64,000 nt of DNA, from contig JASAND010021524.1 of assembly GCA_030248195.1 (NCBI GenBank), positions 1 through 64,000 on the forward strand, in the 5' to 3' direction. The notes under the pieces are model-generated. The model saw nothing but the letters and a program-made list of their open reading frames with translations. It did not search any database and was not told the origin of the DNA. The stretch is from Trissonchulus latispiculum. Taxonomy: Eukaryota > Nematoda > Enoplea > Enoplida > Ironidae. This document shows positions 1 to 64,000 of this stretch, in pieces; position 1 is the first letter of the stretch; each line of letters opens with the position of its first letter. The position numbers and the translations under genes are program-made.

Positions 1-317
1 TGAACCAGGCGAGATACGGTGTCGGCACTATGCTCATCGTGTTCAGCGACCCCGATTTACTATATATGGGTACCACCCCAAGGCCGAAAAACGCTGTTTT
101 TGCCCGTTTTTAGACTATTTTAAAATTTTCGGACTTGGAAATTTTCCAGCTTGAAGGTGTCCAAAAACGCTATTTTTTCCATTTTTGACCATCTATAAAA
201 ATCGAACCAGATTGAAATTCGGAAAAAAAAAACATAAACTTGCTAAGTACCATTGCCTAGATATTCAAAAAATAGTATAGAAAAATTTTTCCTATGGGCC
301 GTTCGAAAAATCGAGTT
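1..317. repeat. Direct repeat unit flanking the tandem array
   Basis: This stretch recurs in the same orientation: its start reappears from 1173, and parts reappear at 1549-1800. Shared landmarks are a GGTACCACCCC-like motif, runs of CCGAAAAACGCTG and CTATGGGCCGTTCG. The recurrence shows that the 318-1185 tandem array lies inside a larger repeat. The copy at 1173 is cut off at about 1308 by a G/C-run block, and the copy at 1549 continues past the point where the array begins in the first copy. No coding potential is seen. Confidence 0.8.
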
Positions 318-1185
318 AACACCACCAGTGAATTCCCCATGCCCAATAACCTTTGTATGCAAAATTTCAGCCTTCTAGCTATCTCCAGTAGCTTGAACAG
401 GAACTGGTTCAACTTTGAACCAGTTGAACCAGATCTGGCCAGCCATGGGTCGGATCACCAAAGTAACACCACCAGTGAATTCCCCATGCCCAATAACCTT
501 TGTATGCAAAATTTCAGCCTTCTAGCTATCTCCAGTAGCTTGAACCAGGAACTGGTTCAATTTTGAACCAGTTGAACCAGATCTGGCCAGCCATGGGTCG
601 GATCACCAACGTAACACCACCAGTGAATTCCCCATGCCCAATAACCTTTGTATGCAAAAGTTCCTGGTTCTAGCTATCTCCAGTAGCTTGAACCAGGAAC
701 TGGTTCAACTTTGAACCAGTTGAACCAGACCTGGCCAGGCATGGCTCGGATCACCAAAGTAACACCACCAGTGAATTCCCCATGCCCAATAACCTTTGTA
801 TGCAAAAGTTCAGCCTTCTAGCTGTCTCCAGTAGCTTGAACCAGGAACTGGTTCAATTTTGAACCAGTTGAACCAGATCTGGCCAACCATGGGTCGGATC
901 ACCAAAGTAACACCACCAGTGGATTCCCCATGCCCAATAACCTTTGTATGCAAAATTTCAGCCTTCCAACTATCTCCAGTAGCTTGAACCAGGAACTGGT
1001 TCAATTTTGAACCAGTTGAACCAGATATGGCCAGCCTGGGTCGGATCACCAAAGTAACACCACCAGTGAATTCCCCATGCCCAATAACCTTTGTATGCAA
1101 AATTTCAGCCTTCTAGCCATCTCCAGTAGCTTGAACCAGGAACTGGTTCAACTTTGAACCAGTTGAACCAGATGAACCAGGCGAG
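318..1185. repeat. Tandem array, six units of 147-148 bp
   Basis: The motif AACACCACCAGTG starts at 318, 465, 613, 761, 909 and 1056, giving periods of 147, 148, 148, 148 and 147. Each unit carries a strong inverted repeat built on AACTGGTTCAA and TTGAACCAGTT separated by only a few bases, so each could extrude a hairpin. Open frames across it are only the periodic translation of the repeat and are not called as genes. Units differ by point changes and small indels only, so the array is young or homogenised. Confidence 0.93.
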
Positions 1186-1308
1186 ATACGGTGTCGGCAC
1201 TATGCTCATCGTGTTCAGCGACCCTGATTTACTATATATGGGTACCACCCCAAGGCCGAAAAACTCTGTTTTTGCCCGTTTTTAGACTATTTTAAAATTT
1301 TCGGACTT

Positions 1309-1540
1309 GTGGGGGGGCCGGGGGCCCCCAAAAATTCCTGGGGGGGGTTTGAAAAAAATGACTGGGGGGGTTACCCCAGTGGGGGGGGCCGGGGGCCCCC
1401 AAAACTTCCTGGGGGGTTTGAAAAAATGACTGGGGGGGGTTACCCCCCCAAACCCCCCCAATTACACCTATGGGTTTCGCCCCCCAGACCCCCCCCACCA
1501 AATTTTGGCATTCCCCCCCCCGAAAATTTTTTCTGGCTAC
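1309..1540. repeat. G/C-run block
   Basis: This block is dominated by runs of 7-9 G or C and GGGGGCCGGGGGCCCCC-type palindromes, in two imperfect copies of about 75 bp. It ends in a stretch with ACACCTATG and CCCCCCAGACC. The same composition and words recur near 11,535, 14,170-14,400 and 15,833-15,953. It interrupts the flanking repeat at a CGGACTT word. ORFs here are proline/glycine-rich artefacts of homopolymer runs. G-quadruplex formation is plausible. Confidence 0.7.
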
Positions 1541-2059
1541 GCTAGTATGGGCACCACCCCAAGGCCGAAAAACGCTGTTTTTGCCCGTTTTTAGACTATT
1601 TTATAATTTTCGGACTTAGAAATTTTTCAGCTTGAAGGTGTCCAAAAACGCTATTTTTTCCATTTTTGACCATCTATAAAAATCGAACCATATTGAAATT
1701 CGGGAAAAAACATAAACTTGCTAAGTACCATTGCCTAGATATTCAAAAAATAGTATAGAAAAATTTTTCCTATGGGCCGTTCGAAAAATCGAGTTAACAC
1801 AAAATTGACAAAAATCATGCTGAATACAGAGAAAAAACCCCACTTTCAAACCCGTAAGAGAAAGTGATTTTTTCAAAGTTCATTTTTTCCGGGCAAGTTT
1901 GGTATCATTCGAAAGCTCTTGGCCTGGAGATTTCAAAAATGTAAATATTAGCTCTTAATTCCTTACCGTTAATTAGTTATGCCTAATTAGCACTTTTCAA
2001 AATCCGCAAAGTGCCTTTATAGCTCATATTATGGGGGGCTCTCCGAGCACCCCCGTGAT

Positions 2060-3256
2060 AATTCTTCCATTGCTTCCACGTGTTCAGTTAAATCCGTGCT
2101 TAAAACAGCCCTGTTGACGCTTTCAATATTTCTCATTTTCGCTCATGCTAGTGAGTGGTGATTACACAGAGTGGATGCAGGAAGCTTAAGTTGGGCACAA
2201 CACACGTTGAATAGGACTACAGCTAATTCGGGCCATACCTGAGCCACTGACCTGCGCTGTTGAAACTGTCAAAGTTCAGCAATCTTTGATTTGACTTTTG
2301 AACAGTTTTTGACTCTGAAAATCCATTTTCACTCTCATCTCTTAAACCGTAAGAAGGCATCAAAAATCCTCTGAAAGGTTGCGTACTCTAAATTGACAAA
2401 CTTGTAGTCATTCGAATGCTCTCACCACGACCTACGACTCTTCAGAGCATTCACTGATATCTTACGGTCTAACGTGGTGGCATCCTTTTGTGTAAATTTG
2501 ACCTTACAAGGTCAAATTCTTTTTGTTCAGGTCAGCGATGCCAACATTATGGCAAGCAAGGTCAGCGGCTATGACGCTGTGGCGGGTTGGGTGGGGCAGC
2601 AGCTGTTTGCACGTTTGTTCCAGGTGGCAACTAAGGTGAGCTGCTTAGGATGGAATAGGGGTTTGGGATGCCGGTTTTGATAGTCGCGGAGACGCAGCAA
2701 ACGGTTCACGCCGACAAATTTGCTGACACACGCCGGCTAGATACAAACTACGTACCAATCTTTGAACATCGATTTCTCAAAACTCAAAACAAAAAGAATT
2801 TGACTTTGTAAGGTCAAATTTACACAAAAGGACGCCACCATGTTAAACCGTAAGATATCAGTGAATGCTCTGAAGAGTCGTAGGTAGTGGTGAGAGCATA
2901 ATGACTACAATTTTGTCAATTTAGAGTACGCAACCTTTCAGAGGATTTTTGATGCCTTCTTACGGTTGAAGAGATGAGACTGAAAATGGATTTTCAGACT
3001 CAAAAACTGTTCAAAAGTCAAATCAACGCTTGCCGAACTTTGACAGCTTCAACAGCGCAGGTCAGTGGCAAAGGTTTGGCCTGCATTAGCTGTAGTTCTA
3101 TTCAACGTGTGTTGTGCCCAACGGAAGCTTCCTGCATCCACTCTGTGTAATCACCACTCACTAACATGAGCGAAAATGAGAAATATTGAAAATGTCAACA
3201 GGGCTGTTTTAAGCAAAGGATTTCTCTGAACACATGGAAGCAATGGAGAAATTATA
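2060..3256. repeat. Long inverted repeat (foldback), arms about 470 bp
   Basis: The left arm (about 2060-2527) is the imperfect reverse complement of the right arm (about 2789-3256). Outer ends pair ATTCTTCCATTGCTTCCA with TGGAAGCAATGGAGAAAT, and inner ends pair AATTCTTTTTGTT with AACAAAAAGAATT. The spacer is about 260 bp and shows no convincing gene. An AATTTGACCTTACAAGGTCAAATT-like palindrome sits near the inner end of each arm. No clear target duplication was found. A transcript through it would form a very long hairpin. Confidence 0.88.
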
Positions 3257-3328
3257 TATGAACGGCCATACATAGGCATAGGGAAATCCCTCATTTTCGG
3301 ATTTTGGCTTGAACTTTTTTATTATATG

Positions 3329-4072
3329 CATGGTTTTTTGTGTTTTTTACTGTGTTTTCGCACACTTTTTCTTAGAAAAACACACTTTTTCTTAGAAAAA
3401 CACACTTAAAAACACCGAAATTTTGAGATTCAGAAGCAAAATTTTACTAATTTCTTTAAAAGTTTTGAACTACAGAAGACCGTTTCCTGAAAAATTTTGC
3501 GCCTGCGGCGCGCTTGTCTTTTCATTCATTTTTTTCAAAACTTTGGCGTCCTACCTCTGTGCTTGTGTCCTTTTTCTTTTGTAATCCTCTAGTATATGGT
3601 ATATATATACGTACATACTTATTATTATATTAGTTTACCACATTATATATTTACTTTAAGCTGCAATGCTGCATTAAATCTCTAGCACCGTTTCAAAAGA
3701 AAATATGGTTTACAAAATCAAAAGGTTCAACTGTTTCCATCGTGGTTTTTTACCGATTTTTAAAAAATTTCCAGCTTCTGGGGGGGCTCCGCCCCGAACC
3801 CCCCGTTGCAACTACGCTTTCCTTCCTTTTCTTTCGATGATATTGCGCTCATTTCGTCCAAATCGACCATACACGTCAGTATCTATTGACTTTTATCGCT
3901 AGAACGACAAAAACCAACTAGGAATAGGCTATATGTAGTAAAAATAGTCGTAAACGCATTTAAAACGCGAAAAATCAATTTCTATAAAAAACACACATTT
4001 TCTTAGAAAAACACACTTTTTCTTAGAAAAACACACTGAAAAGCACGGGTCCGAATTTGAAAAAAAACCCTG
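3329..4072. mobile_element. hAT-like non-autonomous element, family A copy 1
   Basis: This is a 744-bp element starting CATGGTTTTTTGTG and ending ...AAAACCCTG, with imperfect terminal inverted repeats. It is flanked by ATTATATG (3321-3328) and ATTATAAG (4073-4080), an 8-bp duplication matching at 7 of 8 positions, as expected for hAT. Subterminal CACACTTTTTCTTAGAAAAACACAC-type repeats occur at both ends. The second copy is 14403-15177. The uninterrupted site is preserved in inverted form near 8070-8100. No transposase is encoded, so it would depend on an enzyme supplied elsewhere. Confidence 0.85.
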
Positions 4073-5198
4073 ATTATAAGGACTGGATGAGAACTTTATA
4101 TACCATCGTACTTGGCGTACTTAGGTCTTTCTTTTAAGCCCATTTGCACTTCTTTACAGTACGCGCCCAAAATAAATTGCCGTTTCACTAACAAAAGTGA
4201 TAGGTTGTTCCGTTAGGCCGGTATAATGCAAAAAGTAGCGGGGGAAACCCAAATGGGGGAAAACCCACCCCTCACATGTCTCAAAAATTGTCGTAGCGCT
4301 ATTCTGACACTTCCGGTGTAAAATTCAACTCTTTTTTAGCAAGTATAAATCAAAAAACCCGATCTAGGTACCTTTTTTGACTTTTCATATGCCATTGGTC
4401 CTTGGTCCAGGAGGCGGGTGGGTTTTTCCCCCAAAAAGGGGGTGGGTTTTTCAAAAAGGGCTAGATTTCTGGTAAGTTTATAGCTAGAAGTTTATGTCAT
4501 CGAACTTGGCGATGCTTTGGCGGGTCAAACTAAAAAAATCAAACGAAATTGGCAGCATCAGCAATATTTATATACATTTATTTCGAGGTACAGTACGTAT
4601 ATATATATAGCGCGGCGGGAAAAATCCATATTTTCGAATTTTGGCTGTAACTTTTTTTATTAAGCGACAAATCGAAAATCTAACGATGAGGTCTTGCGAA
4701 GAGCTTCAAAATGAGCCATAAAACGTCTCTCTAGCACTTGCGGTTGGTGAGAAATTTTCGACCAAACCGATGGGAAAAAACCCAATGCGGGAAAAAAGCC
4801 CATGGGCGGGGAAAAACCCAGCCGAATTTTGTGCTGCAAGCATGCCACAACTTTTTTGACTATACGTACCATTCGAAAGAGCGGGTCATTTTTAGTACAT
4901 CTACATAGAAAACGTTTTTATTGCATTTAAAGCCAAACCCGACCTATTTTAGTGAAAAATTAGCGGTTTTTGGCGAAATTTGAAAATTTGGCTTGAAATG
5001 GCACCCTCTCAAACCCAATGCGGGAAAAAACCCATGGGCGGGAAAAACCCAGCCGAAATTTTTGCTGGAAGCATGCCAGAACAGTTTTGACTATACCATT
5101 CGAAAGAGCGGGTCATTTTTAGTACATCTGGATCAAAAATATCAATAGTTTTGCAAAAATTCATGTCAAATTGACTTTTGAAAATTTCGTATGTTTAA

Positions 5199-6179
5199 GG
5201 TGGTGATTCCCTTTGGTCACATAAAGTTTGTACCATTATTACTCATTCATTACTTGGAGTTAAGAAGTCATTTTTATATCAAAATGTAGCTTGACATTTT
5301 CTCTTTTTAATGCACGTCATGAAACTAATGTTGCTTTTCTAAAATATTTTTAACACAATTTAGAAGAAGTATAATTTTCCAGAATTTTTGCAGACTCAAG
5401 TAAATTTTTTCGCGAGACATCGCATATATCATTCGATACCTCCACTAAATAGCTGGGGACGATTTTTTATTTATTGTGAAATCGCTCTTCGTTATAGAGA
5501 AATAAGCTGAAATGTGTGCGTAACCTGGATTTTGCCTACTTTTTCCAAATTTGTCAAGCGATTACTTTAGCTAGAAAGCAGCAATCGGGGCAACTAAAAA
5601 ATCGTCCCTGGGTATATTTGTGCAGAACACATTTGTTCAGTAGCAGCCCTCCAGCTTGCATGGTGAATGCTCCACAATCTTTGGAAAAAAATGGTCGAGT
5701 TTTTGCAAAAACTACATTTTTTATGATAGCAGCCTACAGGATAGCAGTTGGAAGACGATCATGCGTCGGATAATTTGTCCCTGTGAGACCTTCAGATCGA
5801 CGCCCTTAGTTTGATTTTACGGCTTGCGTAGTTCAAGAAATGTTGGATTATTTGATTTCTGCAAAAATGACAAGTTTTCGACGCCAAAACAAGAAAATCG
5901 GCTATATCTCACGGTAGAGAAAAGCTAGAAACTTGCTTTAAAAAGCAAAAATGTGAAGCTCAATGAGATCTTTCGAATGAATACAGTCATAACTGTATAG
6001 CTGCTGCCAAACTTTCAGAAATTGGGAAAAACCGTCCTGGTCGGAAATTTCGAATTTTTGAATCTGGATTGCGCGAAGGGTGTTAGAACGCTAAAAGAAC
6101 GTATTTCGGAAAGTTTCATGAAATTTCAAATTGATTTACGACGCCAAGTAACAATATGTGTCCAAAAGGAATCACCACC
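5199..6179. mobile_element. TTAA-flanked 981-bp non-autonomous element, copy A
   Basis: The element begins GGTGGTGATTCCCTTTGG and ends CCAAAAGGAATCACCACC, a terminal inverted repeat matching at 17 of 18 positions with weaker similarity to about 25 bp. TTAA flanks it at 5195-5198 and 6180-6183. The same host repeat without the insertion reads GTATGTTTAACACG near 10,780, so TTAA was duplicated on insertion. A second copy is at 58924-59904 and a decayed relative at about 27955-28462. TTAA targeting is known for piggyBac and for Sola3 elements. There is no transposase ORF, so the superfamily is an inference. Confidence 0.93.
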
Positions 6180-6844
6180 TTAACACGTAAACCTAGGGTA
6201 TATAATTTTAGAAATCTTTGAAATTTGCTTATTTTCTGCAGTTTATCCATCCTATCACATAGAAAACGTGTTTTTATTGCATTTAAAGCCAAACTCGACC
6301 TATTTTAGTGAAAAAATAGCGATTTTTGACGAAATTTGAAAATTTGGGTTGAAATGGCACCATCTCAGTGGCCACCTGGACCGCACATAGAAGGTCGAAT
6401 CTAGGTAAAATCTATACCAAATTAACCAGGAGGCTCTACTGAACTAAGAAATGCATGAATTTTTCCTTTGCTGCTAATTTTTGCTGCTAGAAACAAATTT
6501 AATTTTGAAGTTTGGGTTTTTTCCGCACATGGGTTTTTCCCCGCCAAGTCTAGGTCACCCCCAGGTCGCACCACAGGTACTAGAGCCAAATTGCATACAC
6601 CGTTGTGAAGTTCGAGACATATCCTCTGTGAAACTGTAATCCGTTTTGGGCTAGGTCTTTCCAGTAGTTCAGGGTGACCTCCCAAAGTTGACCCTGCCTG
6701 ACCCCCATGTTGTTGTGACACACACATATATATATATACATATAGCTCAGCTCTAATTTCCTTTTCGTGTTCTCTATATCCGCAAGCCAAAACTTCATAA
6801 TTTAGGACTCTCCAAAAGACGTTATAAATCCACAGCACCTTTTA

Positions 6845-7256
6845 TAAGATTTCACGACAACTTCGCGAAATGTCACACATCGCGTAAATTACGCGAAATT
6901 TCGCTAAGAGAAAAATTTGAGCCAAAGCTACAATTTAAAATTTACCCAGAATTTTGGTGGATATGGAAAAAACCCCTCAAATTAGCTAACAAAAACCTTA
7001 GCTAGCGAACTTCGCGAAGTGTTTCGCAAAGTTCGCGAGGAGTTTTCGCGAAGTGCAAGAAATTTTGCAAAATGCTTTTGCGAAATCTGGGAAAATGTCG
7101 CGAAGTTACGCGAACTTCGCATGCGACTTCGCGAAATTCAGATTTTCGTACGACATATCGCGAAAAACCTATACGAATGTCGCCAAGCCTACGCGAATTT
7201 CGCGTGCGCTCGCGACATTTCGCCAGATATGGGACTTCACTTCAAACGCACTTTGA
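6845..7256. repeat. TTCGCGAA-rich spacer of the giant inverted repeat
   Basis: More than twenty variants of TTCGCGAA, TTCGCGAAGT and ACGCGAA occur in about 400 bp, in both orientations, making the segment locally self-complementary and CpG-dense against AT-rich surroundings. Three overlapping open frames exist across it, but they read the same short word in different phases and have no recognisable domain, so none is called as a gene. Confidence 0.6.
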
Positions 7257-8130
7257 AATGAGCTGTATATACTGTACCTGTGGTGCGACCTGGGGGTGAC
7301 CTAGACTCGGCGGGAAAAAACCCATGTGCGGGGAAAAACCCAAATTTCAAAATGAAATTTTTTTCTAACCATTAGCAGCAACGGAAAAATTCATGCATTT
7401 CTTAGCTCAGTAGAGCCTCCTGATTAATTTGGTATAGGTTTTACCTAGGTTCGTCGACCTTCTATGTGTGGTCCAGGTGGCCAAAATCTGAGATGGTGCC
7501 ATTTCAAGCCAAATTTTCAAATTTCGCCAAAAATCGAAAATTTTTCAATAAAATAGGTCGGGTTTGGCTTTAAATGCAATAAAAACACATTTTCTATGTG
7601 ATAGGATGCTTAAACTGCATAAATTAAACAAATTTCAAAAATTTCCAAAATTTGCCTACGTATATATGTTTACGTGTTATATATATATATATAAACAGAC
7701 GAAATTTTCAAAAGTCAATTTGACATGAATTTTTGCAAAAATATTGATATTTTTTGATTCAGATGTACTAAAAATGACCCGCTCTTTCGAATGGTATAGT
7801 CAAAACTGTTCTGGCATGCTTCCAGCAAAAATTTCGGCTGGGGTTTTTCCCGCCCATGGGTTTTTTCCCGCATTGGGTTTTTTCCCATCGGTTTGGTCGA
7901 AAATTTCTCACCAACCGTAAGTGCTAGAGAGACGTTTTATGGCTCAGTTTGAAGCTCTTCGCAAGGCCTCATGGTAGTTATCGTTAGATTTTCGATTTGT
8001 CGCTTAATAAAAAAAGTTACAGCCAAAATTCGAAAATTTGGGTTTTTTCCCGCCGCGCTATAAAGTTCTCATCTAGCCCTTATAATAAAACAGTTACAGC
8101 CAAAATCCGAAAATGTGGGTTTTCCCCCCA

Positions 8131-9500
8131 TGGCTATATACGGTAAAATGGGGTAACAATGGCCATTTTCAAACTTTGACTCAGTGCCATTTTTAAGTGA
8201 GACGTAACTCGGCAAAACTTTTGTGCCTAAAAGGTGGGTGGCAATATCAGCTCAGCATACCACCATTCAAATTTCAATCTCTGCGTTCCAACAATGGCTT
8301 AGACCGAAAAAAGGGTGGTGGCCAATGTTGGCCCCGAAGTGGTGTAACTATGGCCACAACTATTTTATGGCTGCTTATCAGAAAAATAACAGCCCGAATC
8401 CTACTAAAATATTCTGAAATTAACGTTACATCCCCGCCATCTCTAAAACATCCATAAAGAATGAATAAACTGAGCCTAAACTGGACCATAAGATGTTAAA
8501 ATGAACAAAAATAACTTTGAAGTTGAGGAAATTACGACAGAATCTATCAAAATTACTAAAATTGAACAGCAAAATTGTCCAAAAGTAGCTGGCAGTGTAC
8601 ACTGAAGCAGTTTTTATTTAATCGTCAAATTAAGCAAAAATTTGTAAATTCCTGAATAGCCTATCAGTCTGACAAATCGCCATTTTGGCATTGAAGTTGC
8701 AGAAATTTTAAAGTCCACCACCATCTGTTTGAATTTTTTCTGCGCAGAAGTACAATTTTCCAAACAGTCCTGAATATTGCTACAGACGATATCTGAGCCT
8801 GAGTGAAATTCTGTGTTGCTTCCGTAGGTTATCTGAGCTCAGGATACTCAGGAGCCTCTTTCCAAATACAATGAGAATATCCTCTCTGTCAGCCCATCAG
8901 AAGTAGCGGCAGTTGTAGTCTTTTACCTGATGCAATCTTTTGCAATGCAACCTGATGCAAGCTCTCTTTTTTGGACGTAGATAAGCAGCCAGAATCCAGC
9001 GTACGTCTTTCAGCGATTTAACAGATTCGACAGGTTCTACGAGTATGCGAAAACAGTTTTTAACTCTTTATTTCAAAAGGGAGGAATTTTAGTCCAAGAC
9101 CTGCCATCTTAGGCCTTACATCTTACATCCCTCAAGGGTTGCTTGAACAATCAAATTGGCAAATTCAAGTTTGGTTGTCAAGGGGCACACTGCCGGTTTG
9201 ACCAATTCTGACACTTCACTAACCTTCATAGCATTCCAGTCGGCTTTCCTGACTTCAAGTTGCGGCGAAATTTTTATTTTATTCTGTCTTTCCCTTGAGG
9301 TTTGTGATCTTTATAGCACGTGGCGTCCGTCGGTTTCAAAAGTTTCTGGCAAATTTTCAAATTGGCAGTTTCAAGGTCGAAGAGTCGCTGTGCGGGTGGC
9401 GCGTTTGCGACCTTTGCTCTGTTTTTGAATGGTGAAAGTTTCAGCAATGCAGGTATATATTCGTTGGTATTCTCTTCGGATTATCTTGGCTATGAGAGCT
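8131..9500. other. No gene recognised
   Basis: Short open frames exist (for example 8197-8457 and 9156-9428), but they carry no motif I recognise and show no splice-site logic. The segment contains GTGTAACTATGGCCAC-like words but no clear repeat structure. I see nothing else here. Confidence 0.5.
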
Positions 9501-9536
9501 TATTATGTAGGGGCGCGATAGCGCCCCTACATAATA
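9501..9536. repeat. Perfect 16-bp-arm hairpin with GATA loop
   Basis: TATTATGTAGGGGCGC (9501-9516) is followed by GATA (9517-9520) and then the exact reverse complement (9521-9536). Sixteen of sixteen pairs with a 4-nt loop is unlikely by chance, and its GC-rich inner half contrasts with the flanks. It could be a minimal foldback footprint, a recombination or replication structure, or an RNA hairpin. No flanking duplication or poly-T terminator was seen. Confidence 0.9.
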
Positions 9537-10303
9537 TGGGTGTAAAGGCGTCTGCGCGGCCCCCTGGAGACCGTGTTGGCCTGGTGCCAGCTAATTAGAG
9601 GCCCGGGAGTGGTAAAAAGGTTACCATCGTAAACAACTCGAGTAGTATATATATACTACAAGTACCACCATACTTTTGGTTCGAATTCGAAACTTCGAAT
9701 TTTTGCACTAGGCGATAGTTACCGTGCGTTTTTTTCTCGGTGAATAACGCTTATTGGAAATGCATTTTACGGCTAAGTGTTGGAACGATGTGGGCATTTT
9801 AGCACCATATATACTACTATTATATGTTGGTAGACAGGATCCCCCATGCTACCTTTTTTGGTCATTTTGGCACCTGGCCAATTTGACTCTGTGCCAAGTA
9901 GGGATGGACGCGGAAAAAAAGGACTGGAAAAAAGGTTTTTTCTGTTTTTTTCCATTTTTTCCGATGGGGTGGAAAAAATGGAAAAATATTCCTAGTGTTT
10001 TTAATGATTTTTACAGCGGAATATAATATTTTCTGAACTTTTCCTGCGATTTCGACCTATTTACAACTTTTTCCGTGGGTCATAGTCAGGGTTTTTTTGG
10101 TTTTCGGATTTGCGTCAACCTTGCGTCCGGCTAAATTTAAGTTGCGTCCCGTTAAAAAATTTTGCGTCCAGGCAGAATTCTTGTTTTAGCGTGTTTTTAG
10201 TGCAAAAATTGTTTTATTCATGAAAATTTCGATAATTCCTGTAGTGTAACGCTATTCAGACAATTTATAAAGTAGATGCTTCTAAACTGTAATGCACGAT
10301 TAC

Positions 10304-11629
10304 CAGTGGTGGATCCAGGATTTTGAAAAGTTGAAAATTGGGGGGGTAACCAAATTTTTCTGGGGGAGGGGGGTAAAAATTTGCTTTTTCCAGGAGAAAT
10401 ATTTTACAAGAAAATATATATAGTCAAGCGGGAAAAAAGCCCACTTTTTTTCTTGGACCAGAACTTTCGACTGGTTTGGGTTAGCACGACTTTGATACTA
10501 TATATAATTAGGGTTTGCCCTAAGCTTTCGAATGAGGTATAGTTTGTCTCTCTAGACCCTGCCGTTATGCAGAAATTAAAGTTTTCCGTGTCGGGAAAAA
10601 ACCCAATGCGGGAAAAAACCCCATCGCCGGGAAAAACCCCACCCGGATTTTTTGCTGGAAGCGTGCCAGAACAATTTTGACGGTGCCATTCGAAAGAGCG
10701 GGTTGTTTTTAGTAGGTCTACATCGAAAAATACAAACATTTTTGAAAAATTTCAGAAAAAATTGAATTTTGAAAATTTTGTATGTTTAACACGCAAATTT
10801 TGGAAATTTTTTAAAAGTGTTTATTTTGGCAGTTTCAGCATCCTATCGTGTAGAAAACGTGTTTTTCCTTTACCCATTTTAAGGCAAAAATAAGCATTTT
10901 TGGCCAAAATTGAAATTTTGGCTTGAAATGGCACCATGTCCGATTTAGACCCCCTGGACCACCCATAACAGAACGAACCCGGGTAAAACCTATACCAATT
11001 TAATCTATAGGCTCTATTAAACAAATGTATGTATTAGTTTGATCTTTCCTGCTAACGGTTAGAAAAATGTTCAATTTTGAAAAGTGGGGTTTTTTTCCCC
11101 GCCGATGGGTTTTTTCCCGCCAACTCTAGGTCACCCCCAGGTCGCACCGGAGGGGTTAGAGCAGTGTGGCGTACATCATCATGAAGCCCAACAGATGCCC
11201 TACACATACATACAATCCGCTTTGGTCTAGGTCTTGCCAGTAGTTCAGGGTGGCCAGCCAAAGTTTGCCAAATTTCGGCACTTGGACGGACCAAAATTTT
11301 CGAAAATTTCAAAGTCCCAAAAAATTTGCAGGGAAGCAGTTTGAACAACAATAATGCAGCCTCTAGGGTTATTTTTGACGCTCTTCAAGATAGGCTATTA
11401 AAATCCTATATATATATATAATATATATATAAGTGCGCCGCAGGCGAAATTTTTTAAAAATTTGTGAAATGTATATATTAAAATTATGCTTAATTTTCAC
11501 TCGAAATATATATGCATTATAAACAGCTGAAAAAATTTTCTGGGGGGGGGGGGGGGGCACGGAAGTCAAAGGAGGGGGCCCAAATCGCAAGGGGGGGGCC
11601 CGGGCCCCACCCCCCTGGATCCGCCACTG
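10304..11629. mobile_element. hAT-like element, CAGTGGCGGATCC family, copy 1
   Basis: The element begins CAGTGGTGGATCCAGG and ends CCTGGATCCGCCACTG, a terminal inverted repeat with one mismatch in 16. It is bracketed by a perfect 8-bp target duplication, ACGATTAC (10296-10303 and 11630-11637), diagnostic of hAT-type insertion. Inside, 10410-11350 is a single-arm relative of the 4605-8062 inverted repeat. The right end carries GCGCCGCAGGCGAAATTTTTT and long G runs, shared in inverted orientation with the element at 12989-14055. No transposase is encoded. Confidence 0.93.
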
Positions 11630-11703
11630 ACGATTACAAGATTACCTACAGAATAAATGTAGATATGTCCAATATACACGGCATTGGGCCTGGGGGGCGG
11701 AGC

Positions 11704-12147
11704 CATAGGTGTGGCTGGCGAAAAAAAGTGGGGGTGGGGGTTTGAAAAAAGTAGGGTGGGGGGTTCGGCAAAAAAGGGGGAGGGGGGGTCGAGAAAAAGT
11801 CGATTCGGGGGGAAGGGTTAGAAAAATTTTCGAGGGGGGGTCGGCGAAAAATCGGTTTTTCGCTAAAAAACTGAAAATTTTTCTCAATTTTCAGGAATTT
11901 TTAGCGATTTTTAAGGTAATAAGGCGAATTTTAGCAATTTTTCGCTAATTTTTTAAAAATTTTTGAATTTTTGGCTAAAAACTTGCAAAAGTTCAGGTAG
12001 GGGGTTGAAAATTTTTAGGGGGGGGGGGGTCGGCCGAAGGCCGATTTGGGGGGAGGAGTAGAAAAAATTTTTTAGGGGGGAGGGTCTGCGACCCCTCCAT
12101 TTGGGGGGAGGGGGTCCCCCCTCACCCCCCCCCCTAACACACCTATG
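11704..12147. mobile_element. hAT-like element, CATAGGTGTG family, copy 1
   Basis: A 444-bp element begins CATAGGTGTG and ends ACACACCTATG. It has a perfect 8-bp duplication GGCGGAGC at 11696-11703 and 12148-12155. Removing the element leaves a CTGGGGGGCGGAGCCCCCCAG palindrome, so it inserted in the middle of the GC palindrome that recurs elsewhere in this window. The interior alternates G runs with AAAAATTTTT-type blocks and has no credible ORF. A larger inverted relative occupies 14283-15511. Confidence 0.93.
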
Positions 12148-12988
12148 GGCGGAGCCCCCCAGAAGTTGAAGAATTTTTTGAAATTACAAAATAATCCGTA
12201 GTGGAAATGTTTAAAAAGATTTTATTTGGCATCTGTTGCATCTAACGATTGCCTTGAGTAATTTTTGATATTATTGACACACACTATTCCGATATTTCAA
12301 TGTTAGTTAAACTAATTGAAGTATTAAAAATTAATGAAATATTTAGGAATATCACTGAGAAGAAAGGTAGTAAATATTAAAACATACATTTGGCTTCGAA
12401 ATCTCTGAGAACTACTGATCCTTGCTAACAATTAGAGATGCACCGGGGCCGCCACTACCGGGGCCGGGACCTCATCGTGGCCCCGGCCGGGGCCGGGGCC
12501 ACCTTGGCCCCGGTACCGGGGCCGGGCCGGCAATCGTCATAGGTGTACCACCTGTTTGGGTTGGGGGGGGGGGAGTAGAAGGTCCAAATTTGGCTCGGGG
12601 GACCCCACCAAAATCCGAAATTTGGGGGGAAGGACCCCCCTAAACTGTACCCAAGTTTTTTTAGCTAAAAATGCTCCTTTTTCGATGTACAGTACATTAA
12701 ACCATTAAACGTACTTAAAAGCTTCTGTCAATAGTTTTCGTATGCGAAAATAGGGCTTAAAAATGGACAAATTTGTGCTAAAATATGCCTAAATTAATCC
12801 AGATTGTGGTTTATTATTGTGTATATTACCTTTTAATTGCTATAAATAACCAACTTTAGCAGCTCATAAGCTGATTTATAGCCATTTTTTCGAATTTCTT
12901 CCCAAAAATTTCAGAAATTGCAAACATTTTTCTAAAAATTTTGCATTTTTTACTTGGTTTGGACCCAATTTTAGGGGGGGGTTGAGCT

Positions 12989-14055
12989 CAGTGGCGGATC
13001 CAGGGGGGGGGCCCGGGGGCCCCCCCTTTGCGATTTGGGCCCCCTCCTTTGACATTTCGGGCCCCCCCCTAGAAAAATTTTTCAGCTGTTTATATGCATA
13101 TTTTAAGTGAAAATTAAGCATAATTTTAATAAATTTCACAAATTTTTTAAAAAATTTCGCCTGCGGCGCACTTGTACTTCTGTGCTGCTTTATATATACG
13201 TAGTACTGTGACAGAACTTCTGTCTCTTAAAGTGTCTTCTATTTTGTTTCCTTTCCTGTTTAGTAAGTTTATATATAATTGTACTCAACGCCTTCATTTT
13301 ATCTTATGACTATGTGGTATGTATATACTATGTATGTATATACATGGGAAATGCAGGATTGTTAATTGGCAGCTTCTGAAAGTGCTCTAGAATAAATTGT
13401 GTAAGTGAAAAATTTTGAAAAGCATCCAATTCCCGTTTTGGTTTTCCACTGATCGATTATACAACTCAATAACTCATCTCATCTTAAGTCTTAACTAATC
13501 TTTTATTCTTTTTAGACATTTGAATTGCTGAATTTTCCACGATTTCAAAAAAATTCTTCACTTCTGGGGGACTCCGCCCCCCAGACCCCCCGTTTTGCGC
13601 ATTATCTTTCTTGCTCTTGTCACTTGTCCTCGTTACTGTCACCATTCCTTGTATATACTATTTTACTGCAAGTTTTTCATTTCGTAGGTTAAGTTACTAT
13701 ATGTGCATATATCTCCATTTTATTTATTTAATCTTTTCAAAAGTTTGCATGACGGTTTTTTTTCCAATTTCAAAAAATTCTTCAACTTCTGGGGGCTCCG
13801 CCCCCCAGACCCCCGTGTACTTTTGTAAATTCTCCATGCTTTGCTTCACTCACAGGATATACGTAGTTGTTTTCAAATTGGCAAAATTCAAAGTGAACTA
13901 CCCTTTCCATACACAATTTTAATTTTGCTGTAATAATATTTTGTTCCTGGACAAAGAAATTTTTATCCCCCCCCGCCCGGAACAATTTGGTTACCCCCCC
14001 CGGAAAATTTTGTCAGCGGGCCCCCCCCCTTTACAAAATCCTGGATCCGCTACGG
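12989..14055. mobile_element. hAT-like element, CAGTGGCGGATCC family, copy 2 (inverted)
   Basis: It starts CAGTGGCGGATCCAGG and ends CCTGGATCCGCTACGG, the last bases being degenerate. Flanks are GTTGAGCT (12981-12988) and GTTGAGCC (14056-14063), an 8-bp duplication with one mismatch. Its first 200 bp are the reverse complement of the right end of the 10304-11629 element, including the GCCTGCGGCGC palindrome. It contains two CTTCTGGGGG...CTCCGCCCCCC palindromes at about 13563 and 13789. No transposase ORF was found. Confidence 0.85.
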
Positions 14056-14282
14056 GTTGAGCCCCGCTTGGGGGAGGGGGGAGGGAGTAGTTGAGGTCGA
14101 GTAGGGGAGGCGGGGGGGCTCGCCTCGGCGGGGGGGGGTCGCACAGGGTGTAAACTGTAGCCTGGTACACCTATGGGGGCCGGGGCCGGGGCCTGGAAAT
14201 GGGGGGTCCAAACATAGGTGTAACGGGGATTTGGGTTGGGGGGGGCCCCCTTTTTAGACCTCCCCCAAACCCCCCCCAAGAC

Positions 14283-15511
14283 CATAGGTGTGTTAGGGGG
14301 GGGACCCCTCCCCCCAAATGGAGGGGTCGCCAGACGCCCCCCCCCCCTAAAAATTTTTTCCTACCCCTCCCCCCAAATCGATTTTTTCAGACCCCTCCCC
14401 CCCACTGTTTTTTATTTGTGTTTTTTACTGTGTTTTCGCACACTTTTTCTTAGAAAAACACACATTTTCTTAGAAAAACACACTTAAAAACACACCAAAA
14501 TTTTAAGTTTCAGAAGCAAAATTTTATTAATTTTTCAAAAGTTTTGAACTACAGAAGACACTTAGGAAAATTTTTTGCGCCTTCGACGCAGCCTGTATCT
14601 TTACCCTTAAATGCGTCGATTTTCCTGCGTTTCCTTATTATATTATATTATATTATATTATATTATACGTATATACATTTAAATGCTTGTGCTAATAAAT
14701 CTATCTATCTATCTATATTACTGTCTCTGCTTTTGCAATCCTCTAGTGCATATATAACACTAAATAGCGTCATGTCATTATGTTCTTGTCTTGAATATTT
14801 CTATCAAAATATTCACTTTACAAAGTTCAAACTTGTATTATTTAAAATTAAAAATTTAAACCTTGCCATTGTTGGTTCTTAGCAATTATTAAAAAATTTT
14901 CAATTTCTGGATGGTCTCCTCCCTTGTGTGCTTTCAGAAACATTTTAAGCGATTCTTAAATCGCACTACAAGTCAGAGAATATATATTTGGTTTCATCTC
15001 TAGAATGACTAAAAGTATACAGGAATACGCTGTACGTATGTCGTAAAAACCGTTCTGAACGCGTTAAAATAGCGAAAATTCTATTTTCAGAAAAACACAC
15101 ATTTTCTTAGAAAAACACACTTTTTCTTAGAAAAAACACTGAAAAGCACAGGTCCAAATTTGAAAAAAAAATCCCTGCTCCCCCCTAAAAATTTTCTAAC
15201 CCCTACCTAAATTTTTGAAACTTTTTAGCTAAAAATTCGAAATTTTTCCAAAAAATTCCAAAAATTAGCGAAAAATTGCTAGAATTCGCTTAATTAAGCT
15301 AAAAATCGTTAAGAATAGCTGTAAATTGAGAAAATTTTTCAATTTTTTAACGAAAAACCAATTTTTCGCCGACCCCCCCTCGAAAATTTTTCTTACCCCT
15401 CCTCCCCCCAAATCGACTTTTTGCGACCCCCCCACCCCCTTTTTTCGCCAAACCCCCTCCCTACTTTTTTCTGAACCCCCACCCCCACTTTTTTCGCCAG
15501 CCACACCTATG
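14283..15511. mobile_element. hAT-like element, CATAGGTGTG family, copy 2 (inverted, interrupted)
   Basis: Termini are CATAGGTGTG and CACACCTATG, with a perfect 8-bp duplication CCCAAGAC (14275-14282 and 15512-15519). The outer parts match the 11704-12147 element in reverse orientation. The centre is split by the family A element at 14403-15177. Subtracting that insert and its duplication leaves about 446 bp, essentially the size of copy 1. Confidence 0.92.
14403..15177. mobile_element. hAT-like non-autonomous element, family A copy 2
   Basis: A 775-bp element, CACTGTTTTTTATTTG to ...AATCCCTG, is flanked by a perfect 8-bp duplication CTCCCCCC (14395-14402 and 15178-15185). It shares both ends and the subterminal TTTTTCTTAGAAAAACACAC motifs with copy 1 at 3329-4072. 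It contains an ATATT microsatellite near 14635-14665 and a CTAT run near 14700. It is the youngest insertion in the 12433-16251 stack, because it sits inside an element that sits inside another. Confidence 0.92.
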
Positions 15512-15832
15512 CCCAAGACCCCCCCAAACCTCCCCCAAAAAAATTTTTCAATTTTTATGCCAAAAATCGCATTTTCATCCATTGCTAATGCCGAAAAACA
15601 TGAAATCATTAAGTAATTTTAACATTAGACAGTGCTTTTAAACTCGAAAACTTGATTGCCAACATGTTTCTGAGTCCAGAATAAGGTTAATATTGAGTCT
15701 AGAAGTCCATAAAACCGTTATAAAAGTGTATTTCTCGCGATAATAAACACGTTAAGCCACAAATTTGGACTTTTTTGAAAAATTTTGCAAAATTTACCCT
15801 AAAAATTCCCTATTTTTGGCCAATTTTTCGCG

Positions 15833-15953
15833 CCGCCCCCCCCCCCCCCGGTGGGGGGGGGGCCGGGGGCCCCCAAAAATTTTTGGGGGGGGTTTGTAAA
15901 AATGGCTGGGGGGGGTTACCCCCCCCAAACCTCCCCCCAATTACACCTTCGAA
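15833..15953. repeat. G/C-run block related to 1309-1470
   Basis: A run of 13 C, then a run of G, GGGGGCCCCCAAAAATTTTTGGGGG and a TTACCCCCCCCAAACC stretch ending AATTACACC are shared word for word, with length changes, with the block near 1309-1470. The run lengths themselves are likely to be assembly-sensitive. No coding potential. Confidence 0.7.
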
Positions 15954-16259
15954 AATTTTCAAAAATTTTCTGGAAAATTTAGATTTTGCAATAATTTTTG
16001 ATATACAACCGTTACTATCCTTGTTTTCGTTAATATCGGCGTGAAAACAAACGATTTGTATATAACACTTTTTGACTTTCGAAAATTCAAAATTTTGGTC
16101 AAAAAATGTCAAAAATTCACAAAATTTTGCTAATTTTGGCCCCGGTCGGTACCGGAGCCCGACCACCGGGGCCGGGGCCGGGGCCTGACTACCGGGGCCG
16201 GGGCCGGAGTTTGGGGGGCGGGGCCTGGCCTCGGTGCCGGGGCCATCCCTACTAACAAT

Positions 16260-18760
16260 CTTGCAAATGAGCACAGCACCGGGGGGTTGGAGATTTTTTG
16301 AAATTACTGATTAAGAGGTTCCATTTTTGGCCGATTTTTCGACTATCTCCAATTTTGCTCATTTTCACATATTTTATTGTCCGATTGGTATATTTCAACG
16401 AGTTTTTGAAATGAAGGTCGGATCTCTTACGGTTAGCGAGTAATTTCACCTCAAAGTTGATGTCAGTATGTATTAAACATAGGAAACGGAGAAAGTGGTG
16501 ATTTTTTCCGTGCGCCAGAGAAGTCTCGCCAGCGACAAAATGGAGCACTTCAACGTCCATCCTATGTCATATATACGATCTCAAAGGGTGATTTGTAGGA
16601 AGCAGAATTTTAATTTAGGCCTTCAAAAATTTTTAACTAATGTTTTAAGTTTGCGAACAGCCAAATTTGACTGTTTTGCAATGTTAAAATTGGGGGTCAG
16701 CAAGTTTGATGAAATATTCTGAAAGATTTAAGCCATAATTAAAAATTCTACTTCCAACAAATCACAGCTTATGATAAAACATTTCGAACGATACCAATTG
16801 ATCCTATTTAGCTCTGTCCGATTTCGAGATTTCTCTGGCGCGGAAATCTCAATTTTTAGCACAATTTAGGAAATTCCCGTTTTTTGGCAAATAACCTAGA
16901 GCTATGGCAACACAGACCTATAAAATGTTAGACATCTATTTGGGCACGATTATTGATGACTTTAGGTCAAGTTTGGGCACAAATGGTGCCGGTTAGTGCA
17001 CCCAGTTGGTCGCTGAGGTCAAATATGGGGGTCTGACAACCATAAACTCAAAAATAGTGATTTTTCAAATTTTTCGAAATACGTTAAATTTTATATCAAT
17101 CGAAAGCTCTCATTGTCGGAAACATTTTTACTTCTTGGACCATTGCCCGCAAATGCACCAAATTCAAGTTATCGGCCGTTTAATGATTTTCGTGGTCAAG
17201 GCTTTCCAGCGTAGGTGCTATTTCCTAAAATCACTAAATAAAGTAATAAAGAAAGTTTCCCCATTAAAAGCTACCCTAAGTTCTTTGTTTGCATCAGATA
17301 TCAAACATACAACCGAATATAGCTCCATTCTCAAGGAAGTTCAGGTGTAAAGTGCCTTTATTTGCAGCGGCACCACCGTTTTCACCTGTTTTCAAATTGC
17401 ATGCAATTAATAGCCGGTTACTCGTTAAGTACTGAACGAAACTACTCGAAATTGAAACTCGATATGCAGGACATATGTGACAAACTTTTGTGTGAAAATG
17501 AGCAAAATCCGTGACCATAAAATTTTTCATGGTGGACCCCCCTTAAATTCCTTTTGGAAATGTTTAAGGGGGCGCTTCCATTATCGGGATTATTGATGTA
17601 AAATTTGGACCGATTGCTCAATTTTAAAAAAATCCCAACTGAAGTTACTTTGGTTGGCGGGGCATGTTTTGACAAAATTTCAGTAACTGAGACCTTTCTA
17701 TATTTGAACTTCGATTGACTTTTGTTTCAGCAGCCGTTAAAAATAGGAAAATACGCAGTAGCAATTTTCAAAGTTTTCTACTGTATAAAAACTTATCTTT
17801 CTCTCTTAATATTGTTGCTTCCAGTTTGCGTCCTAACTAAACCACTTTCTGTTTCCTAATTGAGAAAATATATAACTAATTTCAATACATCTCTGCGAGC
17901 TCTTAGTTTTTCTTAAGCACACCACGGCATTAAGCAGACACATCTTTAGGATGAAAAATTTGCAATCTCCGTCTAACCATAGCAAAATAAAACAAGATTC
18001 TCGGTTAATGTTTTGCGTTTGCAGCCCCTAAACAACACTACTTTCAAGTGACCGAGACACAAAGAAGCTGAAGCTGAGGCTATGACGAATAGTGATCCAT
18101 GAAGAAAAAGGAGTCCTAAGACTTAAGTGTTAAAGACTATTTTATTTAAAAAACCTTAATACCGGGCAGCAGGGGGGACAGGATCAGGGCCTCAGAACGC
18201 GCAACGCCTCAGGCGCAACAAGAAAGCGGCCTCAGTTGCTTAAGCTGCCAAATCGCTTTCAAAGCTATAAAATATAGCTTTCGTATTGGCCAACTGATAA
18301 TAAAAGGGACCAGGCAGCACGTGAAGGCTCAGATATCTTGAACAAGTTAGGGCGTAGTTAAATTTGGGGGTCATCGGTTGTACTTAAAAGTAAAAATAAA
18401 GGTGATTGAAGTTACCGATGGTTTTCTGGGGTGCTGAGCACGAATCTGAAATGTTTTTCGATCCAGCTTTTCGTTAGCTTGATATAAGCTTATGTTGTAA
18501 GCTTAAATTGTAACTGAGCTACGTGTTCGCCAGTTTTGAGTAAACAGGGTAAACGGGTAAACTGGCAAGCTGTCACACAGTAGACGGAAAGCATGTCTCA
18601 GGCACCCCCTGTGGTAGGGTCCACCAGGCAATTGGCTGGGCATGCCTCGGTGAACCCGTCAAACCACAAGTAACACAGTTGAGAGTCGAAGACTTACACA
18701 ATCGTAGTGCTGGTGGAGAATTGAAGGGCGGATTTTATTGACTGATCAACAATAACAGCT
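16260..18760. other. No gene recognised
   Basis: AT-rich unique-looking sequence with short open frames (for example 16252-16560 minus and 17006-17350 plus). None has a motif, a neighbouring exon or codon structure I can support. No repeat structure was seen by eye. Confidence 0.5.
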
Positions 18761-18938
18761 AGTCTTTAAACTAACCAACAATAACGGTTGTAGACCAGCT
18801 GACGACTCCAGCTAACAACCAATATGTTAAAGTGGGTTAATTGTTTACTAGTCTTTAAACTAACCAACAATCACAGTTGTAGACCAGCTGATGTCTCCAG
18901 CTAACCACCAATATGTTAAAGTGGTGTAATTGTTTAAT
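18761..18938. repeat. Two-copy 89-bp direct repeat
   Basis: AGTCTTTAAACTAACCAACAAT occurs at 18761 and again at 18850. The following bases, including GTTGTAGACCAGCTGA and AATATGTTAAAGTGG, repeat with few changes. A simple local duplication next to the MITE at 18965. Confidence 0.85.
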
Positions 18939-18964
18939 GTAAAGTTAACCATCAATAACACTTA

Positions 18965-19321
18965 CAGCCGGTTGCACCAAATATGATTAACTTCTAACTA
19001 AAATGTTATTAGCTAGTCTTAATCTTATTTTAGTCAGATTCTCCGTTGCACCAGGTTAGTAAAATTTTAAAATCTGATTAACTCTAAACCAATCAGTATT
19101 TTTCCCAGATGCGCTCTAGCAAATCAAGTACAAGCTCAAGTACAAGCTTATGTTACATTACAGTTATATAGATTTAGATTTTAATAAGGTGTTAGTCAGA
19201 AGTTAGTCAAATGTTAATCTTACTCCTTACTAGAATTAAAATTAACTAACTTTTCATTTGGTGCAACGGTTACAGATTAGTCTGATTAGTTAGATATTAG
19301 CCAGACTGGTGCAACCGGCCG
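18965..19321. mobile_element. 357-bp MITE with TA flanks
   Basis: Termini CAGCCGGTTGCACCA and TGGTGCAACCGGCCG are inverted repeats matching at 14 of 15. TA lies immediately outside each end (18963-18964 and 19322-19323), consistent with a Tc1/mariner-type TA duplication. Further internal CGTTGCACCA and TGGTGCAACG copies at about 19045 and 19257 make nested inverted repeats. There is no ORF, and a two-base duplication is weak evidence, so the superfamily is only likely. Confidence 0.75.
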
Positions 19322-19390
19322 TAGTATGGAATATATGCTACAGTATGCTTGGAAATAATTACGTATGATATTCACTTGAGCGTTATTCTT

Positions 19391-19444
19391 AGCTTGGCAT
19401 TATTAAACAGCTGTCCCAGCTTGGCATTATTAAACAGCTGTCCC
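19391..19444. repeat. Two-copy 27-bp tandem duplication
   Basis: AGCTTGGCATTATTAAACAG plus CTGTCCC occurs twice back to back, with no differences between the copies. A recent slippage or repair duplication. Confidence 0.9.
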
Positions 19445-21960
19445 ACCGATGATATTTGGACAAGGTCAAGGAAATTCAGCGATTAAGGAATTCAACTCAC
19501 ACAAAACTGTAACAACCAAGTCAATGTGAAATGAGTTTACTACAAGATCATTTCAGCTACAAAAATTAAAACCGTTAAAACGAGTTTATCAGCTACAAAA
19601 TAAAACGGTCATAAACTAGTTAAATAGTAACAGGGATCTTTTGCGCTTTTCCCCCAGCCTTATCTTTTGATTTTTTGACCAATAACTTTGAAATTTTCAC
19701 AATAAGGGTGCATATTGGAGGCTGATGAATTTAAAAATTCAAATTTTTAAAAGTTTAAGTTTTAAAAAAATGCTGAAAACTTGCATGCAGGATTTTCATG
19801 GGAGCTGAGCATTACATTTTATTAGCTCAATATAAGTTAAACAAAAACTGAATCGAAAAACGGATTTCAGATTCGTGCGCAGCGCCCCTGAAAACCAGTG
19901 TAAGCAAATTTTCAGCAAATTTTAACAAAAAGTTTCTGGTTCTCCTCACAATTAAAAAAATTTGTCAGCGTATAATATGTACGCATACAAAATTTCAAAG
20001 CTATTGGTAAAAATCAAAAGTTAAGGCTTGGGGGGGGGTAAACGATCCAGTAACAAACTACCAGAGTACAATTAAGGGTCCACGAGAACTTTATCATGAA
20101 CAAAACAAAACTACCAGAACAAAAATGGAAGCTGTCAAGAAAACTAGATTTCAAGCTTTCCACAAGTTTTAAGATTTCAAGCTGTCCACAAGGTTTACCG
20201 ATATGCTAACTTCAGCGAGATATGCTACTACGCTAACCTGATTTTAAAATTTAATATTCTAGATTCCCACATTTTACTGGTAATGCAAATTCAGCGAGAT
20301 GTGCTTACACTTAACTCGATTTTAAAAATGACTATTTAAAAGAATAAGTTTTTAATAATTAGTTTAAAAATTTTTCAAAACTTCAAAACGTTCCGGCGTT
20401 GTTCACCCGGCTTACATTTTTTATTGCATACTTAAAACTTCACTATTTAATCCAGCCACAAGTGCACTACAACCTGATTTTGTTAGCGTACACATAATAA
20501 ATGTTTTAATTGCGTTCACAGCTGATCTTTATCCCCCCCAAAGGGGTTGGGGGATAGGAGGATAAAATTCTATTAATCCAAACTAGTTGAAACCTAAAAC
20601 CATTACCTGAATTACGATAAATTAACAGTCAGAAATCATATTAAGATAAAGCCAACAAATTTAAAAAAAAATTAATGGTCAGAAATTAGCAACCTATTAA
20701 AACCAACAGGTACAAAAAAATTAACAGCCAGAACATGTATCAACATGAAAAGCCAATAAATATACAAAAAGTTATCGGTCAGAAGTTATACAAATTAGTA
20801 AAGGTGAAATAGAAGACAGAGAAAGACAGTGTCACTTCTGAGACCTGAGCAAATTCTTGTCGGGGGTAATTTGTGAAGTTGCAGGGAGTTCCAAGGAAAA
20901 TTTGAAGGGTAGTTGTAGTAAAATAGTTGAAATTCTGGAAGTTTCTCATGTGACTTGCCAAGCGCTTTAATACCTCACATTTCATCTACGACTAACGGTT
21001 ATGAAAAGCCTACTTTAAATGTTCTCTTGCCCTTTCATAAAAGGCTCCTAAAGAACAAGAAAGAGGTGGAAGACAAGGAAGGCTTTACTGCAATTATCTA
21101 CAATGTCAACAGTACGAAGTCAAATAAAAGCAATCCTTTTCTCTTCAGGTAGTCCACGTCTGCTCTGTGGAAGGCTGGTCTCTTGACATTACCTGCAATA
21201 AAACAAGTAGGGGATTAAGTCTACAAGTACCATACCGCCTGTCATCAAGCCATGTGACCTTTGTTAACACTTTTAAAGTACATTAAAATGAAAGAAAACT
21301 TTTAAATTGAAACAAAGAACTTTAGTAATAACGCTTCCTCAGCTGACTCACTTTACTAATCTTCAGCTTGAATTAGGCTCTCGCAGGTCATAGCTTACTT
21401 TAGCTGAAACCTAGTTAGCACGTTTCTACGCGAAGACGTGCTTTAAGCTACATGCAGTTATGCATAAAAATCGCAGCTGACGTTCTTAAGCATACTTAGG
21501 CCCAGTGAGTGCTGGTCTTAGCTAACATGCTGTATCAGAAAGCATGCCAGCAGCATTGCAGAATTGGAAGCCAGCGGTCAGCTAAAGTTGGCTTCCCTGA
21601 ATAAGATGCAGTTCTTAATGTACGCTAAAGTAGGCTACCACATGCCAACTTATCAAGCTTTTTGTCAGCTTAAGTAGGTCCGCTTAGTAGCTTAATACGT
21701 AAGCATCACTAATTACCTTTAGCCTACAGTGGTCAATGACGCATAAGCAGGACTAGCTTAATTTACGCAACTGCAAGTCAAATCTCTGCCTGCATATCTA
21801 GATAGATGTACGCTACTTGTGGTCCGCTATTTTCGTGGAGAATTTTGACGGATGCATAAATCTATTTAACTACCTCTGTCAAAGAAACCAACGACTACAA
21901 TGCTTGTTCTCAAAGCATGTAAAACATGTGCAGAAATAAATAAATTTCAAAAGAAACATT
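19445..21960. other. No gene recognised
   Basis: AT-rich sequence without long frames or recognisable repeats. Short frames (20779-20985 minus, 20955-21152 plus) lack motifs. I see nothing else here. Confidence 0.5.
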
Positions 21961-21961
21961 T

Positions 21962-22009
21962 CAACTTTGGGCCGACCCCCCTGTCAGAAAGCTCTGGGTG
22001 CGCCACTGG
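21962..22009. mobile_element. Solo end of a hAT-like element
   Basis: The end CTCTGGGTGCGCCACTG resembles the reverse complement of a CAGTGGCGCACC-type hAT terminus and follows a C run, as in the other elements here. No partner end or duplication is visible, so it may be a truncated relic. Confidence 0.35.
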
Positions 22010-22010
22010 C

Positions 22011-23452
22011 ACAAAGATTTTTAAAGATTGAGTTGCTGCTGCGCAAAGATTTTTGAAGATTGAGTTGTTACTGCACAAAGATTTTTAAAGATTGAGTTGC
22101 TACTGCACAAACATTTTAATGATTGAGGTGCTTCTGCACAAAGATTCTTGAGTTGCTACTGCATAACGATTTTTAAAGACTAAGTTGCTGCTGCACAAAG
22201 ATTTCTAATGATTGAGTTGCTGCTGCACAAAGATTTGTAAAGATTGAGTTGCTACTGCACAAAGATTTTTAAAGATTGAGTTGTTACTGCACAAGGATTT
22301 TTAATAATGGAATACTGCTGCACAACGATTTTAATGATTGAGTTGCTGCTACACAAAGAGTTTTAAAGACTTTGCTGCTGCACAAAGATTTGTAAAGATT
22401 GAGTTGCTACTGCACAAAGATTTTTAAAAATTGAATTGCTACAAAGATTTATAAGTCAAGAAAGAGGGCAGTTTTTAAAGATTGAGTTGTTACTGCACAA
22501 AGATTTTTAAAAATGGAACACTGCTGCACAATGATTTTAATGATTGAGTTGCTGCTACACAAAGAGTTTTAAAGACTTTGCTGCTGCACAAAGATTTGTA
22601 AGGATTGAGTTGCTACTGCACAAAGATTTTTAAAAATTGAATTGCTACTTCACAAAGATTTCATAAGTTCACAAGCATAAGAGCTGCTGCATAAAGATTT
22701 CTAATGATTGAGTTGCTGCTGTACATTGAGTTGTTACTGCACAAAGATTAAAGATTGAGTTGTCACTGCTCTAAGATTTTTAAAAATTGAATGCTGCTGC
22801 ACAAAGATTTCAATAATGCAAGGGTTGCTGCACGAGGATTTTTAAAGATTGAGTTGCTACTGCACAAAGATTCTTGAGTTGCTGCTGCACAAAGATTTCT
22901 AATGATTGAGTTGCTGCTGTACATTGAGTTGTTACTGCACAAAGATTAAAGATTGAGTAGTCACTGCTCTAAGATTTTTAAAAATTGAATGATGCTGCAC
23001 AAAGATTTCAATAATGCAAGGGTTGCTGCACGAGGATTTTTTAAGATTGAGTTGCTACTGCACAAAGATTCTTGAGTTGCTACTGCACAAAGATTTTTAA
23101 AAATTGAATTGCTACTTCACAAAGATTTCATAAGCTCACAAGTACAAGAGCTGCTGCACAAAGATTTCAATCATTGAGTTGCTGCTGCACAATGATTTCA
23201 ATAATGCAAGGATTGCTGCACAAGGATTTTTCAAGATTGATTTGCTACTGCACAAAGATTTTTAAAGATTAAGTTGCTACTGCACAAAGATGTTTAAAGA
23301 TTGAGTTGTTACTGCACAAAGATTTAATAGATCCACAAGTACAAGAGCTGCTGCACAAAGAGTTTTAAAGATTTAGTAGCTACTGCACAAAAATTTTTAA
23401 AAGTTGAATTGCTACTGCACAAAGATTTTTAAAGATTGAGTTGTTACTGCAT
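22011..23452. repeat. Minisatellite, about 32-bp unit, about 45 copies
   Basis: The unit is approximately TTGAGTTGCTACTGCACAAA followed by GATTTTTAAAGA. Successive TTGAGTTGC words are 32 bp apart in the regular parts. Higher-order duplication is visible: a block beginning TTGTTACTGC repeats at 22281 and 22487 (period 206), and a block around CTAATGATTG repeats at 22701 and 22899 (period 198). The array runs directly into the BEL/Pao reverse transcriptase remnant, so the expansion lies at a truncation breakpoint of that element. Confidence 0.93.
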
Positions 23453-24036
23453 ACTTACGATTCTTCAACCAAAGGAATCTCGTGACATCCCTGTCAACTT
23501 CTTGCAGTTCGATCTGAAGAAATGCCGTTTCTATATCACTGATGATTCCTACCGATCCTAGCCGAAAGCGTAGGAGCTGGTCACACAAATCATTCAGAAA
23601 AACCGGACCTCGATTAAGACAATCATTTAGGTTACGACTATCATTTCTGGTCTTCGCCGATGCATCATAAACTATGCTTACTTTGGTGGTAGTCTTAGCA
23701 GGTGTAACAGCGCGGGTACCCAACAACGCAGCGATGAGGAATATAGTAAACTTTGGAGGAACTGTGTTCTGTATTAACGACCTCAATGATCCCCAAGTTC
23801 AGTTGTTCTTGAAAAACACAATTGCATCTTTCTTTCAAACATTCATCGAATCCCAACCTGCGCAGGAGAGACTCCAATCTTCCGAAGGCAAGCTCGTGAC
23901 TGGACAACTTCACATCTACATCAATCCATGGCCAGCGAGCATAATATCTGCCGTTCAAAAACTGAATGGTAGAATGAGTGAAATTGCTCCAAGGCCTTAT
24001 CGTCATCTGATATAACAGGACATACCTTGATTCCAA
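23412..24036 (-). pseudogene. BEL/Pao reverse transcriptase fragment
   Basis: Two overlapping frames read in sequence on the minus strand. The upstream part (24036-23695) resembles the region before the polymerase core, ending near VVNTEHSSSKVYYIPH. The downstream part (23786-23412) has KVSIVYDASAKTRNDSRNLN, LCDQLLRFRLGSVGIISDIE, AFLQIEL and DRDVTRFLW, which are hallmark motifs of BEL/Pao polymerases. A frameshift lies between them. The sequence then runs into the 32-bp minisatellite, so the catalytic YxDD region, RNase H and integrase are missing. Non-functional relic. Confidence 0.88.
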
Positions 24037-24236
24037 CAGTGTCTAGATCCCATAAGCCACCATTTGGTCTTCAAGTGAGGTGACCAAAACAGGATCAATA
24101 GAGCACAATAAAGACACAAATGACGCATTGTGTGACGCTGCGCATACGTTCCAGTGGCTTGATTTTAGCAACACTAAACCGTCGTCTAGTTTCCATCTTT
24201 CCACTTCTACCAGATCGTAGTAGTAGTTGCTTCCAA

Positions 24237-24860
24237 TCAGATGTCAACACTTGTCGTTCCAGCGGATCCTAAGGTAATGTCAGCAAGCTGTAGTTCAGTG
24301 AGAATACTGTGTTTCTCAAGATTGACTGGTACTCGTTGGATCAGACAAGAAATCACAGGTATCAAATTCACGTAAATGGTCATTACGTCAGTATTCTTCA
24401 GCTTCAAGGCTACTTGAGCAAGAGGCAAATTCAACGTCTTCGTTGCTGTTGCACCGAAGGTGGCTACATGGATTGTTTCATAATCTTTCGGGTTCAACTT
24501 CAACCGTTTCTTTACATCTGCAATGATATGCAAAGATGTGTCAAATGAAACAGCAAATGACCTCAGCAACTGTGCCACTCGAACAGCCCAAAACGGATGT
24601 CCTTGTTGTCTGCATCAACACGTTTTGACTAGAGATCAAAAGCGCAGATTGTTTGTCTTCATTTGTCTTTGACCTTGGTTCCGGTTTCGAAGCCAAGTTA
24701 CTGGAAGAAAACCTTTTAGCACACAAGCTTCTATGATGGCTTCCTTTTACAATGGTAGCATGTCAGTGGTTTCGGACAGTCATTCGACAAGTATCCTTTT
24801 TTCAAACATCGATAGCACTGATTCTTCAGCTGAGCTTTCCTGCCAATCAAATCAGGAAAT
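24237..24860 (-). pseudogene. BEL/Pao gag zinc knuckle and protease region
   Basis: Near 24,790-24,840 the minus strand encodes CYRCLKKGYLSNDC, a knuckle of CX2CX4-X-X4C spacing in which Tyr replaces the usual His, followed by CYHC from a second knuckle. Downstream, 24578-24237 encodes a stretch with TKTLNLPLAQVALKLKN and similar, placed where BEL/Pao retropepsin lies, but I do not see an intact DSG/DTG triad. The frames are interrupted by stops and shifts. The order gag, knuckles, protease, RT on the minus strand agrees with the neighbouring fragments. Confidence 0.6.
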
Positions 24861-25024
24861 CTGCCTTCGTCTGAAAATACAGCTATTCACAAAAATACAC
24901 CTCTTTTGAGGCCTGGATTGGCTAAGCAGACTTTCTGCTGTACCGTGCTTATGATACTTCTCCTTCTTGACATTACTTGATGTACGATCACAAACTGATC
25001 CTCACTCACCCAATTCTCTAGCAG

Positions 25025-25959
25025 CTATCTCTTCTTTCGCATCTGACGGAGTGAACTCAACTCCCAGTCCTTGCATCTATTCTTCCGGTTCAGATCAACT
25101 CGAATGTGTTCCGGCAACTTCAAAAGAATCAGTGGAACAAAAGCTATTCCAAATCGGTAATCTGTAACACCCAATGCTTCCAATCCTCTGACATGCCTTT
25201 CGCTTTCATTGTAGACGAATTGCGACTTCGTTGTCATTGATTCGTAGGGCTGTAAACGGAACAACTCATCGAAGTGGGCAGAGATCACTATTTGTTCTCT
25301 ATCAAAGCTCTCTTTAATAGTTCCAGAGCCACTTGGTAGTTAGCATTGGTGACAGAAATTCCACTGATAGCTTGCTCAGCATCCTCGGTCAGCAGACGTC
25401 TCAAATAATTAAACTTGTCCACTGCACTCAAATTATCATTGTTGTGGATTGATATGGTTCAAAACTATCCCAGAACTCCCTGCATTTGAGAGGACTCCAG
25501 CATATTTGCCAACCGAAAGCTTCGGAAACTTCGCTGTCCTTTTCTCTGTGCGAGTTTCACTACTGGACGTGGAATCATTCAGGTTCACACGTCCACTTGG
25601 CTTGGTTCTCGAAGCCACTAGCCAAGAAGCCAATATTCGCCACTCGTGTCATCGACGCAGTGACCGCTTGACCTAAGATTTCTTGTAGCTGGGTGGCCTC
25701 TTCAATTTGAGATTCAAGCCTTCGTCTTCACATTAGTCAAAAATCTCTTATCGAGAACTGAAATCTTAGCTTTAATTTCCTTGGCATTTCCACCAGCATT
25801 CTTCAAAATATCAGGATCTGCTTCAAGATCCAGAGCTAACAAACTCTTTAACTCGGTCAAATATCTGGTTACATGCGCCTTTAAGGCACCATGCTGCTTG
25901 ATCAGTTTTATCTTTATCTTGCCGGCCATTGAGTTGGTCAGATACTGCACAAACTGCAA
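25025..25959 (-). pseudogene. BEL/Pao gag remnant
   Basis: Three pieces on the minus strand: 25959-25714 (a lysine-rich helical N-terminus, LIKQHGALKAHVTRYLTELK), 25633-25436 (serine/threonine-rich linker with LPKLSVGKYAGVLSNAG-like words) and 25288-25025 (HFDELFRLQPYES...LEALGVTDYRFGIAFVPLIL). These match the architecture of BEL/Pao Gag. Frame shifts separate the pieces. LTRs were not identified; the 5' side would lie beyond 26,000. Confidence 0.7.
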
Positions 25960-25999
25960 TAGCCTAACTCAAAGCTCTTTATTGCAAAAACTGCAATAA

Positions 26000-27950
26000 A
26001 CTCAAAACTCTCTGTTTTGGCCTGTAATACTTAGAGACAAATCAATTCCAGAACACTCCTTTTATATACTACTACTGTAGCTCGGTTTGTTTTTGGGACC
26101 ATGTTGTGAAAAGAGCTAACTCTTAATCACAAATAAAACCGAAATCCAAATTAATTTAATATAGGACAAAAATAAGCAGAACTATAATTGGCTAAGAACA
26201 ACAACACGTTAAGTCAGATATACATAATCTCAGACAGTCAGACAGTAAACAATGAACGAAGAAAGAAAAGTTAATTTGTATATTACAGTTTTCCAACCAG
26301 GAAGTTTCTACAAGTTACATTGCTTAGCAATGGGCTGCTAATCTTCGCGCTGGTCGCGACAATTAGTGGACTAATTGAGTCATTGTTTTGGAACCAGTTC
26401 AGAGAATTCGGAAGGTACATTGGAAACTGGAACTTAATGATCGAGAATTTGAGGCAGACACATTGTTGGCACGAACCTGATCATTTGTTGGTTGAACCAA
26501 TAGAAGCTAATTTGTTCAAAGAACTTAACAAAAACACTATTTGTGTACATTTTGCTGGCCCTATCAAGAATGCATCCAAAAATGTCTCAAATTATCGTCT
26601 GCATCCTTTGCTGTTTGAGAGTGTCGCTCCCACCATGGCTCTGGCTTAGATTCTCCTGGCCAGAAAATAGTTGAGCTGAAAAGAAGATTCTTGAAGATCC
26701 TAATCACTTGCAGACTATTAATCTTGCGAACCTATATATATATATATAAGGCATCTCCTGGAAATCCCCCAATTCTTAGACCGACCGCTGTTGTTTTGTA
26801 CTCTCCACCGTCCGATAGCCGCCGTAGGTGTGGGACTCTTTGCAGACATATGCAGGAAAGGAATTTCTTGGGGGGGGGTGAACCGGCGTCCGAAGGCCGC
26901 TGGAAAATCGGATATTTCCGTTTTTTTGCCCAACAAACCGAAAAAATCCGGATTCCGGTGGGTGGTGAGGGACCCTCTGGGGGGGGGGGTTAGGTCCAGG
27001 TCTGGGGGGATGAAAGCCCCCCAAATCCCCAAACTCCCCAAGCACATGTATGCTCCTTTGGAGTATTTAATACAGATCTGAGCCCGCTCACACACTCCCG
27101 GAATAGAATTGTGTATATCATTTAAACTTAACCAATTACCAGTAAATTGCGTAACATTGTTTATTAGTTTGATTTGTAGTAGACGGATAAGGTGCCTAAT
27201 TTATATGCACACTTACACACGTACGCAGAATGACCGTACCCTGTAATTGCTGCCTGAAGAAGAGGAACCCAATGTTAGCTCTGAGAAAGAAATAAGCTCT
27301 GTTAGTATTACCAAGGAAAAAGGAAGGAAGAAGGGATGAATATCGTAAAGAGTTAATTAACTATTCTTCCCAAAACATCGGTCAGTTTTAATATTAACAC
27401 AAAAGAAGAGTTGGCAACCCTTGTACCCTGTACATTTACTGTAAACTTTATTACACTCATTTGTCAATATTCTTATTAATTATTTAAATTTAAATTCGAT
27501 TTGTTCATCTACAAGTCTATCAGTTAAATATCATCGGTTAGCTAATAAATTATCTAGTGCCCAACTGGTCTAGATAGGGAAAACCTTGCTGAGCTAGATA
27601 ATGTTGCGATCTAATTGCTGAGAAGAATCCGGTTGCGATTCAAGTGCTGAATTAGATCCTGTTGCGATCTCCTTGCTGAATTAGATCCTGTTGGGATTAA
27701 TCCCAATCCAACCAAAACGAACTCACAGTGATACCCCTCAGGTCGGCTATAGAGATTTCTGATTTTAGACACATCACCTTTCGGAAATTGGTATTTAAAT
27801 CTACTACATATCCTCTGGTAGACGTGCTGACCTTCCGTGCAATTTCGTGAGATAACCCCACAGGATCAAAGGAATAGAAAGGCCGATGAATTTAGTCTTA
27901 CTCTTCTCACTCACTTCATTACATGTCGTCATTTTCCAATTGCTATCCCG
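26000..27950. other. No confident gene; possible BEL 5' flank and G-run block
   Basis: 26320-26649 (+) is an open frame of about 109 codons with a hydrophobic start but no motif I recognise. 26,860-27,020 contains several G runs of 7-10 flanked by sequence similar to the G-rich blocks in 1-16 kb. A TA microsatellite lies at 26,732-26,749. At 27,585-27,690 there are two to three imperfect repeats of GCTGAATTAGATCCTGTTG. Confidence 0.45.
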
Positions 27951-27954
27951 TAAG

Positions 27955-28462
27955 CTGTTGTAATAAAAAATGTAGTTTTTGCAAAAACACGAGGAATGTT
28001 CTCCCGTAACCGTAATTGTGGAGAATTTAGTGAATAAGCTAGAGGGTTGAAACTTAGCAGTTGTGTTCTACTCAAAAATTCCCTTTTATTAGTTGCCTCA
28101 ATTGCTGTTTTCTAGCTATAGTGGCCACTTCACAAAGATGAGAAAGTAGGCGAAATTCAGGTTGCGCGTACAATTGAGCTAATTTCCCCACAAAGAAGAG
28201 AGATATCATAATAATTAAGAAAGGGCCCTCAGCTATTAGAGGTATCAAATGACATAACCGATGCCACTCAAAGGCACTTTAGTTTGTCTGCAAAAATTCC
28301 GAATGCTCTACTTCTTCTAAAATTTAGTAAAACAAAACTAGGAAATCAAAATTGGTTTTAATATGGTATGCTATTAAATGAAAAAATATTAAACTACATT
28401 TTGATATAAAAGGGCTTCCTTAAATTGCAAGCAAAATTGATGTCTCCAAACGGTATCACCAA
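27955..28462. mobile_element. Decayed relative of the 981-bp TTAA element (inverted, truncated)
   Basis: Read in reverse, this segment follows the first half of the element at 5199-6179. Shared stretches include ATTTTGATATAAAAG, ATTGCTGTTTTCTAGC and TTTTTGCAAAAAC, and it ends CCAAACGGTATCACC, a degenerate copy of the terminal repeat. The other half is absent. Divergence is much higher than between the two full-length copies, so the family has been active over a long period. Confidence 0.75.
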
Positions 28463-29442
28463 CTATCCTGACTTGTCTATTTGCGCTAGAATCGTTAAGG
28501 GAGATATATATATGTACTGATTGTTTTGCTTGCTTTAGTTTTACCATTGCAATGGATGCGTTTGATAACTAACTGATGCTGTCAATCTTCTCTGTTTTAT
28601 TCGGCATTTGATTGCATACCATGCTATTGCTATCGTGTACTCTTGCTATCGTGCAGTATTTTATGGTTTTTCACTTTTTGACTGGATACATGTTTCCGTC
28701 TACGGCACAGTCGTTTCATCTACTACAACAAACAGCCCCGTACATTCCTATTTATCAAATTTTGTGCTCTGATAGATGGTTACTTTATTTTTAACTCTTT
28801 TGAACTCTGTTTCGGTGGCAATAGGTACATACTATATAATTGCCTTCTTCTTTTCAGTTAATGGCCTGAGACAAACCAAATTGGAGCATCTTTTGATAAC
28901 TTCACATGGATTAACCAGGTGTAGAAAAGAGCTACTATATGAAGGACTATATATACAATGAATAGTTTGACAGACGTGAATAATTGTTACTTGTCCTGAT
29001 CCAGTATAAATAAGTAAAAAGTATAAACCATAACAACATAAGTGCTGAAACATGTATTATTAATTTTACCTTATTGTTGGGCATAGTTAAAACGTCATAC
29101 TGGCACATTTGTTATTTGCTGCATCTCCTGTCAGAATAGATCTAGTAATGGTATGTTTTTAGTAACTGTATTCCTAGTTGTATTAATGCTATATTTAAAC
29201 ACGCCATAGCTAATAAATAGCAGCTTTAGCCGCTAGCGTAGTAATAGTTTTTAAGTTTAAAAATGGTATTAATGTGTTAGCTTCACATAAAAGGTGTCCA
29301 AAATTCTTGGAGCATACAACGTCGGCGCACAGCACGCGGAACAAAAATATGCTTGCTGGTCATGTTTTAAAGGTATGTCTTGTCATAAGGTATTGTCCGT
29401 TTGCTTGTTTGTTTACAGAAAAGATTTTGATAAACTGTAAGG

Positions 29443-29623
29443 ATGAAGATTCTGCAACGCACAAGCGGAATGAACGACTTCGCTGAAATTACAACAATAC
29501 ATGGAATAAGAGTTCTGGCAGAGACAAAGTCTATTGTTCTAAAATTTATTTGGTCATGCTGTCTGCTTGCTTCACTCTCATTTTTTGTGTACGAAGTTTA
29601 CAACATTATATCCGAATATTTAA
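29443..29623 (+). CDS. DEG/ENaC-family sodium channel, exon 1
   Basis: The frame from ATG at 29443 encodes a short cytoplasmic N-terminus with FAEITTIHGIRVLAE. This matches the conserved His-Gly gating motif region of DEG/ENaC channels (usually F-x-E-x-T-x-x-H-G). A hydrophobic segment (about residues 30-56, VLKFIWSCCLLASLSFFVYEVY) fits TM1. A GTAAGA donor at 29624 ends the exon in phase 1, which fits the next exon exactly. These are trimeric, amiloride-sensitive-type cation channels of the plasma membrane. The start could be extended upstream, but this ATG is well placed. Partial gene. Confidence 0.8.
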
Positions 29624-30069
29624 GTAAGATGCTTTGTTGTGAGCAAGATTATATAGTTGATGTCAGACCTTGCATTACCTCCGTAATTGTCATGTCTTAG
29701 TATGACTATTCTGATATTTTTCATAAGCACTCAACCTGCCTTCTAGTCCCGGTCATAAACAGCCTTTTTCGCGAAAGCGACGGCGAATAACCTTCGCGAA
29801 TCAACGAATGCAGTTTACATCACTTTCGAGAAGATCCGCTTGAATTTTCACTCTCACGTCTTCTTTCGCAACAGGACGTTATTAATCACCGGCCAAATGC
29901 TTAAGCGTAAACCTGTACAACGGTCAGTCTAATGTCTACCTAAGATTTTACTACTTCGGTAAAATGGACCAGCAAGTGTGCCTGCTTGCTGATTCACTAA
30001 GTAAATTACTATTTTGTACTATTAATTTCATTTTCACTTTATCTGTTATCTGCACGCTTTAAACTTCAG

Positions 30070-30326
30070 GTCTACCAACTGCTACTTCAGTTTCTACTAT
30101 GAGACTGGAGGAGTTTCCCAGCATAAGATTTTGCCCGGCCAATTGGATAGATCCAATCAAATTAGAAGAAGTCGATCTTTTGCCAAAAAACAATTCTGAC
30201 AAGACGGAGGAACGAATCATGATTTCATACATTCTTTCCCATATGATTCAGGAGTGGCGTCCAAACCCATCCATAGCTCAGTTATCTGACGGGAAAAGGA
30301 AGCATTTGCACAAAAGAATTGTAAAT
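30070..30326 (+). CDS. DEG/ENaC-family sodium channel, exon 2
   Basis: An AG acceptor at 30068-30069 follows a pyrimidine-rich tract, and the exon opens in phase 1, continuing the frame of exon 1. It encodes TSVSTMRLEEFPSIRFCPAN, matching the family's post-TM1 signature (FPAVTICN in many members), which begins the extracellular finger/palm domain. A GTAAGT donor at 30327 closes the exon in phase 0. The extracellular cysteine-rich part, TM2 and selectivity filter are not in these exons. The following intron holds the Ty3/gypsy element beginning at 30680. Confidence 0.82.
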
Positions 30327-30679
30327 GTAAGTAACATCAAGGTAACATACAGGTTTTGACTTCTTCTTTAGATCATATGAAGTAAAGAGTAGACCCACAT
30401 GCAGATATTAGCTGGAAGTGTGTACAAAAAATCAAATCCTTATCCTCTATCTGTGGGGGTAGTCTTCTGGGGCCAGTTTTATTAAAACCGTTTCAAGTTA
30501 TCGAGTAATCGGTATTCGACGCCAACAATGTCTTTTTTGTTAAAAATTATGTGTATGTAAATGTATCTACGGCAATATTATGGTGATTTATGTTGACAAT
30601 TGTATCAATTATGAAAGCAGGAATTTCTCGAGTAGGTGTCAAGTTGGCGAAAATCTTTTGTTGGAAATTGACTAGAGAG

Positions 30680-31922
30680 TGTAACGGGGCTGGCCGGGTT
30701 CTACTGTCCTCAATCACTGACGTGCCGCTAGTTTATATAACAGAGCTCCAGCTTAAGATACGTTTAATAGCAGTCTGAGCTCACGTAGGGCAGCTACAAG
30801 ATATCCCACCCCAGATGGGAAGGCCCGGACCCTCGACTTTCTAGAGCTTTTTCCGGGGGAGCCCATTCCCTTAACCTCCCACAGCATTTTCTAGGAGAAG
30901 AATATAAAATGTGAGCACATGATGTGTTTTAACCCACAAATACTGTACTGTTTTCGCTGCACTAGTCACTTCACTACAACCAACTAAGTAATAGAAATTG
31001 CAATTTCACAGAAGGCTAGTTTCAAGGTCATACTGGACATTAGAGACCTTCACGGGCCTGAATTTTCAGGCCCGGCCCGGCCCGGCCCGTAAAAATTTCA
31101 CCTCGGCCCGGCGCGGCCCGGCCCGTTTGAAAAATTTTCGACCTCGGCCTGGCCCGGCCCGGCCCGCTCCAACTTAGGCCCGGGCCGGCCCGGCCCGTAA
31201 GCTCAAACGTTAGGCCTGGCCCGGCCCGGACCCGTTTTTGCTATTTTTTTGCCGTTAGCCAAATAAAAATAAGGGTTTAAAATGCATAGAATTTTATTCC
31301 TCATCGCAGATACCATTTTTAAACGATTTCTCGTTGCTCATGTTTATTTTGAGCGATTAAGAACAGTCAGCGGTTCAGCTTAGGAAAGAATTCACTGACT
31401 GACCAGTTTTGTTGATTCAAATATACCTTGCAATTCATTAGGAAGAAGGTATACTCTCCCAATATTACAAATAAATGATATAAATAACTTAGTTTCAGAT
31501 ACTAATGTACAAATTCTAGCTACAGATTACGTTACATAAACGTAAATGAGATAAGTGCATTCACCAGTAACTCTGAAAGAGAAAGGAAATCAAATTAAGA
31601 TTGAAATAAAGTAGCAATGATTATTCAAAATTATATTTGGAAAAGAATAAAATTTCCAATATAACCTGCTGAAACAAGAAACAAGACAAAACCTTCTAAT
31701 GAAAATACCAGGCCCGGCCAGAAGCCCGACCCGTTCCAGTACTCGGCCCGGCCCGGCCCGGCCAGCACCCAAATTTTTCCTACCTCGGCCAGGCCCGGCC
31801 CGGCCCGGTCCGACCCGTTTCACTTTAGGCCCGGCCCGGCCCGCGGGCCGGGCCGGGCCGGGCTTACGGGCCTGAGTGAAGGTCTCTACTGGACATTCTA
31901 GTCAGGGCCAACTCTTGAATTC
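30680..31922 (-). mobile_element. 3' LTR of Ty3/gypsy element 1 (interrupted)
   Basis: Sequence from TGTAACGGGG (30680) to about 31922 matches 40359-40775, apart from an 846-bp insertion and its 10-bp duplication, and a deletion of about 22 bp. Shared words include GACGTGCCGCTAGTTTATAT and TTTTTCCGGGGGAGCCCATT. Since all genes of the element are on the minus strand, this is its 3' LTR. The inner boundary (near 31922) is uncertain because the two copies diverge after CTCTTGAATTC. No flanking duplication could be assigned. Confidence 0.88.
31042..31887. mobile_element. GGCCCGGCCCGG-rich DNA element with 10-bp duplication
   Basis: AGAGACCTTCAC at 31042 and GTGAAGGTCTCT at 31876-31887 form a 12-bp perfect terminal inverted repeat. 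ACTGGACATT is duplicated immediately outside (31032-31041 and 31888-31897). The homologous LTR at 40,736-40,745 has a single copy, proving an insertion. Both ends are packed with GGCCCGGCCC repeats in opposite orientation, around an AT-rich core. A 10-bp duplication is most like Mutator-type (9-10 bp) transposition, less like hAT (8 bp). No transposase. Confidence 0.93.
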
Positions 31923-32154
31923 CCTATCTCTAGGCTTTCAACACCTTGCAGTATCGCTTTCAAAACGTTGTATCCACTGTAATGTTTACTTAGTGCTGTA
32001 TAGTCAGCAGAGTATATAGCACAGTAGTCACACAGCTCACTCCCCCATCTTAGCCCGTTGTTGGTACTGTAACAGAATTTTGAAAATCGTGCAATTATTT
32101 AGGAAAATGCTATGTTTTAAAAAACAAGGGAATTATATAACATATTCTTTCTTG

Positions 32155-32590
32155 TTAATATTTCGAGACACTTAAACTTACGAGAATTTCAACTTTCGAG
32201 TCTTTTTAATGTTTCGAGACATTATCTGCACATTTGGAGACAATATTTCGAGACTTTTAACTATCATATTTTGAGTCGTTTTTCATGTTTCGAGACTTTC
32301 CGAAAATCATGATTTGAAATGTCCCGAAATATACTCAAATGTCTCGAAACATTTTCATAAGTTTCGAAACAGATTTAGAAGTCTCGAAATATTTTACGAA
32401 GTCTCGAAATACTTTACGAAGTCTCAAAACACGTTTTGGTAAAGTCTCAAATGTAAAGTAAAGTATTTTTGTATTTTTGTTAAGTAAACACAAATTTTAA
32501 AATGTCTCAAAAGACTTTCAAAAAGTCTCGAAAGTTGAAAATCTTTCGAGACAAAAAGTCTCGAAAGTAGAAAAATATTTCGAGACAAAT
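32155..32590. repeat. Convergent array of TTTCGAGAC / GTCTCGAAA
   Basis: About seven TTTCGAGAC-like words lie in the left half (32,155-32,300) and about ten GTCTCGAAA-like words in the right half (32,340-32,550), ending in alternating forward and reverse copies. The arrangement makes the region self-complementary in many registers. It lies between the 3' LTR and the integrase stop of the retroelement, in non-coding sequence. Confidence 0.75.
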
Positions 32591-32812
32591 CACAACTTTC
32601 CGGAAACTTTCTACACTCGCGGTGGAGTTAAAGCTGACATACCCATTAGTTCGTCAGTGGCACTATCTTAAGCTTAGTTAAAAATATTTTAAGCAGGCCA
32701 AAAACAAAAAATCTGGCACAATAGCACAATCAGCTTCTCCTACTATTACTTAGACAGAAGGTGATTGCACTATAAAACTGGCCTCCACCACTGGTTTACT
32801 ATTAATAAACGA

Positions 32813-33586
32813 TTACACTTCCGGGCTAGGAGTACTTCTTTCGTCGTGAGTTGAAAGGTCAGCGCCAAGTTGGACCTGCAGGGGTTGCACATGCAGAACT
32901 GGGACGAGCAAGACTTTGTTTTTATGGACAACTAGTTCAGGACTATTAGGTTCATACGTGTTACGGATAACAACGTCAGGATCACGGACCTGAGTGATTC
33001 GGTAAATAAAATCCCATTTCGAAAGCAACTTAGAAGCTCCGAACGGACGACTACGAACCTTATCGCCAACCCTAAGGACCTGTGGACGAGCTCTTCGATC
33101 GTACGCGCTAGAATATCTATTTTGGGCACTGAGAATGTTTTCTTTGGCCAGGTCCCACGCAGTTTGAAGAGTGCTCGTTAAGGTAACTAAATAGTTGTCG
33201 GTATCTTGGTACTGGGCATCACCTTCGATGTAGTGATCTGTGGGTAAACGGGGGTCGCGGCCAAAAAGGAGAAAGTGGGGACTTTCCCTGGTCGATTCAT
33301 GAACTGAAGAGCGATACGCGAACAGACAAGGATTCAGATATTGTTCCCATTCTTCATCGTAGTCAACCAGTTTGGCGAGCATATCGCAAAGAGTGCGATT
33401 AACCCGTTCGGTAAGGCCGTTGCACTGCGGATGATGGGATGTGGTATATACTTTCCGGATGCGCATTACTTCGCACAGTTTCTGGACTAACTCTGCTCTA
33501 AAACAAGGACCGTTGTCTGATAACAACTCAGATGGAGCTCCATACCTGCACACAATTTGCTCAAACAGAACTGTGGCTACAGTCAT
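32813..33586 (-). CDS. Ty3/gypsy element 1 integrase, C-terminal part
   Basis: The 257-codon frame contains SDNGPCF (second catalytic Asp, residue 24) and HHPQCNGLTERVNRTL (catalytic Glu, residue 60). The 35-residue spacing is that of the D,D35E integrase core. It continues with LFAYRSSVHESTRESPHFLL and a C-terminal segment (about residues 165-230) ending in a hydrophilic tail. The protein would insert retroelement cDNA in the nucleus. The first Asp and HHCC domain lie upstream in other frames, so this copy is broken. Its first codon is internal, not a real start. Confidence 0.93.
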   Translation of the reverse strand: MTVATVLFEQIVCRYGAPSELLSDNGPCFRAELVQKLCEVMRIRKVYTTSHHPQCNGLTERVNRTLCDMLAKLVDYDEEWEQYLNPCLFAYRSSVHESTRESPHFLLFGRDPRLPTDHYIEGDAQYQDTDNYLVTLTSTLQTAWDLAKENILSAQNRYSSAYDRRARPQVLRVGDKVRSRPFGASKLLSKWDFIYRITQVRDPDVVIRNTYEPNSPELVVHKNKVLLVPVLHVQPLQVQLGADLSTHDERSTPSPEV

Positions 33587-33615
33587 CGCTGTCTGGTCGG
33601 GAATGGCGTACGCCT

Positions 33616-34412
33616 CTACCCATTTGGTAAAGTAGTCTGTGAATACGACGATGTATCGGTTGCCATGAGGTGAAACCGGCAGAGGGCCTTCGATATCGGT
33701 ACCTTCCAGGTGGAAAGGTGCAACAACTGGTATGGGATGTAGGAATTCCCTAAATGGTGGATTAGGTTATGTCCGACGCGCGCACTCAGGACAATTTCTA
33801 CACCAGCGCTTGGCAAACGTACGCATGCCTGGCCAGTAATAACGCATCTGAAGATGCCTGTACGTGTGAGAAAATCGAAGGTGTGCAGCCAAAGCGCTGT
33901 CATGTACTTCCTTCATTATCAATCTGCTATACGCAGATAGGACAGCGAGCTGCTCCCAATAGTCATCGGATCTCCTTCCGTGGAAAATTGGCGGTACAGA
34001 ATGTTATTGCGAAGAAAGTAAAGCGGAGCTTCAACAGCTACTTTCTTTGCTGATTTAGGATCGTCGAGAAGCTGTTGCGTTGTTAGGTATACATAAATGT
34101 CAGCAAAGTCTGGGTCACGACGTTGAGATGACGCAAGATTTGCATAGATGGCTATTGCTACTACTGGATTACTCGATAAGGCATCCGCATTCTGGTGCTT
34201 CTTTCCACCTTGGTGAACAATCTCAAAGGTATAGACCGATAATTTCAAGGCCCATCGTCTAAGCCGTTCCGACTCATGCTCCTTTTGTAGCAGCCATTTA
34301 AGAGCACTATGACCCGTAACAACTGTGGATTTAATGCCATAAATCTAATGATGTAGCGTTTTGACAGCCCAAACTACTGCAAGTACTTCTAATTCCGTAA
34401 TTAGATAATTTT
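33616..34412 (-). pseudogene. Ty3/gypsy element 1 RNase H end and integrase N-terminal region
   Basis: 34248-33919 encodes VYTFEIVHQGGKKHQNADAL, the signature at the end of the Ty3/gypsy RNase H/connection. 33903-33616 carries the region where the integrase HHCC finger and first Asp should be, but it is distributed over more than one frame. Stops and shifts also occur between 34412 and 34250. These breaks separate the RT frame from the integrase frame, so this copy cannot make a full Pol. Confidence 0.8.
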
Positions 34413-35714
34413 CTAGCTTCCTTGAAATACCCTACTAAGGAACACTACAGGTCTTTCACCAGTGTGGTCTGTTTGCGACAAAACGGCCCCTAGACCAATT
34501 CTGGATGCATCAGTATGCAGAACAAAGGGAATGGACAAATCAGGGTATCGTAGAATTGGTTGAGTCGACATCACATGCTTAAGATCAACAAATGCTTTTT
34601 CGCATAAAGGTGTCCATTCAAACTGAGCGTTCTTTCCCGTAAGCACATGAAGAGGCGAAGCGATGGATGCGAAATCCTTAATGAATCGACGGTAATAACT
34701 TGCAAGCCCTATAAATTCACAAACGTTCGTCTGTGTAAGTGTTCGTGGAAAGTTCTCAATAGCACGCATCTTGTCGGGATCTGCCTCAATACCCATAGAG
34801 GAAACCACATGACCAAGAACTTTGACTTTCTTGCGCGCGAAATAACACTTCTTTGGCTTTAATTTGAGATTTGCTGCCTCAAGCTTTTGGAAAACGTGTT
34901 CTAAATGATTTAGATGATCGTCAAACGATTTTGAAAAAATGATGACATCATCTAAGTACACAAGACACGAGTCCCATGTTAGACCACTAAGAACGAGATT
35001 CATAAGCCTCTGGAAGGTAGGGGGTGCATTGGTCAGGCCCATAGGCATGACGTTATATTCGAATAGGTCCACGTGTGTCGAAAACGCTGTGAGCTCTTTG
35101 GCGCGTTCTGTCAATGGCACTTGGTAAAATCCGGAGTGAAGATCGATGGTCGAGAAATAAACATTGCCCCCGCCTAGGGCTTCCAATGCCTCATCGATGC
35201 GAGGAAGAGGGTAGACATCACGCTTTGTTATTTGATTGAGCCTACGGTAATCCACGCAGAACCTATCAGAACCCCCGTCCTTTTTGGAAACCAACACCAC
35301 TGGCGAACTCCAGGGACTGAAGCTTGGTTTGATCATATTGTTCTTCAGCATGTCGCTAACCATTTTCTCTACGACTGGTTGCTTGCTTAGTGGTAGCCGA
35401 TACGGGCGCTGTTTAATAGGAAAAGAGTCTTCCTTCAAGTGGATGTCGTGCTGGAGTAAACGAGTCCTGCCAATATCTTCATCACCTGTCGAAAAAACAG
35501 ATTTGTACTGGTGGATCAGAGCCTTCAGTCGCACGAGGTCAGCCTCACTCACATCTGCTGTAGACAGATCGAGTCCTACAATCTCGTGGCATTGACCGGA
35601 CGACTGGGAGGCGATACCACTTGCTACGAATCCTTTGGACACGGTTTGAGTGAACCTACTCGGAATTGCCACTGAGACAACATCTGGAGGTGACAGCGGC
35701 TCAAGTTTGCCCAA
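34413..35714 (-). CDS. Ty3/gypsy element 1 reverse transcriptase with start of RNase H
   Basis: A 433-codon frame with the ordered RT motifs: SPWSSPVVLVSKKDGG (about 133), RFCVDYRRLN (151), DLHSGFYQVPL (191), MPMGLTNAPPTFQRLM (223) and the catalytic YLDD at 253-256. KVLGHVVS and the thumb follow, then FVLHTDASRIGLGAVLSQ, the first RNase H motif. It copies the element's RNA into DNA. The frame is continuous with the protease frame upstream except for one in-frame TGA near 35800. It ends prematurely inside RNase H. Confidence 0.97.
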   Translation of the reverse strand: MGKLEPLSPPDVVSVAIPSRFTQTVSKGFVASGIASQSSGQCHEIVGLDLSTADVSEADLVRLKALIHQYKSVFSTGDEDIGRTRLLQHDIHLKEDSFPIKQRPYRLPLSKQPVVEKMVSDMLKNNMIKPSFSPWSSPVVLVSKKDGGSDRFCVDYRRLNQITKRDVYPLPRIDEALEALGGGNVYFSTIDLHSGFYQVPLTERAKELTAFSTHVDLFEYNVMPMGLTNAPPTFQRLMNLVLSGLTWDSCLVYLDDVIIFSKSFDDHLNHLEHVFQKLEAANLKLKPKKCYFARKKVKVLGHVVSSMGIEADPDKMRAIENFPRTLTQTNVCEFIGLASYYRRFIKDFASIASPLHVLTGKNAQFEWTPLCEKAFVDLKHVMSTQPILRYPDLSIPFVLHTDASRIGLGAVLSQTDHTGERPVVFLSRVFQGS

Positions 35715-35801
35715 ACAGCTGCCAGCCTTTATGGTAACCGGGTGGTCAGATGGATTCAGAACTTTTACTGGTATACTACTATTGCGAACGGTTCCTACTG
35801 A

Positions 35802-36503
35802 TCAGGCTAAGTACACACCTTGTTGACGTACCAGATGCACATTAGGTTCAAAGAATAATGTGGATCCGTTAGCGGCGCAGCCTGTAGGAATAGTACAAGA
35901 AAGTACCGCTTCACAACGCTTAGGAATAACCCAATCGACTTCTGACCTCAGAGCTCGAGGCTCTGATGGCAAAAGTGAAGTAGCCGACGAGCCTATTGCT
36001 ATTTTTCCAGATGCGAAGTTGATGACCAAAGTTCCGAATTTGGATAGCAAGTCTGCACCGAGAACGCAAGGCATTAGAGCCCCTGGTATGAGGTAACAAG
36101 GATGTTTGAGCTTCGTGTCTCCGAACGAGAATTCAAGGTTGGTTAGACCTTTCAGTGGAAGGAAATGACCTGTCATCGACGAAATCGTCGGCATAGACTC
36201 GGCGGTTAGGCCCAAAATGGTACTCGAAGGAAACATTGATTTAACTAAGTCCTCCTTTATCAGGGTGATCGATGCCCCTGTATCCAACAATGCACGCACT
36301 TGCATGCCTTGAATTACCGCCAGAATTGTCATTGCTGGATAAGGATTTGGACCAAGGCCCAAACAGTGACCCATAGACTTGCCAAAGAATTTGCTACGAA
36401 ACAATCCCTGTATCACGATGTATACAGTCAGCAAAAGCACTAAAAGAATTGTGCCATCCGTTTTTTCAAACAGCCCACAGTGGAACAAAACAAGGGAGGA
36501 CAA
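35802..36503 (-). CDS. Ty3/gypsy element 1 retropepsin with N-terminal membrane segments
   Basis: VRALLDTGASITLI (active-site DTGA at residues 74-77) is a retroviral-type aspartic protease, and LGADLLSKFGTLVIN is the downstream family motif. Before it, the frame encodes a hydrophobic segment (residues 1-12 and upstream), a second one (about 18-34, TILLVLLLTVYIVIQGLF) and a basic stretch. That is unusual for a gypsy protease. The frame stays open upstream to about 36665 with no ATG, so the true start or expression mode is unknown. An in-frame TGA separates it from RT. Confidence 0.88.
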   Translation of the reverse strand: MSSLVLFHCGLFEKTDGTILLVLLLTVYIVIQGLFRSKFFGKSMGHCLGLGPNPYPAMTILAVIQGMQVRALLDTGASITLIKEDLVKSMFPSSTILGLTAESMPTISSMTGHFLPLKGLTNLEFSFGDTKLKHPCYLIPGALMPCVLGADLLSKFGTLVINFASGKIAIGSSATSLLPSEPRALRSEVDWVIPKRCEAVLSCTIPTGCAANGSTLFFEPNVHLVRQQGVYLA

Positions 36504-36737
36504 GAACCCAACAGCATAAACGGTTCTGGAGAAGTAAAACCGAGGAGGTTCATCAGCAGATCGGCGACGGTATCTAACCAGTGGTGTGCGCTCTTGTAGT
36601 TCCGCGTTGTCAGTATGATCAGTATCATTATAATCTATGTCCGCAGACGTAAAGCTTGGTCCCTTTCAAAAGCAGGCAAGATACGCAATCGACGCAGGCG
36701 CCGGTGAGGCCCGAACGAACGTCTACTCTTTGCAATT

Positions 36738-38300
36738 CTACAACACCAGCAAAACAAAGAGTGCTATCAAAATGATGATGACTACCGACACAAGGAAGTA
36801 CAAGAAGCCAAGATGGGTCGAGCCGTGTAAACCTAAGTGGAAGAAATCCGTTTCCAGCCGGGCGGCTTCTTTCATGGCTTGCGAAGCTGCGTCATTGTGA
36901 CGAAGAGCGCTATTCAAGTCGCCCCACTGAATTGATCCTGTCAAGTTTGTGAAGAGATCCACTAATGGGTACATTGTTCCTAGGATGACGTTGACCTGGT
37001 GCGTTTGGCGCAACGTATTTGTTACGATTTTATCCCCAATGGTGACTACACTGTATTCCCTATGCTCGAGCCAAATGACACCATGTTCTGGCATACTAAT
37101 GCGGCGACCGGTCGTTTTCTGGGAAACCGATTTCTCAGTAGACAGGAGCAAAGACGTTTCGTTGCTACCTATCAGCAATCCACTGGTAGTAGACACAATG
37201 AGTGTTTCGTTCCTATGCTCGCGTATGTCAACATTGGCTTTGCAAGGAAGCACGTCCTTTATGCCGCCGTGTGCCGATGGCAGCATTAGTGCTCGGAGAC
37301 AGCTGTTCAGTTCAGATTCTAGTGGGGCTATCGCTCCTGCACTGCACTGCCACAACGCTGGATACATTCTACAAGAAGACGTATCCACCGTGCTATAACC
37401 ACGGGGGTCGTGAGAGTGTGATGGAATTAGAACCTCTGGCAGTCGCAGGCGGCACAGATTGTGGTAAGCTGTTTTTGTAGTCCAGCCGACATTATGGACC
37501 TGGTACATTGGATGAACAGCTTCCTGTCTAATGATCGGAACTTCAATCAGAAACGCAAACGTTAACGTTCGCAGTTCTATCCGAATCGGGTAAATCGTTG
37601 CGAACTGGTAAATCAAGGAGGGTTCCTTCATTAGCAAAGTATCGGCAAAATCTGGAACATGCCCTAGCAGTTCTCGTGCACGGGTTACGCTCATCAATTC
37701 TGGTGTCAGGCGACCAGTTGTTGCCGATGACACAACGTGACCCACGAGTGCAGTAAGCGCGTTTGTTACTATGTGCAATACGATGGCACCCTCTAACTGC
37801 GATGTAGACTGGTTAGACTGACATTCTAGAATCTGCAGGGAAGAGTGCAGTTTCTCGACGGCATGGTGAACGAAGGAATACAGCTTGCTGTTGGCAACCT
37901 GTATTTCCTGCAGTGCCTTCGCCCTCAACTGTGATTCTTGGTGGATTAGGTACACGGACTGGTACAAGGAGTCTACTTGAGCAGACAGTTTCCCTAAGTA
38001 AATGCTATTGGCAATACCCAATCCGGCACCACTAAGTCCTAGAATTCCAGCAGCTATTAGGCCCAGCTGTCTTGGCTCTCTAACATTTTCTGAATCGTCT
38101 GGAGTGGGCTTACGACAAAGACTTTGCTGCCTTCCGCATACTGAGCGAAGTAGTTCAGCATAGTAGGCGGTATCCAATAGTCCGTCGTATGCGCTTGCAG
38201 TAGCCTCAGTGGCCTCCCTAAGCTTTAACGACAGTGGAAACAAATCACATCGCATGTTGTTCCTGTAGTCTCCTTCAGGTCTGCGACGGAGAGAAACCAA
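36738..38300 (-). CDS. Envelope-like glycoprotein, main ectodomain and anchor, between gag and pol
   Basis: This 520-codon frame looks like a class I-type viral fusion glycoprotein. R-E-P-R at 74-77 fits a furin-type site. It is followed by a Gly/Ala-rich hydrophobic stretch (78-104, LGLIAAGILGLSGAGLGIAN), as in fusion peptides, and then a long helical region (about 104-160). N-glycosylation sequons lie at N163, N364, N380 and N452. A C-terminal membrane anchor (about 497-520) ends at the stop. The signal peptide is in the upstream frame (38275-38589), one base out of register. Envelope genes in gypsy elements normally follow pol, but here the gene precedes protease and RT. I cannot assign an env family. 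Confidence 0.8.
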   Translation of the reverse strand: MVSLRRRPEGDYRNNMRCDLFPLSLKLREATEATASAYDGLLDTAYYAELLRSVCGRQQSLCRKPTPDDSENVREPRQLGLIAAGILGLSGAGLGIANSIYLGKLSAQVDSLYQSVYLIHQESQLRAKALQEIQVANSKLYSFVHHAVEKLHSSLQILECQSNQSTSQLEGAIVLHIVTNALTALVGHVVSSATTGRLTPELMSVTRARELLGHVPDFADTLLMKEPSLIYQFATIYPIRIELRTLTFAFLIEVPIIRQEAVHPMYQVHNVGWTTKTAYHNLCRLRLPEVLIPSHSHDPRGYSTVDTSSCRMYPALWQCSAGAIAPLESELNSCLRALMLPSAHGGIKDVLPCKANVDIREHRNETLIVSTTSGLLIGSNETSLLLSTEKSVSQKTTGRRISMPEHGVIWLEHREYSVVTIGDKIVTNTLRQTHQVNVILGTMYPLVDLFTNLTGSIQWGDLNSALRHNDAASQAMKEAARLETDFFHLGLHGSTHLGFLYFLVSVVIIILIALFVLLVL

Positions 38301-38589
38301 GTTGGATATAATTCGTATGCATCACCACAGGAAAGTAGCGCACATCGTCTGGGGATATCAGAAATCCCTTTGGTTCCAGCACTATCCCAACTCCAGCGTG
38401 GACAACTGTACCTATTTGTCTCATCGAACCTGCGAGGAAATCACAAGAGCTTGCGAGCGCTACAGGAGAAAAAAGAAAAATTATTGCTAAAAGCATCAGG
38501 TAAGGATATCCCTGCATGGATGACTGCCGGACGAATGAAGGAGACGGTGTAGGCAACTTTCGGTGTTTCGACAGCTGTTCGGTATCCAA
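38275..38589 (-). CDS. N-terminal part of the envelope-like gene (signal peptide)
   Basis: A 104-codon frame. A Ser/Pro-rich leader is followed by a hydrophobic core at about 29-45 (YLMLLAIIFLFSPVALASS), with ALA-SS as a plausible signal peptidase site. The mature part continues to HTNYIQLG. The first or second Met (38589 or 38517) could be the start. It overlaps the 520-codon frame by 26 nt in a different phase. Similarity of purpose and the lack of a signal peptide in the second frame suggest one gene broken by a small indel. A splice or programmed shift is not excluded. Confidence 0.7.
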   Translation of the reverse strand: MDTEQLSKHRKLPTPSPSFVRQSSMQGYPYLMLLAIIFLFSPVALASSCDFLAGSMRQIGTVVHAGVGIVLEPKGFLISPDDVRYFPVVMHTNYIQLGFSPSQT

Positions 38590-38610
38590 GTTGCACTGAA
38601 TACTTTTGGG

Positions 38611-40051
38611 CTAGCTTAGAATGGGCGTGGTTTGAACTAGAGCTGCGACTCGCAAGTCTGGACGTTCGAAGAGTCTTTTATTCTGTTCTTGGAGAGCAAC
38701 CAATCCAGTAGTCCAGTCATATTGGGTTGCGGCAGCCGCTTGTCCTTCTACAGGGTACGGCTCCACTTGATTACCTAGAGGGCATGTCCCAACTTCACAG
38801 AACTCTTCTGCTGGGAACCCTTGCTGAGTCTCGTGTCTTGAGTCGAACTGCTCGACTGCAAAATTGACCGGTGGAGACACGTAACTGGGGTAGGCATTGC
38901 TTCGATTTGGTGGGTAAGCCGCAGTGTGATCATAGCCTGAGTATGCATGCGCCCCGTGTCTACCCCCTTGTCCCTGTCTAAAAGGAGTTCTTCCTCCTTG
39001 GGGTCGCCCACCTCTGTTCCGGCGAGCTGCATCTCTTGCTGCATCTGTGTGGGCAATTAGATCTTAGGTGGCCAACACTTTGACATACGAAACACCGCAG
39101 TTGCTCTCGTCTGCTGTTAGTTTGTTGTGTGAATGTCTGATTTGCACGGTTTGACGAGCAGTTTTGAGGTGCTGTGCTGTTAGGATTGGCTAATTGTCTT
39201 GCAATAGCCTGCATTTCTTGTAGCATTAAATTGGTCATTCTGGTTTCTAAATTTGCCAAATCAGGTCGATGTGACAGCGGCATGCATCCCTACGCCAGTA
39301 CCGATGCCCGTGTCAGTGGAATACGCAGCATAATGACCTCTATTCTGACGGCTTGCAAACTGTCTGTTTCTGTCTCTACGAAGATTTCCGTCATTTCGTA
39401 CGTGACGTCCGTTTGTGCGTCTTCCACTGGTACGGTCCAGCCACGGCGCACTGTTAAACAATAAGTGATCACGAGCTTCCTGTTCGCGTGCACGTTTGAC
39501 AGCTTCACTAAAGGTATCTGGAGCCTGAAGTGCAGTGATAAACTGAAACAAGTGCTTTTTGAGCCCGTGTAGAAAACATTTCTTTTTCAAGGTAGTGCTA
39601 CTTCATCCATATTTGAGAAGCTTTCAGCCACCAATTCTTGGATATCTGCTGCGTAATCACTAACTGCTTCATTTTCTCTTTGATATCTGTTCATTAGTAG
39701 GTCAACAGACAAGTCCGACATATAATTAGTAGAAAACTACTCTTTAAGAGACTGGATTAGCACGGGGTAATTATCCCTAGTAGCCTGTGGCAAACTGTTA
39801 TAAGCACGTTCGGCTGCGTCTTTTAAATATGACGGCAAAATATCGGCCTTCCGTTGCGGGCGAGTTTCACCGTTAGCCGCAACATAACGCTCAAAACCGC
39901 GCAGCCACTTCTCAAAACTTTCTCCGGGTCTACCTTGAAAAGGACCAGGAGGACAGCCGAAATTGCTAATAACAGCCTGACCCACGCCGGCTGCCCCGCC
40001 ACCGGTTACTCCTAAGATATGTGTGTCAGGGTCTGACATTATCAGAAACAA
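38611..40051 (-). pseudogene. Ty3/gypsy element 1 gag
   Basis: Gag is spread over several frames. The N-terminal piece, 40051-39737 (likely start Met at 40039, MSDPD), has CPPGPFQGRPGESFEKWLRG and ADILPSYLKDAAERAYNSLP, typical of gypsy capsid. 39590-39261 follows with FITALQAPDTFSEAVKRARE. Next comes the nucleocapsid piece 39283-38978, with a CCHC knuckle CFVCQSVGHLRSNC at 39053-39094 (CX2CX4HX4C). A Gln/Pro-rich tail ends at 38611. At least three shifts make it non-functional as read. Gag forms the virus-like particle that packages element RNA. Confidence 0.87.
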
Positions 40052-40339
40052 TTACTTCAAGAACAGCCTTACAGAGTACAGGTAAATGCCAATATTAAAC
40101 CTAAGTTGCTCTGAGCAGCTCGGTACAGCAATTCAGAAATTACAGTTAAGAACAAAATAGTTACAGTTACGATAGTGGATGGAACCTCTGATCGAAGAGC
40201 TCAAACCAATGGAGAGTCAATTATGAATGGATTCCAGCAAAGCTCGTAGTAGGTGATAACCCAATCCAGACATCAAAAGTTCATCAAATCTTGCTGCTAG
40301 CACAGTATCAGACACAAAATGGACACAAATGAGGCGAAT

Positions 40340-40357
40340 ATCCCACCCTCGTCGCCA
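40340..40357 (-). promoter_or_regulatory. Primer binding site, tRNA-Ser-like
   Basis: One base inside the LTR, the minus strand reads TGGCGACGAGGGTGGGAT. This is complementary to the 3' end of a serine tRNA (ending ...CTCGTCG plus CCA), with one likely mismatch or G:U pair. Its place right after the LTR terminal CA fixes the element orientation and the LTR start at 40359. The tRNA identity is from remembered eukaryotic tRNA-Ser sequence and should be checked against this genome. Confidence 0.8.
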
Positions 40358-40358
40358 C

Positions 40359-40775
40359 TGTAACGGGGATGGACGGGTTCTACTGTCCTCAATCACTGAC
40401 GTGCCGCTAGTTTATATAACAGAGCTCCAGCTTAAGATCCGTTTAATAGCAGTCTGAATCAAATGGGTTAAAACCCAGCATGTGCTCACGTAGGGCAGGT
40501 ATAAGATATCCCGCGCCAGATGGAAAGGCCCCATCCCTCGACTTCCCATAGCTTTTTCCGGGGGAGCCCATTCCCTTAACCTCCCACAGCATTTTCTAGG
40601 AGAAGAATATAAAATGTGAGCACATGATGTGTTTTAACCCACAAATACTGTACTGTTTTCGCTGCACTAGTCACTTCACTACAACCAACTAAGTAATAGA
40701 AATTGCAATTTCACAAAAGGCTACTTTCAAGGTCATACTGGACATTCTAGTCAGGGCCGACCAACTCTTGAATTC
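40359..40775 (-). mobile_element. 5' LTR of Ty3/gypsy element 1
   Basis: This intact copy matches 30680-31922 minus its insertion. It starts TGTAACGGGG, and similarity ends near GAATTC at 40775. Relative to the other LTR it has about 22 extra bases near GGTTAAAACCCAGCATG and a number of substitutions, so the insertion is not recent. It contains the single-copy target ACTGGACATT that is duplicated in the other LTR. The promoter should lie here and drive minus-strand transcription. Confidence 0.88.
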
Positions 40776-41540
40776 TGCATTAAATAGATTTGTTCTAGGG
40801 AAACGCAAAATAGAAATTTAATAGAAATTGGGTCTGTGTATGCAAAATGGAAATTTAGTCTGAGAAGAAAAGTTGTTTACAAATGCAGGCTGTTTACAGT
40901 TTACAGCAAACTTGAGTTGAAAAGCGGTTAAAGGGGGAAATGTAACAAGGGCTTTATTCGAGAACTCGAGAAATTTTACAATGCATCTTGTCAACCTAAA
41001 AAACTTTCAGCGGAGTTTATGGAATTTAGTTCATGCGTGTGTGTGCTGGAAGGTTCCGCCCCTACCCAGTATCCTGGTGTACAGAGTGTAAGCACCAATG
41101 ATATAGCTGTTATGTGCTCTTCTCTCCTGGCTCCGTAATGTAGTGGTTGCACGCTATCCTTTATATCATGGAATCGTTGGATTGGAGTCGTTGCATCTAT
41201 CCTTTATAAAAGGAATTTTGGTTGAACTTTAGTAGCAGACATCCACAGATTTGAAGCAGATCTGAGATTAGTTTTAATATTCTGTTAGTAAAATGAACCG
41301 CAGCTATTATATATCTTACGGTTGAGTTCTCTGCTAAGAATGACACTGTCGCATACTCATTCGTTTCTGCATTTTGAATATTGATTATTGCTTTTTTCAC
41401 TTTGAACAGCTCACTGTTCTTCATTTGAATTAACACATTTTTACTGGTTCTATGTCACTGGTGCAATCATTGTGGTTTCTTCTCAAGTACCTGAATGTTG
41501 GTTGGCAATAGTGACTGCTAATGCCTTTCACAGCTTTCAG

Positions 41541-41661
41541 GAAATACATACAAAAAGGAAATGGTTATTCGAAGACCTTATGATGGCAATTGCTCTGGAT
41601 CCTAATGACCTGTTCCAAACTGATAGCGGAGACAACTTCAGTTTAGCACTGTCAAGCTATG
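41541..41661 (+). CDS. Candidate host exon (possibly the DEG/ENaC gene)
   Basis: After CCTTTCACAGCTTTCAG there is an open, phase-0 stretch encoding EIHTKRKWLFEDLMMAIALD and on to LALSSYG. It is closed by a GGTCAGT donor at 41662. Its start phase matches the phase-0 end of the DEG/ENaC exon 2, and it lies just beyond the retroelement filling that intron. I do not see a diagnostic family motif, so membership of the same gene is inference. Confidence 0.4.
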
Positions 41662-41933
41662 GTCAGTATGTAAATCTGTGCTGAGCTGAAAAATATTTAA
41701 ACAGAGGTTCAAAAATTCAAACTTATCTGTCGCTGGCTTAGCAATAACAAAATCACTATCGTATGACGTGCATCACGTGTGTTATAACCTTCCAAGGCAG
41801 ATCTCACATCCAAAGGGATAGCCTGCGGGTTTCATATGAACACAATGGCATAAGCCCGTCGCTCTGTTTTGCCGTGGAAAGCCATACCGGAAGGCATGCT
41901 GTCTGGGGCTGAATCAGCGTCATTACGTTGCCC

Positions 41934-42000
41934 TTCAGAGATGAATTCGGGTAACTATTTCTTGACCCGGTGAACCGGTGACCCGGTATTTTCAGAATTT
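41934..42000. mobile_element. Left end of a possible hAT-like element (GGTGACCCGG repeats)
   Basis: CAGAGATGAATTCGGGT followed by GACCCGGTGAACCGGTGACC mirrors, in inverted orientation, the sequence at 47,440-47,508, which ends GGTTTCATCTCTG. The pair could be the termini of one 5.6-kb element enclosing Ty3/gypsy element 2. No matching 8-bp duplication was found outside (TTGCCCTT-type versus TTTTCCAC), so they may be independent partial copies. Confidence 0.45.
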
Positions 42001-42453
42001 CAGAGTTAACACTGTAGAAAACTGAAAACAAGTATGTGGGTGGGGATGAACTTACTTTATTCTTTCAACGCATTTTTGGTGCTTTTCTTATCTTGAAAAC
42101 AGTTTATAAGAAAATTTTGAGATTTTTTCAGCAAAAATCCAGATTGAAAGGCCACGAAGTAAGAGGGCCGGTCGTCAAAAGTATTTCTTCTGACAAAAAA
42201 CTGAAACAACATTAGATATTGAGGTGACGTATGTATCTTACATATTTGGTTGATGCAAAGTTAGACAACGATCAAACTGAATTTACTACAGGCAAAACTA
42301 ACAATCCCTTCAAAAAGATTAACTCAAAAAGTACTACACTGTATCGGCTGATCATATACGGATCAGCTCATTCCTTTTCAAGAACTCTTGCAGCGCTTCA
42401 CTTGGTAGTTGACATCTTAAGCTCCACATGAGCCCCTATGTGTGGAGCGGAGC

Positions 42454-43800
42454 TCATATATAATGAATTTTTGGTTTCAGGTTAAATGAGACGCCTTTCT
42501 TTGATACAAGCTCCTTGCTTGGACCAAACCCGAGGGCTGGTTTAACTCGGTCCCAGGAAACTGTCTCTTCCCCGCCATTCCTGGATATTGTCACGGTCTT
42601 TTCCGTCCTTGAGATGACTTTGTACGGTCCTTCGTAGGGCCGTTGCAACTTTGGCAACATCAGACCTTCTTTCAACATCCAGACGTGTTTAGCCGTGCGT
42701 AGTCCTTGCGGCACGTGTTCTTTACTGTAGTAATTCCTCGTGGGAGGTTGGAACGAGGCCGTGGCGAAAGTTGTTACGGCCAGGGAGGACGTCAAGATCG
42801 AGTTGTTATGGAAGTAGGAACTGGGAAGGCTAACTGTAGATCCGTAAACCATTTGTGTTGGGGCGTAGCCATGTCGGTTTACGGTGTTTCGTATACCTAG
42901 GAGGATCAGGGGTAAGCATTCATGCCAGGAACGGCCCGAGCACTTCGCTCGGAGCGAATTTTTCAGTGTTCTATGGAATCTTTCAATAAGACCATTACTT
43001 TGTGGGTGATAAGATGTCGTTTTCCTATGCTTTATGTTCAGACATTCCATTAGCTGCCTCCATACCCTTGATTCGAACTGCGTGCCTCGATCTGATATCA
43101 AGGTTTCTGGAACACCAAATCTGCTGATCCACGAGGACATGAATGCTTTTGCAACTGTCTCCGTGGAAATGTTAGTTAGGGGGACGGCCTCCGCCCATGA
43201 GGTGTATCGATCTATAGCTGTCAAGAGGTACCGATAATTTCGCGACGGCGGCAGCGGACCTACGATGTCTAAGTGGACAGTTTCAAATCTACCTTTGGTT
43301 GGAATGGTGCAAACAGGTGTTTTTGTATACCTCGACACTTTGGAAGCCTGGCATTCGCGGCATTCACGACACCAACGTTTGATGTCCCCGAACATCCGAG
43401 GCCACACGTATTTGGAGGACACCAGCTTTTGGGTGGCTCGGATTCCAGGATGATGAAGTCCATGCAGCTCATCGAATAGTCGTTTACGCAGAATAGCCGG
43501 AATGAGCGGTCTTTTTATACCGTTCTTTTCGGAGCACACCATAGCCCCGTGTTCGGTAGGTGCTTCTTGCCACGGCAGTTGTGTCTTCTGCAGATACGCT
43601 GCGAGATCGGTGTCGACCTGTTGCATTTTGACGATGTGTTCGTCGTCCATGACAGACACCTTCGTAACCCGTGATAAGCAGTCCGCCACAACGTTCGTGT
43701 TTCCGGCAACGTGGATAATGTCTGCATTGAACTCAGACACGTAGGATAACCATCGTTCTTGTTGTGGGGTCGGATTCTTCATTGCAAGGCAGTGAACCAA
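42454..43800 (-). CDS. Ty3/gypsy element 2 integrase with end of RNase H
   Basis: A 448-codon frame. Residues 1-45 (NADIIHVAGNTNVVADCLSR) are the RNase H end. The integrase zinc finger has H113, H117, C147 and C150. The catalytic core has D178 (HLDIVGPLPP), D237 (ISDRGTQFES) and E273 (YHPQSNGLIERF), with 35 residues between the last two. The C-terminal part has YEGPYKVISR, a GPY-type module of gypsy integrases. All catalytic residues are present. The frame differs from the preceding RT frame, with one shift near 43,850. Confidence 0.96.
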   Translation of the reverse strand: MVHCLAMKNPTPQQERWLSYVSEFNADIIHVAGNTNVVADCLSRVTKVSVMDDEHIVKMQQVDTDLAAYLQKTQLPWQEAPTEHGAMVCSEKNGIKRPLIPAILRKRLFDELHGLHHPGIRATQKLVSSKYVWPRMFGDIKRWCRECRECQASKVSRYTKTPVCTIPTKGRFETVHLDIVGPLPPSRNYRYLLTAIDRYTSWAEAVPLTNISTETVAKAFMSSWISRFGVPETLISDRGTQFESRVWRQLMECLNIKHRKTTSYHPQSNGLIERFHRTLKNSLRAKCSGRSWHECLPLILLGIRNTVNRHGYAPTQMVYGSTVSLPSSYFHNNSILTSSLAVTTFATASFQPPTRNYYSKEHVPQGLRTAKHVWMLKEGLMLPKLQRPYEGPYKVISRTEKTVTISRNGGEETVSWDRVKPALGFGPSKELVSKKGVSFNLKPKIHYI

Positions 43801-43856
43801 TGGCTTGTGGTCGGTTTTGATAATGAACTTTTCCCCAAGCAGCCAAGAAAAATGCT

Positions 43857-45446
43857 TTAGCTATAAATGGCCAATAGCTCGCGATCAAAAGCAGATTTCT
43901 TGGTTTCTAGAGGGGTTAGCTTTCGAGAGTAAAAAGCCAGTGGTTCTAGTCTGCCGTCTCCGGTCTCTTGGTGTAGGACGGCTCCTAGTGCCTGATTGGA
44001 AGCATCCGTTGTTAGGGACAGTTTGCAGTCGGAATAGGGATGCGCCAGGGTCACAGCCGTCTTGATAGCTGATTTCAGCTTCGTGAACGCTGCTTCTGTT
44101 GCTTCGTTCCACTGTATATTGGTAGATTTTGTCTTCGTGCCCCTGGTTAAGTCAGTCAGAGGGGCTGCCTTGCGGGAGAACTCTGGGACAAACCTAAGGT
44201 AGAAACCGCACATGCCCAAGAAGCGTTTAAGCTGCTTCACAGTGCACGGTCGAGGAAAGTCTAGGATGGGTTTCACCTTATCAGGACTGGGTTGGATCCC
44301 ATCTTTGTTCACGGTGACGCCCAGAAATTGTATCTCTTCTTTGAAGAACTGACACTTGGTGGGCTTTATGTATAAGCCATTTGTATGGAGAAGTTTGAAA
44401 ATTTCTTCCAGGTGTTTGAAATGCTGTTCTTTTGTTTTACTGCCTATAAGGAGATCGTCAACGTAGTTGCCTACGAAGTCGGTTTCCTTAAGGATACTGT
44501 CCATGAATCTTTGAAATGTCTGTGCAGAGTTCCGCAAACCGAATGGCATTCGCCTATATAGGAATAGACCGAAAGGGGTGGTGATTGCAGTCTTGGGCTG
44601 ATCTTCTTTGGCTACCGGAATTAGGTGGTACGCTTTGACTAGGTCCAGCTTTGAAAAGATAGTGCAACCGGAAAATTTGGAGACCACATCTGCTGCGTGC
44701 GGCATGGGATAGCGGTCGGGGATTGTCTTTTTGTTTAATGCGCGATAATCGCCACATGGTCTGAGACTGCCATCAGGCTTTGTGACCACGTGGAGTGGAG
44801 AAGCCCAAGCTGACTCACCTCTGTACACTATGTTCATTTTCTCTAATTCTAAAAATTCTTTTTTCGCCGCCTTCAGCTTTTCACCGAATAGGCGTCGCGG
44901 GCGACTGAAACTAGGCGGGCCTTTGGTTGTTATGTAGTGATATATCATGTCTGAGCCCGTGGTGACCTTGTACTGAGGCTTAGTGATGTCCTCATACCTT
45001 TGCAACAACTGTTTTACTCGGATTTCATCGGATATGTGTCTGACTGTGTTAACTGCTAAGCTAATTTTGTCCTTTGTATAAATCTTTTCTGAGGTTGTAT
45101 CCACCACTACTGAATTTGCTTGTAAAAAATCTTTGCCTAAGATTGGATCTTCTACGTCAGCCAGTTTAAAAACCCAGTGAAAGTCTTGTAAGGTGTTATT
45201 GATTTGAATTGAAAAGTCAAGCGGCAACTCACCGTAGTAGCTAATTGGTGTTGAATTAGCTGCTACAATGTTTGAGGCTAGGTTTTTGGTACACCGGTTT
45301 GGAAACAAATGCTTAGGTAGCAAACTGCACTTGCTTCCTGTGTCAATTAAAAATCTTTCAATGGGCTTGGCAGGGACATACACAGTTCTCACCTCATCTA
45401 GTCCTGCCTGCTGGATGAGGCTTGGCCGTTTAAAGACTTGTTCCAC
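43857..45446 (-). CDS. Ty3/gypsy element 2 protease, reverse transcriptase and RNase H
   Basis: A 529-codon frame. Retropepsin carries FLIDTGSKCSLLP (DTGS at 35-38) and ILGKDFL. RT carries ESAWASPLHVVTKPDGSLRP (from about 211), SKLDLVKAYHLIPV, MPFGLRNSAQTFQRFMD and the catalytic YVDD (328-331). RNase H begins with LTTDASNQALGAVLHQ and reaches FDRELLAIYS, where a small frame disruption occurs. It overlaps the gag frame by 49 nt in another phase, as in gypsy elements that use frameshifting or reinitiation. Good preservation suggests a relatively young copy. Confidence 0.97.
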   Translation of the reverse strand: MEQVFKRPSLIQQAGLDEVRTVYVPAKPIERFLIDTGSKCSLLPKHLFPNRCTKNLASNIVAANSTPISYYGELPLDFSIQINNTLQDFHWVFKLADVEDPILGKDFLQANSVVVDTTSEKIYTKDKISLAVNTVRHISDEIRVKQLLQRYEDITKPQYKVTTGSDMIYHYITTKGPPSFSRPRRLFGEKLKAAKKEFLELEKMNIVYRGESAWASPLHVVTKPDGSLRPCGDYRALNKKTIPDRYPMPHAADVVSKFSGCTIFSKLDLVKAYHLIPVAKEDQPKTAITTPFGLFLYRRMPFGLRNSAQTFQRFMDSILKETDFVGNYVDDLLIGSKTKEQHFKHLEEIFKLLHTNGLYIKPTKCQFFKEEIQFLGVTVNKDGIQPSPDKVKPILDFPRPCTVKQLKRFLGMCGFYLRFVPEFSRKAAPLTDLTRGTKTKSTNIQWNEATEAAFTKLKSAIKTAVTLAHPYSDCKLSLTTDASNQALGAVLHQETGDGRLEPLAFYSRKLTPLETKKSAFDRELLAIYS

Positions 45447-46303
45447 TGGCAGGGTTGATTACACTTTTTGGCTTGCCTTCCGAAACGAAAATGGTAGAAG
45501 CATAGCGGTCCTGCGGGGTTGAAGCGACCACGTGACTGAGAGCGCGATGACGGTCTTTGCGCGTACCGCGATGGAGAGGGTGACGGTGATTGACGGCGTC
45601 GACGCTCATGACGAGAACTGATCGCGTTGACTTTCTCCGTGAGCTCTTTAACGGCCGCTTGCAAATCCTTGATACTGGAGTCGCCGACTCGTTTGGGTGA
45701 CCTTTCTCTGACCTTGCTGACTTTTGTGGGGATTTGTTCCATCATTTTGTCCGCGATTTCGGCCGAGTTGTCGATATCGAGATCGGGCAAGGATACCAGG
45801 ACGACCCTGATAGCCTCGGGCAGGATTTCGTAGAAACGGAGCCGAACGAGCTGGGGGTTACTTGGCGCCAAACGTTGGAGGTGCCGTAACGCGACAGACG
45901 GGCGTCTGTCCCCTAGGTCCTGCTCCGACAGTAATTTCCGCAGCATGCGGTCGTCACTGTCGCACAGGTGGGACACGATGTTCGCCTTTATCGTTTCGAA
46001 GTCCCCGTCCAAGTCGATTCCGCCCTCGATTAGGACGGTCGTGGGCAGGACGGCAAGGAGCGACGCTTTTTTCATCTCAGGGGTGTAGTGGGTCAACAAC
46101 GCCTCGCACTGCTTGAACCAGGTCCTCGGGTCTTTTTCGTAGAAATCTGGGAGTTTACATCGTTTGGTCGCGACAGAGTTTATTGCGCTGGCGGGCGACT
46201 GAGGTGGACTGGTTTCGACTTCAGAAATATCTAAGGCCAACTCCAACGCTTTGGAGTCCTCGCCTTCCAGTTCCCGTATGATTTCACCCTTTGATCCAGG
46301 CAT
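45398..46303 (-). CDS. Ty3/gypsy element 2 Gag
   Basis: I start the protein at the Met at 46303 (MPGSKGEIIRELEGEDSKAL), because sequence upstream in the same frame is proline-rich and is better explained by the overlapping 2A frame. Capsid-like sequence includes LPDFYEKDPRTWFKQCEALL and LLSEQDLGDRRPSVALRHLQ. A basic, Ser/Arg-rich tail precedes a variant zinc motif LCFYHFRFGRQAKKCNQPC (CX2HX9C type), which replaces the usual CCHC. It assembles the particle for the element. Open throughout. Confidence 0.92.
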   Translation of the reverse strand: MPGSKGEIIRELEGEDSKALELALDISEVETSPPQSPASAINSVATKRCKLPDFYEKDPRTWFKQCEALLTHYTPEMKKASLLAVLPTTVLIEGGIDLDGDFETIKANIVSHLCDSDDRMLRKLLSEQDLGDRRPSVALRHLQRLAPSNPQLVRLRFYEILPEAIRVVLVSLPDLDIDNSAEIADKMMEQIPTKVSKVRERSPKRVGDSSIKDLQAAVKELTEKVNAISSRHERRRRQSPSPSPSRYAQRPSSRSQSRGRFNPAGPLCFYHFRFGRQAKKCNQPCQWNKSLNGQASSSRQD

Positions 46304-46683
46304 TTGAAATTCGGGGTCGTTGCGCCGAAGTAGGACAGGGCTTTGGCCAGGGTCTTTTTCCTGAATTGCTTCAGTTCGGTAACTGGGCCGGGATTGGTCT
46401 CGACATCCCCTGCCGTGATTAATAGCAGGCGGAGGACCGAGACATGGCGGTGGGAAATGCCATAGGAAGACCAATTGATACCCAGGGGTGGGAAACCCCC
46501 ACATTTACCGGAAAGTTTTGATCTCACAAATAGTCCGTGGAAGGGGCCCTGGCTTTGGAGTAGTGACGCCCCGAAAAATTCAGCGACACGATCACCCCAA
46601 AGCGGCAGAACCACTGATAACCGTCCCTGGTCAAGGATAGAAAGAGTCCTTAGAAGGATCCAGATAGCTAGCATAGGCTGCAT
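46231..46683 (-). CDS. 2A-containing N-terminal ORF upstream of gag
   Basis: A 150-codon frame beginning MQPMLAIWILLRTLSIL, a hydrophobic possible signal sequence. Residues 81-100 read VSVLRLLLITAGDVETNPGP, a complete 2A (StopGo) oligopeptide with the canonical D-V-E-x-N-P-G-P core at 46384-46410. In 2A, the ribosome skips the Gly-Pro bond, releasing the upstream peptide. The frame runs on past the gag ATG in a different phase (about 40 residues of LKQFRKKTLAKALSYFG and beyond). It may have been fused to gag before a 1-nt change. The 2A motif itself is exact. Confidence 0.88.
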   Translation of the reverse strand: MQPMLAIWILLRTLSILDQGRLSVVLPLWGDRVAEFFGASLLQSQGPFHGLFVRSKLSGKCGGFPPLGINWSSYGISHRHVSVLRLLLITAGDVETNPGPVTELKQFRKKTLAKALSYFGATTPNFKCLDQRVKSYGNWKARTPKRWSWP

Positions 46684-47092
46684 TACTCACGTCGGGACCA
46701 AGACCAAGACAATGACCAAGATATTAGACTGTACATCGCTAGAAAAAGTCGAGTCTTGCTGCGTCGGATGTAAAAAGCTTTCTCGTTTTATTAATTTCAC
46801 TAAGCTTTCTCGCTCTGTTAATTTCACTAAAACACCGTTCTTAATTTGGCGAAAGATTTTGCCAGGAAATTACAGCAAAGCTACCCCCTGCGTCAGAAAC
46901 AGCAAGACATTGTCACTTAAAAAGACAGCTTAATGTCTATCGTTGTTCCAATTGTCGACTATATGCTATTCAAACTGACCACTTTTTACAATTCCTCAAT
47001 ATACAGCAAAGAAAAATGAACGAAGTTAAAATTTTTAGAGCAAAATATAGAACTATACAGAAAAATAAAAACTTATCAGTGCTTCAATTGCC

Positions 47093-47152
47093 ATGACTGC
47101 ATTCTTGGAGGAAGCACTTGATTTCTTGGTTGACGATGAGCGTTTCACTCCG
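47093..47152 (+). CDS. Candidate short first coding exon
   Basis: ATG at 47093 opens 20 codons (MTAFLEEALDFLVDDERFTP), followed by a GTGAGA donor in phase 0. No family motif. The next possible phase-0 exon is at 48275-48421, but nothing else links them. Low confidence. Confidence 0.25.
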
Positions 47153-47439
47153 GTGAGATTCATATTATATTATTTTTCAGTTTAACTGAAATTTAGGCAA
47201 TAGTCTAAAGTCTCTACAGTCTGAACCAAATTTGAAAGTTCTATGATACGGACGGGACGCTAATTTTTTTGCCAGAAGCATTCTTGTGAGCTGGGTGAAT
47301 AAAGTAATTGCAGTTTGTGTAGAATAAAATTAGAGTGTTAAAATTAGAGTGTTCGATACTTTAGAGAAAAAAATCTGTTTACATACAAAGAAATGGAAAA
47401 TTTGTAAAGATCGGGTCCAGACCGGATCAGAGCCTCCGA

Positions 47440-47508
47440 CCCGGTGACCCGGTGATCCGGTCCATAGAACTGACACCGTGACACGGTGACCCGGTTTCAT
47501 CTCTGTTT
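47440..47508. mobile_element. Right end of a possible hAT-like element (GGTGACCCGG repeats)
   Basis: GACCCGGTGACCCGGTGATC through GGTTTCATCTCTG is an inverted counterpart to 41934-42000. TIR-like pairing is CAGAGATGAA/TTCATCTCTG. See that entry for the alternative of two unrelated fragments. Confidence 0.45.
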
Positions 47509-48274
47509 TCCACCAACGTTGCCATCTGATATTAAAGCAACATGTTAGTGCAAACATAAGCGTAAGCGTACGTAAGCGTTTTTTGCTTTGCGAGGCAAAC
47601 AAGCCTTTACATATAGGTTCGATCCGAAGGGTTGTCATCATACTCGCCATAGAATGTCAGTCACCTATTAAAATTAACTGCATTATGGTACCTGTGCCGA
47701 TAATACTTAATTACAACGTACTCATTACAGTCTCATCTCATCGTCATCCTCATCAAGTGTCGTTGTATCGTGTAGTTGTATTTCTAATGTTCGTTTCTCC
47801 TCGCTTCTAGTAACGTCACACCAGATCAGTACGCTACTATATTCCAGAAGACAAGAGATTCTGCAATTAATTTGGAATTATCAATTATTCCCATGGTCAC
47901 ATTTCGCTTTACATTCCAGGAATTTGTTATCAACTGCCAACACAGAAAGCAGGATTTGATTTCATATCCGCAGAAGTAGCCCAGATTATATGGTTGCTGC
48001 CTGCAGCAAGCGGAACAGACCAAGTATAAACTATGTCTAATCATATAACTATAATAGCAAATACAACGAAAAAGTACTTGGACTTGCTCGTGTTCGTTTT
48101 GACAGGGAAAGCCAAAACAAAAATACAATACTTTGACCTCGTTTTGTCATGGAATGAGTTTAGAATTTTTCATTCATTGATAAAATACTGCACCCGTGTC
48201 CCGTACTAAATTAATTTCATATATTTGATAAAGATTGCACTCTAGTAATTAGTTTAATTCATTTATATGTTCAG

Positions 48275-48421
48275 GAAGTAATGATTGGGTCCGAACATGA
48301 TCGTCGCGTTCATTTAGTGGCTTTTGGAGATACATTTATCAATGAACGATTAGGAGACAATTTGGAACTACAACCCTACAAATCGTACAATGTGTATCTG
48401 AGGATGCAGTATTTGAAGCAG
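48275..48421 (+). CDS. Candidate host exon, possibly part of a fibronectin III-like domain
   Basis: TTATATGTTCAG precedes a 49-codon open stretch (phase 0 to phase 0), closed by a GCAG|GTTATC donor. It reads EVMIGSEHDRRVHLVAFGDT, then LGDNLELQPYKSYNVYLRMQ. L-x-P-x-x-S-Y-x-V-Y-L-R resembles the F-strand region of fibronectin III domains in receptor proteins. One short exon is weak evidence, and I name no gene. Confidence 0.35.
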
Positions 48422-48879
48422 GTTATCTATAGTTTTTATTACACTGGAGCGGAATACACCCGCACCCCAGTTTATTACCGGGTAATACATTGTGAAGTTA
48501 GCACAGGCAGGGAAGATATAAATCATTCTCGTGATTGCCTGGGTGATTTTAATAGTAAATTCTAGCAAACACTCAACGACTTCTTCTTACTGGTCCAAAA
48601 AGTCGAAATGCAAAATGCTAAGTTCGGCCATGCTGGTATAAATTAGGATTAGTTGCGGTTGGGTTTTATTTCAGAGTAGTTGTGTTTTGTAAGTTCGGGG
48701 GGGAAATCCTGTTTAGATTTTGGGAGTTCGAACTATATAGTTTTGACAGTCAAGAAAAAAATCAAAATACGCCTATTAGTTGTCAGAAGATTCAAATGAA
48801 AAATTCCAGCCTGAAGTTCCGCATCTGAACGGCTCTACAGCAGACTACGTCTTGAGGCAAACTTGCTTTCTATAGCCAG

Positions 48880-49797
48880 TGTAATGGGTGAGCCGGGAAT
48901 GAAACCGCAAGGCTCAAACGCCACTGCGTAGGACTGGCGCAAATGGACGCGGATCTTCGACTGCGGGTGGAGATCTTTAGTCCACACACAACGCTGACAA
49001 ACCTCGCAACAGGGGAAGATATAATTTGGGGGGGACGCCAAAGGGGCGCCTAGCGAAATTGAGGGGTTTTCACGCACAAAAATACACGGTATCAGATAAT
49101 AAGAATGATTCCGGGCTAACCCCAGAAACTACCTAGCTACCTCTCAAATTAATTAAGCAGAGAAAATTAATAAATGAAATTTACGACAACTGGGTGGTTT
49201 AATTCTAATTAAGCAAAAAGGCAGTACAACAAAATCAACCCCTTGGGCTACCCAGAGTGGGACAAATAGGACTAGCGGGCTACTCGCAACACAAGCGATG
49301 ACAGAAAATAACTACGCACGCAATAAACAGACCCGGGGGACGGGGACAACCCCGTAGAAAAGAAGGGGGTAGGGAGAGGAAGGAGAGTTAGAAGTTTAAT
49401 ATAAATAAAAGGGAAGATGGTTAAATTCAAAATAAGGAATTAGGTTGGTCAGGGTTAGCAAATTGTTTAGAAAGGAAATCAAAAAGGAACTTTTGAAAGC
49501 GCAAGGGGATCGCAGTAGGAGGGGCCCGGAAAAACTATCCGCCGCCGCACCCCAGAAATCCAAACTCCCAAGTGACTATCAACAGGTCTGAGTCAGTATA
49601 GAAACCAGACAAACTGGAAAAACCCGTTTTTGTCAGCGTCTGCTGACATACATGATCCATCTTTCCAGACGCAACATAAATTACGACAATTACATTAAAA
49701 AGAGTTTTTAAAGAGTTTTTCGGGGAAAAATGGAAAAAGAATGAAATATGAATATTGGAAAGAGAGTGATAGCGCGGTCGCTATCATCCACATTACA
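48880..49797. mobile_element. Left LTR-like direct repeat of a 14.7-kb composite element
   Basis: The 918-bp unit starts TGTAATGGGTGAGCC and ends ...CCACATTACA, so its ends are inverted (TGTAATG/CATTACA) like an LTR. It is repeated in the same orientation at 62717-63623. It contains GGCGCCTAGCGAAATTG and a perfect GTGATAGCG-CGGT-CGCTATCA(C/T) hairpin near its end. CCAG lies outside (48876-48879) and again at 63624-63627, consistent with a 4-bp target duplication. Orientation is uncertain: no convincing PBS or PPT was found. Confidence 0.85.
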
Positions 49798-52700
49798 TCT
49801 CCTCAGGGCTTAAAGCACGAGCCCCCGCGAGTGCCAGAAACGAAAACGAAAGGGAAAATTGAAAAAATGTTTTTAAGGGAAAGGGGATCCACAGTTGTCA
49901 ATTATACATATACAGTCAGTAACGAAACAAATACATGTATATAAGTAGAATCTAAATAAGCTCAAAATAAGGGGGATGGAGACGGAGAATGTAGCTTCGA
50001 ATTTATTAAAGGATTATTCTTTTTGAGAGATTAAAACAGGGAAAAGGGAAGGGAATGCCACAACCCACCAAGGTTCCGGTCATATAGTATACCAGCTTCG
50101 TAGGGCTATCTCAGGTACGGTGGTGCTATCCCAGCAACCTATACGAGCGCCCTAGGGGGGAAGGAGGGAAAGGGGGTTCACCTAGGCTACGCAGTCGAAC
50201 CCTAGGCTTAAGGACGGTCTCGGACGTATTTATGAGGGAGGAGAGTGGGGGGAAATTTCATAAAAGTACGAGAAAGGGGTGATTGACTTACACGTATACA
50301 GACCACATTTACACCCCATCACGCCCGTTAGGGCCTATGAAACATTTATACGTACATTCATACAGGGCAACAGATATACAAGCCAATACCCGACGGTATA
50401 TTCTACCGTAAAAAGGGGAAAGCAAAAAGGATTCAACAAAGAAAAAAAACCCGACGTCCGAGACGTAAATTTGCCCCTCAGCGCAAATTGACCTACTTCG
50501 CGACATTCAGGAGGAAAAGGCCCTAGCTGCCCTACTTTGTTCGAACTGGGGGTGGGTAACAAAGCTGGCAAAATATATCGACTATTCCACATTAAAGAAA
50601 ATGGCCTGAAAGGGAGGGTGGGATTTTTGTCAGCATATCTCTCAAAAAGAGGCGCTTTCAGTTAGGTGAAAGGGAAAAAAGGAAAAAAGTGGGAAAAGGA
50701 AAAAAGTTTTTGGTTTGAGCTTAAAAAATTTTGATTTGATTAATTAAAACAACAACAAGGAAAAATGTAAAAATCACCGTACAAGACATTATGCTATACA
50801 TGACAAGAATAAAAATAGCCTAAGGAAATACAAAAACAAATAACAAGTAACGAAGATTTTTATAGTTCCACTATACCACCGAAATTATTCTTCTTGGGGA
50901 TGTAATTCAGAGCTGGAGGGAAGGACCATTTCAAGAATTTTTCCAGGGCCGGAGAATGCCCATCATAGTTCAGCTAGCGGGAATAGGGAGTGAAACAGTG
51001 TCCAATTAGCACTGGCAAATAGAGGGATAGCGCCATAATAAATCCAGTAATGGTTTGATATCACAAAGAAATAGCACGATAGTCCAAGAAATTGGGTCCA
51101 AAATCCAAGGATCTGTAGAGATTTCGGTTATTACCGTGAAAGAATAGATTTTAGACTAAACGAAGATTAGAGGTCCGAGAGTGTGTGCATGTCCAACTCA
51201 ACTAGTCCGCTTACCCTAACCGACTACAGAAGTCGACGGCAATCTTGAAAGTACCGCGAGTTTATTTTTGCGAATTACAAGAAAATACAAAACTAGAAAT
51301 TTTTCATAATAAATGGGAAAATTCTACCAAATACCAAATGACAATGACCAACGACAAAAAGGGAACACCAACAACAGACGGTGAACCCACCAAACGAATA
51401 AGAAGGCTGGGGTTCCCCAAACCCAAAGTAGGAAGTCGCCCCAACTGGAGAAAGAGAAAGGCGGAGGTGAAAAAACCGACCTCCCGCTACCAGAATTCTA
51501 ACAAGACTGACTAACTTGAGCGCTCGAATTTGATTTTGAACAATTAGCTACTGAACCAGGGTCTCTACAAAAAAGGACAATTTTACATTTACCATTCGTA
51601 AAGATAGCATTATATTTTAGATAATTTTAGATGAAAATCAAAGGAAATATTAGAAAATACTTCACAGATGGAAGGACGTTTAGAGAGCGCCATGTGGATA
51701 CACCGTAGGGGTCAGAATTAGCACTTAAGGAAAGCTGTCGACGGGCAAGAATCAGGGGTGGGATAAATCATGAATAGCCAATAATGTTCAACGGTGGTAA
51801 CTAAGGATTAACCAGATGGGCAGGTAAAAGGTTTAGGGGTGGAAGGAGGGAGGGTCTGGAGTGTCGCCCTACCAGCCGCTGAGGGCCGGGGAGCGATGGT
51901 CAATAGGGAGAAAATCATTCGCCAGCTGGGGGAAGGCAGGATCGTAATGGCCAATAGCTGCCGCCAGGCAGCAGCTCTTAGCTTCGGGTTGGGATGAGTA
52001 CCGGCCACACAGATTCTATACCGATTAATGTTCATGATCCACGTCCCGACGGAAGCGGCAGGCTGGCCATTGGAAAGCATGGCAATAACTCCAATATCCC
52101 AGGATTCGGTGAACGAATGGGTGGGGTAGGTGACGGTATGTAGGTGACTCCTGGAAGGAAATTTCTGTCGCACTGAAAATCATCGCGTGGTACTGGGACC
52201 ACCTGCCCATATAGCCAATAGAAAGGAAAGTCGTCCGAAGCGGTGATCATCCGACGCCAGAGGACAGGAGCCAAGATGACGGTTGACGGTATTTACGGGG
52301 TGAGCAATCACGGAGGGGGGGCCTCAGCCGGGGCTACCCCATGCTGAGCGGAGCGGTCTCGAGGCTTCCTCAAGATTCTCTCCGAATGGGATGGGAACAA
52401 TACAGACTGCTCGTGTCTGGGAGCCGGGATTAGTTGCTTCGGTTGAAGTTCCAGGGTAGACTGGTCCACAGTGGACTCGTCTGTAAGTTCCATGGCTGGG
52501 ATTACTCGGCACGGGAGGCATCCACTTGTAGGTTAGGTGAGATAGACGGGAAGGGGATCCAGCGAGAATCAGGACTGATCAATTTTCTGACAAGTCCAAG
52601 TTTTCGTTCAATCTGCGGGTAGTGGTGAGCTGCGGCGCTTCTCAAGCGGGCTACCCACTTGCTAAGCTCCCGCGGCTCAACGACCGTATCGTTAGGATAA

Positions 52701-54880
52701 GGAGCACCAAAATCTCGTGCAAACCGCCGGACATGCCCAGAGGTTGCACGAATAGTAGGTTAGGTCCGGGACTTGGAACTGGGAGTTGTTCCAAGTACCG
52801 GACAACAGAGTTGGTCATCGGGTTGTGGGAGGGAATGGGATCAGATTGGCGTTCCCCTAATGGTATTCGCCAGGTTGATGTAGGACTTTTCCGTTGCCGA
52901 TACTAGGGATGGATTCTTGTTGGGGGGGGGGACGGGAGCGCTGCCCAGTCGGCGCAGAGGGAAGCCGGCTGGGCTGCCGCCAACTGAACTTCTAGACTGG
53001 CTGCTTGACGGGGGTGTTGTGCTTCAGCTACGATTTCAACGGACGTAGACGAAGCCCCTGAACGACGACCGGAGGCAGGTTCGGTTGGCTGTCGGAGACC
53101 GAAACTAGGAGACATCATTTCAACAGATTGGGATGGTGGTGACAGCCATTCACCACTTGGAGGGATAAGCGGTGGGGGAGCAGGACTACCACTAGGATTG
53201 GATTGCCGGGGGGGACTACTGGTCCGCTGTGGCAGTTCCGCTGACGATTGAGGGTGGGTAGGGGGTTTCTGGTGGGTCTGTCATTGAGTAGGTGACTGGG
53301 CCTTTGGTTGGGGCTTTGGCTGGGGTTTGGCCTGGGCTGGGGCAGAGGGGGGTTGTGTGCCTGCAACCTGGGCACGCCCGGCACCGGAGGTAGCGCTCTC
53401 GGCGGATCCAACGCTACCTGAGGTGTCCCGTCTAGCAGAAGGAGTCCTGCGTATCCGCAATTGGGCCGGGGGAGGGAATGGAGTTTGCTGTCGACGGTGA
53501 CGGGTGGACGGGTCAGCTAGGTGAGGCTGACCATAGCGCCCAACCGTAACTCGTTGCCAGTCGATCTCGGCTCACTGCAGAAAAGGGTAGTGCCACACGG
53601 ACCAGCGACAAATATAATGAATCAGAGGAATAAAAACCAATTCGATGTGGGGAGGGAGGTCCTGAAATATGCCAAACACGGTAAAAATGTTGGGCCGTGC
53701 CCCATATCGAGCAGATTGGCCTCATTTCGACCATCGGTCGAAATAACTGAAATCCTAAAAAGAACTGGACATGGTATACAGTTGCATACGTAGGATCGGC
53801 AGGACCTTATGGCACGGTCTTGGGTGACGAGGTACTACTTACCTGCAGTCTTGCCTGTACGTATGCAGACACAAAAATAAACACTCTGACCGGGAAGAAA
53901 AAAGGAGGAGGGGGAAGAAACATACTGTTAATTAACTCCCATACTGTTAATTAACACATATACCAGTCAGACCAAACACATATACCTAGGAATCAAAATG
54001 ACATATGTATGTAGAACCCTAAAGGGGGAAATTTTGGTGTTTATAAGTTTTCGTACGTAAAACTAATAAAAAATCGTATAAGTGTGGGGGAAAAGGGACA
54101 AAGAAAAACCCCAAATTATGTTATAGAAAGCGAAAAAGAGTACTTAAGAAAAATAGAAATAGTATAATTATACAAAAAGTATAGTTATACTAAGAAAACA
54201 CCCCATTTAAAATGAAAAGAGAAAAAACCCCAAGAATTTAGAAAATTAAATATATAAAAGTCAGAATTAGGGTCCTACGATTTTGACCCTACAGACATTT
54301 ATACGATAGTTAAACACATATACGTACATTTATACCACAGACTAACACATAAACAATCATTTATTCATCATAACCTACTTACGTGTTTATACAGAGCTCT
54401 GATTTTTTTAGATAGAGTGGTGCAGCTGCTAAATAAGAAAAATATAAAAGGAGGGGAGAGGGACGATAAGTTAAGAAGGGAAGGGTTGGTGAGTATACCA
54501 TGTCGGGCAAGGCAAAGGGTCTAACACACCAGACCCTTTTTGAATTACCACGTCGCGTAACCCTAATAAAAAAGATGGGGGAGTAGAGTCCTGACCACCA
54601 GGACCCCAGAGTTATCCGACATAACTCTTAAAAACAACTTGCAAATCTTACAAAAATACATCTTTACGGGTTTTTCGTTTAGCTGTTTCGGGACACGTAG
54701 ATCATGGGGATAACGTATTAATAGGCTTGGGCAAGGGTGTCGTTTAGCAATAACAAGATCCCAAGTGTTGCTGGTATTGGCGTGCCATGTGCTCAAACAA
54801 CTAGGTGGACTGCAGGTGCCTGAGAATATCGGGGTTTGGATAAGGTTACCGGAAATGACACTGTTCGTTACGGTAATACT
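49798..54880 (-). pseudogene. Interior of the composite LTR element, decayed ORFs
   Basis: Minus-strand frames at 53411-53115, 53118-52903, 52493-52308 and 52173-51808 are proline-, serine- and arginine-rich and follow each other in shifted frames, as in a degraded Gag-like or linker region. No protease, RT or RNase H motif is visible. The rest (49,798-51,700 and 53,800-54,880) is AT-rich with scattered short frames. Together with 60,361-62,716 it forms the interior of the LTR-flanked unit. The function is not identifiable. Confidence 0.4.
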
Positions 54881-54887
54881 TACTTGT

Positions 54888-55018
54888 TAAATATCAGCAA
54901 CCCAGAAAGGTTGAAATCAGCGTAATAACCTACTCTCAACGTCCGGGGGTGTGGCGCAGCGGTAGAGCGTTCTACTTCTTAATCCAAAACTCGGCGGTTC
55001 GATCCCCGCCCTGGACTA
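54888..55018 (+). repeat. tRNA-like repeat, copy 1
   Basis: A pol III-type internal promoter is visible: A box TGGCGCAGCGGTAGAG (54952-54967) and B box GGTTCGATCCC (54996-55006), in a tRNA-like sequence from GTCCGGGG to CCTGGAC. The D arm is tRNA-Ala-like, but the anticodon arm does not fold and the T arm carries an extra base, so it is tRNA-derived, not a tRNA gene. GAAAGGTTGAAATCAG precedes it. It abuts the integrase fragment directly and has an inverted partner at 58357-58527. Confidence 0.85.
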
Positions 55019-55063
55019 TCCTATCCTAATTTTCAATCCGACGTCACAACTACATTCTTTAAG

Positions 55064-55987
55064 TTGCTAGGAACTACTAAGTTACGTACGACGGCATATC
55101 ATCCACAATTTAATGGACTTGTAGAACGGGTTAACGGTACTATACGTGAAATTATTAAGAAGTATATCGATACGTCACAAAAGGACTGGGACATGAAACT
55201 CGCTTTTGCTATGCACGCTTATCGAAAATCCTTTCATTCGACTATACAGGGTACTCCGTATCTTCTACTTTTTGGTCGTGATTTCACTGTCCCTGAAGAT
55301 TTACTTTTCGACAACCTTGATAAACCTGTGACTTCTTTAAATGCGTACAAAACGTCAGCGATGTGTCAATTAACGGAAAATTGGGAATTAACTGCTAGGA
55401 TAATCAAGGATAAGAGTGAACTAGTTAAGCAAAGGTACGATCAGAAAGTACGTATAATGCATTTTGAAGTAGGACAGCTAGTTATGCGAAATATTTCACA
55501 AGTACCTGTACCACAAGGACATATGGCTAAATTAGCTCCAAAATATGATGGACCATTTCGTATTGTGGAACGAATTTCAGAGCAAAATGTTCGGTTAAGG
55601 TGTTTACAGACAGGAAAGATTAGTAAACCAATTCATGTAATTCGACTAAAGAAGTTACCAGATGTGTATCCAGAATATACTGAAGATACAGTAGAACAAT
55701 TTCAAGATCTGGAATTTGAAAAGCCTAAGGAAAAGACTTCGTCCGGTATAGTGGAAAAGCAAGGGGATAGTAACGGCGAAATAGAAGAACTAGTACAAGT
55801 TGATACAGATGAAACGGAACATCACGAAATAAATAATACTGATGTGACTAACACAGACGAACAAGACGAAACTGCTAGTGTAGAATATGTAGTAGTAGCA
55901 ACACCATCTAGCACGAAAGCACCAGATGCACTTGTGGCACCTGTAGGAACCTTATTTTCATTCGATAAAGTTAGATTTTTAATTTGA
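55064..55987 (+). pseudogene. Ty3/gypsy integrase C-terminal half with acidic tail
   Basis: The open frame encodes YHPQFNGLVERVNGTI (catalytic Glu about residue 21), AFAMHAYRKSFHSTIQGTPY and LLFGRD, the classic end of a gypsy integrase core. A GPY-like segment follows (LAPKYDGPFRIVER), then an acidic, low-complexity tail of about 90 residues. The frame extends upstream to the tRNA-like repeat, which ends just before NFQSDVTTTFF; earlier catalytic Asp residues and RT are absent. The stretch itself is intact for over 300 codons. No start codon of its own: it is a truncated gene. Confidence 0.9.
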
Positions 55988-58340
55988 ACATCTTGTCCGG
56001 CACTATTTCTGCACAACTGTAAGCAATGTCGTCGCCTTTCAACGGTTTTCTCTTGAAAGTTCCAATTTCTAGACCTTTTCTCATTTCGATGTTTCTTAAA
56101 AGTTTTCTTGGTATTTAGTGATTTAAATTTTTCTCCTCTTTTTACCTAACCTCTTTTCCTTCTGTTTTAGGAAATTGTTTATGTCACTTGTTTTGTTTTC
56201 TATTTAGTCCTAATTTTGTATTGGTTTCTGGCCTTCTCTGATCAGTGGTCTCAAAGTCTCAGCTATAAAACGCCAGCATGACATGGTTTCGGAATCCGAG
56301 GAACAAGAAAATCCGGACCAACCAAAACGAAAAAGGCGGCAGATCGACAGAAAGAAGCGCCGCGTCGTAGACAGCACCAGCTATAGCAAACTTACCACCG
56401 AACGATCAGCTCACGTTGAATGATTGGAAGGTAGCTTTTCAGGACAACCTAATCCAACACTCATCTCAGATAGGCCCTGTTGATATGTCTGCGAGCGATC
56501 ATTTTGGATCGTCGGTGAGCCATACGACAACGGTCATTCCACCTTTAAAAGTGTGTAAAACGTCTTGGATGGAAAATAATTTTCAAGTTTCAATGTGACC
56601 GAAAACTTCAATTCCACTTTTTGCGAAACCTACTGACGAATTACCTTTTCTGGACAGAAGTGTAACACGAAAACCCTCACCAGCTGAATCTTATGCACAA
56701 AAGGGTTTAATTCCATCTTTAGTCTAGTCATTTTTTCTCTTTTCCATCTCTTTGTCGGTTTATAACATTCCTACCTACGTTGGTGAGTTGTCTTTCTGGA
56801 TAATCTACGCAATAGGGTCATTGGTTTGGCTGAGTGCGAACTTTCTGGCTCGCTTTCTAGTTTAAACCGTGACTCATCCAACTCAAATTCTAATACTACT
56901 TTTCACATTTTCATAGACGAGTTTAACCAGTTGAGTGCAAAGAAGTTAAACGTTACGTTCAAGTTTGTCAAACGGAGTTGTAAACGGATTTGGTTCACTA
57001 TTTAGCGACGAAAGCATTAAGTGACTTTTCGAGGCATGATATAATGAAACGGAGTAACGATATTGAAAGCCTCACGATGACAGTAGTATAGACGGTAGAC
57101 TTGTTTCTGAGTTTTTGGCGATTCTTTAATAGTGACGGATTTAACGAGCGTAAAATGCGGAAAACAAGCGGAATCTATATGCGCAGTATTAGTATTTGTT
57201 TTCGGTGATCACAATAATCTGTAGTAACTTTGTATCATAGCTACTTAGTCGGTATATATTAGTCTTTGTAGCTATAGTTAGTTTTTAGTAGTCATGTAAA
57301 CGTGTATAGAATTGCTAGTTGATTTGATAATTTGTAGTTAATTTTGTATTTGAAGTTTGTTATGCATATTCGGAAAATCCTAAAAAGCAATATTCGGAAA
57401 AACCCAAAAATATTTGCGTTCTTAATTTATTTTCTTGTTACTTATGTTGTTTATTTATTGTTATGGTTGTCTACGTACGGTTGTTTAATCATTACGATTA
57501 CCTTCATTGGATAATTTTTGTTTTCAGCTAATCCCAATGATAATGTATATATATGTTTACTTGTATGTTGTTGTCTTCTATGATATACGTATCTTATTTA
57601 GCGCAGCTCGGAGCTTAAGGGTCTTCTATTCAGATGTTCTATAGCAATAATCTTCGTCTATTCTGAGTGAATTACTAGTCAATTTGTTTCAAATGACATT
57701 TTACTCTATTTTTCACTATCCTCTCACAGATTTCTCTTTCTAGAGCACTTCTTTTTTAACTTTCGCTTCTAGATCTTATTTCTCTTTTCTATCTTTTGAT
57801 TGCACTGTCGGCTCTCTATAGCCACTATATTATAAATGTATGTGTGTTTAATCGACTACAACGACGGATATAACTACTTCCATCGAAACTCTAAATTCGA
57901 TGTCTTCTGTTGATATAGCTCCGATCCTGAATGAGAGTTCATACGGGTTTGAACTCATCCTACGGTGAAACCAGAAGACCATCACCCTAAATTACAACTC
58001 TAAATTCTACAACAACAACGACGATACAAATTATGGACAGTATATACTTACTTTTGTTTGCTCATTATATGCATAATTGCTTGTTTGTTTGTCTTTGTTA
58101 ATTTCTAATCATCTTTGCCTTAATTTTTGCCGGTATATGCCTTATAATTTTTGCCATTGATTTCAGTCATAATGTTATGCTTTATTTCTTTGCCATGTAC
58201 AGTTATCTTTTTGCTGTTATCTCTTTGGTCTCAGAATGTACTTTCAGATGTTGGTGCAAGACGGGAAAATGCCCTGCATCATCGAGCCTACCGGAAAATT
58301 TTTTAAAAATTACAAAATTATGTATGCTGCTTACTCAACG
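55988..58340 (+). other. Downstream of the integrase: small basic ORF, then AT-rich sequence
   Basis: At 56284 an ATG opens 47 codons with a basic run (KRKRRQIDRKKRRV) resembling a nuclear localisation signal. An overlapping frame continues at about 56370-56596 (LPPNDQLTLNDWKVAFQDN). The two look like one broken accessory ORF following pol, but no family is recognised. 56,700-58,340 is AT-rich with no gene. ATATTCGGAAAA-type words repeat near 57,370-57,410. Confidence 0.35.
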
Positions 58341-58356
58341 AAATCGATATTGTTGT

Positions 58357-58527
58357 GAAAGGTTGAAATCAGGATCTGAAAGATGAGAAGAAAAGTGTCC
58401 AGGGCGGGGATCAAACCGCCGAGCTTTGGTTTAAGAAGTAGAACGCTCTACCACTGAGCCACATCCCCGGACAAGGAGACTAGATTATTACGCTGATTCA
58501 ACCTTTCTGGGTTGCTGATATTTAACA
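58357..58527 (-). repeat. tRNA-like repeat, copy 2 (inverted)
   Basis: The reverse complement of copy 1, with B box GGTTTGATCCC and A box TGGCTCAGTGGTAGAG. GAAAGGTTGAAATCAG (58357-58372) and an inverted CTGATTCAACCTTTC (58493-58507) bracket the tRNA-like core. The repeat continues beyond to about 58655 with GGCTGCCTCCTAACCCGAGG. With copy 1 it flanks the integrase-containing segment as inverted repeats. Confidence 0.85.
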
Positions 58528-58844
58528 TACTCCCCTTGCTAATTGAAATTCGGCCTCGAATTTCCAGGAATCGCAGGTCGGGTCCTCAAATCAAAGCACC
58601 ATTGTGGTCTAAGGGCGGCTCCCCGGCTGCCTCCTAACCCGAGGCCATATCATACTTCATTCTTCTTAAAAGCCGGGAGCCTTTACAAATCAAAGAACCA
58701 TACAACCATATACAATAACCCTTAGCACCACGAGGACCACAATATACCAAACCATCTATCTTGACCTGCAATACCACCATTCCCAGGCATCACAAACGAC
58801 TTCATCTCCTCAGAGCGGTAAGGACACGGCACGGTCGAAAAATG

Positions 58845-60051
58845 TGAAAGGTTGAAATCAGGATATGAAAGATGTGAAGAAAAGTGCCCTTGGCGGGGAT
58901 CGAACCGCCGAGCTTTGGTTTAAGGTGGTGATTCCTTTTGGAGACATCAACTTTGAACCTCTATTACTCATTCATTCCTTGGAGTTAAGAAGCCATTTTT
59001 ATATCAAAATGGAGCTTAACATTTTCTCTTTCTAATGCATACAGTGATCATAACTTTAGTTCTTGAAAATTATTTTTCTGCATTTTCGAAGTAATTTAAT
59101 TTTCCAGATTTTTTGCAGACTAAAGTAAATTTTTTCATGAGGCGTCAGCCACATCATTCGTTTCCACTATTAAATAGCTGGGGACCCTTTTTTAATTATT
59201 ATGATATCGCTCTTCGCTATAAAGAAATTAGCTAAAATGTAAGCGCAACCTGGATTTTACCTACTTTTCCCAACTTTAGCAAGCGACCATTTTAGCTAGA
59301 AAGCAGCAATCGGATCAACTAAAAAAGGGTCCCTGGGTATTTTTGTGTAAAACACGTTCAGTAAGTGGCAACCCTCTAGCTTGCATAGTGAATGCTCCAC
59401 AATCGCTGGAAAAAATTTGGTCATGTTTTTGCAACAACTACATTTTTTATGATAGCAGCTCACGGGATAGCAGTTGGAAGATTATCATGCCTTGGATAAT
59501 CGGCCTCGACAAGACCTTCAAATTGACGCCCTTAGTTTAATTTTACGGTTTGCATAGCTCAAGAAATGGCGGATTATTTGATTTCTGCAAAAATGACAAT
59601 TTTTAACGTCAAAATAAGAAAATCAGCTATATCTCACTATAGAGAAAAGCTAGAAAGGAGCTTCAAAAAACGAAAATGTAGAGCTTAACAAGATCTTTCG
59701 AATGAGTATAGTCACGGCTATGCAGCTACTGTCTAAATATCAGAAATCGGCAAAAACCGCCCTGAACGGAGACTTCAAAGTTTTGAAGCGGGATTGCGCG
59801 GAGGGTGTTAGAATGCTAAAAGAACTTATTTTGGAAAGTTTCATCAAATTTCATCTTGATTTGAACCGTCAACCAATAATATGTGCCCAAAAGGAATCAC
59901 CACCTTAAGAAGTAGAACGCTCTACCACTGCGCCACATCCCCGGACAAGGAGACTAGATTATTACGCTGATTTCAACCTTTCTGGGTTGCTGATATTTAA
60001 CATACTCCCCTTGCTAATTGAAATTGCTAATTGAATTGCTAATTGAAGTAT
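58845..60051 (-). repeat. tRNA-like repeat, copy 3 (inverted, split by the TTAA element)
   Basis: The first part is 58845-58923 (GAAAGGTTGAAATCAG, then the B box region) and the second is 59905-60051 (A box region, then ATTATTACGCTGATTTCAACC). They are separated exactly inside a GGTTTAAGAAG word at TTAA. Copies 2 and 4 show the uninterrupted or locally altered site. It meets copy 4 head to head at about 60052, forming a local palindrome. Confidence 0.9.
58924..59904. mobile_element. TTAA-flanked 981-bp non-autonomous element, copy B
   Basis: It begins GGTGGTGATTCCTTTTGG and ends with its exact reverse complement (18 of 18). TTAA lies outside at 58920-58923 and 59905-59908. The length is 981 bp, the same as copy A at 5199-6179, with many substitutions between them. 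The uninterrupted sequence GGTTTAAGAAGTAG is at 58429-58442. Internal frames are short and shared with copy A only as homology. No transposase. TTAA use suggests piggyBac or Sola3 mobilisation. Confidence 0.94.
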
Positions 60052-60058
60052 ATATGGC

Positions 60059-60363
60059 CTCGGGTTAGGAGGCAGCCGGGGAGCCGCCCTTAGACCACAA
60101 TAGTGCTTGGATTTGGGGACCCGACCTGCAATTCCTGAAAATTCGAGGCCGAATTTCAATTAGCAAGGGGAGTATGTTAAATATCAGCAACCCAGAAAGG
60201 TTGAAATCAGCGTAATAACCTGCTCTCAACGTCCGGGGATGTGGCGCAGTGGTAGAGCGTTCTACTTCTTAAACCAAGACTTAAACCTTAAACCGCTCGG
60301 CGGTTCGATCCCCGCCCTGGACACTTTTCTTCACATCTTTCAGATCCTGATTTCAACCTTTCA
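60059..60363 (+). repeat. tRNA-like repeat, copy 4
   Basis: The fullest copy: CCTCGGGTTAGGAGGCAGCC..., then GAAAGGTTGAAATCAG (60195-60210), A box TGGCGCAGTGGTAGAG (60242-60257), B box GGTTCGATCCC (60302-60312) and the inverted CTGATTTCAACCTTTC (60347-60362). The 16-bp bracketing repeat is perfect. About 15 extra bases (TTAAACCTTAAACC-like) sit in the tRNA-like loop. The family thus combines a pol III-like promoter with short terminal inverted repeats. Confidence 0.87.
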
Positions 60364-61779
60364 CATACTAGTAGGTGGGGACTTTTTGGAGGGACAGACG
60401 AATACACTGGGACACAAAAAAGGGGTAGTGCTAGTCAGGATTGCTTGAACGAGGTCACTGACGGGACCTGTTTGTCCGTTGTCAGGAGTATCTTGAGCCT
60501 CAGCGTCCTCGGCTTTGAAGGATTGCGTTGGGTCATTCAGGTTAATGAGAGGAATGGGTTTGGACTGGGTCTCAGAGTCCTCAACCTCCACAAACTGAGT
60601 TGAGGTATTTCGTGTAGGCAAGGTAGTAGGAATAGCCGCTGTAGTAGCAGGGATTAGGCTATCGGTTGGCAAGGTTAGCTCTCCTATAGATTGGGATCGC
60701 TGACAAAGGTGGGGTCGAGGAGGTCGTTTGGGTTTGGGCAAAACGTCGCTTCCGGTGGACTGGTGGGGCTGGCAGAGTTGACCGGACATGTCCAGCTCCT
60801 CCATGCACTGACGAATTCGGCCCAGAAAGTACAACAGCAGGTTTTTAAATTAGTCGAATATTTGGCGAGTAAGGTTCATGGTTGTGAACAAGTCCTCAGG
60901 GGTCTTCTCAACCGCTTTAGAGGCCGTAATGGATTTGGCATGGCGTTTCACGGACGGGCAAGTCTGCGCTACCAGGGCTTCCATAGTAGGCAAATGGGGT
61001 TTAAGGTATCCGGTGGTATGGGGGGAACACTCATAAAAATGTTCCAATGGGGTTTGATGGGAAGGAGGAGCACCACCCATGACACGCCGGGACTTTAGGA
61101 CAAAAACCCAGAGCGGATTTTGGTTCGGGCTGGGGTTTTCCAGATGGTAGTTCCCGCGGGGCAGAACGGGGAGGGGTTACAGAAGCCGCCGAATTTCCTG
61201 AGGTAGAGGGGTAGGAGTCATTTGGGATTAAAGGGGGGGTTTCATCATCGCAATTCTGGCGGTTCTGCACATCGCCCGACATGCCTTACATCAAGTCGAA
61301 TGAGGGGGAGGCCATGGCCCAATGTTGACTAGACCGGCGATTTGGGTGATTTTGAGCTCCCTCAGAGGTTGCTCGTGATCGGAGGATGGGGGCATAGATT
61401 TTCTGGACCGTGGCGGGACAGGCCCCGAACCACTCAAGCGGTCCAAAAGGGTTTTTTGTGAGGAAACCGGTGCCAGACGATTGGGCCAATTTGTCATGGT
61501 ACTTTTTCCACTTGGCTCGGGTACGCAATTTATCTTCTTCGTCCGGGTCAGAACCGTCTAAGTGAACCGTCGAATCATGATGGGTGGGGCTACCTCTACC
61601 TCCATCCTGGGCAAATTCCGACGGGGCGTTGGTCGCCCTCGGCGCCTAAATCGGACCCGAGGAGAATATGGACAGAAGATCCGGGAACCCCAGAACTTCC
61701 GGCAACGGCCCCACGGCCAGGAAGAGGGGGTCGGGGGGTCGGGTGACTCTGGGTTTACTATCAAAGGGGTCATCATCAA
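60361..61779 (-). pseudogene. Decayed Gag-like ORFs near the right LTR of the composite element
   Basis: On the minus strand, in order: 61779-61558, 61528-61286 (RAKWKKYHDKLAQSSGTGFL and PFGPLEWFGACPATVQKIYA), 61282-61031, 61080-60850 (MEALVAQTCPSVKRHAKSIT) and 60834-60361 (Ser/Thr/Pro-rich, IPLINLNDPTQSF). Their succession in shifting frames looks like one degraded polyprotein, and its position next to the right LTR would fit a minus-strand gag. No knuckle or catalytic motif was seen, so the identity is inference. Confidence 0.4.
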
Positions 61780-62716
61780 GGCAATTGTCCATTATAAATA
61801 CAAAAAAACACACAACTTACCAGCTAAGTTATATACGTATATCCTATTTTGGACAGGACTTGGGAAGATGGGGATTTTCTGGGAAGGATATACGTATATA
61901 CTATAGAATCGGGGCTTTTTCTGGCCAGGGACACGAAACTCCGTAAATACGTACGTATATCGGGACAAAGATCTGAGTTTCGGTCGAATCCAAAAATCTA
62001 CCTGGAATCGGCAGCAAGTCAGTCCACGAAAGGCAAGCTCCACTGGATAGGCTTTGGATCTGCACAGTGTTTGATTCCAAGCTTAAGGAGTTGGGAGAGG
62101 ATTGTTGGAGTAAATTCAGGGGGGGGGGCAGGAAATTGCTGGTTATAATTACAAGCAAGGGCCGGCTACCGCTTGGACTACCCCAAGTGGTACTGATTCC
62201 AAGAGTTGGACTGCCCAACAACAAGAAATCAAATTAAAAATAACAGGGAAAGGGAAGCACAAAAATATGTAGAATATTGGACCACGCAAATAAACACTCA
62301 GAATTAGGGCTAAGTGGTACAAAATTTGGGACCGGAAATGAATCAGACAACTGATAAAAATTTTAAGCGATGCTGGGGCGGGCAGAAAAATTTAACACAA
62401 AGGTTTAAAAGGAAAATGACGTCAATAGAGAACAAAAAGACAAGTCAGCAGGAGACTGCAAACCAGCAGCATATGGATACACAGCAACGGGCAGCCTCTT
62501 GTAAGGATGACGCGCAAACCGGGGGGGGCAAGGAAAAGAAAAGAAATAGAACTAGACCTGGCGGTCTAATACTGAGGGGAAAATGTTGCTGATGATAGGT
62601 GTGGGAAAAATTCCTTGGGGTGGGAAGGTCAGAAAAAATTTTTCAGGCTGGGGGGGGGTATAAAAATTTTTGTAAAAACTAATAAAAATACTAGGAGCCT
62701 AGACTTGGCAGCCTAA
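61780..62716. other. Leader-like sequence of the composite element
   Basis: It contains three AAATACGTACGTATA/ATACGTATA-type palindromic words and a G run at 62,118-62,126. Short frames on both strands (61849-62148 plus, 62314-62592 plus) lack motifs. No gene is called. Confidence 0.4.
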
Positions 62717-63623
62717 TGTAATGGGTGAGCCGGGAATTAAACCGCAAGGCTCAAACGCCACTACGTAGGACTGGCGCAAATGGACGCGGACCTTCAACTG
62801 CGGGTGGAGATCTTTAGTCCAGGCGGCTCACGCAACGCTGACAAACCTCGCCAGATATAATTTGGGGGGGGGGGGGCGCCAACGGGGCGCCTAGCGAAAT
62901 TGGGGGAGTTTTCACGCACAAAAGTACAAGGATAATAAGAATGATTCCGGAATAACCCCAAAACTACCTTGCTACCCCTCAAATTAATTATGCAGAGAAA
63001 ACTAATGAATAAAATTTACGACAACTGGGTGGTTTAATTCTAATTAAGCAAAAGGCAGTACAGCAAAATCAACCACTTGGGCTACCCAGACTGGGACAAA
63101 TAGGACTAGCGGGCTACTCGCAACACAAGCGATGACAGAAAATAACTACGCACGCAATAAACAGACCCGGGGGACGGGGACAACCCCATAGAAAAGAAGG
63201 GGGTAGGGAGAGGAAGGAAAGTTAGAAGTTTAATATAAACAAAAGGGAAGATGGTTAAATTAGAAATCAGGAATTAGGTTGGTCAGGGTTAACGAATTGT
63301 TTAGAAAGGATATCAAAAAGGAACTTTTGAAAGCGCAAGGGAATCGCAGTTCCCGAAAAACTATCCGCCGCCGCACCCCAGAAATCCAAACTCCCAACTG
63401 ACTATCAACAGGTCTCAGTCAGCATAGAAACCAGACAAACTGGAAAAACCAGTTTTTGTCAGCGTCTGCTGACATACATGATCCATCTTTCTAGACGCAA
63501 CATATAAATTACGACAATTACATTAAAAAGGGTTTTTAAAGCGTTTTCGGGGAAAAATGGAAAACGAGTGAAATATGAATATTGGAAAGAGTGTGATAGC
63601 GCGGTCGCTATCACCCACATTTA
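62717..63623. mobile_element. Right LTR-like direct repeat of the composite element
   Basis: Matches 48880-49797 over its full length, with substitutions, a short deletion near 63,350 and run-length differences in a G run near 62,865. It starts TGTAATGGGTGAGCC and ends ...CCCACATTTA. CCAG follows at 63624-63627. The perfect hairpin GTGATAGCG-CGGT-CGCTATCAC lies at its end, close to the boundary. Confidence 0.85.
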
Positions 63624-63627
63624 CCAG

Positions 63628-64000
63628 CCCTGCAGATTAATCCAGCCACCACTTTAATCAAAGCCACACCGGGTACACGTGTGTGACTAAATACGACTTT
63701 TATTTACTCCAACATTTATTGTACAGACTGTTCAGTACAATATTCTTGTTCTACCAAGGAAGCAGGTCCACCTTTCTTAATAACTGAAGCGTTGTTGAAT
63801 CTTCTTAACGAATCGCAGATTTTTATCCCATTAACATTTATTTTATGAAATTCTCGTTATATATTTGATGAGGGTACAATCCCCCTCGAAATATTACTAT
63901 TACTACGCACGAGCCTCCATAATGTTTTGCGACAAGCCCTCCCTACGTTAATGTTATGGTAGCAGATTAGGAATAATTCGATATGCTCATTTGAGAAAAA
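63628..64000. other. Flank beyond the composite element
   Basis: AT-rich sequence without an ORF or recognised repeat. It should be the continuation of the host sequence ending at 48879. Confidence 0.5.

What the first reader, a model, noticed from the sequence alone, without database searches (positions are those of the whole stretch)
36738..38589. Envelope-like gene placed between gag and pol in a Ty3/gypsy element
The minus-strand order is LTR, PBS, gag (with CCHC knuckle), a signal-peptide/furin-like-site/hydrophobic-stretch/anchor protein, then protease, RT, RNase H and integrase. Known errantivirus and retrovirus envelopes follow pol. Here the envelope-like frame uses the same LTR-bounded unit but sits upstream of pol. 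It has an R-E-P-R site, a Gly/Ala-rich 27-residue segment, four N-glycosylation sequons and a C-terminal membrane anchor. It may mark a lineage of enveloped retroelements with a rearranged genome, or a captured host or viral glycoprotein.
Basis: partly seen in the sequence, partly recalled or inferred. Interest (0 to 1): 0.88.

Follow-up and report, generated by a model that had tools for sequence, protein, structure and literature searches.

The report
Envelope-like gene between gag and pol
A decayed Ty3/gypsy-type jumping element carries a gene laid out like a viral membrane-fusion protein between its capsid and enzyme genes instead of after them, an order that I found described before only for giant planarian elements.

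Summary
[quoted passage not shown] The envelope-like body (38321-36741) is open for 527 codons; 1000 shuffles reached at most 236. REPR is followed at once by a Gly/Ala-rich hydrophobic stretch (2 of 20000 shuffles); there are four sequons and a C-terminal anchor. The signal-peptide-like start (ATG 38517) is in another frame, so this copy is broken there or has an intron. No frame of 80 aa or more lies between integrase and 3' LTR.

No relative of the body was found and the structure model failed, so 'class I envelope' rests on layout alone. In five other Ty3-like loci (of eleven examined) knuckle and protease are 176-593 nt apart, against about 2.8 kb here.

The order is not unprecedented: planarian Burro elements carry env between gag and pol in one polyprotein (PMC6431247). 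Different here are the compact size (about 10 kb), env behind its own start codon, and two transmembrane-like stretches before the protease. One dead copy cannot show a lineage.

The parts
40359..40775 (-). 5' LTR (outer boundary approximate)
   Evidence: repeated as the 3' LTR; 16 mismatches in 362 aligned positions of the first block plus a 26-base gap
40346..40357 (-). primer-binding-site-like TGGCGACGAGGG, one base after the 5' LTR
   Evidence: read by eye; the tRNA was not identified
39740..40051 (-). gag, N-terminal piece
   Evidence: no Pfam match at 0.1, DUF1759 at E 0.29; called gag from its position and look
39264..39602 (-). gag, middle piece (other frame)
   Evidence: no Pfam match
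38981..39289 (-). gag piece with CCHC zinc knuckle (about 39097-39047)
   Evidence: PF00098 E 5.6e-5, residues 65-81
38611..39063 (-). frame after the knuckle, taken as the gag C-terminus; ends in TAG at 38613-38611
   Evidence: no convincing Pfam match
38278..38610 (-). envelope-like gene, first piece: ATG at 38517, signal-peptide-like stretch, start of the ectodomain
36738..38321 (-). envelope-like gene, body, 527 codons: REPR, fusion-peptide-like stretch, helix-like region, four sequons, C-terminal anchor, TAG at 36740-36738
36399..36524 (-). two transmembrane-like stretches (residues 48-66 and 71-89 of the protease frame)
   Evidence: two helices in a low-confidence model
35802..36665 (-). 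protease frame (DTGA from 36284)
   Evidence: Asp_protease_2 E 2.4e-6, RVP 3.5e-6
34413..35801 (-). reverse transcriptase and start of RNase H
   Evidence: RVT_1 E 7.5e-34, RT_RNaseH_2 2.3e-19
33919..34344 (-). rest of RNase H (other frame)
   Evidence: RT_RNaseH E 1.9e-5
32813..33766 (-). integrase (other frame)
   Evidence: rve E 5.9e-11
30680..31922 (-). 3' LTR, interrupted by a nested insert at 31042-31887

Best explanation
It is a decayed copy of an enveloped Ty3/gypsy-type element whose envelope gene sits between gag and pol. The gene is laid out like an F-type class I fusion protein: signal peptide, short first subunit (about 125-140 residues over its two pieces), cleavage site REPR, fusion-peptide-like stretch, helix-like region, ectodomain with four sequons and an anchor with almost no tail. 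Inferred working: the precursor enters the secretory pathway, a furin-like protease cuts after REPR, the protein forms trimers on budding particles or at cell contacts and fuses membranes, so that the element passes between cells. Env probably had its own start codon. How pol was made past env (splicing, read-through or polyprotein) is open. Shown: gene order, open frame, order of features. Inferred: cleavage, trimers, fusion, infectivity.
For: Gene order within one LTR pair. 527 open codons against at most 236 in 1000 shuffles; with codon counts from pol of the same element its own frame scores best of six, 1.0 against -2.5 to -9.95. RxxR followed by a stretch passing the same thresholds in 2 of 20000 shuffles, and a C-terminal stretch above 2.5 in 47 of 20000 (thresholds set after seeing the sequence). 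Hydrophobic 3.5-residue spacing at 104-168, p 0.023 or 0.005 by residue set. Signal-peptide-like stretch after an ATG 93 nt behind the gag stop. No frame of 80 aa or more between integrase and 3' LTR. In 5 of 11 Ty3-like loci with both landmarks the knuckle-protease distance is 176-593 nt, against about 2.8 kb here. Precedent for the position: Burro (PMC6431247).
Against: No match of body or first piece in Pfam, PHROGs or PDB sequences, nor of the body in 5.8 billion proteins, IMG/VR or GTDB contigs. The AlphaFold model is unusable (pLDDT 38.8) and its fold search gave nothing at E 0.001. The windows with the strongest 3.5-residue spacing lie at 417-427, not behind the fusion peptide, and the region before the anchor shows none. 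The codon test is weak: it hardly separates frames of the gag C-terminal piece, -2.74 against -2.95. The gene is split over two frames. One copy; no target-site duplication recognised.
Confidence: 0.6

Rival explanations
1. The gene is an envelope, but its place is a peculiarity of this copy or locus: an envelope fragment brought in by recombination between elements or by a nested insertion.
For: No recognisable target-site duplication of the element, and a nested insert with a 10-bp duplication in one LTR shows that insertions happen here. Only one copy is known.
Against: The block is tight: gag stop to env ATG 93 nt, env stop to the protease frame 72 nt. G+C of 36001-38000 is 0.479 and of 38001-40000 0.481. 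No frame of 80 aa or more is left after integrase.
Confidence: 0.18
2. The gene encodes a membrane protein that is not a viral fusogen, for example a captured host receptor or an element-specific accessory protein.
For: No homology to any known envelope. Retroelements do carry other extra frames: rotifer elements carry esterase- and exonuclease-like ones after pol (PMC5408684, passages).
Against: Signal peptide, REPR, Gly/Ala-rich stretch, sequons and anchor come in the order of a class I fusogen.
Confidence: 0.16
3. The envelope has been taken over by the host (syncytin-like) and is kept open by selection while gag and pol decay.
For: The 527-codon body is the longest open frame of a copy whose gag and pol are broken.
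Against: At about 2.2% change per lineage (half of the LTR difference) such a frame often stays free of stops by chance: 0.317 of simulations at 2%, 0.197 at 3% (small insertions and deletions not modelled). The signal-peptide-like start is out of frame with the body.
Confidence: 0.03

Closest known systems
Burro (GYPSM1) giant Ty3/gypsy elements of planarians (PMC6431247, section 7)
   Same: Ty3/gypsy element with an env-like region between gag and protease; the authors call it the first case
   Different: Burro exceeds 30 kb with a 4873-aa ORF1 polyprotein, env in frame with gag and pol, and many extra domains; here about 10 kb, env behind its own start codon, no such domains matched. No sequence comparison was possible.
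Errantiviruses (gypsy, ZAM) with baculovirus F-like Env (layout recalled)
   Same: Ty3/gypsy element with an F-type layout of envelope
   Different: Their env follows pol; no Pfam envelope family matches this gene
MDG1-group elements with sORF2 (PMC11952523, passages)
   Same: LTR retrotransposons with a membrane protein proposed to carry them between cells
   Different: sORF2-like proteins are 63-107 aa and lie upstream of gag or, in 7 of 22 Lepidopteran consensus sequences, after pol; here a large cleavable envelope-like protein
Atlas virus of hookworm (PMC9094657, listing only)
   Same: Retrovirus-like element of an invertebrate with an envelope
   Different: Its envelope is related to GN-GC glycoproteins of Phenuiviridae; no match to any glycoprotein family here

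Membership tests
Ty3/gypsy LTR element | LTRs, PBS, gag knuckle, order PR-RT-RH-IN | tested here: met
   (PBS by eye)
Ty3/gypsy LTR element | RT related to Ty3/gypsy RTs | tested here: met
Ty3/gypsy LTR element | short target-site duplication | tested here: inconclusive
   by eye: none recognisable; outer 5' boundary uncertain
Errantivirus | env located after pol | tested here: not met
   no frame of 80 aa or more between integrase and 3' LTR
Errantivirus | Env matches a known envelope family | tested here: not met
   no Pfam envelope family
Burro-type element | env-like region between gag and protease | tested here: met
   precedent
Burro-type element | gag, env and pol in one frame | tested here: not met
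   stops and a change of frame separate them in this copy; decay makes this weak
Burro-type element | sequence relationship of RT or env | not tested
   no Burro sequence was at hand
Class I (F-type) fusion protein | signal peptide, basic cleavage site followed by a hydrophobic stretch, C-terminal anchor | tested here: met
   signal peptide judged by hydrophobicity and eye, and in another frame than the rest
Class I (F-type) fusion protein | heptad repeats behind the fusion peptide and before the anchor | tested here: inconclusive
   first region p 0.005-0.023, second not periodic, strongest windows elsewhere (417-427)
Class I (F-type) fusion protein | fold | tested here: inconclusive
   pLDDT 38.8, no usable match

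The most novel reading that the evidence does not exclude
A compact lineage of enveloped Ty3 elements has gag-env-pol as its regular order and makes Pol as a membrane-tethered precursor: two transmembrane stretches just before the protease form a hairpin that holds Pol on the cytosolic side of the membrane in which Env sits, so that Env and Pol reach the particle together without a Gag-Pol fusion.
Probability: 0.1. Interest if true: 0.8.

Novelty: new variant of a known kind. Interest (0 to 1): 0.5.

Why it matters
Where the envelope gene sits decides how Gag, Env and Pol are made in the right amounts. A second case of env before pol, in a small element with env as a gene of its own, would show that gag-pol-env is not the only workable order and that envelopes have been captured into more than one site. 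A membrane-tethered Pol would be a new way of packing the enzymes.

Tried and rejected
Led nowhere: protein-database searches with the envelope body (8000 candidates scored each time, none at the cut-offs 0.01 and 10); viral contigs with body, RT, protease frame and integrase; genome contigs with the body (17 stretches matched a pattern, none encodes a relative); Pfam at E 10 (Las1 at 0.11, taken as chance); PDB sequences (AlbF homolog at 0.21, a hydrogenase at 0.036, taken as chance). Two single-sequence AlphaFold jobs gave pLDDT 38.8 and 40.0; the fold search of the first was meaningless. A splice-site scan with approximate recalled weights found 11 donors against 17.8 in shuffles and 17 acceptors against 9.7; four acceptors lie at 38280-38459, one of them at the change of frame, so an intron instead of a frameshift is possible but not shown. 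Host take-over of the envelope was rejected on simulation. tRNA and Rfam scans of the window gave nothing. Passages of PMC13172572 and PMC8556966 had no bearing on the order.

Rows dropped: 97 of 121 held proteins (P0001 among them) had no protease-like motif with 30 or more residues before it. Of 14 loci, L014 was not put in the table and L003 and L006 had too little upstream, leaving 11; 6 of the 11 lacked one of the two landmarks. Two of the 11 show a hydrophobic stretch: L009 (2094, before the RT match) and L013 (2898, after its protease motif); neither was followed further. L010 and L011 come from one bin and look nearly alike.

Full report
What is there. The minus strand of about 40775-30680 holds one LTR element of about 10 kb, nested insert included. 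Its LTRs are 40359-40775 and 30680-31041 plus about 31888-31922. One search counted 18 mismatches in 364 aligned positions; two fall in three bases of the insert that I had included, so 16 of 362, and one copy has 26 extra bases. A PBS-like TGGCGACGAGGG begins one base after the 5' LTR (by eye). Then follow gag pieces in changing frames with a CCHC knuckle (zf-CCHC E 5.6e-5), the envelope-like gene, protease (RVP E 3.5e-6), RT (E 7.5e-34), RNase H (E 1.9e-5) and integrase (E 5.9e-11). The host was not identified.

The envelope-like gene. The body, 38321-36741, is open for 527 codons; 1000 Markov shuffles of 36500-38700 reached at most 236 on either strand. With codon counts from pol of the same element its own frame scores best of six, 1.0 against -2.5 to -9.95; the test is weak, for it hardly separates the frames of the gag C-terminal piece (-2.74 against -2.95). 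REPR at 81-84 is followed at once by QLGLIAAGILGLSGAGLGIA and is uncharged up to K111. 2 of 20000 shuffles of the protein had an RxxR followed by a stretch passing the same thresholds, and 47 of 20000 a C-terminal stretch above 2.5; I set the thresholds after seeing the sequence. Hydrophobic residues at 104-168 show 3.5-residue spacing (p 0.023 or 0.005 by residue set). Against this, the windows with the strongest spacing lie at 417-427, and the region before the anchor shows none. Sequons are at 170, 371, 387 and 459. The signal-peptide-like stretch follows an ATG at 38517, 93 nt after the gag TAG, in the other frame. The break between the two pieces is a frameshift or, as an acceptor-like site at 38280 allows, an intron.

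Is it between gag and pol, or was it put there later? The block is tight: 93 nt from gag stop to ATG, 72 nt from the env stop to the protease frame. One search, which lists stop-to-stop frames of 80 aa or more on both strands, shows none between integrase (32813) and the 3' LTR (31922); the nearest, 31590-31901, lies in the LTR and its insert. The neighbouring Ty3-like element at 42454-46504 has a pol frame that overlaps the frame taken as its gag, with nothing between. An RT alignment of the window and 13 hits found 14 loci; 11 were examined and 5 have both knuckle and protease motif (L002, L005, L010, L011, L013), 372, 176, 402, 402 and 593 nt apart. L010 and L011 are nearly alike and count as one. 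In the window the distance is about 2.8 kb. The 11 loci are 39-46% identical in RT, so they show the common layout, not the layout of this family.

What it is. By layout it is an F-type class I fusion protein: short first subunit, cleavage site, fusion peptide, helix-like region, anchor (the layout of that family is recalled). Homology is not shown. Body and first piece match nothing in Pfam, PHROGs or PDB sequences; the body matches nothing in 5.8 billion proteins, IMG/VR or GTDB contigs. The first piece was not searched in the last three. The structure model failed (pLDDT 38.8). The protein search sees only relatives that share exact five-residue words, so distant ones could be missed.

The stretch before the protease. 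Two hydrophobic stretches (48-66 and 71-89 of the protease frame) precede the DTGA at 128; a low-confidence model makes them two helices with a short turn. Charges support a hairpin with both ends in the cytosol only weakly: 7 basic and 9 acidic residues in the 46 before, with RYRRR near the first stretch; 1 and 2 in the turn; 2 and 0 in the 25 after. Of 24 held relatives with a protease motif and at least 30 residues before it, none has such a stretch (highest 1.43, threshold 1.6), but their starts are predicted and the search limited their length. In this copy the envelope body and the protease/RT frames share one frame, separated by stops; that fits an ancestral env-pol polyprotein or chance, one in three.

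What is known. Papers were searched with nine answered queries. One report of this order was found: Burro elements of planarians, where the env-like region lies in frame between gag and pol and is called the first case (PMC6431247, section 7 read whole; other passages). In rotifer elements env-like frames follow pol (PMC5408684, passages). In MDG1-group elements a small membrane protein lies before gag or, in some Lepidoptera, after pol (PMC11952523, passages). Troyka elements have no envelope (PMC12440569, abstract and passages). Cer1 has its extra frame after pol (PMC10309623, passages). That I know of no second case goes no further than these searches in an open-licence library.

State of the copy. 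Gag, RNase H and integrase change frame, a stop separates protease from RT, and the envelope changes frame once. That the body is open is no sign of selection: with 2 to 3% change per lineage 0.317 to 0.197 of simulated frames stay free of stops (small insertions and deletions not modelled).

Verdict. It is a new variant of a known kind: an enveloped Ty3 element with env before pol, compact and with env behind its own start codon. One dead copy without relatives keeps the confidence moderate.

Noticed in passing
window 31042-31887: GGCCCGG-rich insert in the 3' LTR with 12-bp inverted ends (AGAGACCTTCAC / GTGAAGGTCTCT) and a 10-bp duplication ACTGGACATT: a nested DNA-transposon-like element.
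   Followed up: partly
window 46234-46686 (minus): A 2A-like motif GDVETNPGP (meaning recalled) in a frame that overlaps the start of the frame taken as gag of the neighbouring Ty3-like element; it may separate a leader peptide from the rest.
   Followed up: no
window 36399-36524 (minus): Two transmembrane-like stretches directly upstream of the protease, not seen in 24 protease-bearing relatives checked.
   Followed up: partly
window 32150-32600: Array of TTTCGAGAC-type short repeats between integrase and the 3' LTR.
   Followed up: no
L002-L014: Ty3-like RT sequences in contigs binned as bacterial or archaeal genomes, most likely eukaryotic contamination of the bins.
   Followed up: no
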